42,233 nt of DNA, from assembly GCA_017436575.1 (NCBI GenBank), contig JAFSCU010000025.1:1-42233 (forward strand). The letters are read 5' to 3'. The translations under genes and the position numbers were made by a program. Every line of letters begins with the position of its first letter. Within the stretch, counting starts at the first letter, position 1. The stretch comes from Oscillospiraceae bacterium. Lineage in GTDB: Bacteria > Bacillota > Clostridia > Oscillospirales > Ruminococcaceae. The notes below the pieces were generated by a model, which saw only the letters and a program-made list of their open reading frames with translations, was not told the origin of the DNA and did not search any database. Positions 1 to 42,233 of this stretch are shown in pieces.

Positions 1-140
1 GGCGATACCTGGTTGTGAAAACCAAGTATCGCCAATTTTTCTTGTCGCACCCTGTACGGCAGCTACCCTATGTCAGTAAATGTTCTCATACTGTCTTATT
101 GGAAACTACCCTCCGGGAGTGCTTTTGTTTTCTATAAATC
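1..140 (-). ncRNA. orphan structured RNA or riboswitch leader, reading off the left edge
   Basis: A consensus promoter on the minus strand (separate entry) would start a transcript near 140. The transcript carries a closing stem (GCACTCC near 122-116 with GGGTGC near 51-46), a hairpin CAGTA/TACTG (about 94-74), and two similar GGGTAG segments placed symmetrically around it. It ends in a strong hairpin GGCGATAC...GTATCGCC (33-1, with inner GGTT/AACC), which would be a terminator if a T-run follows outside the window. There is no convincing reading frame in it. It may be a free small RNA or a riboswitch for a gene to the left. I compared it from memory with 6S, SRP, TPP, THF, SAM, yybP-ykoY, M-box and ydaO RNAs and could not match it. 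Confidence 0.5.
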
Positions 141-146
141 AGATTT

Positions 147-175
147 ATTATATAGATAATGGTGGATACAGTCAA
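147..175 (-). promoter_or_regulatory. sigma-A promoter of the left-edge RNA
   Basis: On the minus strand, TTGACT (175-170), a 17-base spacer and TATAAT (152-147). Both boxes are near perfect. It points left into the structured RNA and away from nrdD. Confidence 0.7.
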
Positions 176-198
176 TGATGGTATTCTTTTATAGTATG

Positions 199-257
199 TG
201 TAGGGGAGGCGTTCCGCCTCCCGCTTTTGCGGACTGATGTGGGCATCAGTCCCTACA
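199..257. repeat. small palindromic intergenic element
   Basis: Ends are the inverted repeat TGTAGGG (199-205) / CCCTACA (251-257). Inside are two hairpins, GGGAGGC/GCCTCCC and GGACTGAT/ATCAGTCC. It has no coding content. The form is that of a dispersed non-autonomous repeat; a GTAGGGGATGGCGTCCCC block near the right end of the window has a similar flavour. Confidence 0.5.
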
Positions 258-320
258 GTCAGGCATTTTGTTCAGCCTCCCGTTTTTAAAATACTTACCG
301 CAAAAATTGATAAAAACGAA

Positions 321-348
321 GACAGCAGAGGTGGTAGCCTCTGCTGTC
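321..348 (-). terminator. terminator of the nrdD operon
   Basis: An 11-bp perfect stem GACAGCAGAGG/CCTCTGCTGTC with a 6-base loop is followed on the minus strand by a T-rich stretch. It lies 66 bases past the last stop codon of the nrdD operon. Confidence 0.75.
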
Positions 349-414
349 TTTCCCAAAAAATTTAAAATCAGTCTCTCAACCTGAGTTTTAATTACATATA
401 TTTTACCACAGTTA

Positions 415-588
415 TCAGTTTTTTTCAACTGGTTTAACCACTGTGTGTTTTACACGCTGGCTTTCTTCAGCGCGTTTTGCATCGTTGAATCTGTCAACAG
501 TACCTACAAGGTAACCTGTGATACGGCGGATTCTTTCAAATTTTACGCCTTCGCCTACAAGGCCTGTTTCTGGATTATAGTTTGCCAT
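415..588 (-). CDS. separate glycyl-radical domain of class III ribonucleotide reductase (57 aa)
   Basis: A 57-residue protein read 18 bases after nrdD, with its own GGAGGT ribosome site and ATG. Residues 18-48 contain RRITGYLVG, then DRFNDAKRAEE and RVKH. This matches the C-terminal tail of ordinary NrdD proteins (E. coli ends RRVCGYLGS...RVKH, where the first Gly of GYLG is the radical Gly681). Gly25 is therefore the predicted glycyl-radical residue, and the large NrdD upstream lacks this motif. By inference the two chains associate to form one active enzyme, as GrcA/YfiD can supply a radical domain to damaged pyruvate formate-lyase. The gene has no Cys. The activase NrdG that would install the radical is not in the window. 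Confidence 0.85.
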   Translation of the reverse strand: MANYNPETGLVGEGVKFERIRRITGYLVGTVDRFNDAKRAEESQRVKHTVVKPVEKN

Positions 589-606
589 TTTGTTACCTCC
601 TGTAAA

Positions 607-2928
607 TTAAACCAATGGATTTGGTATTCTGTCTGCTTCTTCGTCAGGGTTGCCGCACTGACCAAGAGTAGATGCGTTCAAATGTTTGTAAAGGCCCAGC
701 TTCTGCAGTTTTTCCAGTGGCACGCCTTCGCCGTCTCGTCTGCCACAGCGTGGGCAAACATCGCCGATAATGCCGTTGTAACCGCAAACAGGGTCACGGT
801 CAACCGGATGGTTGATAGCGCCATAGCCGATGCCATATTCTTTCATTGCTCTTACTACTGCTTCAAATGCTTCCAGGTTCTGGCTTACGTCGCCGTCCAG
901 TTCCACATAAGTGATATGGCCGGCATTTGTAAATGCGTGGTATGGTGCTTCCAGTCTGATTTTGTCAAATGCAGAAATCTGATATGCAACAGGAATATGG
1001 AAAGAGTTTGTATAGTAGTCTTTGTCTGTAACACCTGGGATTCTGCCAAAGCGTTTTTTGTCCATTCTTACAAATCTGCCGGAAAGACCTTCAGCAGGTG
1101 TGGCCAGCAGTGAGAAGTTAAGACCTGTTTTTTCACACATATCATCAATGATTTTTCTCATAAAGCCGATGATTTCCAGACCTTTTGCCTGATATTCTTC
1201 ACCTTCGCCATGGTGGTGGCCGTACAGCGCTGTAAGTGTTTCTGCCAGACCGATAAAACCGATAGACAGTGTGCCGTGTTTCAGTACTTCACCCACTTCG
1301 TCATCTGCACCCAGTTTTTCACTGCCCAGCCATACGCCCTGGCCCATCAGGAATGGGAAGTTGCGCACTTTTTTCTTTCTCTGGATAGCAAATCTGTCCA
1401 GCAGCTGTTTGCCGCACAGTTCCATATATTTTTTCAGATTGCGGTAAAATTCTGCTTCATCACCTTTTGCTTCTATTGCCAGTCTTGGCAGGTTGATGGA
1501 TGTAAAGGACAGGTTGCCGCGGGAATATGTGATTTCATTGTTTTTGTCGTAATTGTTTGCTACAACACGGGTACGGCAGCCCATATAGCCGATTTCTGTT
1601 CTCACATCATCAGGGTTATAGCTTGCCAGGTTGAATGGAGCATCCTGGAATGAGAAGTTAGGGAACAGGCGTTTTGCACTTACCTTGATAGCCAGCTGGA
1701 ACAGGTCGTAGTTAGGATCGCCCGGATTGTAGTTTATGCCGTCTTTAACACGGAAAATCTGGATAGGGAAGATAGGTGTTTCACCATGACCCAGACCTGC
1801 CTCTGTTGCCAGCAGCATGTTTTTCATTACCATTCTGCCTTCAGGGGAAGTGTCCATACCGTAGTTTACAGATGAAAATGGAGTCTGTGCACCTGCACGG
1901 GAGTGCATTGTGTTCAGGTTGTGGATAAGAGCTTCCATTGCCTGATATGTGGCTTTGTCTGTTTCACTTTCTGTTTTCTTCAGGGCAAATTTCTGTGCTT
2001 TTTCAGCCACAGCCTTGTCACCTGTCAGTTTTTCCAGCACTGCCAGTTCTTCTGCCAGATAAGCATCATCAGCTTTCAGGGCTGGCATTTTGCCGGTTCT
2101 TTCTGTGATTTCGTATGATGCTGCTTTCAGCTGTTCAAAATCGATAGGACATTCCACGATTTCACAGTATTTTTCAATGTTTTTCAGATACAGTTTGCGG
2201 TATGTTTTTGCCACGCCGTCTGCCAGACCGTAGTCAAAGTTTACAATACTCTGGCCACCGTGCTGGTCGTTCTGGTTGGACTGGATTGCAATACATGCCA
2301 GTGCGGAATAGCTGGCGATGTCGTTTGGTTCACGCAGGAAACCGTGACCTGTGGAGAAACCGTCTTTGAACAGACGTTTGATATCTATCTGTGTGCAGGT
2401 AGTTGTCAGTGCATAAAAGTCAAAGTCGTGGATGTGGATATAGCCGTCTTTGTGGGCCTGTGCCTGGTCCGGTGCCAGCAGGAATTTCAGATAGTAATCT
2501 TTTGCACCTTCACTGCCGTATTTCAGCATTGTGCCCATTGCTGTGTCGCCGTCAACATTGGCGTTTTCACGTTTAACATCACTGTCCAGCGCATCAGAAA
2601 ATGTGATTTCGTCAAAAATTTTCATCAGGCTGGTGTTTCTTTCACGGATGTTGTTTCTTGAAGCACGATAAAGGATATATCTTTTGGCTACAGAGTCAAA
2701 GCCTGCTTTCATCAGCTCTACTTCAACCTGGTCCTGTATTTCTTCAACAGTTGGTGTGATGTTGCCACCTTTTTCAAGAAAATGTCTTTCAACATTTACA
2801 GCAATTTCATCAGCTTTGGCAAAGTCTGGTTTGCCGTCAGCTTCCATTGCTTTCAGAATGGCCATTTTGATTTTGGAAATGTCATACATAACCAGTCGGC
2901 CGTCGCGTTTAATGATACCGTTTAACAT
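607..2928 (-). CDS. nrdD: anaerobic (class III) ribonucleoside-triphosphate reductase, large chain
   Basis: Reduces ribonucleoside triphosphates to deoxynucleotides under anaerobic conditions. Residues 1-93 form an ATP-cone allosteric domain. C178 (ALTTTCTQ) and C452 (MGCR) fit the two active-site Cys of class III enzymes, and SNQNDQHGGQS (217-227) is a family signature. A zinc-ribbon-like end has C715, C725 and C728 (CPRC), with C758 as a possible fourth ligand. The chain then ends in a tail unlike the usual C-terminus: the RRxxGYLG radical-Gly segment is missing and is encoded by the next gene. At 773 aa it is longer than E. coli NrdD (712 aa), partly from extra sequence around 250-330. Start ATG at 2928. 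It is driven by a promoter with NrdR-like boxes. Confidence 0.95.
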   Translation of the reverse strand: MLNGIIKRDGRLVMYDISKIKMAILKAMEADGKPDFAKADEIAVNVERHFLEKGGNITPTVEEIQDQVEVELMKAGFDSVAKRYILYRASRNNIRERNTSLMKIFDEITFSDALDSDVKRENANVDGDTAMGTMLKYGSEGAKDYYLKFLLAPDQAQAHKDGYIHIHDFDFYALTTTCTQIDIKRLFKDGFSTGHGFLREPNDIASYSALACIAIQSNQNDQHGGQSIVNFDYGLADGVAKTYRKLYLKNIEKYCEIVECPIDFEQLKAASYEITERTGKMPALKADDAYLAEELAVLEKLTGDKAVAEKAQKFALKKTESETDKATYQAMEALIHNLNTMHSRAGAQTPFSSVNYGMDTSPEGRMVMKNMLLATEAGLGHGETPIFPIQIFRVKDGINYNPGDPNYDLFQLAIKVSAKRLFPNFSFQDAPFNLASYNPDDVRTEIGYMGCRTRVVANNYDKNNEITYSRGNLSFTSINLPRLAIEAKGDEAEFYRNLKKYMELCGKQLLDRFAIQRKKKVRNFPFLMGQGVWLGSEKLGADDEVGEVLKHGTLSIGFIGLAETLTALYGHHHGEGEEYQAKGLEIIGFMRKIIDDMCEKTGLNFSLLATPAEGLSGRFVRMDKKRFGRIPGVTDKDYYTNSFHIPVAYQISAFDKIRLEAPYHAFTNAGHITYVELDGDVSQNLEAFEAVVRAMKEYGIGYGAINHPVDRDPVCGYNGIIGDVCPRCGRRDGEGVPLEKLQKLGLYKHLNASTLGQCGNPDEEADRIPNPLV

Positions 2929-2956
2929 TATATAACCCCATTTATTTAAAATTATT

Positions 2957-3007
2957 CAATATATTGTTGCAATATCTATTATACACTCACTATATATTGT
3001 GTGTCAA
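2957..3007 (-). promoter_or_regulatory. nrdD promoter with two NrdR-type boxes
   Basis: Minus-strand TTGACA (3007-3002), an 18-base spacer and TATAAT (2983-2978). Two boxes of the NrdR type flank the -10: CAATATATTG (2957-2966, a perfect palindrome) and CTATATATTG within CACTATATATTGTGTG (2988-3003). Their centres are 33 bases apart, about three helical turns, as is typical for paired NrdR sites. NrdR represses RNR genes when dATP is high. Confidence 0.75.
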
Positions 3008-3229
3008 AGGGCAAAGCATTGACTATTTGTACAAAAAAGCCAGGGAATATTTTATGCTTTTATCTCGTTAAATGCTTGCAAAAATTAAATTTGGCATACC
3101 CTTACAAATTTAAATCGATAATATGGCAGATTTGTATAGCTGTTGCACAAACTGATATTTTTATATCGGTAAGGGAGGAGTATAATCTATGTTGACAATT
3201 ATGGATATTCATTATTTTGTTTTCACATC
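3008..3229. other. intergenic stretch between nrdD and flippase promoters
   Basis: Apart from the two flanking promoters I see no gene here. A GTG-started frame at 3001-3195 lies on the nrdD promoter, has no ribosome site and no recognisable protein, and is not supported. Confidence 0.4.
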
Positions 3230-3258
3230 TTGTAAAAACTTTACAATAATAATATAAT
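3230..3258 (+). promoter_or_regulatory. probable promoter of the flippase gene
   Basis: TTGTAA (3230-3235), a 17-base spacer and TATAAT (3253-3258), 45 bases upstream of the start codon in an AT-rich region. Confidence 0.5.
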
Positions 3259-3302
3259 TATAAGGATATATACTTTAATTATAATAAAAAGGAAAAATAG
3301 AT

Positions 3303-4718
3303 TTGAACAGTAAATATAAATTCCTGCTTTCAAACACCGGCCTGTTTTTTATAAGCACTTTCAGCAGTAAATTCCTGGTTTTCCTGCTGATGCCTATATA
3401 TACAGCGGTGCTTTCCCCGGACCAGTTCAACACTGTTGACCTGATGACACAGACAGCAAACCTGATGATACCGCTGGTTTCACTGGGTATACCAAACAGT
3501 ATCATCCGCTTTGGCCTGGACAAGCACTATTCCAAACGCGGTGTTTTCACAGTTGCCGCCCTGACATATATGGTGGGCTTTATGGCACTGCTGGCCTGCT
3601 ATCCGCTGATAGTAAAAATCACATTTATCAACCAATATGTAAGATATCTTTACCTTTATCTGCTGTGCAGCTGCGGACGCACACTGGTGCAGCAGTTTGT
3701 CCGTGCACGAATGCTGACACGCCTTTATGCTGTTGACGGCATTCTTGCCACGGTAAACACACTTTTCTTTGTTTACCTGTATCTGGTAAAACTGAATATG
3801 GGTGCTATGGGTTATATCCTGGCCACCATTACAGCAGATTTTATCAGCATTGTTTTCCTGTCTGTTATCAGCAGTTGCTGGAAATATTTTTCTCTGAAAA
3901 AGGCCAGTACACAACTGGCAAAAGAAATGCTGGCATACTGTCTGCCACTGATGCCTACCAGCATTTTCTGGTGGATTACCAATGTATCCGACCATTATCT
4001 GGTTACATTTATCACAGGGGCAGCCGCCGGCGGTATCTACGCAATCAGTTACAAGATACCATCAATTGTAAATCTGGTGTCCACTATTTTTACAGAAGCC
4101 TGGCAGATTTCTGCTGTTAAGGAAGGTCAGGAAGAACACCCTGAAAAATTCTTTACCACGGTTTTCAAGGCTTATCAGGGCATAATGTTTATGGGTGGCG
4201 CAGGGTTGATACTTATCTGCCGTCTGCTGGTGGACTTTATGGTGTCTGATCAGTACTATGAATCCTGGCGTTTCATTCCTGTGCTGATTATGGCCACTAT
4301 CTTTTCCAGCTTTTCAGGCTTTCTGGCCAGCATATATATGGTGCAGAAAGACGGTAAATCAAACCTGTTTACAATGATGGCAGGCGCACTGTCAAACATT
4401 GGTATGAACCTGGTGCTTATTCCTAAATGGGGTGCACAGGGTGCTGCAATCGCCACTTTTATAAGCTATCTGCTGGTGTTTGTTCTCCGTGCCAGAGGTA
4501 CAAAGAAATTTATCGACATCAACATTTCGCCGCTGTTTATGGCGGTAAACCTGGGGCTGATTGGCGCACTGTCCTTTGTTATGGTACAGGAAGTCAGCTA
4601 CTGGGTGGTTATTTCCATAGTGCTTACAGCCGTTATTGTGGCATTTAACTTTATGCCGCTGTTCAGTTTTGTAAAGTCACTGCTGAAATCCCTGCTGGGT
4701 AAAAAGAAAAAAGCATAA
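3303..4718 (+). CDS. MATE-like flippase for lipid-linked saccharides (polysaccharide biosynthesis family)
   Basis: A 471-aa integral membrane protein with about 12-14 hydrophobic helices spread along its length and the start typical of Wzx-like exporters (S-N-T-x-x-F-x-x-x-T-F-S-S-K, then F-L-L-M-P-I-Y-T). This family flips undecaprenyl-linked sugar units across the membrane for capsule, teichoic acid or exopolysaccharide. Basic residues end the chain (KKKKA). The first in-frame start is TTG at 3303, preceded by AAAAAGGAAAAA as a weak ribosome site. It stands alone: no glycosyltransferase is adjacent, so the substrate cannot be guessed, and it could be housekeeping. It has its own terminator. 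Confidence 0.8.
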   Translation: MNSKYKFLLSNTGLFFISTFSSKFLVFLLMPIYTAVLSPDQFNTVDLMTQTANLMIPLVSLGIPNSIIRFGLDKHYSKRGVFTVAALTYMVGFMALLACYPLIVKITFINQYVRYLYLYLLCSCGRTLVQQFVRARMLTRLYAVDGILATVNTLFFVYLYLVKLNMGAMGYILATITADFISIVFLSVISSCWKYFSLKKASTQLAKEMLAYCLPLMPTSIFWWITNVSDHYLVTFITGAAAGGIYAISYKIPSIVNLVSTIFTEAWQISAVKEGQEEHPEKFFTTVFKAYQGIMFMGGAGLILICRLLVDFMVSDQYYESWRFIPVLIMATIFSSFSGFLASIYMVQKDGKSNLFTMMAGALSNIGMNLVLIPKWGAQGAAIATFISYLLVFVLRARGTKKFIDINISPLFMAVNLGLIGALSFVMVQEVSYWVVISIVLTAVIVAFNFMPLFSFVKSLLKSLLGKKKKA

Positions 4719-4722
4719 TATC

Positions 4723-4753
4723 AAAGGCGTAGCCCGAAAGGGTTATGCCTTTT
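4723..4753 (+). terminator. terminator after the flippase gene
   Basis: Stem AAAGGCGTAGCCC paired with GGGTTATGCCTTT around a GAAA tetraloop, followed by TTGTTTC. Confidence 0.7.
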
Positions 4754-4846
4754 GTTTCGCCCGGAATGGAATATAAAATTACTGCTATACCGGCTGAAAT
4801 CATACATATTTGTAAAATTTCGGTGATAATTTGCCCGCAAAGATTA

Positions 4847-4869
4847 CTTTATAACGGCTTTTGTTATAT
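4847..4869 (+). promoter_or_regulatory. possible promoter of the metallo-hydrolase gene
   Basis: TTACTT, about 17 bases, then TATAAT, roughly 45 bases upstream of the ATG. The -10 is good and the -35 weak. Confidence 0.4.
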
Positions 4870-4910
4870 AATATATTACAGGATATAAAACTATTGTCAG
4901 GAGGGGTGTT

Positions 4911-6506
4911 ATGCAATTACAGTTTGTAGGTGCAACCCATGGCGTTACAGGTTCGGCCCATCTGCTGAAAGCCTGTGGAAAAACCATACTTATTGACTGG
5001 GGTATGAGACAGGGCAGGGAAGAAGATATTTCGTATGATATGCCTGTGCCAGTAAACAGCATTGATGCTGTGCTGGTTACCCATGCCCATGTAGACCATA
5101 CCGGCTATCTGCCACTGCTGGCACGGGGTGGTTTCAAAGGAAAAATCTGGTGTACCGAAGCCACAGTTGACCTGTGTCATATTATGATTATGGACTCTGC
5201 GCATATCCAGGAATCTGAGGCTGAATGGGAAAGCAGAAAAAACAAAAGAAGCGGTAAACCGGAAATAAAACCGCTGTATACATCTGACGATGCAATGGCT
5301 GTACTGCGTATGTTCCGAGGTGTGGAATATCAGGAAGAAGTGGAGGTTGTACCAGGTGTTACAGCCATATTCCACGATGTGGGGCATCTTATCGGCTCTG
5401 CCGCCATTGAAGTAAGAATAGAAGAAAATGGCGTAAAAAGAACTGTTGTGTTCTCCGGGGATGTAGGCAACATTGACCAGCCACTGATTAAAGACCCGCA
5501 GTTTATAAAATATGCAGATTATATTGTCTGTGAAAGCACATACGGTGACCGCCTGCACAAAGTGGTAAAAGACTACCGTGTTGACCTGGCTCAGGTTATA
5601 CAAGAAACTTTCGACAAAGGCGGCAATGTGGTTATTCCTGCTTTTGCAGTTGGCAGAACTCAGGAACTGCTGTATTTTCTGCGTGATATTATTGTAAAAG
5701 ACCTGGTAAAAGGCCATAAGATACCCGTGTATGTAGACAGCCCTATGGCCATTGAAACCATAAAGGTGTTTGATGACAATATTTATGGCTATTTTGATGA
5801 AGAAGCAATGGCAAGGGTAAAACAGGGTATAGACCCTATCAACTTTCCTACACTGAAAACCACAGTTACCAGCGACGAAAGTAAGCTGATAAACTTTGAC
5901 AGACAGCCAAAGGTGATTATTTCTGCATCAGGCATGTGCGATGCCGGGCGTATCCGTCATCATCTGAAACATAACCTGTGGCGCAAAGATTCTACCATAG
6001 TATTTGTGGGCTATCAGGCAGAAGGGTCCCTGGGTCGCAGACTGCTGGATGGTGTGGACAAAGTAAAACTGTTTGGCGAAACTATTGAAGTAAACGCCAG
6101 AATTATCAAACTGGACGGCATCAGCGGCCACGCAGACCAGGCTGGGCTTATACGATGGCTGAAAGGTTTTGAAAACAGACCTGAAAAGGTTTTTCTGGTA
6201 CACGGTGAACCGGATGTACTGCCGGTGTTTGAAGAAAAAATCAGACAGGAACTGGGCTGGGATGCCTATGCACCATATTATACAGATGTGTTTGACCTGG
6301 TAAGCGGTCAGCAGGTCTATGTGGCACCAAAAACAGTGCGTGCAAAACCTCGCACACAGACAGGTATTTCCAAAATTTACGCTGCTCTGCTTAAAGCTCT
6401 GGACAGACTTACTGCCATTGTCAAAAAAGCCGGCGGATATCCAAACGAAGATTTGAAACAGGCAACAAAAGCCATTGAAGAAATCTGCGATAAACTTGAA
6501 AGATAA
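4911..6506 (+). CDS. beta-CASP metallo-beta-lactamase-fold hydrolase, probable RNA nuclease
   Basis: 531 aa. The zinc motif THAHVDHTGYLP (residues about 59-70) is the HxHxDH signature, and DVGHLIGSAA and FSGDVGN supply further ligands. The middle carries the beta-CASP insertion (PAFAVGRTQELL, VDSPMA, ISASGMCDAGR), followed by the RNA-specificity motif ISGHADQ and the late ligand VHGEP. This order is that of archaeal and bacterial CPSF-like RNA-processing nucleases; the exact substrate is not readable. Residues after about 460 form a charged, probably coiled tail. Start ATG at 4911 with GGAGGGGTGTT upstream. It is transcribed alone between two terminators. Confidence 0.88.
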   Translation: MQLQFVGATHGVTGSAHLLKACGKTILIDWGMRQGREEDISYDMPVPVNSIDAVLVTHAHVDHTGYLPLLARGGFKGKIWCTEATVDLCHIMIMDSAHIQESEAEWESRKNKRSGKPEIKPLYTSDDAMAVLRMFRGVEYQEEVEVVPGVTAIFHDVGHLIGSAAIEVRIEENGVKRTVVFSGDVGNIDQPLIKDPQFIKYADYIVCESTYGDRLHKVVKDYRVDLAQVIQETFDKGGNVVIPAFAVGRTQELLYFLRDIIVKDLVKGHKIPVYVDSPMAIETIKVFDDNIYGYFDEEAMARVKQGIDPINFPTLKTTVTSDESKLINFDRQPKVIISASGMCDAGRIRHHLKHNLWRKDSTIVFVGYQAEGSLGRRLLDGVDKVKLFGETIEVNARIIKLDGISGHADQAGLIRWLKGFENRPEKVFLVHGEPDVLPVFEEKIRQELGWDAYAPYYTDVFDLVSGQQVYVAPKTVRAKPRTQTGISKIYAALLKALDRLTAIVKKAGGYPNEDLKQATKAIEEICDKLER

Positions 6507-6513
6507 ATACGAA

Positions 6514-6537
6514 AAAGCCTCCCTGCCGGGAGGCTTT
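6514..6537. terminator. bidirectional terminator between the metallo-hydrolase gene and thiD
   Basis: A 10-bp perfect stem AAAGCCTCCC/GGGAGGCTTT with loop TGCC, T-rich on both sides, sits between the convergent stops at 6506 and 6549. Confidence 0.85.
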
Positions 6538-6548
6538 CCTTTTAAAAC

Positions 6549-7352
6549 TTATTTGTCGGATGAACAGTCGCATTTAATTGCAAATGCGTGGTTCAGCGGA
6601 CCGCTGCCTTTGCCTAAATCCAGACCGTCAGCCAATGCGCCGGAAATGTAGTTTTTTGCCCCGAGAACGGCGGCTTTCAGAGGCAGACCTTTGGCAAGAT
6701 TTGATGCAATGGCTGATGACAGTGTACAGCCTGTGCCGTGGGTGTTGGGGTTGTCTATTCGCTTGCCATAAAACCAGGTGAACTCCACTCCGTCATACAG
6801 CAGGTCGTTGGCATCGTTTACTGTATGCCCGCCTTTTACCAGTACGGCACAGCCATATCTGTCATGTATTGTTTTTGCCGCCAGTTCCATATCCTGTGCA
6901 TCCTTGACCTGAATGCCGCACAGTGCCTGTACTTCCGGCAAATTTGGTGTAATTACCGTTGCCAGTGGCAACAACTTGCCTGTCAGTGCTTCCATTGCGT
7001 CATCGGCCAGCAGTTTGCTGCCGCTGGTGGACACCATAACAGGGTCAACCACAATGTTTCTGGCATTGTACCGAACCAGTTTTTCCGCAATTACTTCAAT
7101 CAGCTTTGCTGAAGAAACCATACCTGTTTTTACACTGTCAGGCATAATATCTGTAAAGATACAGTCAAGCTGATTTGCCAGAAATTCCGGTGTGCTTTCC
7201 ACTATCCCATAAACGCCGGTGGTGTTCTGGGCTGTCAATGCTGTGATTGCGCTCATGGCGTAAACTCCGTGAGCGGTCATAGTTTTGATATCAGCCTGAA
7301 TTCCGGCGCCTCCACTGCAGTCTGAACCTGCAACAGTCAATGCTGTGTACAT
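6549..7352 (-). CDS. thiD: hydroxymethylpyrimidine/phosphomethylpyrimidine kinase
   Basis: Phosphorylates HMP to HMP-P and then HMP-PP, the pyrimidine half of thiamine. 267 aa, the usual length. Ribokinase-fold marks: TVAGSDCSGGAGIQAD near the start, VVDPVMVSTSG in the middle and NTHGTGCTLSSAIAS near the C-terminus (anion hole and catalytic Asp region). The ATG at 7352 is chosen because AGGAG lies 7 bases upstream; a TTG six bases earlier is in frame but too close to that site. Last gene of the thi operon, separated from thiE by 68 bases containing a hairpin. Confidence 0.95.
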   Translation of the reverse strand: MYTALTVAGSDCSGGAGIQADIKTMTAHGVYAMSAITALTAQNTTGVYGIVESTPEFLANQLDCIFTDIMPDSVKTGMVSSAKLIEVIAEKLVRYNARNIVVDPVMVSTSGSKLLADDAMEALTGKLLPLATVITPNLPEVQALCGIQVKDAQDMELAAKTIHDRYGCAVLVKGGHTVNDANDLLYDGVEFTWFYGKRIDNPNTHGTGCTLSSAIASNLAKGLPLKAAVLGAKNYISGALADGLDLGKGSGPLNHAFAIKCDCSSDK

Positions 7353-7382
7353 AATCAATCTCCTTTACAACATTTTTTATTA

Positions 7383-7415
7383 AACGGCCAAAGGCGGTGC
7401 CCTCAGTTGGCCGTT
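7383..7415 (-). promoter_or_regulatory. intra-operon hairpin between thiE and thiD
   Basis: Perfect 9-bp inverted repeat AACGGCCAA/TTGGCCGTT with a 15-base GC-rich loop. The T-run is poor (TTTAAT), so it is more likely a processing or partial-attenuation stem than a full terminator. It would set thiD apart from the upstream genes. Confidence 0.5.
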
Positions 7416-7420
7416 GGTTT

Positions 7421-8062
7421 TTATTCGGTTATCTGTTTTGCCATAGCCAGCATATTGGCCGTGGCTTTTGTTTTGTCCCGGGGGCGGAACAATGCGCTTA
7501 CCAGTGCTACTCCGTCAGTGCCGCTGTTTTTCAGCTGCAATATATTGCTCTTGTTTATACCTCCTATGGCAACCACAGGCAACGGGCATATTTCGCATAT
7601 TTCTGCCAGACCCTTGGTGCCCAGAAAACTTGCATCTGTCTTTGTGTCACTGCCAAACACAGCACCACAGCCTATATAATCAGCACCGTCTTCTGCGGCT
7701 TTTACCGCTTCTGCCACATTGTGGGCACTGGTGCCGATTATTTTTTCTTTTCCCAGGATTTCTCTGGCGGATGCTATGGACATATCTCCTTGCCCTATAT
7801 GCACCCCGTCTGCATCCACTGCCTTTGCAATGGCTACATTGTCGTTGATGATAAAAGGCACATTGTATTTTTTACATACGGGTTTCAGTGACAAGGCAAG
7901 GGCTAAAAACTCCTCATAACCGGCGTCCTTTTCCCTTAACTGCAGGCAGGTGGCGCCGCCTTTCAGCACGGCCTCCACTGCATCTGCCAGACTTTCACCG
8001 TCTTTCAGCCACTGCCTGTCTGTAACTGCATACAGCAGCATATGTTGTTTACTGATATTCAA
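7421..8062 (-). CDS. thiE: thiamine-phosphate synthase
   Basis: Joins HMP-PP to thiazole phosphate to give thiamine phosphate. 213 aa, normal for the family. Motifs: LYAVTDRQWL, LQLREKDA (pyrophosphate/Mg binding), IINDNVAIAKAVDADGVHIGQGD, IGTSAHN, ADYIGCGAVFGSDTK and VAIGGIN, in the standard TIM-barrel order. The start is a TTG at 8062: GGAGGA lies 8 bases upstream, and the next ATG (codon 8) would be too far. The reading frame overlaps the end of thiM by 14 bases, suggesting translational coupling. Confidence 0.95.
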   Translation of the reverse strand: MNISKQHMLLYAVTDRQWLKDGESLADAVEAVLKGGATCLQLREKDAGYEEFLALALSLKPVCKKYNVPFIINDNVAIAKAVDADGVHIGQGDMSIASAREILGKEKIIGTSAHNVAEAVKAAEDGADYIGCGAVFGSDTKTDASFLGTKGLAEICEICPLPVVAIGGINKSNILQLKNSGTDGVALVSALFRPRDKTKATANMLAMAKQITE

Positions 8063-8825
8063 TTTGGTTTTCCTCCATCTGCTGTGGTGTTATTTCCCAT
8101 GCACAGTCAATCAGCGCAGTGGCAAAACTGCCGGGGCTGGTTGCCTTGTGCGCTGCCATTTCAGCCACCTTTTTCCAGAAAACAGTGGCAGAAACACTGC
8201 CGCTGAAACTGTCCTGTGACACTGCACAGAATGCGCCCAGCAGGGCTGACAGCATACATCCGCTTCCGCTGACCAGGCTCATTTTGTGGCTGCCGCCACT
8301 GATTACAGCTGTTTTTTCACCGTTGGTTACAATGTCTTTTTCCCCTGTCATCACCACTGTGCAACTGTACTTTACAGCCAGCGCTTTGGCAACAGCTGTT
8401 TTTACAGTCATTTCGCCCTGTGCACTGTCTACACCTTCAAAACTGCTGTCTTTATGGACCAATGCCAGTGCTTCTGAAAAATTGCAGTGCATCACAGATA
8501 TATCGGCTGATGCCAGCAGCTTTTCTATGTTTTCTTTTCTCCAACTGCTTGCGCCTGCCCCTACCGGGTCAACTATCAGGCTGTGGCCTTTCCGCCCTTT
8601 TGCAGCTGCCAGCAACCCGTCAAACTTTTCCCGGGTGGGTGTACCGCAGTTTATGGTCGTGGCGGCACACTGACGGCTGATTTCTTCTGCTTCCTGCGGT
8701 GCAAAGGTCATTATAGGTCTTGCTCCGGCGGCCAGTAAAAGATTGGCAGTTGGACTGGTGCTGATATCATTGCCTATACAATGGACCAGAGGTCTTTTTT
8801 CTCTTAACAGCTGTAAATTTTTCAT
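8049..8825 (-). CDS. thiM: hydroxyethylthiazole kinase
   Basis: Phosphorylates salvaged thiazole alcohol (HET). 258 aa. Motifs: PLVHCIGNDIS and NLLLAAGARPIM near the start, LIVDPVGAGAS for the nucleotide/Mg site, VVMTGEKDIVT, and SGSGCMLSALLGAFCAV carrying the catalytic Cys region. Its ribosome site (GGAG) lies inside the last codons of thiW, and only 4 bases separate the two genes. Together with thiW it indicates thiazole uptake rather than de novo synthesis. Confidence 0.95.
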   Translation of the reverse strand: MKNLQLLREKRPLVHCIGNDISTSPTANLLLAAGARPIMTFAPQEAEEISRQCAATTINCGTPTREKFDGLLAAAKGRKGHSLIVDPVGAGASSWRKENIEKLLASADISVMHCNFSEALALVHKDSSFEGVDSAQGEMTVKTAVAKALAVKYSCTVVMTGEKDIVTNGEKTAVISGGSHKMSLVSGSGCMLSALLGAFCAVSQDSFSGSVSATVFWKKVAEMAAHKATSPGSFATALIDCAWEITPQQMEENQIEYQ

Positions 8826-8829
8826 TGGT

Positions 8830-9336
8830 TTACTCCATTATTTTTAAGATTTGCCGGAAAGCACCACTTTTTTTCATGATGCTTATCAGCATAAACGCCA
8901 GCAGACTGCCCACTGCTGTGGCAGTGAGAAAAGGCACCACATAGGCAAATAAAGCTGCCTGTTTTCCCATAACCATTGTGGCAACAGGGTATGCCAGCAA
9001 ACCGCCTATAATGCCGGTGCCAAATACTTCACCCAGACAGGAAAGTGGGATTTTCTTTGTTTTTTCAAACAGCCACCCTGCCAGGAAAGCACCGCACATA
9101 CTGCCCGGAAAGGCCAGCAGACTGCCTGTGCCCAGCAGATTGCGGATAAAACTGGTGATAAATGCTGCCCCGGTGGCATACCAGGGACCTAAAAGTATAC
9201 CTGCTATTACATTAATCATGTGCTGCATTGGAAAGCATTTTGACGCACCTACCGGCACGCTGAAAGGGGACAGCACTACAGCCAGTGCCGCCAGCAGTGC
9301 GGCGACGGCCATTTTTTTAATCTGTGTTGTTTTCAT
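8830..9336 (-). CDS. thiW: ThiW, predicted thiazole transporter component
   Basis: A 168-aa membrane protein of about five hydrophobic helices (GILLGPWYATGAAFITSFIR is characteristic of ThiW). ThiW is known from comparative genomics as a TPP-riboswitch-controlled, S-component-like protein thought to import hydroxyethylthiazole. Start ATG at 9336 with AAAGGAG 8 bases upstream. An in-frame TTG at 9492 would run back through the riboswitch and is rejected. First gene of the thi operon; no energising ECF genes are nearby, so it would rely on a shared module encoded elsewhere. Confidence 0.9.
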   Translation of the reverse strand: MKTTQIKKMAVAALLAALAVVLSPFSVPVGASKCFPMQHMINVIAGILLGPWYATGAAFITSFIRNLLGTGSLLAFPGSMCGAFLAGWLFEKTKKIPLSCLGEVFGTGIIGGLLAYPVATMVMGKQAALFAYVVPFLTATAVGSLLAFMLISIMKKSGAFRQILKIME

Positions 9337-9380
9337 ATCAACACTCCTTTCAGAAATGTTACATAAAAACAAAAGAAAAA

Positions 9381-9405
9381 CGCTTATGGTGGGATACCAT
9401 AAGCG
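9381..9405 (-). terminator. riboswitch-controlled terminator of the thi operon
   Basis: A 9-bp stem CGCTTATGG/CCATAAGCG with a 7-base loop, followed by TTTTTCTTTTG on the minus strand, between the TPP aptamer and thiW. Its position indicates transcriptional attenuation when TPP is bound. Confidence 0.85.
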
Positions 9406-9429
9406 TGTAGATTGCACAATATCAGCAAA

Positions 9430-9523
9430 ACTTCCTACGCCGGCATTACCCGGATCAGGTTCAAGGTGACAAGGAACTGCAATTTGCTCCAATCTCAGCC
9501 GAGGATGCCCTCAGCGCCCCTGT
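9430..9523 (-). promoter_or_regulatory. TPP (THI-box) riboswitch
   Basis: Read on the minus strand it shows the conserved THI-box blocks in order: CAGGGGCGCTGAGG, GGCTGAGATT, ACCTTGAACCTGATC, CCGGGTAATGCCGGCGTAGG. The two ends pair as P1. The aptamer is followed by a terminator and the salvage operon thiW-thiM-thiE-thiD. Confidence 0.97.
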
Positions 9524-9539
9524 TTTTATGTATGGTTTT

Positions 9540-9569
9540 ATGATACTGCTGTTATATAGTTTGTGTCAA
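9540..9569 (-). promoter_or_regulatory. promoter of the thi operon
   Basis: Minus-strand TTGACA (9569-9564), an 18-base spacer and TATCAT (9545-9540), placing transcription start about ten bases before the TPP aptamer. Confidence 0.75.
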
Positions 9570-9605
9570 TGGACATATTCAATAAATTTAAACAGTGTGT
9601 TTTGT

Positions 9606-10298
9606 TTATTTGTTTCTTAAATTTGCCGACAGTACAAACAGATTCTGCCCCAGAATCAGTGCTGTTGCCGCCACGGCATTTTTAAAACCCAGAAGAAATT
9701 TCTGTAATGTATAGCTGTAATCGCCAAAAATCAGCCAGGCTATTCGAGTGGTGGTGTGTATATCTCCACTGTTTCTGGCGGTGAAATAGTTTGCACCCAG
9801 GGAAATGGCGGTAACTGCCATTATTGCCAGACAGCCCAGCAGGATTTTCTGCAGTCTTTTTACCTCTGGGATGCTGATACTACCCAGTTTGTACACAGCA
9901 ATGGCAGACACCCCATAGGCAGTTATCTGGGTAATTATTTTTGCCAGTCCATCACCGAAAAAAGAAGACGACACCAGAAAAAACATACATATTATCACTG
10001 CGGAAAAACACAGCATCTGTTTTTTACCCATACTCTGATATTTTTCCGCCACAGAAATAATCAGATTGCTGTTTTCCTGTTGCACAGTGCTGTCCTGACC
10101 GGCGAAAAATTCATCCGGTGTAATGCCCAGTGCATCACACAGCAAAGGTATTGTGGCTATGTCCGGCAGGCCGTTGGCTGTCTCCCATTTTGATACTGCC
10201 TTGTGGGTTACATACAGCATCTGTGCCAGCTGCCGCTGTGTAAGATTTTTCTCTTTCCTTTTTTGTGCTATGTATCCGGCGATTTTCTGATTATCCAT
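9606..10298 (-). CDS. XRE-family regulator with membrane helices
   Basis: 230 aa. Residues 5-65 are a Cro/C1-type helix-turn-helix (GYIAQKRKEKNLTQRQLAQ, then THKAVSKWETANGLPD), the form typical of Firmicute XRE regulators. After a linker with a Gln/Ser stretch, residues from about 97 on form about four hydrophobic helices, so the DNA-binding head is probably tethered to the membrane. The ATG at 10298 has AAGGAG 8 bases upstream; the longer frame from 10358 has no ribosome site. It is the lone gene of its unit, and its targets cannot be read from context. Confidence 0.85.
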   Translation of the reverse strand: MDNQKIAGYIAQKRKEKNLTQRQLAQMLYVTHKAVSKWETANGLPDIATIPLLCDALGITPDEFFAGQDSTVQQENSNLIISVAEKYQSMGKKQMLCFSAVIICMFFLVSSSFFGDGLAKIITQITAYGVSAIAVYKLGSISIPEVKRLQKILLGCLAIMAVTAISLGANYFTARNSGDIHTTTRIAWLIFGDYSYTLQKFLLGFKNAVAATALILGQNLFVLSANLRNK

Positions 10299-10342
10299 AA
10301 AACTCTCCTTTGATGTATGTTTATATGGTAGCACAACACAGG

Positions 10343-10380
10343 AAAAAAGGCTATCCACGGAAAGTGGAACAGCCTTTTTT
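10343..10380 (-). terminator. terminator after the SseB-like gene
   Basis: Long stem AAAAAAGGCTATCCAC paired with GTGGAACAGCCTTTTTT around GGAAA, giving a T-run on either strand. It lies 6 bases past the SseB-like stop and just upstream of the XRE gene. Confidence 0.8.
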
Positions 10381-10385
10381 GTGTT

Positions 10386-12008
10386 TTAAATCAGTTTTTC
10401 TATTGTGGTATGGTCAATTTCAGCACACAGACTGGCACTGCCCGGGTCGAATATAATGCCGTCTCCTTCTTGGGCAAGTCTGGTCAGTTCGCTGAAAGTA
10501 TACATTCCTACGCGTTTGGTCGGGAACATATTTCTCAGGTCTTCCATATTTGTAAAAACTGCCAGCATGTGAGCCTTGGTCTTGGCATTGTCTGCAAAGA
10601 AACAGTGCATTATCCTGTTTCCGTCTTCTGTTGTGTCTGCAGAGCTGTTTTCCTGCCCGATTTCGCCGGATGTTTCCATACCGCCGTAATACACCACGCT
10701 GTCTCCGTTCCATATTACACCGAATCTGTCACCGGTCAGTTTTTTGATGCCATAGAAAGTTGGAATAGGATTTTTGGGCTGACCGTTTTCATCCTTCAGC
10801 AGATTGGACAGCAGGCGGCTGGCACCGGCTGTCATGTGTATTGCGGTATCCTTTGCCATAGCTGTTTCATCATCGTTGTCATAGGTCATCGGCACCAGTA
10901 AAGGAGTGTTTTCCAGTTCCTTTTTCAGCCAGTCATAGTCCATTGCAAGAAAATTCTTGTCGCCGTTTCTTACAGTGTTCTGTCTGATTCTCAGTAACAG
11001 AAGGGCAACCATATCTCCAATAAAGTTGGAATCAGTTGTTTTATCGGTGATGAATTTTTCATCATCAGAATATATGTCAATGCTTTTTATGCCGAATTTT
11101 ACCCAGATGTTTTTGCACCTTTCCAGTTGTTCCGGTGTAAGCGACATTGTATTCAGCGGAAATTCTTTTTTATGGTCTATGTATCTCTGGGCTGCGGCAC
11201 TGTCTTTATACAGGCGTATTCTGCCGTCGGCGGTGGTGAAAGGCAACAGCGGAAAGCTTTTGTTTACAACTACCCACAGCTTTTCTTTTTCCGGCTGCGG
11301 AGCAGGCTTTTTCGGTTCAGGTTTTGGTGGGGTGGCTACAGGCTTTTCCACCAGTAAAGGCTCTTTTTTCTTTTTGCTTTCCCCCAATATATATGTGCCC
11401 CACAGCATAAAGCCTATGGACAGCACAAACCAACCTATACCAAATGGCATAAAGCCTTCAAGAACGCTGGCCATAAACAGACCGCCTGCTGTCCAGATAC
11501 CGCCCAGTCCCAGCAGTATTTTTGCACCAAAAAGTCTTTCCTTGTCAGATGGCTTGCTGTCTGCCTTTTTCTGCAGCTTTTTGCCGTTTACAGGCAGCTT
11601 TCTCTCTATCAGTGCATTTACATAGGGTTCTATCAGGTCGTTTGTGTTTGTCAGGGTAAATATGCGCAGTATTTTTGTCTGGTTTACCCAGGAAATTTTC
11701 AGGGAAATATTCAGGCTTTTGCTCAGCCCTGCCACTGCCAGCAGGCTGCCTTCCAGTGATGTCTGCCGGCAATCTGCCAGAATACCGCCTGCAGCGTTTA
11801 CAGCTTCTGTACAGCTTTTTTCGGCAGTTGCCAGATTTTCAGCACGGGAAACACCGTCCAGTCGGGAAAAATCTTTATCAATCACATATTGTGCACTGGA
11901 CAGAATATAATCCCAACCCATACCGCTTATCAGCTGCACATCATATATATGCCAGTTATTGTTTTTGCTGTGCTGTATTTTAGAAATATACTGTTGTTTT
12001 TTTGCCAT
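10386..12008 (-). CDS. SseB-domain protein with two membrane helices
   Basis: 540 aa. Residues 1-150 are a soluble region I do not recognise. Two hydrophobic helices follow at about 162-182 and 188-209, then a Pro/Lys/Glu linker (210-250) and a C-terminal region of about 290 aa. The end of the protein (GMYTFSELTRLAQEGDGIIFDPGSASLCAE) is typical of SseB N-terminal-type domains, known first from enhanced-serine-sensitivity protein SseB and of unsettled function. The ATG at 12008 is preceded by GAGAGG; a codon at 12023 is in frame but lies upstream of that site. Transcribed alone. The domain call is moderate, and the membrane-soluble architecture is seen directly. Confidence 0.7.
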   Translation of the reverse strand: MAKKQQYISKIQHSKNNNWHIYDVQLISGMGWDYILSSAQYVIDKDFSRLDGVSRAENLATAEKSCTEAVNAAGGILADCRQTSLEGSLLAVAGLSKSLNISLKISWVNQTKILRIFTLTNTNDLIEPYVNALIERKLPVNGKKLQKKADSKPSDKERLFGAKILLGLGGIWTAGGLFMASVLEGFMPFGIGWFVLSIGFMLWGTYILGESKKKKEPLLVEKPVATPPKPEPKKPAPQPEKEKLWVVVNKSFPLLPFTTADGRIRLYKDSAAAQRYIDHKKEFPLNTMSLTPEQLERCKNIWVKFGIKSIDIYSDDEKFITDKTTDSNFIGDMVALLLLRIRQNTVRNGDKNFLAMDYDWLKKELENTPLLVPMTYDNDDETAMAKDTAIHMTAGASRLLSNLLKDENGQPKNPIPTFYGIKKLTGDRFGVIWNGDSVVYYGGMETSGEIGQENSSADTTEDGNRIMHCFFADNAKTKAHMLAVFTNMEDLRNMFPTKRVGMYTFSELTRLAQEGDGIIFDPGSASLCAEIDHTTIEKLI

Positions 12009-12061
12009 ACCAATACCTCTCAAAAGATTGATATTTATTTGTCAATTGTATTCTATAATAA

Positions 12062-12090
12062 ATTATATCATTAAACAGTGATAAAGTCAC
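12062..12090 (-). promoter_or_regulatory. possible promoter of the SseB-like gene
   Basis: Minus-strand GTGACT (12090-12085), a 17-base spacer and TATAAT (12067-12062). The -35 lies in a palindrome GTGATAAAGTCAC (12078-12090) of the form GTGA-N5-TCAC. Confidence 0.45.
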
Positions 12091-12150
12091 CGCCTGTGAA
12101 AAAATTCGCAGTATGGCAGTTGTATAGGGACTATATTGTGACAAATAAAA

Positions 12151-12172
12151 GGGGATACCTTCCGGTATCCCC
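12151..12172 (-). terminator. terminator after the DAK2 gene
   Basis: A 9-bp perfect stem GGGGATACC/GGTATCCCC with loop TTCC, then TTTTATTTG on the minus strand. Confidence 0.85.
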
Positions 12173-12182
12173 ATAAATCTTG

Positions 12183-13850
12183 TTATTCTACAGAAATAAA
12201 GTAGTAGTATACAGGCTGGTTGCCTTCCAGCACGGAAACTTCTGCATTTTTAGGTGCACGTTTCTGTACTTCTTCACATACTTTTTCTGCTTCTTCGGCT
12301 GTTACGCCTTCGCCATAGATGATTGTGATAAAGGAAGAATCACGGTGCATCATCTGTTTTGCCAGTTTGATTGCAGCTTTTTCCACATCATTTTCAACGA
12401 AAGCCAGTTTGCTGTTTTCCATTGCAAGAATGTCGCCACGTTTGATTTTGTGGCCTTCAAAGTCAGAGTTTCTGGCAGCAAATGTGATGGAACCTGTAGC
12501 AACGCCCTGGGCAGCCATATCCATTGTTACTGCATTGTCTTCTGCTGTGCCTTCTGGGTCATAGTTCAGCATAGCTGTGATACCCTGTGGAATTGTTCTT
12601 GTTGGCAGAACGATAACTTTTCTGTCAGCCAGTTTTACAGCCTGTTCAGCAGCCATAATGATGTTTTTGTTGTTTGGCAGAACAAAAACTGTCTGTGCAG
12701 GAACAGAGTGTACAGCTTTCAGGATGTCATCTGTAGATGGGTTCATTGTCTGGCCGCCTGTAACAACAGCGTCAACACCCAGGTCTTTGAACATGTTTTC
12801 CAGACCTTCGCCTGCAGCAACTGCTACAAAACCGAATTTTACAGATTTGTCAACTGCTTTGTATTTGAATACTTCGTCAGTTTTTGCGTCAGCAGCCTGT
12901 TTTTCCAGTGCTTTTGCCTGGTCAGCCAGGTCGCTTACTTTTTCAGCCATATTGGAAACTCTTACTCTTGTCAGATAGCCGTGTTTGATAGCTTCTGTCA
13001 GAGCGCGGCCAGGCTGGGAAGTATGAGCATAGCATTTGAATGTATCTTCATCGTCAACTACTGTTACATTGTCGCCGATGGATTCCAGATATGCACGGAT
13101 TTTTTCTTCGTTTGCTTTTTCGCCTTTGTTTACAATGAATTCAACGCGGTAAGCGTTTACAACTTCTGTGTCAATATCTTTTGAGTAGATGCCTTTTGAT
13201 TCAAATTCGGCGTTTTCTTCTTTTACAGTTTCTTCTGTAATCATTCCTTCGCCTTTGAAAACTTTCAGCATACCTTCAAAGATAAAGATGATACCCTGAC
13301 CGCCTGCGTCAACAACGCCTGCTTTTTTCAGTACAGGCAGCAGTTCAGGTGTGTTTGCCAGAGAAACTTTTGCAGCGTCAACAACTGCAGACCACAGTTC
13401 AACTACATCTATTGTGTCCATTGTTTCTGCTTTTTCACAGGCTTCACGGGCAACTGTCAGAATAGTACCTTCTGTTGGTTTCATAACTGCTTTGTATGCA
13501 GAGTCTATACCTTTTCTCAGTGCGGCTTTCAGGTCAGCAGCGTCAGCTGTTTCTTTGCCTTTCAGTGCTTTTGCAAAACCACGGAACAGCAGGGAAGAAA
13601 TAACACCACTGTTACCACGGGCGCCGCGCAGCATAGCGTTGGATGTTGTGCTGGCAACTTTTTCCACTGTTGCGTCATCTGGCATAGCTTCCAGTTCTTT
13701 TTTTGCAGAACCGATTGTCATAGACATGTTTGTACCTGTGTCACCATCTGGAACAGGGAAAACGTTCAGTTCGTCAACTGTTGTTTTATTGTTGATAATA
13801 GCATTGGCGCCAGAGATAATGGCGTCACGCAGGATTTTACCAGTAATCAT
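12183..13850 (-). CDS. DAK2-domain protein, YloV/FakA-like kinase
   Basis: 555 aa, the length of FakA/YloV. The N-terminal DhaL/DAK2 domain (residues about 1-200) has PDGDTGTNMS, which provides the Mg-ATP Asp residues, and RGARGNSGVISS. A central part and a C-terminal DegV-like region follow (VAAGEGLENMFKDLGVDAVVTGGQTMNPS). FakA phosphorylates fatty acids held by FakB; no fakB is in the window. It starts 15 bases after the Asp23-like gene, the usual yloU-yloV order. Start ATG with GAGGTGACAA upstream. Confidence 0.9.
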   Translation of the reverse strand: MITGKILRDAIISGANAIINNKTTVDELNVFPVPDGDTGTNMSMTIGSAKKELEAMPDDATVEKVASTTSNAMLRGARGNSGVISSLLFRGFAKALKGKETADAADLKAALRKGIDSAYKAVMKPTEGTILTVAREACEKAETMDTIDVVELWSAVVDAAKVSLANTPELLPVLKKAGVVDAGGQGIIFIFEGMLKVFKGEGMITEETVKEENAEFESKGIYSKDIDTEVVNAYRVEFIVNKGEKANEEKIRAYLESIGDNVTVVDDEDTFKCYAHTSQPGRALTEAIKHGYLTRVRVSNMAEKVSDLADQAKALEKQAADAKTDEVFKYKAVDKSVKFGFVAVAAGEGLENMFKDLGVDAVVTGGQTMNPSTDDILKAVHSVPAQTVFVLPNNKNIIMAAEQAVKLADRKVIVLPTRTIPQGITAMLNYDPEGTAEDNAVTMDMAAQGVATGSITFAARNSDFEGHKIKRGDILAMENSKLAFVENDVEKAAIKLAKQMMHRDSSFITIIYGEGVTAEEAEKVCEEVQKRAPKNAEVSVLEGNQPVYYYFISVE

Positions 13851-13865
13851 TTGTCACCTCAAAAA

Positions 13866-14219
13866 CTAATCTGTAATAATATCGTCTACTGATACGTTGA
13901 TTGCTTTAACTTTAAGATTTGTTGCGTGTTCTACAGCGTAGGCAACTCTTTCTTTGATGTTTTCCACAATAGTTGCGATGTTTACACCATATGTGATTTT
14001 GATGTGCAGGTCAATAATCAGCTGGCCTTCATCTTCTTTAACAACAACGCCTTTTTCAGGAATATCATTGCCGAACAGAACAGCCTGCAGGCCGTCTTTT
14101 GCACCTGCAACGCTCATACCTGCAACGCCGTAGCAGCTGGTGATTGCATTGCCTACAAGACCGGCAAAATAATCGTTTGTAAGAATTACTTTACCCTGTG
14201 GATTATAAATTTTTATCAT
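13866..14219 (-). CDS. Asp23/Gls24-family protein (YloU-like)
   Basis: 117 aa, with the family pattern VGNAITSCYGVAGMS, then DLHIKITYGVNIATIVENIKERVAYAVEHAT and the C-terminal VNVSVDDI. Members are abundant cell-envelope-associated proteins linked with envelope stress; YloU is paired with YloV in most Firmicutes, as here. Start ATG at 14219 with AAAGGAG upstream. The likely promoter lies within the next 100 bases upstream (minus-strand TATAAT at 14327-14322). Confidence 0.92.
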   Translation of the reverse strand: MIKIYNPQGKVILTNDYFAGLVGNAITSCYGVAGMSVAGAKDGLQAVLFGNDIPEKGVVVKEDEGQLIIDLHIKITYGVNIATIVENIKERVAYAVEHATNLKVKAINVSVDDIITD

Positions 14220-14227
14220 AACAAAAA

Positions 14228-14524
14228 GCTCCTTTTCTGCAAAACATATATTTGCCTAATAGATTTTGCTATATATTTTTCTTATTAAAGTGGGGCATAT
14301 ATCCCCATAATAATCCTTGATATTATACCGCAAAAAAGAAAATATGTACATACCTTTTAAAATAATTTATTAAATAAAACAATAATTTCTTAATTTTCGG
14401 TTAAAAAATAAGTAAAATTGCTTAAGAAATTATGTTATCTGGTTTTAAAAACCATATATAAGCAGAGGGCAAGTGGCTGTTACAGTCAGAGTGCGAGAAG
14501 AAAAATGCCATTAAAAATAAAAAG
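14228..14524. other. AT-rich intergenic region upstream of the Asp23 gene
   Basis: No gene is seen. It holds a minus-strand TATAAT (14327-14322), a short hairpin GGGGATATATGCCCC near 14290-14305, and a small inverted repeat GGTTTTAAAAACC near 14441-14453. Confidence 0.4.
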
Positions 14525-14567
14525 GGGAATCTGCAGCCACTCCACTTTGAGTACTGATGAGATTCCC
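14525..14567 (-). terminator. terminator of the lrp-aminotransferase-DUF362-ispE operon
   Basis: Stem GGGAATCT (14567-14560 on the minus strand) with AGATTCCC (14532-14525), a 27-base loop, and CTTTTTATTTTT immediately after. The large loop includes AGTGGCTG, which can also pair with CAGCCACT at 14479-14472 past the T-run. Confidence 0.6.
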
Positions 14568-14609
14568 ACTTTGTTCTGAAATGATACTTATATTCGGTTT
14601 GTGTTTTGA

Positions 14610-15500
14610 TTATCTTTTTCTTGGATATCTGCTTCTGGCGATAACTGCACCATGGTTTACAGGTTTTGCCAGGAAAACACTTCTCAGTCTACTGCGGAAA
14701 AATTCCACAGCCTGTCTGGCTTTTTCTTCGTCATCAAAAATACCGAAAACAGCGGCTCCACTGCCGGTCATTACACTGCCTATGGCACCCTGTTCAATCA
14801 GCTGCTGTTTGATTGGCTGGGTGTCTTCGCTGCCTGCTGCTTTTTCCAGGTCATTTGCCATATATTTTGCCACATCATAGATGTTTTCTGCTTCCATGGC
14901 AGCCACCAGTTTGTCTGTTTCCACCAGTGTTTTTTCGCCCATTGCATCATAGTTTGCAAAAGCGGCCGGAGTGGACACACCTTTTTTAGGCATACAGATA
15001 ACTATGTGGCACTTAGGCATCGGCGGGCAAGGCAGAATAATGTCACCCACGCCCTGTACACGTTTTGTACCGCCCATAATCATAAACGGTACATCGCTGC
15101 CGGCTTTTGCTCCGATTTCACACATTTGCTGTTTTGTCAGCTTTGTATCATACAGTTTGTCCAGCCCTACTATAACCCCGGCAGCATCAGCACTGCCACC
15201 TGCCATACCGGCTTTGATAGGTACAGTTTTCTTGATATGGATATGTACACCGCCATCAATGCCTGTGTATTCAAAAAACAGCATCGCAGCCTTCACAGCC
15301 ACATTTTTGCTATCGGTAGGAATGTATTTTGCATTGGAAGACATTGTGATTTCACTGTCTTTTTTTGTTACAGTCACCCTTTCAAACAGGGAAACAGACT
15401 GCATTATCATATCCAGCAGGTGGTATCCTCTTTCATCCACACCTGTTATATCCAGTGACAGGTTGATTTTTGCCGGTGCAATTACAGTTACTTTATCCAT
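14610..15500 (-). CDS. ispE: 4-diphosphocytidyl-2-C-methyl-D-erythritol kinase
   Basis: The ATP-dependent kinase of the MEP (non-mevalonate) isoprenoid pathway. 296 aa, normal length. GHMP-kinase motifs: APAKINLSLDITGVDERGYHLLDMI at the N-terminus, VPIKAGMAGGSADAAG (the glycine-rich ATP loop), DVPFMIMGGT, and GAIGSVMTGSGAAVFGIF near the C-terminus. Ten bases separate it from DUF362, with AAGAGG as ribosome site, so it ends the operon. Isoprenoid and amino-acid genes share this unit without an evident functional link. Confidence 0.96.
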   Translation of the reverse strand: MDKVTVIAPAKINLSLDITGVDERGYHLLDMIMQSVSLFERVTVTKKDSEITMSSNAKYIPTDSKNVAVKAAMLFFEYTGIDGGVHIHIKKTVPIKAGMAGGSADAAGVIVGLDKLYDTKLTKQQMCEIGAKAGSDVPFMIMGGTKRVQGVGDIILPCPPMPKCHIVICMPKKGVSTPAAFANYDAMGEKTLVETDKLVAAMEAENIYDVAKYMANDLEKAAGSEDTQPIKQQLIEQGAIGSVMTGSGAAVFGIFDDEEKARQAVEFFRSRLRSVFLAKPVNHGAVIARSRYPRKR

Positions 15501-15510
15501 AACAAACCTC

Positions 15511-16662
15511 TTAAATGTTAAAAAAGATATTTCGTTTTACATCAATAGCTTTCACCGGGCACATTTCGTGACAGCAAAAGCATCTGATACAATTTGTCAT
15601 ATTAATTTTCGCCTTGCCTTTGTCCACTGTTATGGTGTGCTGTGGGCATATATCCCTGCACTTGCCACAGCCTATACAGGCGGCGTTGTTTATTTTGGGT
15701 TTTGGTGCCAGCAGTTTTTCCACCGCAGGTGTTGCCCAGCGTATAGGACGCGGTACCCTGTGGGAAAAATCCACACCATAAGATTTCGGCATTAAAAAAT
15801 TATCTATGGTGGTGTACATTTCCACATCGCCTTGTACAGTGCCCTGGGGAAGTTCCATCGGGACAAGTCCGCGTTTTACAGCCGCAGCCATAATTGGTGG
15901 GGTAGTGATTTTGAATCCCATCATATTGCAGATTACTGCATCAATATAATATATGTTTTCGCCACCCAGCAACACACCGAATTCTCTTGGTGTGCCACTG
16001 CCGGGCCCGTCGCCTTCCATACCTGCAATACCGTCCACAATGGTAAAATGGGGTTTTACGGTCTGGGCCAGGTCTACAATCATATTGGAAAAATTGTCCT
16101 TATCCGGAAAACGCATGTGAAACTCTGCTTTTTTCAGCCCCGGCACAGTGCCAAACAGGTTTTTCACTGCGCCTGACATAGCTGTCATCACATGGGTTTT
16201 GAATTTAGGCAGATTTATAATAATATCGCTTTCCACCACAGGTGCCAGCAGTTCAAATTCCTTTACCATTATGCCGTCAGTTTTTACAGCTACACTTTCC
16301 AGCTTTGTGTACAGGTTTACACCGCAGCGGTCAGCCACATCAGTATAGCCGCAGCCTTTGTAGTTGGCGGCTATTACCACAGGGTTCTGCGGTCCCCCGG
16401 AGGAATCGGCAATGGTTATGTTTTCGGCTTTTGCACCCATTGACAGCAGGCTGTTTATCACAGCTTCCACTACTACAGGGTGGGTGGTTACAGCCTTGTC
16501 CGGACTGCTTTTTGACAGCATATTGGGTTTAAGCAGTATGGTGGTATCAGCGTTGATTTTTTTGTAAATGCCGCCCCATTGCAGTATTTCAGTCACTGCC
16601 TCTGTGACCTGTGGCAGACTGTAATCAGGCTGTTTTTTTATATAGACATTGTTCATATTCAA
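15511..16662 (-). CDS. DUF362 protein with two 4Fe-4S clusters
   Basis: 383 aa. The first 300 residues match the DUF362 family (TTILLKPNMLSKSSPDKAVTTHP, IINLPKFKTH, GAVKNLFGTVPG, VDGIAGMEGDGP). The C-terminus carries two ferredoxin-type motifs, CIGCGKCRDICP and CIRCFCCHEMCP. It probably moves electrons, but the partner and reaction are unknown. The frame opens with TTG directly after the TGA of the aminotransferase (AGGA 8 bases upstream); an ATG two codons later is the alternative start. Co-transcribed with the aminotransferase and ispE. Confidence 0.88.
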   Translation of the reverse strand: MNMNNVYIKKQPDYSLPQVTEAVTEILQWGGIYKKINADTTILLKPNMLSKSSPDKAVTTHPVVVEAVINSLLSMGAKAENITIADSSGGPQNPVVIAANYKGCGYTDVADRCGVNLYTKLESVAVKTDGIMVKEFELLAPVVESDIIINLPKFKTHVMTAMSGAVKNLFGTVPGLKKAEFHMRFPDKDNFSNMIVDLAQTVKPHFTIVDGIAGMEGDGPGSGTPREFGVLLGGENIYYIDAVICNMMGFKITTPPIMAAAVKRGLVPMELPQGTVQGDVEMYTTIDNFLMPKSYGVDFSHRVPRPIRWATPAVEKLLAPKPKINNAACIGCGKCRDICPQHTITVDKGKAKINMTNCIRCFCCHEMCPVKAIDVKRNIFFNI

Positions 16663-17841
16663 TCAGGCTTCCTGGCGCAGGTTTTCCATAAATTCGCCGA
16701 TGCGTTTTGTGGCTTCCATCAGATGGTCCAGGGAATAGGAATAGGAGATGCGCACAAAGCCTTCGCCTGCTTTGCCGAAAGCGTTGCCCGGAATAACGGC
16801 AACATGGTTTCTCTGCAATAGGTTGACGCAGAATTCTTCGCTTGTCATACCTGTGCAGGAAATATCTGCAAATACATAAAATGCACCCTGGGCGTTGTAA
16901 CAAGGTATGCCTATGCTGTTCAGTTCGTTTATCAGGAATCTGCGGCGCATATCATAACTGCGGCGCATAGTGTCTATTTCTTCATCACATTCGTTCATAG
17001 CCACCACAGCAGCATACTGGCTGGTGGTAGGCGCACATATCACTGCCACCTGATGCAGTTTGCTCATTGCATCAATAATAGGTTTGGGTCCCATTGCATA
17101 TCCCAGTCGCCAGCCTGTCATGGCATAGGCCTTTGAAAAACCGTTTATAACCACAGTTCTTTCTCTCATACCCGGAATGGAGGCAAAGGAAACATGGTGG
17201 TATTCACCGTATGTAAGTTCTGCATATATTTCATCAGTCATTACAAATATTTCAGTGCCTTTGATAACATCTGCAATGGCCAGCAGGTCTTCTTCCTCCA
17301 TAATTGCACCTGTAGGATTGCCGGGAAATGGCAGTACCAGGATTTTTGTTTTTGGAGTGATTGCCGCTTTCAGGGCCTGTGGTGTCAGGCGGAAATTGTC
17401 TTCCTGTTTCAGTTCCACTTCCACAACCTTTGCGCCGCACAGCTTTGCAATAGGGTCATAGCTTACATAGCAAGGTGTGGGCAGAATAACTTCGTCCCCT
17501 TCTTCCAGCATAACGCGGAACATCATATCTATGCCTTCACTGCCGCCAACAGTTACCATTACTTCTTCCGGTTTGTATTCCAGTTTGAAACGGCGTTTCT
17601 GATAATCACAGATAGCCTGTTTCAGCGGCAGCAGGCCCAGCCCCGGGCTGTACCATGTTTTGCCTTTTTCCAGTGCCTGTATGCCAGCCTCGCGGATGCG
17701 CCATGGGGTGCGGAAATCCGGCTCGCCAACCCCCAGCAGTATACAGTCCTTTGTCTGGGCAGCCATAATGGAAATCTTTTCAATAGGTGACATAGGGATT
17801 TCCCTTATGGTTTTGTTCAGATATTTGTTGTAATCTATCAT
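16663..17841 (-). CDS. PLP-dependent class I aminotransferase
   Basis: 392 aa, fold-type I. Visible marks: LGVGEPDFRTP, the cofactor-binding region GGSEGIDMMFRVML, FPGNPTGAI, and VINGFSKAYAMTGWRLGYAMGPK, in which the Lys of SKA is the Schiff-base residue. It fits the aspartate/aromatic aminotransferase group; the substrate is not decidable from sequence. Its start overlaps the stop of the Lrp gene by 4 bases (ATGA), so the two are translationally coupled, and the regulator probably senses an amino acid handled by this enzyme. Confidence 0.9.
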   Translation of the reverse strand: MIDYNKYLNKTIREIPMSPIEKISIMAAQTKDCILLGVGEPDFRTPWRIREAGIQALEKGKTWYSPGLGLLPLKQAICDYQKRRFKLEYKPEEVMVTVGGSEGIDMMFRVMLEEGDEVILPTPCYVSYDPIAKLCGAKVVEVELKQEDNFRLTPQALKAAITPKTKILVLPFPGNPTGAIMEEEDLLAIADVIKGTEIFVMTDEIYAELTYGEYHHVSFASIPGMRERTVVINGFSKAYAMTGWRLGYAMGPKPIIDAMSKLHQVAVICAPTTSQYAAVVAMNECDEEIDTMRRSYDMRRRFLINELNSIGIPCYNAQGAFYVFADISCTGMTSEEFCVNLLQRNHVAVIPGNAFGKAGEGFVRISYSYSLDHLMEATKRIGEFMENLRQEA

Positions 17842-18317
17842 AAAGAAACGAAACTCCTTCCGTCCTCTTCTTCATCGTGGTAGATAATACCCGCCTGTTT
17901 GTAAGGGCGCAGTACAAAGTGTGTGGCTGTTTCATTTACATCGTCCATTGGGGACAGGCGTTTGAAAACAAACATAGCAATTTCCTGGAAAGATTTTGCC
18001 TTGATTTCTACCAGCAGGTCATAGCCGCCGCTCATCAGTGTTACGCCTTCCACTTCGTCCATTGAGGCTATTGCCATTGCTATTTCGTCAAACCCTCTGC
18101 CTTTTTTAGGTGTTACTTTCAGTTCAATCAGAGCTTTTACCATTGACCTGTCAGTTTTTTCCCAGTCTATAATGGCACGGTAGCCTTTGATAATTCCTTT
18201 TGCTGTACAGTCTTCAATCATTTCTTTTACCTGTGCTTCTTCCCTGTTCAGCATAACTGCCAGCTGTTTTGGGGTAAGAGTAGGATTTGTTTCGATAAGT
18301 TTAAGAAGCTGTTCCAT
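17838..18317 (-). CDS. Lrp/AsnC-family regulator
   Basis: 159 aa. N-terminal helix-turn-helix (LTPKQLAVMLNREEAQVKEMI, then GIIKGYRAIIDWEK) and a C-terminal RAM/ligand domain (VKALIELKVTPKKGRGFDEIA, EGVTLMSGGYDLLVEIKAKSFQEIA). First gene of the four-gene operon and likely its local regulator. Start ATG at 18317 with AAGGGAG upstream. Confidence 0.92.
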   Translation of the reverse strand: MEQLLKLIETNPTLTPKQLAVMLNREEAQVKEMIEDCTAKGIIKGYRAIIDWEKTDRSMVKALIELKVTPKKGRGFDEIAMAIASMDEVEGVTLMSGGYDLLVEIKAKSFQEIAMFVFKRLSPMDDVNETATHFVLRPYKQAGIIYHDEEEDGRSFVSL

Positions 18318-18361
18318 ATTTTTCTCCCTTAATTCATAATAAGTTAAATTGTTAATAATTT

Positions 18362-18390
18362 ATTATACTTATTTTTTTGTAATATTTCAA
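18362..18390 (-). promoter_or_regulatory. promoter of the lrp operon
   Basis: Minus-strand TTGAAA (18390-18385), a 17-base spacer and TATAAT (18367-18362). The next 40 bases before the start are AT-rich. Confidence 0.7.
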
Positions 18391-18408
18391 CATAATTCCA
18401 GCCTTGTG

Positions 18409-18438
18409 TTGAAAATAATATTTACAATGTGGTAAAAT
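18409..18438 (+). promoter_or_regulatory. promoter of nadE
   Basis: TTGAAA (18409-18414), an 18-base spacer and TAAAAT (18433-18438), divergent from the lrp promoter and 37 bases before the ATG. Confidence 0.6.
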
Positions 18439-18474
18439 TATGATATCAAAAGTTTTTCACAATGGGGTGACAAT

Positions 18475-20148
18475 ATGTTGAAAATATATGCAGCCGGCGG
18501 CAAATCAAAGCCGCTGGATATTAAAAACAATGCTGTAAACGCACAGGCAGAAATTGAAAAAGCCAAATATTCCGGCGCAAAGCTGGTGGTATTTCCACAG
18601 GGCTTTCTGACAGGTGTTCACCTGGGGCTGCTGGCTGATGCCGGCTATTTTGCCACACTGTACAACCAGACAGTGACGAAACTGGCAAAAGCAAACACTG
18701 ATATGTTTATCCTGGCTGATGTGTATACAGAAAACGGTTTTGAACCAATGCTTTTCCAGGGCGAACAGCAGGTTTGTGCTGACAGGTTTGAACTGGAAGG
18801 CATGACCTTTGTGTGTTTTAACTCTGCCCGTAAGTTAAGGGAATCTGCCCGGGATATAAAAGCTGACTGCATTGTACTGACAGAAAGTGCACCTGTGCTG
18901 GCAGGCAGCCGCCATCTTCTGAAAGATTTGCTGACGGCAGTGCAGACAGCCACAGGGGCAACTGTATTTGCAAATCTGGGCGGTTATGGCTTTACATCAC
19001 ATCCTGATGTTTATCTGCCTGCTGTTGCATATATTGACAGCAAACAGACATTTTTCACCACTACACTGCCACAGTATCTGGAATGTGAAAAATGCTGGCT
19101 GATTGAACAGGGCAGAGATGGCAGCGGTATGTTTTACAATCTGCCAAAACTGGAATTTGACATTGCTTTCAATCAGAATCCACTGGTTCCAAAGCAGATA
19201 GAAGAAAAGGAATACTGTCTGGACCTGTTCCACCTGCAGGCTGTGGCATTGGCTGCCCGTATGAGCAACATCAACTGCAAAAAAGCAGTAGTTGCTGTCA
19301 GCGGCGGTCTGGACAGTGCACTGGCACTGCTGGTAACTGCAAATGCCTTTGACCTTATGGGTATAGACAGAAAAGGTATCCGTGCCATTTCCATGCCGGG
19401 TTTTGGCACTTCCAACACTACCAGAAGCCTGGCACAGCAGCTGGTGGAAAGTCTGGGTTTGGACTTTGAACTGATAGATATTAAAAAATCTGCCCATCAG
19501 GCACTGCTGGACATCGGTCATGATGCTGTTACACCGGATGTAACCTTTGAAAATGTACAGGCCAGAATGAGAACTCTCCACGGCCTCAACCTGGCAAATG
19601 CCATCGGTGGCATTATGATTGGCACAGGGGATTTAAGCGAAGAAGCACTGGGCTTTTCAACCTATGGCGGTGACCATCTGGCCAGCTATAATGTAAACAG
19701 CAGTATTTCAAAAACCGTTATCCGCACAATGCTGCCTTATGTGATTCAGCTGGACAATATGAAGTCTGCGGCACAGCCTATCACTGATATTCTCAATATT
19801 CCTGTCAGCCCTGAACTGGTGCCACACGGTGGCGAAATATTGCAGAAAACCGAAGAAATCCTGGCACCTTACAAGCTGATAGACTTCTTTATCTATTGCT
19901 TTATCGTTGCAAAGCTGTCACCTATCGAAATGGCACAGCGCGCCAGCTGTGTGTTTGAAGGTGAGTTTGGCTCCACTTATCTGAAAGAAAAGGCGCAGAT
20001 GCTTTGCCGCCGTTTTATCACAGGCCAGTTCAAACGCAGCTGTGCACCGGAAGGTGCCGCACTGACACATGTGCATCTGTCAGGTCTTGACCGCAGTGTA
20101 CCAAGCGACAGTGCAATGAGCCTGTTCAATCATTTTCTTGGCTTATAA
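18475..20148 (+). CDS. nadE: NAD+ synthase with a degenerate amidase domain
   Basis: 557 aa. The C-terminal synthetase domain (about 255-557) is intact: VSGGLDSALAL (ATP pyrophosphatase P-loop, 275-285), GTGDLSEEALGFSTYGGDHLASYNVNSS, and LVPHGGEILQKTEE. The N-terminal 230 residues keep the outline of a nitrilase-type glutaminase domain but not its chemistry. The catalytic Glu is Gln42 (VVFPQG), the Lys segment is absent, and the position of the catalytic Cys (usually ICED) reads FNSAR, with Ser117 the nearest match. The domain is also shorter than in full enzymes of about 640-680 aa. Inference: it works with ammonia, or with a separate glutaminase. Start ATG with GGGGTG upstream. Confidence 0.88.
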   Translation: MLKIYAAGGKSKPLDIKNNAVNAQAEIEKAKYSGAKLVVFPQGFLTGVHLGLLADAGYFATLYNQTVTKLAKANTDMFILADVYTENGFEPMLFQGEQQVCADRFELEGMTFVCFNSARKLRESARDIKADCIVLTESAPVLAGSRHLLKDLLTAVQTATGATVFANLGGYGFTSHPDVYLPAVAYIDSKQTFFTTTLPQYLECEKCWLIEQGRDGSGMFYNLPKLEFDIAFNQNPLVPKQIEEKEYCLDLFHLQAVALAARMSNINCKKAVVAVSGGLDSALALLVTANAFDLMGIDRKGIRAISMPGFGTSNTTRSLAQQLVESLGLDFELIDIKKSAHQALLDIGHDAVTPDVTFENVQARMRTLHGLNLANAIGGIMIGTGDLSEEALGFSTYGGDHLASYNVNSSISKTVIRTMLPYVIQLDNMKSAAQPITDILNIPVSPELVPHGGEILQKTEEILAPYKLIDFFIYCFIVAKLSPIEMAQRASCVFEGEFGSTYLKEKAQMLCRRFITGQFKRSCAPEGAALTHVHLSGLDRSVPSDSAMSLFNHFLGL

Positions 20149-20156
20149 ATAATTAA

Positions 20157-20180
20157 CCGCCCCGGATAGGGGCGGTTTTT
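20157..20180 (+). terminator. terminator of nadE
   Basis: A 7-bp GC stem CCGCCCC/GGGGCGG with loop GGATA, followed by TTTTTGTTTTG. Confidence 0.9.
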
Positions 20181-20202
20181 GTTTTGTATATTTGTGCTTT
20201 GT

Positions 20203-20232
20203 AAAAAGGGAGGCGATAAAACGCCTCCCTTT
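20203..20232 (-). terminator. terminator of galM
   Basis: An 11-bp perfect stem AAAGGGAGGCG/CGCCTCCCTTT with loop ATAAAA; a T-run follows on the minus strand. It lies 32 bases past the galM stop. Confidence 0.85.
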
Positions 20233-20263
20233 AAAGTTGTATCAGTGATTTTGCCTCTGGAAA

Positions 20264-21295
20264 TCAGTAATAAAATCTGAAACCTGTTTTATGATAATAC
20301 TGCTGGCCGCGTTTCAGCAGCATATTTGGCAGATGTGAAAAGTTCAGATTGTTTGGAGGCAGCTGTGTTTCAAAGGCCACGCCGGCATAATTGCCCACTG
20401 TTCTGTCTTTTGCAGGCATTTCTGCAACCCAGTTGCCTGTGTAAATCTGGCTGCCGCACTGGTTGGTGAAAATATCCATTTTCAGACTGTCATCACTGGC
20501 TGTCAGCGTGCCGAATTTGCGGTATTCGCTGATGGCACTGTCGCAGAAGAAATGGTGGTCTATGCCTTTTGCAGATGGCTGTTTGCCGGCCCAGGACAGA
20601 ATGGCAGGACCCATCACCTTTTCCTGGCGGAAGTCAAATTCTGTGCCGTCCACTGCTGTTACAATGCCTGTTGCCAGTGTTGTATCATCTACTGGAATGT
20701 AAAAACTGCTGTTCAACTGCAGTTTGTGCCCCAGAATATCACCTTTGCCGTCCAGGTTGAAATAGCTGTGGTTTGTAATGTTTACAGGGCAGGTGGCTGT
20801 GGTTGTTGCCAGATATTCTATCATCAGCAGACCGTTTTTGAATGTATATTTTACACTCAGCGACAGGTTGCCGGGGAAGTTTTCTTCGCCGTCCATACTG
20901 AAAGTGGAAAAAGTCATATAATCTTCTTCTGCATCTGTCAGGTCAAAGAACTTTTTGTCAAAGCCGTCTGTACCGCCGTGCAGACAGTGTGGACCGTTGT
21001 TTTTTGCCAGTGTGTATTTTTCACCTTCAATCCAGAATTCACCGTTTGCGATTCGGTTGGCAACACGGCCGCATACTGCGCCAAAGCATGTTCTGTTTTC
21101 GGTGCTTTCGTACTGTGGCAGATTGTCAAAACCCAGCACCACATCTTTTTTTACACCGTTTTTGTCGGTGATAATCAGGCTCTGGATTGTTGCGCCATAG
21201 TTCAGCACTGACAGGCTGTTGCCCTTTTCGTCAGTCAGTGTGTATTTGAATATTTCATTGCCGTTTTTATCTGTTCCAAAATACTGTTTTTCCAT
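20264..21295 (-). CDS. galM: galactose mutarotase (aldose 1-epimerase)
   Basis: Interconverts alpha and beta anomers of galactose or glucose. 343 aa, typical. Motifs: LNYGATIQSLIITDKNG, VCGRVANRIANGEFWIEG (substrate Arg), GPHCLHGGTDGFDKKFFD (catalytic His region), VNITNHSYFNLDGKG (second His), and FETQLPPNNLN with the catalytic Glu near the end. Start ATG with GGAGATAATT. Transcribed alone; galE is 17 kb away. Confidence 0.95.
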   Translation of the reverse strand: MEKQYFGTDKNGNEIFKYTLTDEKGNSLSVLNYGATIQSLIITDKNGVKKDVVLGFDNLPQYESTENRTCFGAVCGRVANRIANGEFWIEGEKYTLAKNNGPHCLHGGTDGFDKKFFDLTDAEEDYMTFSTFSMDGEENFPGNLSLSVKYTFKNGLLMIEYLATTTATCPVNITNHSYFNLDGKGDILGHKLQLNSSFYIPVDDTTLATGIVTAVDGTEFDFRQEKVMGPAILSWAGKQPSAKGIDHHFFCDSAISEYRKFGTLTASDDSLKMDIFTNQCGSQIYTGNWVAEMPAKDRTVGNYAGVAFETQLPPNNLNFSHLPNMLLKRGQQYYHKTGFRFYY

Positions 21296-21395
21296 AATTA
21301 TCTCCTGTTGTTTATTATATGTATTTTAACATTATTTTATTGTTAATACAACTATAATGTATATGTGAAATATTTTTGACAGTTACAATATTCCC

Positions 21396-21425
21396 TTGAA
21401 AAACAGCCGCCAGTTATTATATAAT
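21396..21425 (+). promoter_or_regulatory. promoter of the SGNH hydrolase gene
   Basis: TTGAAA (21396-21401), an 18-base spacer and TATAAT (21420-21425), 25 bases before the ATG. Confidence 0.6.
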
Positions 21426-21449
21426 AAAAATTCAGTAAGGAGTGATTGA

Positions 21450-22448
21450 ATGGCAAAATATGTAGATCAGCAGGCGCGAAACCGCGCACGGAAAAGAAAA
21501 CAGCAAAAGGCCAGAAGAATGGCAATGTATTCCTGCATTGTTCTGTTTGTTCTGGTTGTTTCCTTTGTTATTACCCAGGTAATACAGTTTTTTACCAGGG
21601 AAGAAGACCATCAGCCTCTCCTGGACAGCCCCGGCAACGGGCAGACAGAAGTGACAGATACCCCTTCACCTGTGGATTATACAATGGGGCCATCAGTAAG
21701 CGATTTGTCACTGCCACTGGTGCAGCCTGGTATTTCTAATGTACAGGCCACTGCCAACGGCCGTGTGGATGTGAGCTATTTTGATGATGCCATTTTTATG
21801 GGGGACTCTCTGGCAGACGGTTTTAAAGACTATGCCGCCTGGATGTCGCTGAAAGGCCGCGGGACACTGTACCTGACACAGCGCAGTATGACACCACGTT
21901 CTTTCCTGCAGCCTGGCGCAATGGTAGATGCCGGGGACGCCGGCGTGGTGGATGTGTGGTCCACCATTGCAGACCGCCAGCCAGGTGAAATGTATATCAC
22001 TCTGGGCACAAACGCCCTTATGGCTATGGAACCTGAAGAATTTATAGAAAGCTATTATCAGCTGGTGGCAAAAATCAGGCAGACATCACCGGCCACCATC
22101 ATTTATATAACTACCATTCCGCCGACATCATCAGCCTACGCCGCAAAGGAAGCGCGCCTGTCAAAAGAGCGCATACAGCAGGCCAATGACCTGATAGCAA
22201 AAATGTGCCGTGAAGAAAACCTGGCACTGATAAACCTGTATGATGTGGTAATGGGCGCAGACGGATATCTCAATGAAGATATAAATTCTGACGGTATTCA
22301 TATGACACCTGAAGGCTATAAAATGTGGCTGAATTATCTGATAGAGCATACAGTTTACAGCCCTGACAGTCCATATATCCCGGGTTCACCATATCACAGC
22401 CAGAATCTGGTGGAATCAATTATCACAGAAGAAAGCAGCGAAACATAA
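21450..22448 (+). CDS. membrane-anchored SGNH/GDSL-type hydrolase
   Basis: 332 aa. A very basic N-terminus (RNRARKRKQQKARRM) precedes one hydrophobic helix (about 27-48), so the catalytic part should lie outside the cell. SGNH blocks: FMGDSLADGF (nucleophile Ser), a Gly block around LQPGAMVDAGDAG, TLGTNALM (oxyanion Asn) and SDGIHMTPEGY (catalytic Asp and His). Such proteins often de-acetylate cell-wall sugars or polysaccharides; the substrate here is unknown. A Pro/Ser-rich linker joins anchor and domain. ATG with AAGGAGTGATTGA upstream. Confidence 0.85.
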   Translation: MAKYVDQQARNRARKRKQQKARRMAMYSCIVLFVLVVSFVITQVIQFFTREEDHQPLLDSPGNGQTEVTDTPSPVDYTMGPSVSDLSLPLVQPGISNVQATANGRVDVSYFDDAIFMGDSLADGFKDYAAWMSLKGRGTLYLTQRSMTPRSFLQPGAMVDAGDAGVVDVWSTIADRQPGEMYITLGTNALMAMEPEEFIESYYQLVAKIRQTSPATIIYITTIPPTSSAYAAKEARLSKERIQQANDLIAKMCREENLALINLYDVVMGADGYLNEDINSDGIHMTPEGYKMWLNYLIEHTVYSPDSPYIPGSPYHSQNLVESIITEESSET

Positions 22449-22467
22449 GTTTCGCTGTTGTTTTTTG
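22436..22467 (+). terminator. terminator overlapping the SGNH gene stop codon
   Basis: A 9-bp stem CAGCGAAAC/GTTTCGCTG whose ATAA loop contains the TAA stop (22446-22448), followed by TTGTTTTTTG. Confidence 0.85.
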
Positions 22468-22512
22468 CGGTAATATGTTAAAATGTTTGTATTAAAGATT
22501 TGGAGAATCATT

Positions 22513-23337
22513 ATGAAAACCCTTTATATATCTGACCTTGACGGCACTTTACTGAACTCTGATGCAGAAATTTCTTCTTTTACAGCTAACGCGCTGAACA
22601 ACCTTATCGAAAAGGGACTGCTGTTTTCCTATGCAACCGCACGCTCTTTCAGCACAGCCGGTGAAATCACAAAAGGCATTACAGCACAGTTTCCACGGAT
22701 TCTTTACAATGGGGCATTTGTGGTGGATAACGCCACAAAACAGCCAATAATTACCAATTTTTTTGCAGATGATGTGTCACGGCAGTTTGTTCGCATACTG
22801 ACAGAGGTTGATGTGTGGCCGCTGATGTATTATTACGATGATGGCGTGGAAAGCATGGCTTTTATCAGAGAAAATGCCACAGCGGAAATGAAAGAGTTTA
22901 TCTATGAATATGAAGGCACACTGCGGCACGACCAGGTGTATTCGGCGCAGCAGCTGGAAAAGAAAAACACCTATTACCTTGTGTGCATCGACAGCGAAGA
23001 AAAACTTTATCCACTGTATGAAAAGCTGAAAGACCACCCAGCCGCCAATGTAATCTATCAGAAAGATGTTTACAGCGGCCGGCAGTGGCTGGAACTTATG
23101 CCAAAGGCTGCCAGCAAAGCCAATGCCATTATGATGCTGAAAGAAAAGCTGGGCTGTGACAGGCTGGTTTGTTTCGGCGACGGCAAAAACGATATTTCCA
23201 TGTTCAGAATACGGGATGAATGTTATGCCGTGGCCAATGCAGTGGATGAACTGAAAGCCATAGCAACAGATGTAATTGATTCAAACGACAACAACGGCGT
23301 TGCAAAATGGCTGCTGGAAAAGGCAGATGTCAAATAA
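22513..23337 (+). CDS. Cof-type HAD-IIB phosphatase
   Basis: 274 aa. Motif I is SDLDGTLLN (nucleophile Asp8, acid/base Asp10), and the C-terminal motif IV is LVCFGDGKNDISMF. Between them is the IIB cap domain. The family dephosphorylates small sugar phosphates or cofactors, so the exact substrate is open. The ATG at 22513 has TGGAGAA 6 bases upstream; the frame extends 10 codons further up but without a ribosome site. Only about 45 bases after the previous terminator, so it has its own promoter or read-through. Confidence 0.9.
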   Translation: MKTLYISDLDGTLLNSDAEISSFTANALNNLIEKGLLFSYATARSFSTAGEITKGITAQFPRILYNGAFVVDNATKQPIITNFFADDVSRQFVRILTEVDVWPLMYYYDDGVESMAFIRENATAEMKEFIYEYEGTLRHDQVYSAQQLEKKNTYYLVCIDSEEKLYPLYEKLKDHPAANVIYQKDVYSGRQWLELMPKAASKANAIMMLKEKLGCDRLVCFGDGKNDISMFRIRDECYAVANAVDELKAIATDVIDSNDNNGVAKWLLEKADVK

Positions 23338-23352
23338 GCTTTATACATAAAC

Positions 23353-23379
23353 AAAAACCGTCAGTTCCTGACGGTTTTT
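23353..23379. terminator. bidirectional terminator between the HAD gene and zip
   Basis: A 12-bp perfect stem AAAAACCGTCAG/CTGACGGTTTTT with loop TTC between the convergent genes. Confidence 0.9.
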
Positions 23380-23397
23380 CTGCTTTATTTTTAGTTT

Positions 23398-24177
23398 TTA
23401 TCCCAGTGCCACATCCAGTATCATCATCAGAGTAAATCCTACTGAAAAGAAGATTGTGCCTATATTTGAATGTTTGCCCTGGCTCATTTCAGGTATCAGT
23501 TCTTCAACAACTACATACATCATTGCACCTGCTGCAAAGCTGAGTGTAAACGGCAGTGCAGGGATTATAAATCTGGCTGCCACGATTGTCAGCAATGCGC
23601 CCAGTGGTTCTACCACACCGGATGCGAATCCGTACAGGAATGCCTTGCTTTTCTTCATACCGCTTGATGCCAACGGCATTGAGATTATGGCGCCTTCCGG
23701 CAGGTTCTGTATTGCTATTCCTATTGACAGCACCACAGCAGCGGCCATGGATATTTCACTGTTCCCGTTTATCAGTCCGGCCCAGATAGCACCTACTGCC
23801 ATGCCTTCAGGCAGGTTGTGCAGTGCCACTGCCAGTACCATCATCAGATTATTGTCTATATCGCATTCAGGTCCTTCGCACTGATTGTCCAGATGCATGT
23901 GGGGCACATGTCTGTCCAAAAACAGCAGAAACAGCACCCCGGCCCAGAAACCTATTGCTGCAGGCAGAAAGGACATTTTACCCATGTGACTGCTGTAATC
24001 CATTGCAGGTATCAGCAGGCTCCATATAGATGCTGCCACCATTACGCCACCTGCAAATCCTGTCAGTATTCTCTGCATTGTCTGGTTCATACCTTTTGAT
24101 AACACAAATACTGCGCCGGAACCTATTGTTGTACCTATAAGAGGAATAAAAATACCTTTTATAATATCTATTGTCAT
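23398..24177 (-). CDS. ZIP-family metal ion transporter
   Basis: 259 aa, about eight hydrophobic helices. Helix 4 reads ALHNLPEGMAVGAIWAG and helix 5 SIGIAIQNLPEGAIISMPL; these paired HNxPEG and QNxPEG motifs are the ZIP metal path. A loop with HVPHMHLDNQCEGPEC could bind metal. Family members import Zn, Mn, Fe or Co. The terminal helices EPLGALLTIVA and YVVVEELIPEM are also family-like. Its promoter is unusually strong and shares operator-like elements with a second promoter after spo0A. Confidence 0.92.
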   Translation of the reverse strand: MTIDIIKGIFIPLIGTTIGSGAVFVLSKGMNQTMQRILTGFAGGVMVAASIWSLLIPAMDYSSHMGKMSFLPAAIGFWAGVLFLLFLDRHVPHMHLDNQCEGPECDIDNNLMMVLAVALHNLPEGMAVGAIWAGLINGNSEISMAAAVVLSIGIAIQNLPEGAIISMPLASSGMKKSKAFLYGFASGVVEPLGALLTIVAARFIIPALPFTLSFAAGAMMYVVVEELIPEMSQGKHSNIGTIFFSVGFTLMMILDVALG

Positions 24178-24237
24178 ATCAGTTACCTCGCTGATTTCGA
24201 TTCTTATTGAAACATTGTACTGTTAATCTTTGGCTTT

Positions 24238-24288
24238 ATTATAAGTTGGTGTAGGCTAACTGTCAATAGGCAATGTGATTTTGTCACA
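24238..24288 (-). promoter_or_regulatory. zip promoter with two operator-like repeats
   Basis: Minus-strand TTGACA (24266-24261), a 17-base spacer and TATAAT (24243-24238), both perfect. The spacer carries GTTAG-N6-CCAAC (24260-24245), an imperfect inverted repeat of the size bound by DtxR/MntR-like metalloregulators. Upstream, centred about -50, is the palindrome TGTGATTTTGTCACA (24274-24288). The same arrangement is found at 25259-25308. Confidence 0.7.
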
Positions 24289-24393
24289 GGTAAGAATAAG
24301 ATTGATTTATAAATTTGATGACAATTAAACCGTGATTTATATAGAATTTGAATATTACTGAAAAATTTTGCAGGTTTTGATTATATCTTAATG

Positions 24394-24401
24394 TTTCGAC
24401 A
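24394..24401 (-). promoter_or_regulatory. 0A box upstream of spo0A
   Basis: TTTCGACA on the plus strand, that is TGTCGAAA on the minus, which matches the known Spo0A-binding box TGNCGAA. It sits 107 bases before the start codon and fits autoregulation. A weak promoter TTGAAG (24421-24426)/TACCAT (24445-24450) lies between it and the gene. Confidence 0.5.
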
Positions 24402-24507
24402 GGCAGTTACAAATTTCCTGTTGAAGACTTTTGCCAGAAAATGGTACCATTTATGTGGTTAATAGAAAGGATTGTCAGACTGTGCATTGCTTAGTAGGAG
24501 AAAAGAA

Positions 24508-25263
24508 ATGAACGCTAATCTTAAAATTCTATTTTGTGAGCAAAATCCACGGATTATCCGGGGCTGCCAGCACTTTTTTGCTGATAAAGATGTGCAGGTA
24601 CAGTTCTGTGAAAAAGACGGCAATATCCTGTTGAAAAAGATTGAAGAATATACACCGGATGTGGTGTTTACAGATGTTTTCCTGGCAGGCATTGATGCTA
24701 TTACAGTAAAGGAAAAGGCTGATGAGATGGAAAACAAACCCAGACTGTTTTTCGCTACCTGCACCTTTGACAGTGACGATACGGTCCGCCAGGTGATGCA
24801 GGCTGGTTTCAATTATTATTTTCTGAAACCATATTCACTTGAAGTGGCATATTCACGCATTATATCCCTGTTGAATATCCACAGGGAAAAAAGCAATGAC
24901 AACGACCTGGAAACAAAAGTGACAGCAGTGCTGCACAATATGGGTGTGCCCGCCCATATCAAGGGCTATGGTTTTCTGCGACAGGCTATTATTATGGCTG
25001 TTGAAGACCCGGAAGTAATCAGTCTTGTTACCAAAAGACTGTATCCGGATATCGCAAAGCTGAACAATACTACAGCTTCCCGAGTGGAAAGGGCAATCAG
25101 ACATGCCATCGAAGTGGCCTGGGACAGAGGAAATGTAGATGTGCTCAACGAATATTTCGGCTATACAATAAACAATATGCGTGGTAAACCTACCAACAGC
25201 GAGTTTGTGGCTATGATTTCTGATAAACTGCGTCTGGAAAACAAAAAATACAGGGCAGTGTGA
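24508..25263 (+). CDS. spo0A: Spo0A, sporulation response regulator
   Basis: 252 aa. The C-terminal DNA-binding domain is textbook Spo0[51 protein letters not shown] and [18 protein letters not shown]. The N-terminal receiver keeps the phospho-acceptor Asp56 and Lys107 (FLKPY), but the acidic pair that binds Mg in B. subtilis (Asp10-Asp11) is replaced by Glu11-Gln12 (CEQN). The ATG at 24508 has TAGGAG 8 bases before it. The usual neighbour spoIVB is absent. It implies an endospore-forming lineage, though this gene alone does not prove sporulation. Confidence 0.95.
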
Positions 25264-25308
25264 CAAAATCACAATTGAGTTGACAGTTAGATAATGCTAA
25301 CTTATAAT
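25259..25308 (+). promoter_or_regulatory. promoter of a predicted small RNA, twin of the zip promoter
   Basis: Perfect TTGACA (25280-25285), a 17-base spacer and TATAAT (25303-25308). The spacer holds the perfect inverted repeat GTTAGATAATGCTAAC (25286-25301). TGTGACAAAATCACA (25259-25273) lies upstream, overlapping the spo0A stop codon. Elements, order and spacing match the zip promoter at 24238-24288. Confidence 0.75.
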
Positions 25309-25314
25309 ATAGTC

Positions 25315-25422
25315 AAACAAAGCGAAAGGGAACGCTTTAAGAAGGAATAAAAAGCCATTAACTCCTCACTTCAAAAGTAGAATAAATTATACGTAAAAGG
25401 CCTGTTTCACAGGTCTTTTATT
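25315..25422 (+). ncRNA. predicted small RNA of about 108 nt
   Basis: It lies between a consensus promoter (-10 at 25303-25308) and a terminator hairpin, AAAAGGCCTG/CAGGTCTTTT (25395-25419) followed by ATTGT. There is an internal hairpin AAAGCG/CGCTTT (25319-25338) and then a single-stranded, A-rich part. No ATG, GTG or TTG frame with a ribosome site exists in it, so it is probably noncoding. The terminator may also serve spo0A. The promoter similarity suggests co-regulation with the ZIP transporter. Confidence 0.55.
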
Positions 25423-25506
25423 GTATCTGTGACAGCAGAAAGTTTATTTCTTACCTGGCCATAAAGTGTCAAAAATTGTTTTTTACAATATTTTGCAATT
25501 TAACTG

Positions 25507-25535
25507 TTGACAAAACTTTGTCAAAGTGGTATAAA
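25507..25535 (+). promoter_or_regulatory. promoter of the lysine-riboswitch transcript, with palindromic operator
   Basis: TTGACA (25507-25512), a 17-base spacer and TATAAA (25530-25535). The -35 box is part of an 18-base perfect palindrome TTGACAAAACTTTGTCAA (25507-25524), likely a repressor site in addition to the downstream riboswitch. Confidence 0.75.
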
Positions 25536-25558
25536 TAACTCATCACACAAAAGTGATA

Positions 25559-25716
25559 CAGATAGAGGCGCGGCAACGAATAGTAAACTGCAGAGGGGGC
25601 ACCCGGTGAAGCAGCTGAAAGGCAAAGCCGCCGAAATTGGCACAGAGGCATCTGTTCCGGTTGGTACAACGGTCAATACCGGATGTACTCCTGTTAAAAA
25701 ACAGAGGGGCTATCAG
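25559..25716 (+). promoter_or_regulatory. lysine riboswitch (L-box)
   Basis: Conserved L-box blocks in order: GATAGAGGCGCG (25561), AGTAAACTGC, GGTGAA, GCTGAAAGGCAAAGCCGCC GAAA, and the closing GGGGCTATC (25706-25714), which pairs with GATAG as P1. The layout matches the B. subtilis lysC leader (GATAGAGGTGCG ... GGCTGAAAGG ... GTCGCCGAAG ... GGGCTATC). It is followed by a terminator and then by the amidohydrolase gene, not by a lysine biosynthesis or transport gene. Confidence 0.92.
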
Positions 25717-25739
25717 AAACTTATAAACTGTTGCGTTTT

Positions 25740-25774
25740 AAAGGTTCTGCATAGCTGCAGGACCTTTTCTTTTT
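25740..25774 (+). terminator. riboswitch-controlled terminator
   Basis: A 12-bp stem AAAGGTTCTGCA/TGCAGGACCTTT (one G-U pair) with loop TAGC, then TCTTTTT, lying between the lysine aptamer and the amidohydrolase start. It points to transcription shut-off when lysine is bound. Confidence 0.88.
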
Positions 25775-25820
25775 AGAAAAATTCTGCGCTACAAACATTT
25801 ATTATTGCGGAGGAAATTTT

Positions 25821-27428
25821 ATGAACACAATCTATTTTAACGGTAACATTTATGTAGAAAGAGACAGATTTGTACAGGCAATGCTGGTTTCAGACGGTCT
25901 GGTACAGAAAATCGGCACATTGGAAGAAGTTACAGAAGGTCTGTGCCCAAAATGCGAAAGAGAAATGATCGACCTGGAAGGCAGAACAGTTGTTCCTGGT
26001 TTTAACGATTCCCACTGCCACGCACTGAACACAGGTAACTCCCTGTCATGCGTTATTCTTCATGGTTCAACATCAATGGAAGAAATCATTGCAAAAGGCC
26101 GTGCTTTTATGGAAGAACATCCTCTTAAAGAAGGTGATGTACTGGTAGGCCGCGGCTGGAACCAGGACTATTTTGCAGAAGGCCCTGCACTGCCAACAAG
26201 ATATGACCTGGACAAAATCACAACAGAATATCCTGTTGTTTACACACGTGCATGCGGTCATATGCTGGTATGTAACTCCAAAGCTCTGGAAGTTGCAGGT
26301 ATCACAAGAGATTCACAGCCACTGCCAGGCGGCGAACTGTACAGATTCGAAGACGGCGAACCAAATGGTCTGTTCGCTGAAAATGCACAGAGAGTTATCC
26401 AGAATATCATTCCTGTTGATTCAGCAGAATCTCTGTCTGAAAAACTGAATATTGCTATGGCATACGCAGCAAGCCTGGGTATCACAACAGTTCAGACAAA
26501 CGACATCGGCCGTGAAAACTGGAGACTTACAAACCAGGCATTTGAACTTACATTTGCAAACAACCCTAATGCTATCCGTGTTTACAGCCAGAATACATTC
26601 TCTGAACCTGTAACATATCAGGACTTCCTGGATGCTGGCCATGTAACAGGCAGCGGTACAGATATGTTCAGATATGGCCCTCTGAAAATGTTTGTTGACG
26701 GCTCCCTGGGCGCACGTACAGCTCTTATGAGAAACCCATACGCCGACGACCCAACAACTTGCGGCGTTCCAACAATTCCAGTGCCAGATTTTGAAGCAAT
26801 GGTAAAAATGGCTGATGATAACAACTGCCAGGTTGCTGTTCACGCTATCGGTGACGGCGCTATTGAAATGGTTCTCAATGCTTACGACAAAGTTATCGAA
26901 AACGGCAACAACAAAAACCGTCATGCAGTTGTGCACGCACAGATTACAGACAACGAAATGCTGGAAAGATTCAGAGCAAGTGATGTTCTGGCACAGGTAC
27001 AGCCAATCTTTATCCACTATGATATGAATGTTGTTGCAGAACGCTGTGGTGAAGAACTGGCATCTACATCTTACGCATTCGGCGACCTGTTCAGAATGGG
27101 CGTTCACACATCCTATGGTACAGACTCACCTGTTGAAAACCTGCAGCCATTCGAAAACCTGTACTGTGCAGTTACAAGAAAACGCCTTGACGGCGCACGC
27201 ACATACCGTGAAGACCAGTGTGTTGATATTTATGATGCTATCGACCAGTACACAATCGGTTCTGCTTATACAGAATTTGCAGAAGACAGAAAAGGCCGTC
27301 TTATGCCAGGTTACTTTGCTGACTTTGCAGTTCTGGACAGAAATATCTTTGAAGTTCCAGCAGATGAAATCAAAGATGTTAAATGTGTAAGAACAGTTGT
27401 TGGCGGCAACACAGTATTCCAGAGATAA
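25821..27428 (+). CDS. YtcJ-like metal-dependent amidohydrolase under lysine riboswitch control
   Basis: 535 aa, amidohydrolase-3 family. The metal site starts with NDSHCHALNTG (HxH), and later ligands are visible in QVAVHAIGDGAI and HAVVHAQITD (His) and YGTDSPVENLQPF (Asp). Family enzymes hydrolyse amide or related C-N bonds in small molecules; the natural substrate is unknown. There is no signal peptide, so it is cytoplasmic. Strong ribosome site GGAGGAAATTTT. Codon use is that of a highly expressed gene (mostly GCA, ACA, GTT, AAC), unlike its neighbours. The lysine riboswitch suggests a role in making, salvaging or importing lysine equivalents, for example hydrolysing an acylated or peptide-linked precursor. 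This is inference. Confidence 0.88.
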   Translation: MNTIYFNGNIYVERDRFVQAMLVSDGLVQKIGTLEEVTEGLCPKCEREMIDLEGRTVVPGFNDSHCHALNTGNSLSCVILHGSTSMEEIIAKGRAFMEEHPLKEGDVLVGRGWNQDYFAEGPALPTRYDLDKITTEYPVVYTRACGHMLVCNSKALEVAGITRDSQPLPGGELYRFEDGEPNGLFAENAQRVIQNIIPVDSAESLSEKLNIAMAYAASLGITTVQTNDIGRENWRLTNQAFELTFANNPNAIRVYSQNTFSEPVTYQDFLDAGHVTGSGTDMFRYGPLKMFVDGSLGARTALMRNPYADDPTTCGVPTIPVPDFEAMVKMADDNNCQVAVHAIGDGAIEMVLNAYDKVIENGNNKNRHAVVHAQITDNEMLERFRASDVLAQVQPIFIHYDMNVVAERCGEELASTSYAFGDLFRMGVHTSYGTDSPVENLQPFENLYCAVTRKRLDGARTYREDQCVDIYDAIDQYTIGSAYTEFAEDRKGRLMPGYFADFAVLDRNIFEVPADEIKDVKCVRTVVGGNTVFQR

Positions 27429-27430
27429 TT

Positions 27431-27448
27431 TTCAGATTGCAATCTGAA
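27431..27448. repeat. perfect palindrome after the amidohydrolase stop
   Basis: TTCAGATTGCAATCTGAA, 18 bases, directly after the stop codon and ahead of the terminator. It may be a second RNA stem or a protein site. Confidence 0.4.
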
Positions 27449-27462
27449 TTAAATACTTCCTG

Positions 27463-27495
27463 AAAACAGGGTGAACAATCACCCTGTTTTTAATT
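27463..27495 (+). terminator. terminator of the amidohydrolase gene
   Basis: A 12-bp perfect stem AAAACAGGGTGA/TCACCCTGTTTT with loop ACAA, followed by TAATTTT. Confidence 0.9.
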
Positions 27496-27551
27496 TTCAC
27501 AATTTTTCACATCCGTATATCAAAAGTGACTGTTTGTTAATAATCAGAATA

Positions 27552-27580
27552 TTGAAACAAAACATCTTAAATGATAAAAT
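27552..27580 (+). promoter_or_regulatory. promoter of the LRR surface-protein gene
   Basis: TTGAAA (27552-27557), a 17-base spacer and TAAAAT (27575-27580), 30 bases before the start. Confidence 0.6.
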
Positions 27581-27609
27581 ATAAGTAATATTTTTACTAT
27601 GGAGATACT

Positions 27610-30600
27610 ATGAAACAATTACTTTCGCTGATTTTGACTGCATCCATAATCCTTTCTGCATTTCCGGTACAGGTTTTTGCAGAGGGTGCAGTGCAGAATA
27701 GTTATAATATAAATATTTCTTCGGATAGCTGGCAGGACTTGGCGGAAAGTGATAGCCTGTTTGATGGCTTTATAATGAAACAGGCTATAGGCGATATTGG
27801 CCTTTTTGGCACTAATGCCAGGGAATATCTCAACAGCGTAGAACAGTCTGTTTATGATAAACTGAAAGCATTTATCACACAGATTGCCCATAACGGCGGA
27901 TTGGCAGAAACCACTTTTGCACCAACAGATTTTGAAGGTCTGGTTTATTCATGGCCAACGGGTACTGATGTAATGGCAGCTTTTGAAAGTCAGGTCAGCC
28001 TTTACAATGTGTGGACAGCCCTGGTTCACGACTGTCCTTATGAACTCTATTGGTTTGACAAAAACCGGGAGGGCGCATCTGTGGGCTTTACCACTAACGA
28101 TGACGGTGTAAATGTGTCCATTACACAGTTTACAGTGTTGCTGCCTGTCTCTCTCAACTGGCGTAGTAATCCTACCTATACTACAACAGTTACCTCTGAT
28201 GTTTCAAAAGTGAAACTGGCAGTGGAAAATGCAGTGTATATTGCTGACAAATACGCCTCAAAAGACGACTATACAAAAATGGAAGGGTTTAAAAATGAAA
28301 TCTGCAATCTGGTTGATTACAATAACAATGAAGTTATCGGTGGAACTGAATATATCAACAACTCTTCCTGGCAGATGATAAATGTTTTTGATGAAGACCC
28401 GGCTACAAAGGCGTTGAGCGACGGATATGCAAAGGCATTCCAGTATCTTTGTGACATTTCAGAGTTTGACAACGCACGGTGTTATACCATAAAAGGCACT
28501 GTAAGTGGTGAAGACTATATGTGGAACATCGTTACGATGGAAGATGGCAAAACCTATCTGGTAGATATAGCTATAACAGACCAGGAACTGGGAGAATATG
28601 GTCAGTATTTCTTTGCAGGATATGATGACGGTGGCCGCTGGTCCGGATTTGTAGTAAATGAACGCAGATATGCATACCACAGCAACAATAATCTTTTTGA
28701 TATTGAACTGCTGATTCTGGCGGACAAGGACTATTTCTATCAGCCTAAAGGTACATTGTACAGCGGTCAGTGTGGCGACAACGCCCATTGGCATCTCAAC
28801 GAAAACGGTACATTAACAATTCAGGGCTGGGGCGATATGTGGAGTGAATACACAATAGATAACGCCCACAGTTATCTGCCGCCGTGGCATGATTATGTAA
28901 AGGACATTAAGAATATTGTGGTGAAACCCGGCATTACTTCAATAGGTGATTACCGGTTTTACCTGTGCCAGTATGCACAGACAGCCACAATTCCAGATAC
29001 AGTTACATCAATTGGCAGAATGGCCTTTTATTCCTGTATGGAATTGAAAGAACTTACTGTGCCTGACAGTGTGACACAGCTGAATGAAGGTAGTTTTGGC
29101 AACTGTACAAGCCTTGAGAAAATCACACTATCCAAGAATATCACATCAATCCCTGCATGGCTGTTAAACAGCGCTAATATTTCAGAAATTGTGATACCTG
29201 ATGGTGTAACTGATATTGGCAATAATGCGTTTTATGGATGCAACAAGCTGACAAAAGTTACAATGCCGGCAGGGATCACTGCTGTAGGTGAGTCCGCTTT
29301 CAATTCATACCCAAGTGATATTATTGAAGAAGTTTTCTTCAAGGGTGATGAGGTGGCCTGGAACAGTATTTCTTTCGGCAAATATAATGATAATCTTACA
29401 AATGCATATATTCATTTCAATTATGATAAAGATGCTGTTTTTAATATAACAGCAGCCCCATGCCAGAACGGACAGGTGTCAGTGGATAAAACTTCTGCAC
29501 AGTATGGTGAAACAGTTACTGTTACTGCCACACCGGATGCACATTATCAGCGGGTAAGAATATTTGTAAATGATGCTGAAATATCCGGCAATACATTTAC
29601 AGTCCGCGGCCACAGTGTTGTAACTGCTGAGTTTATACCGATTGATGATGGTGTAATAGCTTTTGGTATATGTGGTAACGATTTGACCTGGACATTGACA
29701 GATGACTATATATTGACAATCAGCGGCACAGGCAAAATGACTGATTATGACAGCTATAGTACCGTACCTTGGGCTGAATATGCTCCGTCAATCAAAGAGA
29801 TTGTTATAGAAGGCGGTGTTACAACCATAGGTAAATATGCCTTTTATGGATTTGCGTCATTGACGGATGTAAATATTCCAGAGTCAGTAACTACAATAGA
29901 AAGCTATGGCTTCAATGGATGTTCTTCATTGGTGAAAATCGATTTGCCGGATAGTATTGTTTCAATATGGTCAGATGTATTTGCGAACTGTACCTCGCTG
30001 AAAGAGTTTACCCTTCCGGAAAATACCACCAGTGTAAGCTTCGGACTGTTTAAAAATTGCTCATCACTCGAGAAGGTGGTTTTGCCGGATACAGTGGAAT
30101 CAATAAACTTTCAGGCTTTCAGTGGATGCAATTCGCTAAAAGAGATTGATTTTCCTGACCACAGTATATTTATAAGCAAGCAGGCATTCAGTGGTTGTAC
30201 TTCATTGGAAAGCATCGACTTTTATCCGGAAGCAGGCGATTATTCCTTTATCGATGAATATGCTTTTTACGGTTGTACAGCTTTGAAAAATGCAAATCTT
30301 CTGGGAGTACGCTATATAGCAGAATCAGCTTTTGCCAGATGCACATCGCTGGAACAGGTTATAATGACTCCCGGCGATAATACAGACCCTGTTGTTAATC
30401 TTAATAAAATAGGACGGTCTGCGTTTTCTGGTTGCAAAAATCTGAAATCCATATATATCCCACAAACAGTAAAGACAATAGAGGCTAATGCCTTTGCAGG
30501 TTGCAGCAGCCTGGAAAATGTTTGCTATCAGGGCACTAAACCGCAATGGCAGAGTATCACTGTCGGGCAGAATAATGAAAAACTGTACAATAGAGAAACA

Positions 30601-31047
30601 TTTTTCGAAGCTGGTTGGCAGCAGATGACGGTGCCAGTTTATAGATTGTATAATGAGTATACATATGAACATTTCTATACCAGAAGCGCAACAGAGCGAG
30701 ATAATCTGGTGGCAGCAGGTTGGAACTATGAGGGGCGTGCATTTTATTCACCTTTGGAAGGTGGAGAGAAAATGTATCGTTTGCTTAATCCATATACAGG
30801 TGATCACCACTATACTGCCAGCCAAGTGGAAATAGACAATCTTGTAAGAGTAGGCTGGCTTTATGAAGGATTCTGCTGGAACTCCGGTAAAGGTTTTTCC
30901 AACGCGGAAGCACAGTATCGCCTGTTCAATCCATATATTACCACTGGTACCCATCACTATACAGGCAGTATTCAGGAAAGAGATTATTTGGATAGTATTG
31001 GCTGGAACTATGAAGGTATAGGCTGGTATGGACTGGCAAGACCATAA
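27610..31047 (+). CDS. secreted BspA-like leucine-rich-repeat protein with transglutaminase-like domain
   Basis: 1145 aa. Signal peptide 1-24 (cut after VFA). Residues about 200-330 look like a transglutaminase core (SDGYAKAFQYLC ... YMWNIV ... GKTYLVD), but the catalytic Cys and His are Ser270 and Tyr303 while Asp319 remains, so it is probably not an active enzyme. Two modules of the form CGxxxxWxLxxxGxLxIxGxGxM start near 385 and 685, each leading into BspA-type LRR_5 repeats (SIGxxAFxxCxxLxxVxxPxxV). A bacterial-repeat domain (VSVDKTSAQYGETVTVTATP) lies at about 617-678. The last 135 residues are three DUF5648-like repeats (YRLYNEYTYEHFYT, HHYT ... GW.YEG). There is no LPXTG or SLH anchor. 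Probable role: adhesion or surface binding. Confidence 0.85.
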   Translation: MKQLLSLILTASIILSAFPVQVFAEGAVQNSYNINISSDSWQDLAESDSLFDGFIMKQAIGDIGLFGTNAREYLNSVEQSVYDKLKAFITQIAHNGGLAETTFAPTDFEGLVYSWPTGTDVMAAFESQVSLYNVWTALVHDCPYELYWFDKNREGASVGFTTNDDGVNVSITQFTVLLPVSLNWRSNPTYTTTVTSDVSKVKLAVENAVYIADKYASKDDYTKMEGFKNEICNLVDYNNNEVIGGTEYINNSSWQMINVFDEDPATKALSDGYAKAFQYLCDISEFDNARCYTIKGTVSGEDYMWNIVTMEDGKTYLVDIAITDQELGEYGQYFFAGYDDGGRWSGFVVNERRYAYHSNNNLFDIELLILADKDYFYQPKGTLYSGQCGDNAHWHLNENGTLTIQGWGDMWSEYTIDNAHSYLPPWHDYVKDIKNIVVKPGITSIGDYRFYLCQYAQTATIPDTVTSIGRMAFYSCMELKELTVPDSVTQLNEGSFGNCTSLEKITLSKNITSIPAWLLNSANISEIVIPDGVTDIGNNAFYGCNKLTKVTMPAGITAVGESAFNSYPSDIIEEVFFKGDEVAWNSISFGKYNDNLTNAYIHFNYDKDAVFNITAAPCQNGQVSVDKTSAQYGETVTVTATPDAHYQRVRIFVNDAEISGNTFTVRGHSVVTAEFIPIDDGVIAFGICGNDLTWTLTDDYILTISGTGKMTDYDSYSTVPWAEYAPSIKEIVIEGGVTTIGKYAFYGFASLTDVNIPESVTTIESYGFNGCSSLVKIDLPDSIVSIWSDVFANCTSLKEFTLPENTTSVSFGLFKNCSSLEKVVLPDTVESINFQAFSGCNSLKEIDFPDHSIFISKQAFSGCTSLESIDFYPEAGDYSFIDEYAFYGCTALKNANLLGVRYIAESAFARCTSLEQVIMTPGDNTDPVVNLNKIGRSAFSGCKNLKSIYIPQTVKTIEANAFAGCSSLENVCYQGTKPQWQSITVGQNNEKLYNRETFFEAGWQQMTVPVYRLYNEYTYEHFYTRSATERDNLVAAGWNYEGRAFYSPLEGGEKMYRLLNPYTGDHHYTASQVEIDNLVRVGWLYEGFCWNSGKGFSNAEAQYRLFNPYITTGTHHYTGSIQERDYLDSIGWNYEGIGWYGLARP

Positions 31048-31053
31048 AAATAA

Positions 31054-31079
31054 AAAACCTCCTGATTTCAGGAGGTTTT
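31054..31079. terminator. bidirectional terminator between the LRR gene and mgtE
   Basis: An 11-bp perfect stem AAAACCTCCTG/CAGGAGGTTTT with loop ATTT, A/T-rich on both flanks, between convergent genes. Confidence 0.9.
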
Positions 31080-31099
31080 ATTTTTGTATTTAGGATACA

Positions 31100-32548
31100 T
31101 TATACCAGCAGCGGCATAAATACTTTTGCCAGGCTGAGGAATACGAAAAAGCCCAGAACATCTGTGGCGGCTGTCAGGAAAATAGAACTTGCCAGGGCAG
31201 GGTCCACTTTAAGTGCTTTCAGCACCAGCGGTACAAAGAAGCCGAACACACCGGCAACAATGTTATTGGCAATCATTGCCAGCACAGTTATGATGCCCAG
31301 GTATGGATTTCCGTATTTTACAGCCACTATTACACCGGCAATACTGCCTATAATTGCCCCGTTGATAATGCCTGTGAAAATAGGTTTCAGCACCTTCTGC
31401 CAGTCATCTTTCAGGTTGATTTCGCCCAGAGTAATGCTGCGCAGTATAATGGCCATTGTCTGGTTGCCTGCATTGCCGCCCATATTGGCTATAATTGTCA
31501 TTGTGGCAGACAAAGCTACCACCTGTGCAATGGTGTCTTCAAACAAAGACAGTGTAAATGATGCCATAAAAGCTGTAATCAGGTTTACCATCAGCCAAGG
31601 CAGACGGAATTTTACACTTTCCAGCACTGTGGAGTCAATGCTTTCTTCAGCGCTGGCACCACCCATTTTCAGAATATCTTCGGTCTGTTCTTCAAACAGA
31701 ACATCGATGATATCGTCGACAGTGATGATACCCAGCATAGCACCTTTCCTGTTTACAACAGGTACAGCTGTAAGGTCATATTTTGATGCGATGTGTGAAA
31801 CTTCTTCCTGGTCCATATCAGGTGTAACACAAACCACATTGTCATACATTATTTCGGCAAGAGTGATATGATTTTCTTCTACCAGAATATCGCGCAGGTC
31901 GGCAGTACCTATCAGTTCTTTTTTGCTGCCAAGCACAAAAATTGTATCAATAATTTCGGTTTTTGGTGCGATTTCCTTGATTTTCCGCAGTGCTTTTTCC
32001 ACTGTCATAGTGGAAGACAGGGCGATATATTCTGTTGTCATAATACCGCCGGCAGTATCATCAGCATACAGCAGCAGGCTTTGGATTTCGTCGCTGCTTT
32101 TCAGTCTGCGGAGTATTGTCTTTCTGCGGTTTACAGGCATTTCACCGATAATATCGGCAATATCGTCGTTTGACATATATTTGAAAATGCCCAGAATAGC
32201 ATCATAATCCAGCAGGTCAACAAAACGCTGCTGCATGTCTTCATCCATCTGTTCCAGAACCTGAGCCACGTGTTCGTGGTCCAGTCTTTCATAGAACGCC
32301 AGCAGTTCTTCGTCAGTAAATTCTTCCATCGCTATGGCAACGTCAATGGCAAAGTCTGACTCGATTACATCTTCCAGCTCTTCCTGTTCTGTTGTCAGCA
32401 GCATATCAGTCAGGTCTACATCTGCTTCTTCCAGTTCGTCTTCGTCTGCTGTTATGGCATCTATAAGTTCAATTATTTCTTCATCTTCTTCCACAAAGTT
32501 GCTTTCATTTGTGGAAAAACCGATGTTGCTGTAATTTCTTTCATCCAT
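31100..32548 (-). CDS. mgtE: MgtE magnesium transporter
   Basis: 482 aa. A long acidic N-terminal extension (1-75) precedes the MgtE N domain (FYERLDHEHVAQVLEQM, YMSNDDIADIIGEMP), then two CBS domains (about 165-290; DTAGGIMTTEYIAL, VDDIIDVLFEE), a plug helix and five membrane helices. GGNAGNQTMAIILRSI and the final FLTAATDVLGFFVFL are pore-region marks. MgtE is a Mg-gated channel. The start ATG at 32548 follows GGAGGT, which can be hidden in a leader hairpin. Confidence 0.95.
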   Translation of the reverse strand: MDERNYSNIGFSTNESNFVEEDEEIIELIDAITADEDELEEADVDLTDMLLTTEQEELEDVIESDFAIDVAIAMEEFTDEELLAFYERLDHEHVAQVLEQMDEDMQQRFVDLLDYDAILGIFKYMSNDDIADIIGEMPVNRRKTILRRLKSSDEIQSLLLYADDTAGGIMTTEYIALSSTMTVEKALRKIKEIAPKTEIIDTIFVLGSKKELIGTADLRDILVEENHITLAEIMYDNVVCVTPDMDQEEVSHIASKYDLTAVPVVNRKGAMLGIITVDDIIDVLFEEQTEDILKMGGASAEESIDSTVLESVKFRLPWLMVNLITAFMASFTLSLFEDTIAQVVALSATMTIIANMGGNAGNQTMAIILRSITLGEINLKDDWQKVLKPIFTGIINGAIIGSIAGVIVAVKYGNPYLGIITVLAMIANNIVAGVFGFFVPLVLKALKVDPALASSIFLTAATDVLGFFVFLSLAKVFMPLLV

Positions 32549-32555
32549 AAAAAAT

Positions 32556-32725
32556 ACCTCCGTTCCGGTGTGGGACAGAGGTTATTGTGCTTTCAAAGCC
32601 GATAACATCTGTGCGTACACCTGTATTGATTTCTGTGGGGATAATCGTCCGCTCCCGCAAGGGTCACTACTCACAAATGTCATCTCCTTACATATAAATT
32701 TTACAGTTATTTTACAAAACCATTA
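32556..32725 (-). promoter_or_regulatory. structured mgtE leader with mutually exclusive hairpins
   Basis: From a promoter TTGACA (32760-32755)/TATGAT (32736-32731) a leader of about 175 nt runs to mgtE. The segment ATAACCTCTGT (32585-32575) can pair with ACAGATGTTAT (32612-32602), inside an outer GGTGT/ACACC clamp. Alternatively its ACCTCTGT pairs with ACGGAGGT (32563-32556), which contains the mgtE ribosome site. The two pairings exclude each other, the hallmark of a translational switch. The 5' half (AUUUGUG/CACAGAAAU stem, CCC-UUGC-GGG hairpin) could be an aptamer. It does not match the M-box as I remember it. Confidence 0.65.
32582..32674 (-). CDS. possible 30-codon leader peptide upstream of mgtE
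   Basis: A GTG start at 32674 has AAGGAG 9 bases upstream; an in-frame ATG at 32683 touches the same site and is too close. The frame runs 30 codons and stops with TAA inside the 3' arm of the first leader hairpin. The peptide ends MLSALKAQ and has no known family. If translated, a ribosome finishing here would disturb the hairpin pair that controls the mgtE ribosome site, as in leader-peptide control of mgtA. It could be chance in a structured RNA. Confidence 0.3.
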   Translation of the reverse strand: MSSDPCGSGRLSPQKSIQVYAQMLSALKAQ

Positions 32726-32789
32726 TTATAATCATAGTCCAAAAAACAAGAGATTGTCAACAGATTTCTATAAGTAAAAAAATATTTTT

Positions 32790-32845
32790 TGTGATGCAGG
32801 TCACAGCCGGCTATATTGACTTTTTAAAAGAAAAAGGTGTATTAT
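32790..32845 (+). promoter_or_regulatory. csoR promoter with CRP/FNR-like site
   Basis: TTGACT (32816-32821), an 18-base spacer and TATTAT (32840-32845). Upstream is TGTGATGCAGGTCACA (32790-32805), a perfect TGTGA-N6-TCACA palindrome of the CRP/FNR class, centred about 55 bases before the estimated start. Confidence 0.6.
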
Positions 32846-32851
32846 ATAACC

Positions 32852-32872
32852 ACACCCCCCGGGGGAGGGGGA
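32852..32872 (+). promoter_or_regulatory. CsoR operator
   Basis: A C-run then G-run palindrome, ACACCCCCCGGGGGAGGGGG, just after the -10 box and 20 bases before csoR. Copper-sensing CsoR proteins bind G/C-tract palindromes of this kind and release them on binding Cu(I). Confidence 0.75.
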
Positions 32873-32890
32873 TAAAAAGGAGAAAGCAAT

Positions 32891-33154
32891 ATGGTAGCAG
32901 ATAAAACAAAGGTTCTCCGCTTGCTGAAAACCGCCCGCGGTCAGCTGGACGCAGTTATCAAAATGGTGGAAGAAGACAGATACTGTGTAGATATTTCCCA
33001 TCAGATTATGGCAACGGAAGGTCTGCTGAGCAATGCCAACCGTCAGGTGCTGACAGAGCACCTGAAACACTGTGTGAACAATGCGCAGACAGAGCAGGAC
33101 CGCAACGAAAAAGTGGACGAACTGATTGGTCTGATGAGTAAAATTTTAAAATAA
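32891..33154 (+). CDS. csoR: CsoR-family copper-sensing repressor
   Basis: 87 aa, all helical. The Cu(I) ligands of the family are present: Cys in DRYCVDIS, and His and Cys in LTEHLKHCVN, the Cys-His-Cys pattern. KVLRLLKTARGQLDAVIKMVEED is the first helix of the family. First gene of the copper operon, 9 bases before copA. Ribosome site AAGGAGAAAGCAAT. Confidence 0.93.
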   Translation: MVADKTKVLRLLKTARGQLDAVIKMVEEDRYCVDISHQIMATEGLLSNANRQVLTEHLKHCVNNAQTEQDRNEKVDELIGLMSKILK

Positions 33155-33163
33155 GAGGCAAAT

Positions 33164-35974
33164 ATGAAACAGAAATATGATATTACAGGTATGACCTGCT
33201 CCGCCTGCTCTTCAAGGGTTGAAAAAAGCGTTTCAAAACTGGAAGGAATCGGGACTGTAAGTGTAAACCTGCTGACAAACAGTATGCAGGTGGAATATCC
33301 GGACGGAGCATTGACTACAGAAGAAATTATTTCCTGTGTGGAAAAAGCAGGCTATGGGGCATCCCTGGCAGGTGGTGAAGGAAAACAGCAGACATCTGCA
33401 AAGCCCAGAGAAAATGTGGCGGAAAAACAGATAGCACAGATGAAGAAAAGACTGATTACGTCATTTGTTTTCTGGATTCCGCTGATGTATGTATCAATGG
33501 GCAGCATGTACGGTGCCCCTCTGCCCCAGTGGCTGACAGGACATCAGAATGCAATTTCTTTTGCGCTGATACAGTTTTTACTGTGCCTGCCTATTATGTA
33601 TATAAATAAACATTATTATGAAAAAGGTTTTTCAACTCTTTTCCACGGCGCACCGAATATGGACAGCCTGATTGCTGTGGGTTCCACAGCGGCTATTGCC
33701 TATGGTGTTTTCGCTATTTTCAGAATGAGCTGGGGTATGGGCGCAGGTGATATGGCACTGGTGGCAAAATATCACATGGACCTTTACTTTGAAGGCGGTG
33801 CCACTATACTGACACTTATCACCCTGGGCAAATTCCTGGAAGCCCGCAGCAAAGGTAAAACCAGCGAAGCCATTTCACGTCTGCTGGACCTGGCACCAAA
33901 GACAGCCACGGTTGAACGCAATGGTGTTGAAATGGAAATTCCTGTGGAACAGGTGGTTTCCGGGGACATTGTGCTGGTAAAACCTGGCATGAACATTCCG
34001 GTTGACGGCATTGTGCTGGAAGGTGTGACCAGCGTTGACCAGGCGGCGATTACAGGCGAAAGCATACCTGTCCACAAGGAAACAGGGGACAGTGTTATCG
34101 GTGCAACCATCAACAAAACAGGCTTTATCAGAATTCAGGCAACTAAAGTAGGGGACGACACCACATTCTCACAGATTATCCGCCTGGTAGAAGAAGCCAG
34201 CGCTTCAAAAGCGCCTATTGCACAGATGGCAGATAAAATTGCCGGCGTATTTGTGCCGGTGGTTATGGGTATTGCGGCGGTGACTTTCATAGTGTGGTAT
34301 TTTGTACTGAATGCTACATTTGAGTTTGCCCTTTCATGCGGTATTACAGTTCTGGTTATTTCCTGCCCTTGTGCACTGGGTCTTGCCACACCTGTTGCAA
34401 TTATGGTGGGCACAGGCAAAGGTGCAGAAAACGGCATACTTATCAAATCAGGTGAAGCACTGGAAATCGCCCACAATGTAAATACTGTTGTGCTGGACAA
34501 AACAGGTACCATCACCCAGGGCAGACCGGTGGTTACAGATGTGGTGGCCGTGAATATGGCGGCAGAGGAATTTATCCGTCTGGCTGCAGCCCTTGAAAGT
34601 AAATCCGAACATCCGCTGGCTATGGCAATTATGGAATATGCGGCGGAAAACAATATAGATTATCCTCAGGTGGAAAATTTCAACTCTATTCCGGGCAAAG
34701 GTATTTTTGCACAGTATGGCGGTGCTGATTATATTGCTGGCAATGCCAAACTGCTGGGTGAAAACGGAGTGGATATTTCACTGATACAGGAAAAAATAAA
34801 CAGCCTTGCAGACAGCGGCAAAACACCTATGATGTTTGCCCGAGACGGCCAGTTGATGGGTATTATCGCTGTTGCCGATGTGGTAAAACCAACCAGCAAA
34901 CAGGCCATTGAAAAACTTACTTCAATGGGCGTTGAAGTTATTATGCTGACAGGTGACAACGAAAGAACAGCCAAAGGTATTGCCAAAGACCTGAATCTGT
35001 CCAAAACCATTGCAGACGTTCTGCCACAGGATAAGGAAAAAGTGGTTTCACAACTGCAGGCAGAAGGCAAAACTGTTGCTATGGTTGGTGACGGTGTAAA
35101 TGACGCACCTGCTCTTGTGCGTGCTGATGTAGGCGTTGCCATCGGCGCCGGCACTGATGTTGCGGTGGAAAGTGCAGATATTGTCCTTATGAAAAACGAC
35201 CTGCTGGACGTGGTTTCTGCAATCCGTCTTTCAAAGGCAGTTATCAGAAATATCCAGCAAAACCTGTTCTGGGCATTTTTCTACAACAGCTGTGGTATAC
35301 CGCTGGCGGCAGGCGTGTTCTATGGTATGTTCGGTTGGAAACTGACACCGTCTTTTGGTGCGGCAGCAATGTCCTTTTCCAGCATTTTTGTAGTTTCAAA
35401 CGCACTGCGTCTGCGCCTTTTCAAAGTTGACAAGGATGAGCATCAGACATTGGAACTGACAGATATTTCTGTAAAAACTGAAGAAATTTCTCTGGATTTA
35501 CCGCATGCTGTGAAAAAAGAACCAAAAACACAGGGCAACATCACACTGATGATAGACGGCATGATGTGCGAACACTGTGTGCGCCACGTTACCGAGGCAC
35601 TGCAGAGCGTGGAAGGTGTGATAGATATAAATGTAAGTCTGGAAGAAAACAAGGCAACAGTTTCTGCCACAGCCGATAAAATTCAGGCTATGATTGATGC
35701 AATTACAGCAGAAGACTATGAAGTAACAGAGGTTATCACAGCCGACGCTGCCCGGCCGGGCAACATCACACTGATGATAGACGGCATGATGTGTGAACAC
35801 TGTGTGCGCCATGTTACCGAGGCACTGCAGAGCGTGGAAGGTGTGACAGACATAAATGTAAGTCTGGAAGAAAACAAAGCAACAGTTACTGCCACAGCCG
35901 ATAAAATTCAGGCTATGATTGATGCAATCACAGCAGAAGACTATGAAGTAACAGAGGTTATCAATGCACAGTAA
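33164..35974 (+). CDS. copA: copper-exporting P1B-type ATPase with three metal-binding domains
   Basis: 936 aa, longer than the usual 740-820. An N-terminal HMA domain carries GMTCSACSSRVEKSV. Then come the transmembrane core, the actuator TGES (AAITGESIPV), CPC in the ion path (VISCPCALGLATPV), the phosphorylation site DKTGTITQG, the HP motif SEHPLAMA and GDGVNDAPAL. After the last helix two further HMA domains follow (GMMCEHCVRHV in each). Their DNA is a near-identical tandem repeat of 225 bases, so the duplication is recent. N-terminal HMAs are common; a C-terminal pair is not. Start ATG with AGAGGC upstream. Confidence 0.95.
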   Translation: MKQKYDITGMTCSACSSRVEKSVSKLEGIGTVSVNLLTNSMQVEYPDGALTTEEIISCVEKAGYGASLAGGEGKQQTSAKPRENVAEKQIAQMKKRLITSFVFWIPLMYVSMGSMYGAPLPQWLTGHQNAISFALIQFLLCLPIMYINKHYYEKGFSTLFHGAPNMDSLIAVGSTAAIAYGVFAIFRMSWGMGAGDMALVAKYHMDLYFEGGATILTLITLGKFLEARSKGKTSEAISRLLDLAPKTATVERNGVEMEIPVEQVVSGDIVLVKPGMNIPVDGIVLEGVTSVDQAAITGESIPVHKETGDSVIGATINKTGFIRIQATKVGDDTTFSQIIRLVEEASASKAPIAQMADKIAGVFVPVVMGIAAVTFIVWYFVLNATFEFALSCGITVLVISCPCALGLATPVAIMVGTGKGAENGILIKSGEALEIAHNVNTVVLDKTGTITQGRPVVTDVVAVNMAAEEFIRLAAALESKSEHPLAMAIMEYAAENNIDYPQVENFNSIPGKGIFAQYGGADYIAGNAKLLGENGVDISLIQEKINSLADSGKTPMMFARDGQLMGIIAVADVVKPTSKQAIEKLTSMGVEVIMLTGDNERTAKGIAKDLNLSKTIADVLPQDKEKVVSQLQAEGKTVAMVGDGVNDAPALVRADVGVAIGAGTDVAVESADIVLMKNDLLDVVSAIRLSKAVIRNIQQNLFWAFFYNSCGIPLAAGVFYGMFGWKLTPSFGAAAMSFSSIFVVSNALRLRLFKVDKDEHQTLELTDISVKTEEISLDLPHAVKKEPKTQGNITLMIDGMMCEHCVRHVTEALQSVEGVIDINVSLEENKATVSATADKIQAMIDAITAEDYEVTEVITADAARPGNITLMIDGMMCEHCVRHVTEALQSVEGVTDINVSLEENKATVTATADKIQAMIDAITAEDYEVTEVINAQ
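35534..35971 (+). repeat. tandem duplication encoding the two C-terminal HMA domains of CopA
   Basis: Unit 1 is 35534-35758 and unit 2 starts at 35759, an offset of exactly 75 codons. The nucleotide match is nearly perfect apart from scattered changes and the link at the end of unit 1. Confidence 0.9.
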
Positions 35975-36013
35975 GTGCAATAAGATATATAATGATAAAA
36001 GGAGAATAGAAAA

Positions 36014-36217
36014 ATGATTCTGAAAATCGAAGGCATGATGTGTCCAAAATGCGTTAAACATGTAGACAAAGCTCTTAACGCTGTTGAAGGTGCTGCTGAT
36101 GTAGTAGTTAGCCTGGAAGAAAAACAGGCAACAGTTACAGCTGCTGCTGAACTGGAAGCAACACTGGTTGCTGCAGTTGCAGATGCTGGCTATAAAGTAA
36201 CAGAAGTTATCAAATAA
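36014..36217 (+). CDS. copZ: CopZ-like copper chaperone
   Basis: 67 aa, one HMA domain, metal motif GMMCPKC at residues 8-14. It resembles the CopA C-terminal domains (HVDKALNAVEGAADVVVSLEEKQATV) and probably hands Cu(I) to CopA. It lies 39 bases after copA with its own strong site AAAGGAGAATAGAAAA. Codon use is rich in GCT and GTT, suggesting high expression. Confidence 0.92.
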   Translation: MILKIEGMMCPKCVKHVDKALNAVEGAADVVVSLEEKQATVTAAAELEATLVAAVADAGYKVTEVIK

Positions 36218-36250
36218 TCATTGCTTTAATGCCATTTTAGAAAAGCAGAA

Positions 36251-36280
36251 AGCGGGTCACTTCAGTGGCCTGCTTTTTGC
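36251..36280 (+). terminator. terminator of the copper operon
   Basis: A 10-bp stem AGCGGGTCAC/GTGGCCTGCT with two G-U pairs, loop TTCA, followed by TTTTGCTTT. Confidence 0.75.
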
Positions 36281-36350
36281 TTTCCCAAAACCATTACATC
36301 GCTTTGTTTGCGTTCTCCAACCGCCTGCAAAGCACCATTCCAAAATAAAA

Positions 36351-36374
36351 GCCAGACACTTTGTAGTGTCTGGC
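36351..36374 (-). terminator. terminator of the galE operon
   Basis: A 9-bp perfect stem GCCAGACAC/GTGTCTGGC with a 6-base loop, then TTTTATTTT on the minus strand, 15 bases past the stop. Confidence 0.85.
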
Positions 36375-36389
36375 AATTTATATTTGATA

Positions 36390-37313
36390 TTATTTCCACA
36401 TATTATCCGGATATGTGTGGATTTCATGCATGTGTTTCAATGCGGCCACAACCTTTGGTTTGTCTTCCTTATAGGTTACGCCATACCATTTGTCAGCGGA
36501 ATGCAGCACTTTTACTGTGGCCTTACCGCTGTCAATCAGTTTTGTCACCACACTTGGCAGATAGTATTCGCCTTTCAGTGGGTTAGTAGCAATGGCATTG
36601 TCCAGAAATTCACCAAAACCGTCCCAGGCTTCCCTTACAAAATCAGGTGTAAAGCCCCACATATTCATTGAAACCAGTGTGTCCGGTTCCAGCGGGTTCC
36701 AGGTTTTGCCATCATCTTCTGTAAATTTTGCACCCCATACAGCATCTTTTTCGATATGTGTATGTTCAGTTACATTTACCAGCATATCGTTGGCATCTGT
36801 CACACATACACCACGGGAAACATAGCCGTTTTCTGTCAGTGTGTTTTCCAGTTCATAAGCAACCATAGCAAAACTGTATTTTTTACCGCTTTCAGCATTG
36901 GCCAGATAGTCAAATACCACTTTAAAAGCATCTCTGCCATAGTAGTCGTCAGCGTTAATAACCACAAAAGGTGAGTCAATAACATCCCTTGCGGCACATA
37001 CTGCGTGGGCTGTGCCCCAAGGTTTCACCCTGCCGGCAGGCACGCTGTAACCCTGTGGCAGGTCAGCTGTATCCTGAAATACATACACTGCTTCCATACC
37101 CTGTGGAATTCTTTTGCCTATGGATTCTTTAAAATCTTTTTCGATTTCCTTTTTGATGATAAAAACCACGGTTTCAAAACCTGCTTTTTTTGCATCATAA
37201 AGAGAATAGTCAATAATAATTTCACCGTTTGGACCAACAGGGTCTATCTGTTTCAGCCCGCCATAGCGGCTGCCCATACCTGCGGCCATTACAACAAGAA
37301 CAGGTTTACTCAT
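36390..37313 (-). CDS. sugar-phosphate nucleotidyltransferase
   Basis: 307 aa. The N-terminus VLVVMAAGMGSRYGGLKQIDPVGPNGE is the nucleotide-binding motif GxGxRxxxLxK of sugar pyrophosphorylases, and VINADDYYGRDAF holds the metal Asp residues. The sugar and nucleotide are not decidable, but the operon partner galE suggests UDP-hexose metabolism. The ATG at 37313 directly follows AAGGAG, which overlaps the galE stop codon, so the two are coupled; the frame upstream of it lies inside galE. Confidence 0.82.
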   Translation of the reverse strand: MSKPVLVVMAAGMGSRYGGLKQIDPVGPNGEIIIDYSLYDAKKAGFETVVFIIKKEIEKDFKESIGKRIPQGMEAVYVFQDTADLPQGYSVPAGRVKPWGTAHAVCAARDVIDSPFVVINADDYYGRDAFKVVFDYLANAESGKKYSFAMVAYELENTLTENGYVSRGVCVTDANDMLVNVTEHTHIEKDAVWGAKFTEDDGKTWNPLEPDTLVSMNMWGFTPDFVREAWDGFGEFLDNAIATNPLKGEYYLPSVVTKLIDSGKATVKVLHSADKWYGVTYKEDKPKVVAALKHMHEIHTYPDNMWK

Positions 37314-37317
37314 ATTA

Positions 37318-38337
37318 TTACTCCTTGTAACCGTTAGGGTTGTTGCTCTGCCAGTTCCATGAATGTGCACACATATCATCTATTGTGTACTGTGCTGTCC
37401 AGCCCAGTTCTTCCCTTGCTTTTCGTGGGTCTGCATAGTTTTCTGCTATGTCACCGGCGCGGCGAGGCAGATAGTTCTTTTCCAGTTCCCTGCCGATTGC
37501 TTTTTCATACGCTTTGATTACCTGCAGTACGCTGTAACCATTGCCGGTGCCCAGGTTGTATGTAACCAGACCGCATTTTGTAAACAGTTTTTTCACAGCT
37601 GCCACATGACCTTTTGCCAGGTCTACTACGTGGATATAGTCGCGCACACCTGTGCCGTCCGGTGTTGGGTAGTCTGTGCCGAACACGCGAACAGCAGGAT
37701 ATTTGCCTATGGCAGCCTGTGCGATATATGGCAGCAGGTTGTTAGGAATACCGTTAGGGTCTTCCCCAATCAGACCTGATGGATGAGCACCGATAGGGTT
37801 GAAATAACGGAGGATAGCCACGTTCATTTTCTTGTCAGATACACACAGGTCACGCAGAATCTGTTCCTGCATTACCTTTGTCCAGCCGTATGGGTTTGTT
37901 GCGCCGTTGGCTGGGCTGTCTTCTGTACAAGGCACTGTTTCAGGGTCGCCGTAAACTGTGGCAGATGATGAGAACACAAAGTTTTTAACGCCGTGTCTTT
38001 TCATTGCCTGAAGAATTGTCATGGCACCGCCGATGTTGTTTTCATAATAGTCCAGCGGTTTTTCCACACTTTCGCCAACAGCTTTGTATGCTGCAAAATG
38101 AATAACAGCATCTATTTCCGGGTGGGCACTGAACAGATTTTCCACCTGGTCTTTGTCGCACACATCACATTCAACAAATGGAACGTCCACGCCGGTGATT
38201 GTTTTCAGTCTGTCAAGAACTTTTGGTGATGAATTGTAAAAATTATCTGCAATAACTACTTCATAACCTGCAGCCAGCAGTTCAACCACTGTATGGGAAC
38301 CGATATAACCGGCACCGCCTGTAACAAGAATAGCCAT
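37318..38337 (-). CDS. galE: UDP-glucose 4-epimerase
   Basis: 339 aa, typical length. Rossmann motif LVTGGAGYIGSHTVVEL, catalytic region SSSATVYGDPE and NPYGWTKVM (Tyr-x3-Lys), RYFNPIGAH, and DYIHVVDLAKGHV, all GalE-type. It interconverts UDP-glucose and UDP-galactose. ATG at 38337 with GGAGGTAATT; four extra upstream codons are in frame but lie on the ribosome site. Promoter on the minus strand: TTGTTT (38405-38400), 17 bases, TATAAT (38382-38377). Confidence 0.95.
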   Translation of the reverse strand: MAILVTGGAGYIGSHTVVELLAAGYEVVIADNFYNSSPKVLDRLKTITGVDVPFVECDVCDKDQVENLFSAHPEIDAVIHFAAYKAVGESVEKPLDYYENNIGGAMTILQAMKRHGVKNFVFSSSATVYGDPETVPCTEDSPANGATNPYGWTKVMQEQILRDLCVSDKKMNVAILRYFNPIGAHPSGLIGEDPNGIPNNLLPYIAQAAIGKYPAVRVFGTDYPTPDGTGVRDYIHVVDLAKGHVAAVKKLFTKCGLVTYNLGTGNGYSVLQVIKAYEKAIGRELEKNYLPRRAGDIAENYADPRKAREELGWTAQYTIDDMCAHSWNWQSNNPNGYKE

Positions 38338-38462
38338 AATTACCTCCATAAAAATTAAATATTATTCTAAGTAAATATTATACTATTATTTCTTTTTAAA
38401 AACAATGGTAAAACACAATTATCCATAATTATTGCAGACAAGCGGTTGTGAAAAATGAATTA

Positions 38463-38490
38463 AATCGATAAAAACATAAATATATCGATT
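38463..38490. repeat. inverted repeat upstream of the lipoprotein gene
   Basis: AATCGATA (38463-38470) and TATCGATT (38483-38490), a perfect 8-bp inverted repeat 12 bases apart, 27 bases before a TTGACC -35 box. Possible regulator site. Confidence 0.5.
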
Positions 38491-38516
38491 GTTATAGAAA
38501 TGTAATCATTTTTTAC

Positions 38517-38576
38517 TTGACCAATATATGTAAATATGTTAAAACTATTATGCATACATATGTAGATATGTAAAAT
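38517..38576 (+). promoter_or_regulatory. lipoprotein promoter region with direct repeats
   Basis: TTGACC (38517-38522), 17 bases, TAAAAC (38540-38545). Two direct repeats ATATGTA(A/G)ATATGT occur at 38526-38539 and 38558-38571, exactly 32 bases apart (three helical turns); the first fills the promoter spacer. A second -10-like TAAAAT is at 38571-38576. Confidence 0.5.
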
Positions 38577-38609
38577 AATCAAATCATTTTATGATGGAGG
38601 AAAATTATC

Positions 38610-39638
38610 ATGAAAAAAGTAATTGCACTTGCTCTGTCAGTAGTTATGGCTCTCTCCCTCGTTGCTTGCGGCGGCGAACCAGCAGCTCCAGCTAAATTCA
38701 AAGTTGGTATGGGCCACAACATTTCTGCTAAAATGACAGACGCTACAGCAGACAAAGCAGGTTCTGCACAGGTTGATACAACAATGCTGGTTGCAGCATT
38801 CGACGCTGAAGGCAAAGTTGTTTCAGTTTCTATCGACGTTGCACAGCAGAAACTGGGTGTAAACGCTGACGGTACAACTGCAGATGCATCTAAAGTTGAC
38901 ACAAGAACAAAAATCGAAAAAGAAGGCGACTACGGCATGGTAGGCGCTTCCGGTATCGGCAAAGAATACTTCGAACAGATCGAAGCTCTTGAAAACTGGA
39001 TGGTAGGCAAAACTGTTGAAGAAATCGTTGGTATGCCAGTTATGGACCGTGGCGATGGTTCACACACACACGTTCCAACAGATGCAGACCTGGCAGCAGG
39101 TTGCACAATCACAGTTAAATCCTACCTGGATGCTCTTCAGGAAGCTTGGGACACAGCTGTTGAAGTTGAAGGTCTTGCTAAAGCAGGTCTTGGTCAGAAC
39201 ATTTCCGTAAAAGGCACAGCTGCTACAGCTGACAAAAAAGGTTCTGCACAGGTTGACACAAACATGGTTGGTGTAGCTCTTGACGCTGAAGGCAAAATCC
39301 TGTGGGCAAAAATTGACGTTGCTCAGCAGAAAATCGCATTTGACGCAACAGGCGCAAAAGCTGGCGATGTTGATGTAAGAACAAAAGTTGAAAAAGAAGG
39401 CGACTACGGTATGGTAGGCGCATCTGCTATCGGCAAAGAATACTTCGAACAGGTTAAAGCTCTGGGCGAATGGATGGTAGGCAAAACAGTTGCTGATGTT
39501 GCAGCTATGGAAACATTTGACCGCGGCGACGGCTCACACACAGACGTTCCTGCAGTTGAAGACCTGAAAGCTTCTGTAACAATCACAGTTGGTGCATACC
39601 TTGACGCTCTGGTAGAAGCAGAAACAAACGCTAAATAA
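38610..39638 (+). CDS. tandem-repeat lipoprotein of unknown function
   Basis: 342 aa. A lipoprotein signal ends LSLVAC, with the lipid Cys at 20, followed by GG. The mature part is two repeats of about 150 residues (about 29-180 and 181-342). Shared landmarks are GSAQVDTxM, DAEGK, IDVAQQK, EKEGDYGMVGAS-IGKEYFEQ, WMVGKTV, and DRGDGSHTxVP. I know no function for this repeat; the pattern is loosely like FMN-binding extracellular domains but lacks a clear flavinylation motif. Codon use (AAC, GTT, ACA, GCT) and a strong site GATGGAGGAAAATTATC suggest very high expression. Gene stands alone. Confidence 0.85.
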   Translation: MKKVIALALSVVMALSLVACGGEPAAPAKFKVGMGHNISAKMTDATADKAGSAQVDTTMLVAAFDAEGKVVSVSIDVAQQKLGVNADGTTADASKVDTRTKIEKEGDYGMVGASGIGKEYFEQIEALENWMVGKTVEEIVGMPVMDRGDGSHTHVPTDADLAAGCTITVKSYLDALQEAWDTAVEVEGLAKAGLGQNISVKGTAATADKKGSAQVDTNMVGVALDAEGKILWAKIDVAQQKIAFDATGAKAGDVDVRTKVEKEGDYGMVGASAIGKEYFEQVKALGEWMVGKTVADVAAMETFDRGDGSHTDVPAVEDLKASVTITVGAYLDALVEAETNAK

Positions 39639-39659
39639 TAACCTGTCGGTTTGCTATGC

Positions 39660-39832
39660 AAAAAGGGCTGAACGCCCTTGATGAAACACAGTTTCATCCC
39701 GCCAGAACATTGAAATGGCAGTTATAGTGTCTGCAGAGTATATATAATGTTCCTGCCATTATAATCCTGTATCATTTCACAACTGAAAAAGTTGCATTGT
39801 TAAACACCGCTCCAATAGGGGCGGTGTTTTTA
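39660..39832 (+). other. structured 3' region of the lipoprotein transcript
   Basis: Four hairpins in a row: AAGGGC/GCCCTT (39663-39679), GATGAAAC/GTTTCATC (39680-39698), AATGGCAG/CTGCCATT (39714-39760) and the terminator AACACCGC/GCGGTGTT (39803-39828) followed by TT. The first two lack T-runs. They could stabilise a long-lived mRNA or be released as a 3'-derived small RNA. Confidence 0.55.
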
Positions 39833-39890
39833 TGTTTGTAATATGTATTTATATATGTTACCATAAAATAAAAACTTTCAGGTGATATTT

Positions 39891-40373
39891 ATGAACAAAC
39901 AGGATATATATAATCTTTTGAAAGAAAAAGGTATTGAACATCAGATATTTGAACACGAAGCTGTATATACAATAGAGGGAATGATGGCGCTGGGCCTGCC
40001 GGATGCTCATCGTGTGGCAAAAAATCTGTTTCTCCGTGATGATAAAAAGCATTTTTATCTGCTGGTGACAAAGGAAGACAGAAAAATCAATATGAAAGAG
40101 TTGCAGGCAAAACTGGGTACACGCCGCCTGTCTTTTGCAAATGAAACCCAGCTGATGGATATATTGGGGCTTATCAGCGGTGCTGTTTGCCCATTTGGTG
40201 TGCTGAACGATAAAAACAGACAGGTTACAGTGTTTTTTGATGATTATTTTTCAGCCGGTACAATAGGTGTACACCCATTGGACAACACTGCCAGCGTATT
40301 TCTGAAAGTAAGCGATATTGTGGATATCATAAAACCGTATTGCCTTGACTTAAAGTTTGTAAATCTGGAATGA
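39891..40373 (+). CDS. YbaK/ProX-domain aminoacyl-tRNA deacylase
   Basis: 160 aa. The single domain has the family pattern: HQIFEHEAVYTIEGM, HRVAKNLFLRDDKKHFYLLVTKEDRKINMKEL, and GAVCPFGVLND followed by IGVHPLDNTASVFL. ProX-type (PrdX) proteins clear alanine wrongly attached to tRNA-Pro. The ATG at 39891 is chosen because AGG lies 11 bases upstream; a GTG three codons earlier is also in frame. Confidence 0.9.
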   Translation: MNKQDIYNLLKEKGIEHQIFEHEAVYTIEGMMALGLPDAHRVAKNLFLRDDKKHFYLLVTKEDRKINMKELQAKLGTRRLSFANETQLMDILGLISGAVCPFGVLNDKNRQVTVFFDDYFSAGTIGVHPLDNTASVFLKVSDIVDIIKPYCLDLKFVNLE

Positions 40374-40502
40374 ATCCGGTTGGATTCTGTGGGAAAGGTG
40401 TAGTTCACCACTGGTTTATTCCCATTTCTTCTCATTGAAATCACCGCACCAAAATGTTATAATTACAAAGTTTGAAAAATACTTATTATATGAAGAGGTA
40501 AT

Positions 40503-41399
40503 ATGAAAAAGAGTACAGCAATACTTATGCTTATTATAGTTACTGTAATATGGGGCGGTGGCTTTATCGGTATAAAAATGGCACTGGACGGCGGCATGAC
40601 AGCCGGCACACTGAATATGGCGCGTGGTTTTATCTTTACTGCCATTGTCTTTGGCGCATTCCATCAGCATATATTGAATATGTCAAAGGCCGAACTGTTA
40701 AACGGTATTCTGGTGGGAACCTTCAATGCCCTGGGCTTTATCACCCAGGCAGTGGGCGCACTGTATACCACACCTTCAAATTCATCTTTCCTGACCACCA
40801 CAAATGTGGTAATGGTACCTTTTATGGCCTGGGCAATTTTTAAAGTAAGACCAAAACTGCGTAATCTGGTGGCAGTTGCAGTTTGTATGGCAGGTATGGG
40901 TGTGCTGACAGGTGCCTTTGAAACAGAATTTATTCTGAACATTGGCGACCTTTATACAGTTATAGGTGCTCTTTTCTTTGGTCTGTCCATTGTATTTCTG
41001 GCAAAACAGCCGGAAGGCGGTCATTTTTCTACTGGGGCGTTTATGATGGGTATAACCCTGTTTATGGCCGGTGCTGTATATACCGTTCTGTTTGAAAACA
41101 TCAGCCTTGCAGCAATTCCTTGGGCAAAGGTTATCTGGCCGGTGCTTTATCTGGCTGTGGGTTCCAACTTTGTGGCACAGTCTATGCAGATTGTGGCACA
41201 GCGCTATCTGTCTGCCTCTACTGCCTGCCTGATTCTTATGCTGGAAGGTGTGTTTGGCAGTGTGTTCAGTGTGATGTTTGGCTATGAACCTTTCACTATG
41301 AATCTTTTGCTGGGTGGCGGACTGATTGTGTGCAGTCTTATTTTAAGCGAAGTTCAGGTGGTTAAAAAGAAAGAAACAGGAGAAATTGTGAAACGTTGA
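40503..41399 (+). CDS. EamA/DMT-family transporter
   Basis: 298 aa, about ten hydrophobic helices in two EamA halves. The N-terminus (ILMLIIVTVIWGGGFIGIKMAL) and the LILMLEGVFGSVFSVMFGYEPF block near the C-terminus are typical. The family exports amino acids and other metabolites; the substrate is unknown. ATG with GAAGAGGTAAT upstream. Confidence 0.9.
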   Translation: MKKSTAILMLIIVTVIWGGGFIGIKMALDGGMTAGTLNMARGFIFTAIVFGAFHQHILNMSKAELLNGILVGTFNALGFITQAVGALYTTPSNSSFLTTTNVVMVPFMAWAIFKVRPKLRNLVAVAVCMAGMGVLTGAFETEFILNIGDLYTVIGALFFGLSIVFLAKQPEGGHFSTGAFMMGITLFMAGAVYTVLFENISLAAIPWAKVIWPVLYLAVGSNFVAQSMQIVAQRYLSASTACLILMLEGVFGSVFSVMFGYEPFTMNLLLGGGLIVCSLILSEVQVVKKKETGEIVKR

Positions 41400-41433
41400 C
41401 AATAATTTCCCTGTACTTTTGTAAATTACGCTA

Positions 41434-41462
41434 TTGACATTTATTGCTTAATAGTATATTAT
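41434..41462 (+). promoter_or_regulatory. promoter of the desulfoferrodoxin gene
   Basis: TTGACA (41434-41439), a 17-base spacer and TATTAT (41457-41462), 52 bases before the ATG. Confidence 0.65.
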
Positions 41463-41514
41463 ATCATTAAAGAGAAAAACAACAAAAAAGCTATAAATTA
41501 AAAGGAGTACATTT

Positions 41515-41898
41515 ATGAAAGAACTGAAATTTTTATACTGCGAAAGATGCAAAAAAGTTGAACTTACACTTATCGATTCCAAAGCACCTACAATCTGCTG
41601 TGGTCAGCCAATGAAAGTGCTGTCAGCCAACACAACAGATGCAGCAGGCGAAAAACATGTGCCGGTTGCAGAAATTATGGGTAACGAAGTAAAAGTTACA
41701 GTTGGCAGCGTTATTCATCCAATGCTGGAAGAACACCACATTTCCTTCATTGCTGTAGTTTATGAAGATGGCAGCTTTATGGTGAAAGAACTGGAACACA
41801 CAGGCGAACCTGTGGCTGTATTCCCAATCGGCAGTGCAAAACCTGTAGCAGCATACGAATTCTGCAACCTTCATGGTCTTTGGAAAGCAGAAATATAA
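41515..41898 (+). CDS. dfx: desulfoferrodoxin (superoxide reductase)
   Basis: 127 aa. The N-terminal desulforedoxin centre is CERC (9-12) plus CC (28-29), holding FeS4. The superoxide-reducing centre is made by His of EKHVPV, His of HPMLEEHH and the C-terminal CNLHG (Cys and His). It reduces superoxide to peroxide without making oxygen, fitting an obligate anaerobe. Strong site AAGGAGTACATTT. Alone, with its own promoter and terminator. Confidence 0.96.
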   Translation: MKELKFLYCERCKKVELTLIDSKAPTICCGQPMKVLSANTTDAAGEKHVPVAEIMGNEVKVTVGSVIHPMLEEHHISFIAVVYEDGSFMVKELEHTGEPVAVFPIGSAKPVAAYEFCNLHGLWKAEI

Positions 41899-41909
41899 TA
41901 TAATCTTCC

Positions 41910-41942
41910 GAAAAATCCCTTGTCGCCGACAGGGGATTTTTC
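41910..41942 (+). terminator. terminator of dfx
   Basis: A 15-bp stem with one wobble/mismatch region, GAAAAATCCC...GGGGATTTTTC, loop GCC, followed by TGTTG. Confidence 0.85.
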
Positions 41943-41963
41943 TGTTGTGATAAATTATTGTTT

Positions 41964-42162
41964 AGCGCACTGAAGGTGCGCTGAACACGTAGGGGATGGC
42001 GTCCCCGACATCCCGATAATAAAAGCACAGACTGGCATATTGTCATTCTGAGCGAGTGAAACGAGTCGAAGAATCTTTGCACTTATAAAACATCAAAAGA
42101 TGTTTTATTGTTCTTTTCTTGAGAAAAGAACCAAAAGCATGGGGCGTTGCGATTCGCCCCAT
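41964..42162. repeat. cluster of intergenic palindromic repeats
   Basis: No gene. Successive hairpins: AGCGCAC/GTGCGCT (41964-41982), GGGGATGGCGTCCCC, AAAACATC/GATGTTTT (42087-42106), GTTCTTTTCTT/GAGAAAAGAAC (42110-42131) and ATGGGGCG/CGCCCCAT (42139-42162). Between them GTCATTCTGAGCGAG starts a block (42042-42075) I recognise as a dispersed intergenic repeat of gut Firmicutes. A 62-codon minus-strand frame across it is spurious. Confidence 0.6.
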
Positions 42163-42233
42163 ACCCCTAACGCTGCACAAGTGTGGAATGCTGCGACTGC
42201 TACAAATCACGGGAATTTCCCCCTCGCTCACAA

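Follow-up and report, generated by a model that had tools for sequence, protein, structure and literature searches.

A lysine riboswitch subclass with an altered pocket floor accompanies a YtcJ-like amidohydrolase and may control a salvage route

What a lysine riboswitch (L-box) controls when the only gene behind it encodes an amidohydrolase is the question raised by this locus. The original prediction held that known L-box targets are confined to lysine biosynthesis and transport, and proposed from this exception that a lysine-repressed hydrolase frees lysine or a precursor from an amide-linked form. The first premise was too narrow, as the available parts of two published reports (PMC5584792, PMC11477304) already describe lysine riboswitches linked to other kinds of amidohydrolase. 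The proposal itself was examined using the window (the whole analysed stretch of 42,233 nucleotides) together with L-boxes from related genomes.

All elements of the locus lie on the forward strand. A promoter (TTGACA-N17-TATAAA, 25507-25535), with its TTGACA element and TATA box equally spaced in 8/8 loci of the genus, is followed by an aptamer at 25555-25720 that matches the RF00168 covariance model at 74.2 bits (E 1.1e-17; gathering score 30), bearing out the L-box recognised earlier from sequence and fold. The intrinsic terminator predicted ahead of the gene is likewise present: located by hairpin folding and a terminator scan, it spans 25740-25774 with its T run, and its hairpin (25740-25767) has a folding energy of -16.2 kcal/mol (z -6.06 vs 200 shuffles). 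The 3' strand of helix P1 (25709-25720) can alternatively pair with the 5' arm of the terminator (25743-25755), forming an antiterminator hairpin (25709-25755) that competes with it. Sharing of the P1 3' strand with an antiterminator is the usual layout of an OFF switch acting by transcription termination. Among the 40 scanned loci of the aptamer subclass defined below (C141), 34 have a hairpin and T run starting at most 100 nt from the aptamer end, and six have none within that distance.

A ribosome-binding site (GGAGG, 25809-25813) precedes the YtcJ-like amidohydrolase gene (25821-27428). Because a probable terminator (27463-27491, assigned by eye and absent from the terminator-scan listing) and a gene for a BspA-type leucine-rich repeat protein come next, the amidohydrolase transcript is likely to be single-gene. 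The gene's codon usage is typical of strong expression, as had been noted: with a single long ORF, taken by eye as pyruvate:ferredoxin oxidoreductase, as the reference, its CAI of 0.68 ranks second among 29 mechanically picked ORFs of the window.

Other features were seen in the same stretch. The highest codon adaptation in the window (CAI 0.81) belongs to a lipoprotein-like ORF at 38610-39638 (+), and a TPP riboswitch lies at 9415-9531 (-; 63.4 bits). At the aptamer promoter, a TTGACA..TGTCAA palindrome occurs in the closest strains only, and a short hairpin immediately 5' of P1 (ATCAC..GTGAT, 25542-25557) has arms that co-vary in genus relatives (AACACC..GGTGTT). Further upstream, a promoter agreeing with the sigma-70 consensus at 12 of 12 positions (25280-25308) is followed, about 100 bases on, by a hairpin and T run at approximately 25398-25420 (by eye), which suggests a short transcript within 25280-25420, between a Spo0A-like gene and the L-box. 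In the genus relatives used for comparison, this promoter and hairpin element fails to align.

The 535-residue product scores 346.2 bits against Amidohydro_3 (PF07969). In keeping with the complete metal site ascribed to it, residues H65, H67, K289, H341, H372 and D435 align with the metal-site motifs of 3igh and 3icj, the closest solved structures, both of uncharacterised proteins. Conservation of these six residues is at least 95% among 30 aptamer-linked homologues and at least 90% among 29 others; H147 is also conserved among homologues. The predicted structure of the enzyme was of poor quality (mean pLDDT 46.7, 7 sequences). In a tree that includes one gene with an in-frame stop (L123) and one with two undetermined residues read as X (L121), and from which partial genes (L035/L113, L040 and L045) were left out, the 30 aptamer-linked enzymes and two unlinked ones form a single clade with 100/100 support. 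The two unlinked members, from genomes G084 and G043, have no L-box nearby. No L-box was found in the flanks of up to 1.5 kb around 23 homologues outside the clade, a distance that can miss an aptamer because a permease may stand between. Around a homologue from Acetoanaerobium noterae (41.6% identity, L263) there was no RF00168 match within 8 kb on either side; that locus carries a RAGATH-18 RNA (72.4 bits, L263 16016-16077).

The pairing of aptamer and hydrolase, which the original prediction proposed to look for in other genomes, is conserved. An orthologue at a minimum of 71% identity is present in 8/16 genomes of the genus, including the window's own (one is split over two contig pieces), and an L-box lies directly upstream of it in all eight. 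The DNA upstream of the promoter differs among the species of the genus, so promoter, aptamer and gene stay together independent of gene order. The pairing is also found in all seven genomes with a homologue at 47-51% identity in a 100-genome sample of the family. Rfam score, covariation and conservation across the eight genus genomes rule out a chance match or artefact.

The aptamer departs from the lysine riboswitch in the floor of its pocket, a feature absent from the earlier description. Thermotoga maritima positions were placed on the window aptamer by conserved motifs. On its 5' side the floor reads U140, C141, C142 (25689-25691) and on its 3' side G160, A161, G162, G163 (25704-25707), so that floor base G141 is replaced by C and its partner A162 by G. 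In the T. maritima structure, the purine quartet G11-G163-G141-A162 forms the floor of the lysine pocket, and G141, unlike A162, is listed among the highly conserved positions in the available part of that report (PMC3764141). All eight amidohydrolase-linked aptamers of the genus read ACTCC..GAGGnGC, that is C141, C142, then G160, A161, G162 and G163, and the remaining 21 genus aptamers have G141. Both types co-occur in all eight genus genomes with the amidohydrolase gene. Loops are short in the genus aptamers, in the region of the L2-L3 kissing loop and P2 kink-turn.

A model built from the eight genus aptamers (R1) was searched in 396 family genomes. Apart from one G141 aptamer that precedes a lysA-like gene (L106, 74.0 bits), all matches of 73 bits or more share the C141 signature. 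Those read at the next ranks were G141 aptamers, scoring no more than 58.6 bits, and a single C141 aptamer cut by a contig end (L110), which was excluded; matches below about 49 bits are mostly unread and may hold more C141 members. Together with order-level matches, one phylum match (G434), one Clostridia MAG and a Sutterella genome, this gave 41 full-length C141 aptamers from the window's family, other families and Sutterella. A DNA pattern scan of 398 phylum genomes matched in 44; on inspection by eye, all matches other than those in the window and G434 were judged to be noise.

C141 and G162 stand in place of the G141 and A162 of the RF00168 quartet in 41/41 of these aptamers, and all 41 retain the pocket-lining bases G11, G80, A81, G114, U140 and G163, as listed in the available part of PMC3764141. 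Standard pairs fill 93.1% of pair cells and two-sided changes occur at 26/37 pairs, counts that lean towards the model to which the alignment was fitted. G141 was read by eye in 70/70 aptamers of a phylum sample drawn from high-scoring matches (a script had assigned G141 to 54 of them, in some cases at the wrong position, and made no call for the other 16). As C141 members score as RF00168 (13 matches in relatives at 59.6-86.2 bits, and one at 99.1 bits), they are hidden inside that family, and the window aptamer is accordingly filed by structure as an RF00168 subclass with putative lysine sensing.

The floor bases also vary elsewhere. Of five G141 L-boxes preceding lysC or dapA-dapB-dapD (L249, L251, L254, L257 and L258), all but L257 carry a base other than A at the A162 site, which shows that biosynthesis aptamers can vary there. 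In genome G835, an L-box whose 141 site is C and whose P5 region and junction diverge (L252, C6:18420-18604, -) lies before a lysA-like gene; it was placed in neither the C141 nor the G141 target count.

The two aptamer types differ in their targets. The amidohydrolase is the first gene in 16/41 C141 loci, among them one with two copies in tandem (L253) and one with a 58-residue permease remnant ahead of it (L122, genome G236), and it follows a LAT-type permease in another 15. The LAT-type permease alone is in view in 2/41 loci, one cut by a contig end and one in Sutterella, where permease and amidohydrolase each stand behind their own C141 aptamer. YfcC with an M20 amidohydrolase accounts for 4/41 loci, NhaC for 3/41 and a LysP-type permease for one (PRK10836, 881.8 bits vs a cut-off of 735), a model formerly named as the lysine transporter. 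The M20 enzyme of the four loci scores above the TIGR01891 cut-off and has HmrA and Xaa-Arg dipeptidase as its nearest solved proteins. Permeases were compared with NCBIfam at L126 and L259 only; the other LAT-type, NhaC and YfcC genes were assigned by tblastn.

A lysine biosynthesis gene comes first in 0/41 C141 loci vs 38/66 G141 loci (Fisher p 3e-11, kinship not accounted for), with asd, lysC, dapA, dapB, dapD and lysA named by motif or eye, without HMM. The script's count of first genes in 58 distinct G141 loci comprises asd (30), NhaC (12), ABC binding protein (11), YfcC (4) and one unresolved; it omits twelve family loci that are all G141 (L065, L187, L188, L191, L193, L196, L198, L204, L206, L216, L222 and L223). 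Eight further G141 loci precede lysC, dapA or lysA, and this amidohydrolase is first in none of the 65 of 66 G141 loci with a resolved first gene. NhaC and YfcC families are found under both aptamer types. At three loci (L135, L136 and L141, from G284, G163 and G048), two convergent NhaC genes are 56-58% identical; a C141 aptamer precedes one only, the second having no L-box within the fetched stretch.

The Sutterella genome (LR994475; L121, L259) belongs to the Pseudomonadota and also has both aptamer types: three of its aptamers are C141, and a single G141 aptamer precedes dapA-dapB-dapD. Its amidohydrolase falls inside the Clostridia clade of the tree, which suggests transfer of the gene between phyla.

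Whether a lost lysine transporter accounts for the arrangement had been named in advance as the point on which the proposal could fail. A LAT-type permease intervenes between aptamer and hydrolase in relatives (15/41 loci, with the remnant in L122), and the genus has no close homologue of it (best 29% identity), so a permease was lost and the hydrolase kept under the switch. In part, then, the suspicion of a lost transporter is borne out. As a whole explanation, transporter loss was rejected in part, since the hydrolase stays under the switch without the permease.

We favour, at a probability of roughly 55%, the reading that the C141 aptamer is a lysine-class OFF switch specialised for salvage, with a hydrolase that would split an imported N-acyl or amide conjugate and so release lysine or a closely related compound; such a release is also, by analogy with related enzymes, the most likely role of the hydrolase. 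When ligand is scarce, the P1 3' strand would pair into the antiterminator and the amidohydrolase would be strongly made; with ligand bound, P1 would close, the terminator would form and the gene would be off. A conjugate would thus be imported and split by the hydrolase and the freed compound sensed, amounting to product repression of a salvage route, and the C141 subclass with its rebuilt floor would serve uptake and salvage genes, not lysine biosynthesis. This reading is suggested by the OFF design and by a gene set that combines amino-acid-type transporters with either of two unrelated amide hydrolases. Lysine is the simplest candidate ligand, given that the bases lining the pocket are retained and that one target is LysP-type. 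Against the salvage reading stand the replacement of G141 together with a distinct gene set, the breadth of PF07969, the clade members in G084 and G043 without an L-box, and a genus without a close LAT-type permease homologue through which a conjugate could enter. The lysine-releasing route first proposed is thus supported in part. The conserved pairing, the 16 loci with the hydrolase first and the existence of YtcJ-like epsilon-lysine acylases speak for it; lysine as the ligand is less certain, as the pocket floor is altered.

In variant riboswitches, changed specificity usually shows itself by the replacement of a conserved base along with a gene set of its own, and with an altered pocket floor lysine is not certain to be the ligand. 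The C141 aptamers might instead be a separate class that arose from the lysine aptamer and senses another, related basic compound (e.g. ornithine or an N-epsilon-modified lysine), with the permease and YtcJ-like hydrolase as its dedicated pathway in gut bacteria. Such a change is possible though rather unlikely: the coordinated floor changes in 41/41 aptamers, the two types side by side in 8/8 genus genomes with the gene and in Sutterella, and the lack of biosynthesis targets (0/41 vs 38/66, kinship not accounted for) would fit it, but the pocket-lining bases are retained, the two types share NhaC and YfcC families as targets, and the LysP-type permease among the C141 targets argues against it. 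The G835 L-box, with C at the 141 site in an otherwise different junction before an apparent lysA, also speaks for lysine as the ligand.

A riboswitch that is really part of an operon for a lysine transporter, with the amidohydrolase a leftover lacking any lysine-related role, is improbable. The intervening permease in 15/41 loci, its remnant in L122 and the lack of a close homologue in the genus could be explained in this way, yet several lineages keep the hydrolase without the permease (16/41 loci), the two have separate aptamers in Sutterella, promoter, aptamer and gene remain together despite differing upstream DNA among genus species, and the codons are typical of strong expression. Similarly improbable in our view is a substrate without lysine, such as a bile salt, formamide or lactam, with lysine merely reporting nitrogen supply. 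Here the biosynthesis genes missing from the C141 target set, and partner transporters and an alternative M20 hydrolase that fit amino-acid conjugates, weigh against the broad substrate range of PF07969, which includes NfdA, aminoacylases and metalloBSH, according to the available part of a 2026 preprint that reports a taurine bile-salt hydrolase of this family (PMC13081902).

On the salvage reading, the closest functional parallels to the enzyme are SmELA, ScELA and SgELA (EC 3.5.1.17), which are also YtcJ-like metal-dependent amidohydrolases and free lysine from N-epsilon-acyl-lysine (PMC10699109, available part). Metal-residue order and rough spacing agree; the likeness was judged by family and metal-residue order, and acylase activity of the window enzyme is putative. 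Those three are Streptomyces enzymes, with no riboswitch reported in the available part of that paper. The C. difficile yfcC locus, with an M20D amidohydrolase under a lysine riboswitch (PMC11477304, available part), likewise places a transporter and an amide hydrolase behind an L-box, and the four C141 loci with YfcC and an M20 hydrolase resemble it in gene content; the window hydrolase belongs to a different family, PF07969. Searches of the open-licence literature turned up neither a lysine riboswitch with a changed pocket nor one with a YtcJ-like target.

With the lysine riboswitch itself (RF00168; T. maritima, 3dil), the window aptamer has in common the P1-P5 layout, the pocket-lining bases and terminator control, and differs in C/G for G141/A162, the junction GAGG before P1 and the YtcJ-like target. 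Should the ligand prove to be lysine, a whole subclass would show that a highly conserved base in the floor of the lysine pocket can be exchanged, and an uncharacterised enzyme group would gain a likely job in freeing lysine from gut conjugates. The guanine/2'-dG and SAM/spermidine variant classes, for which a new ligand was demonstrated by binding (PMC9295807 and PMC10853860, available parts), differ in this from the C141 subclass, which is defined by sequence. What they share with it is a small number of coordinated changes close to the pocket, together with target genes of their own, and if the ligand of the C141 aptamers does differ, a new riboswitch class would lie concealed within RF00168.
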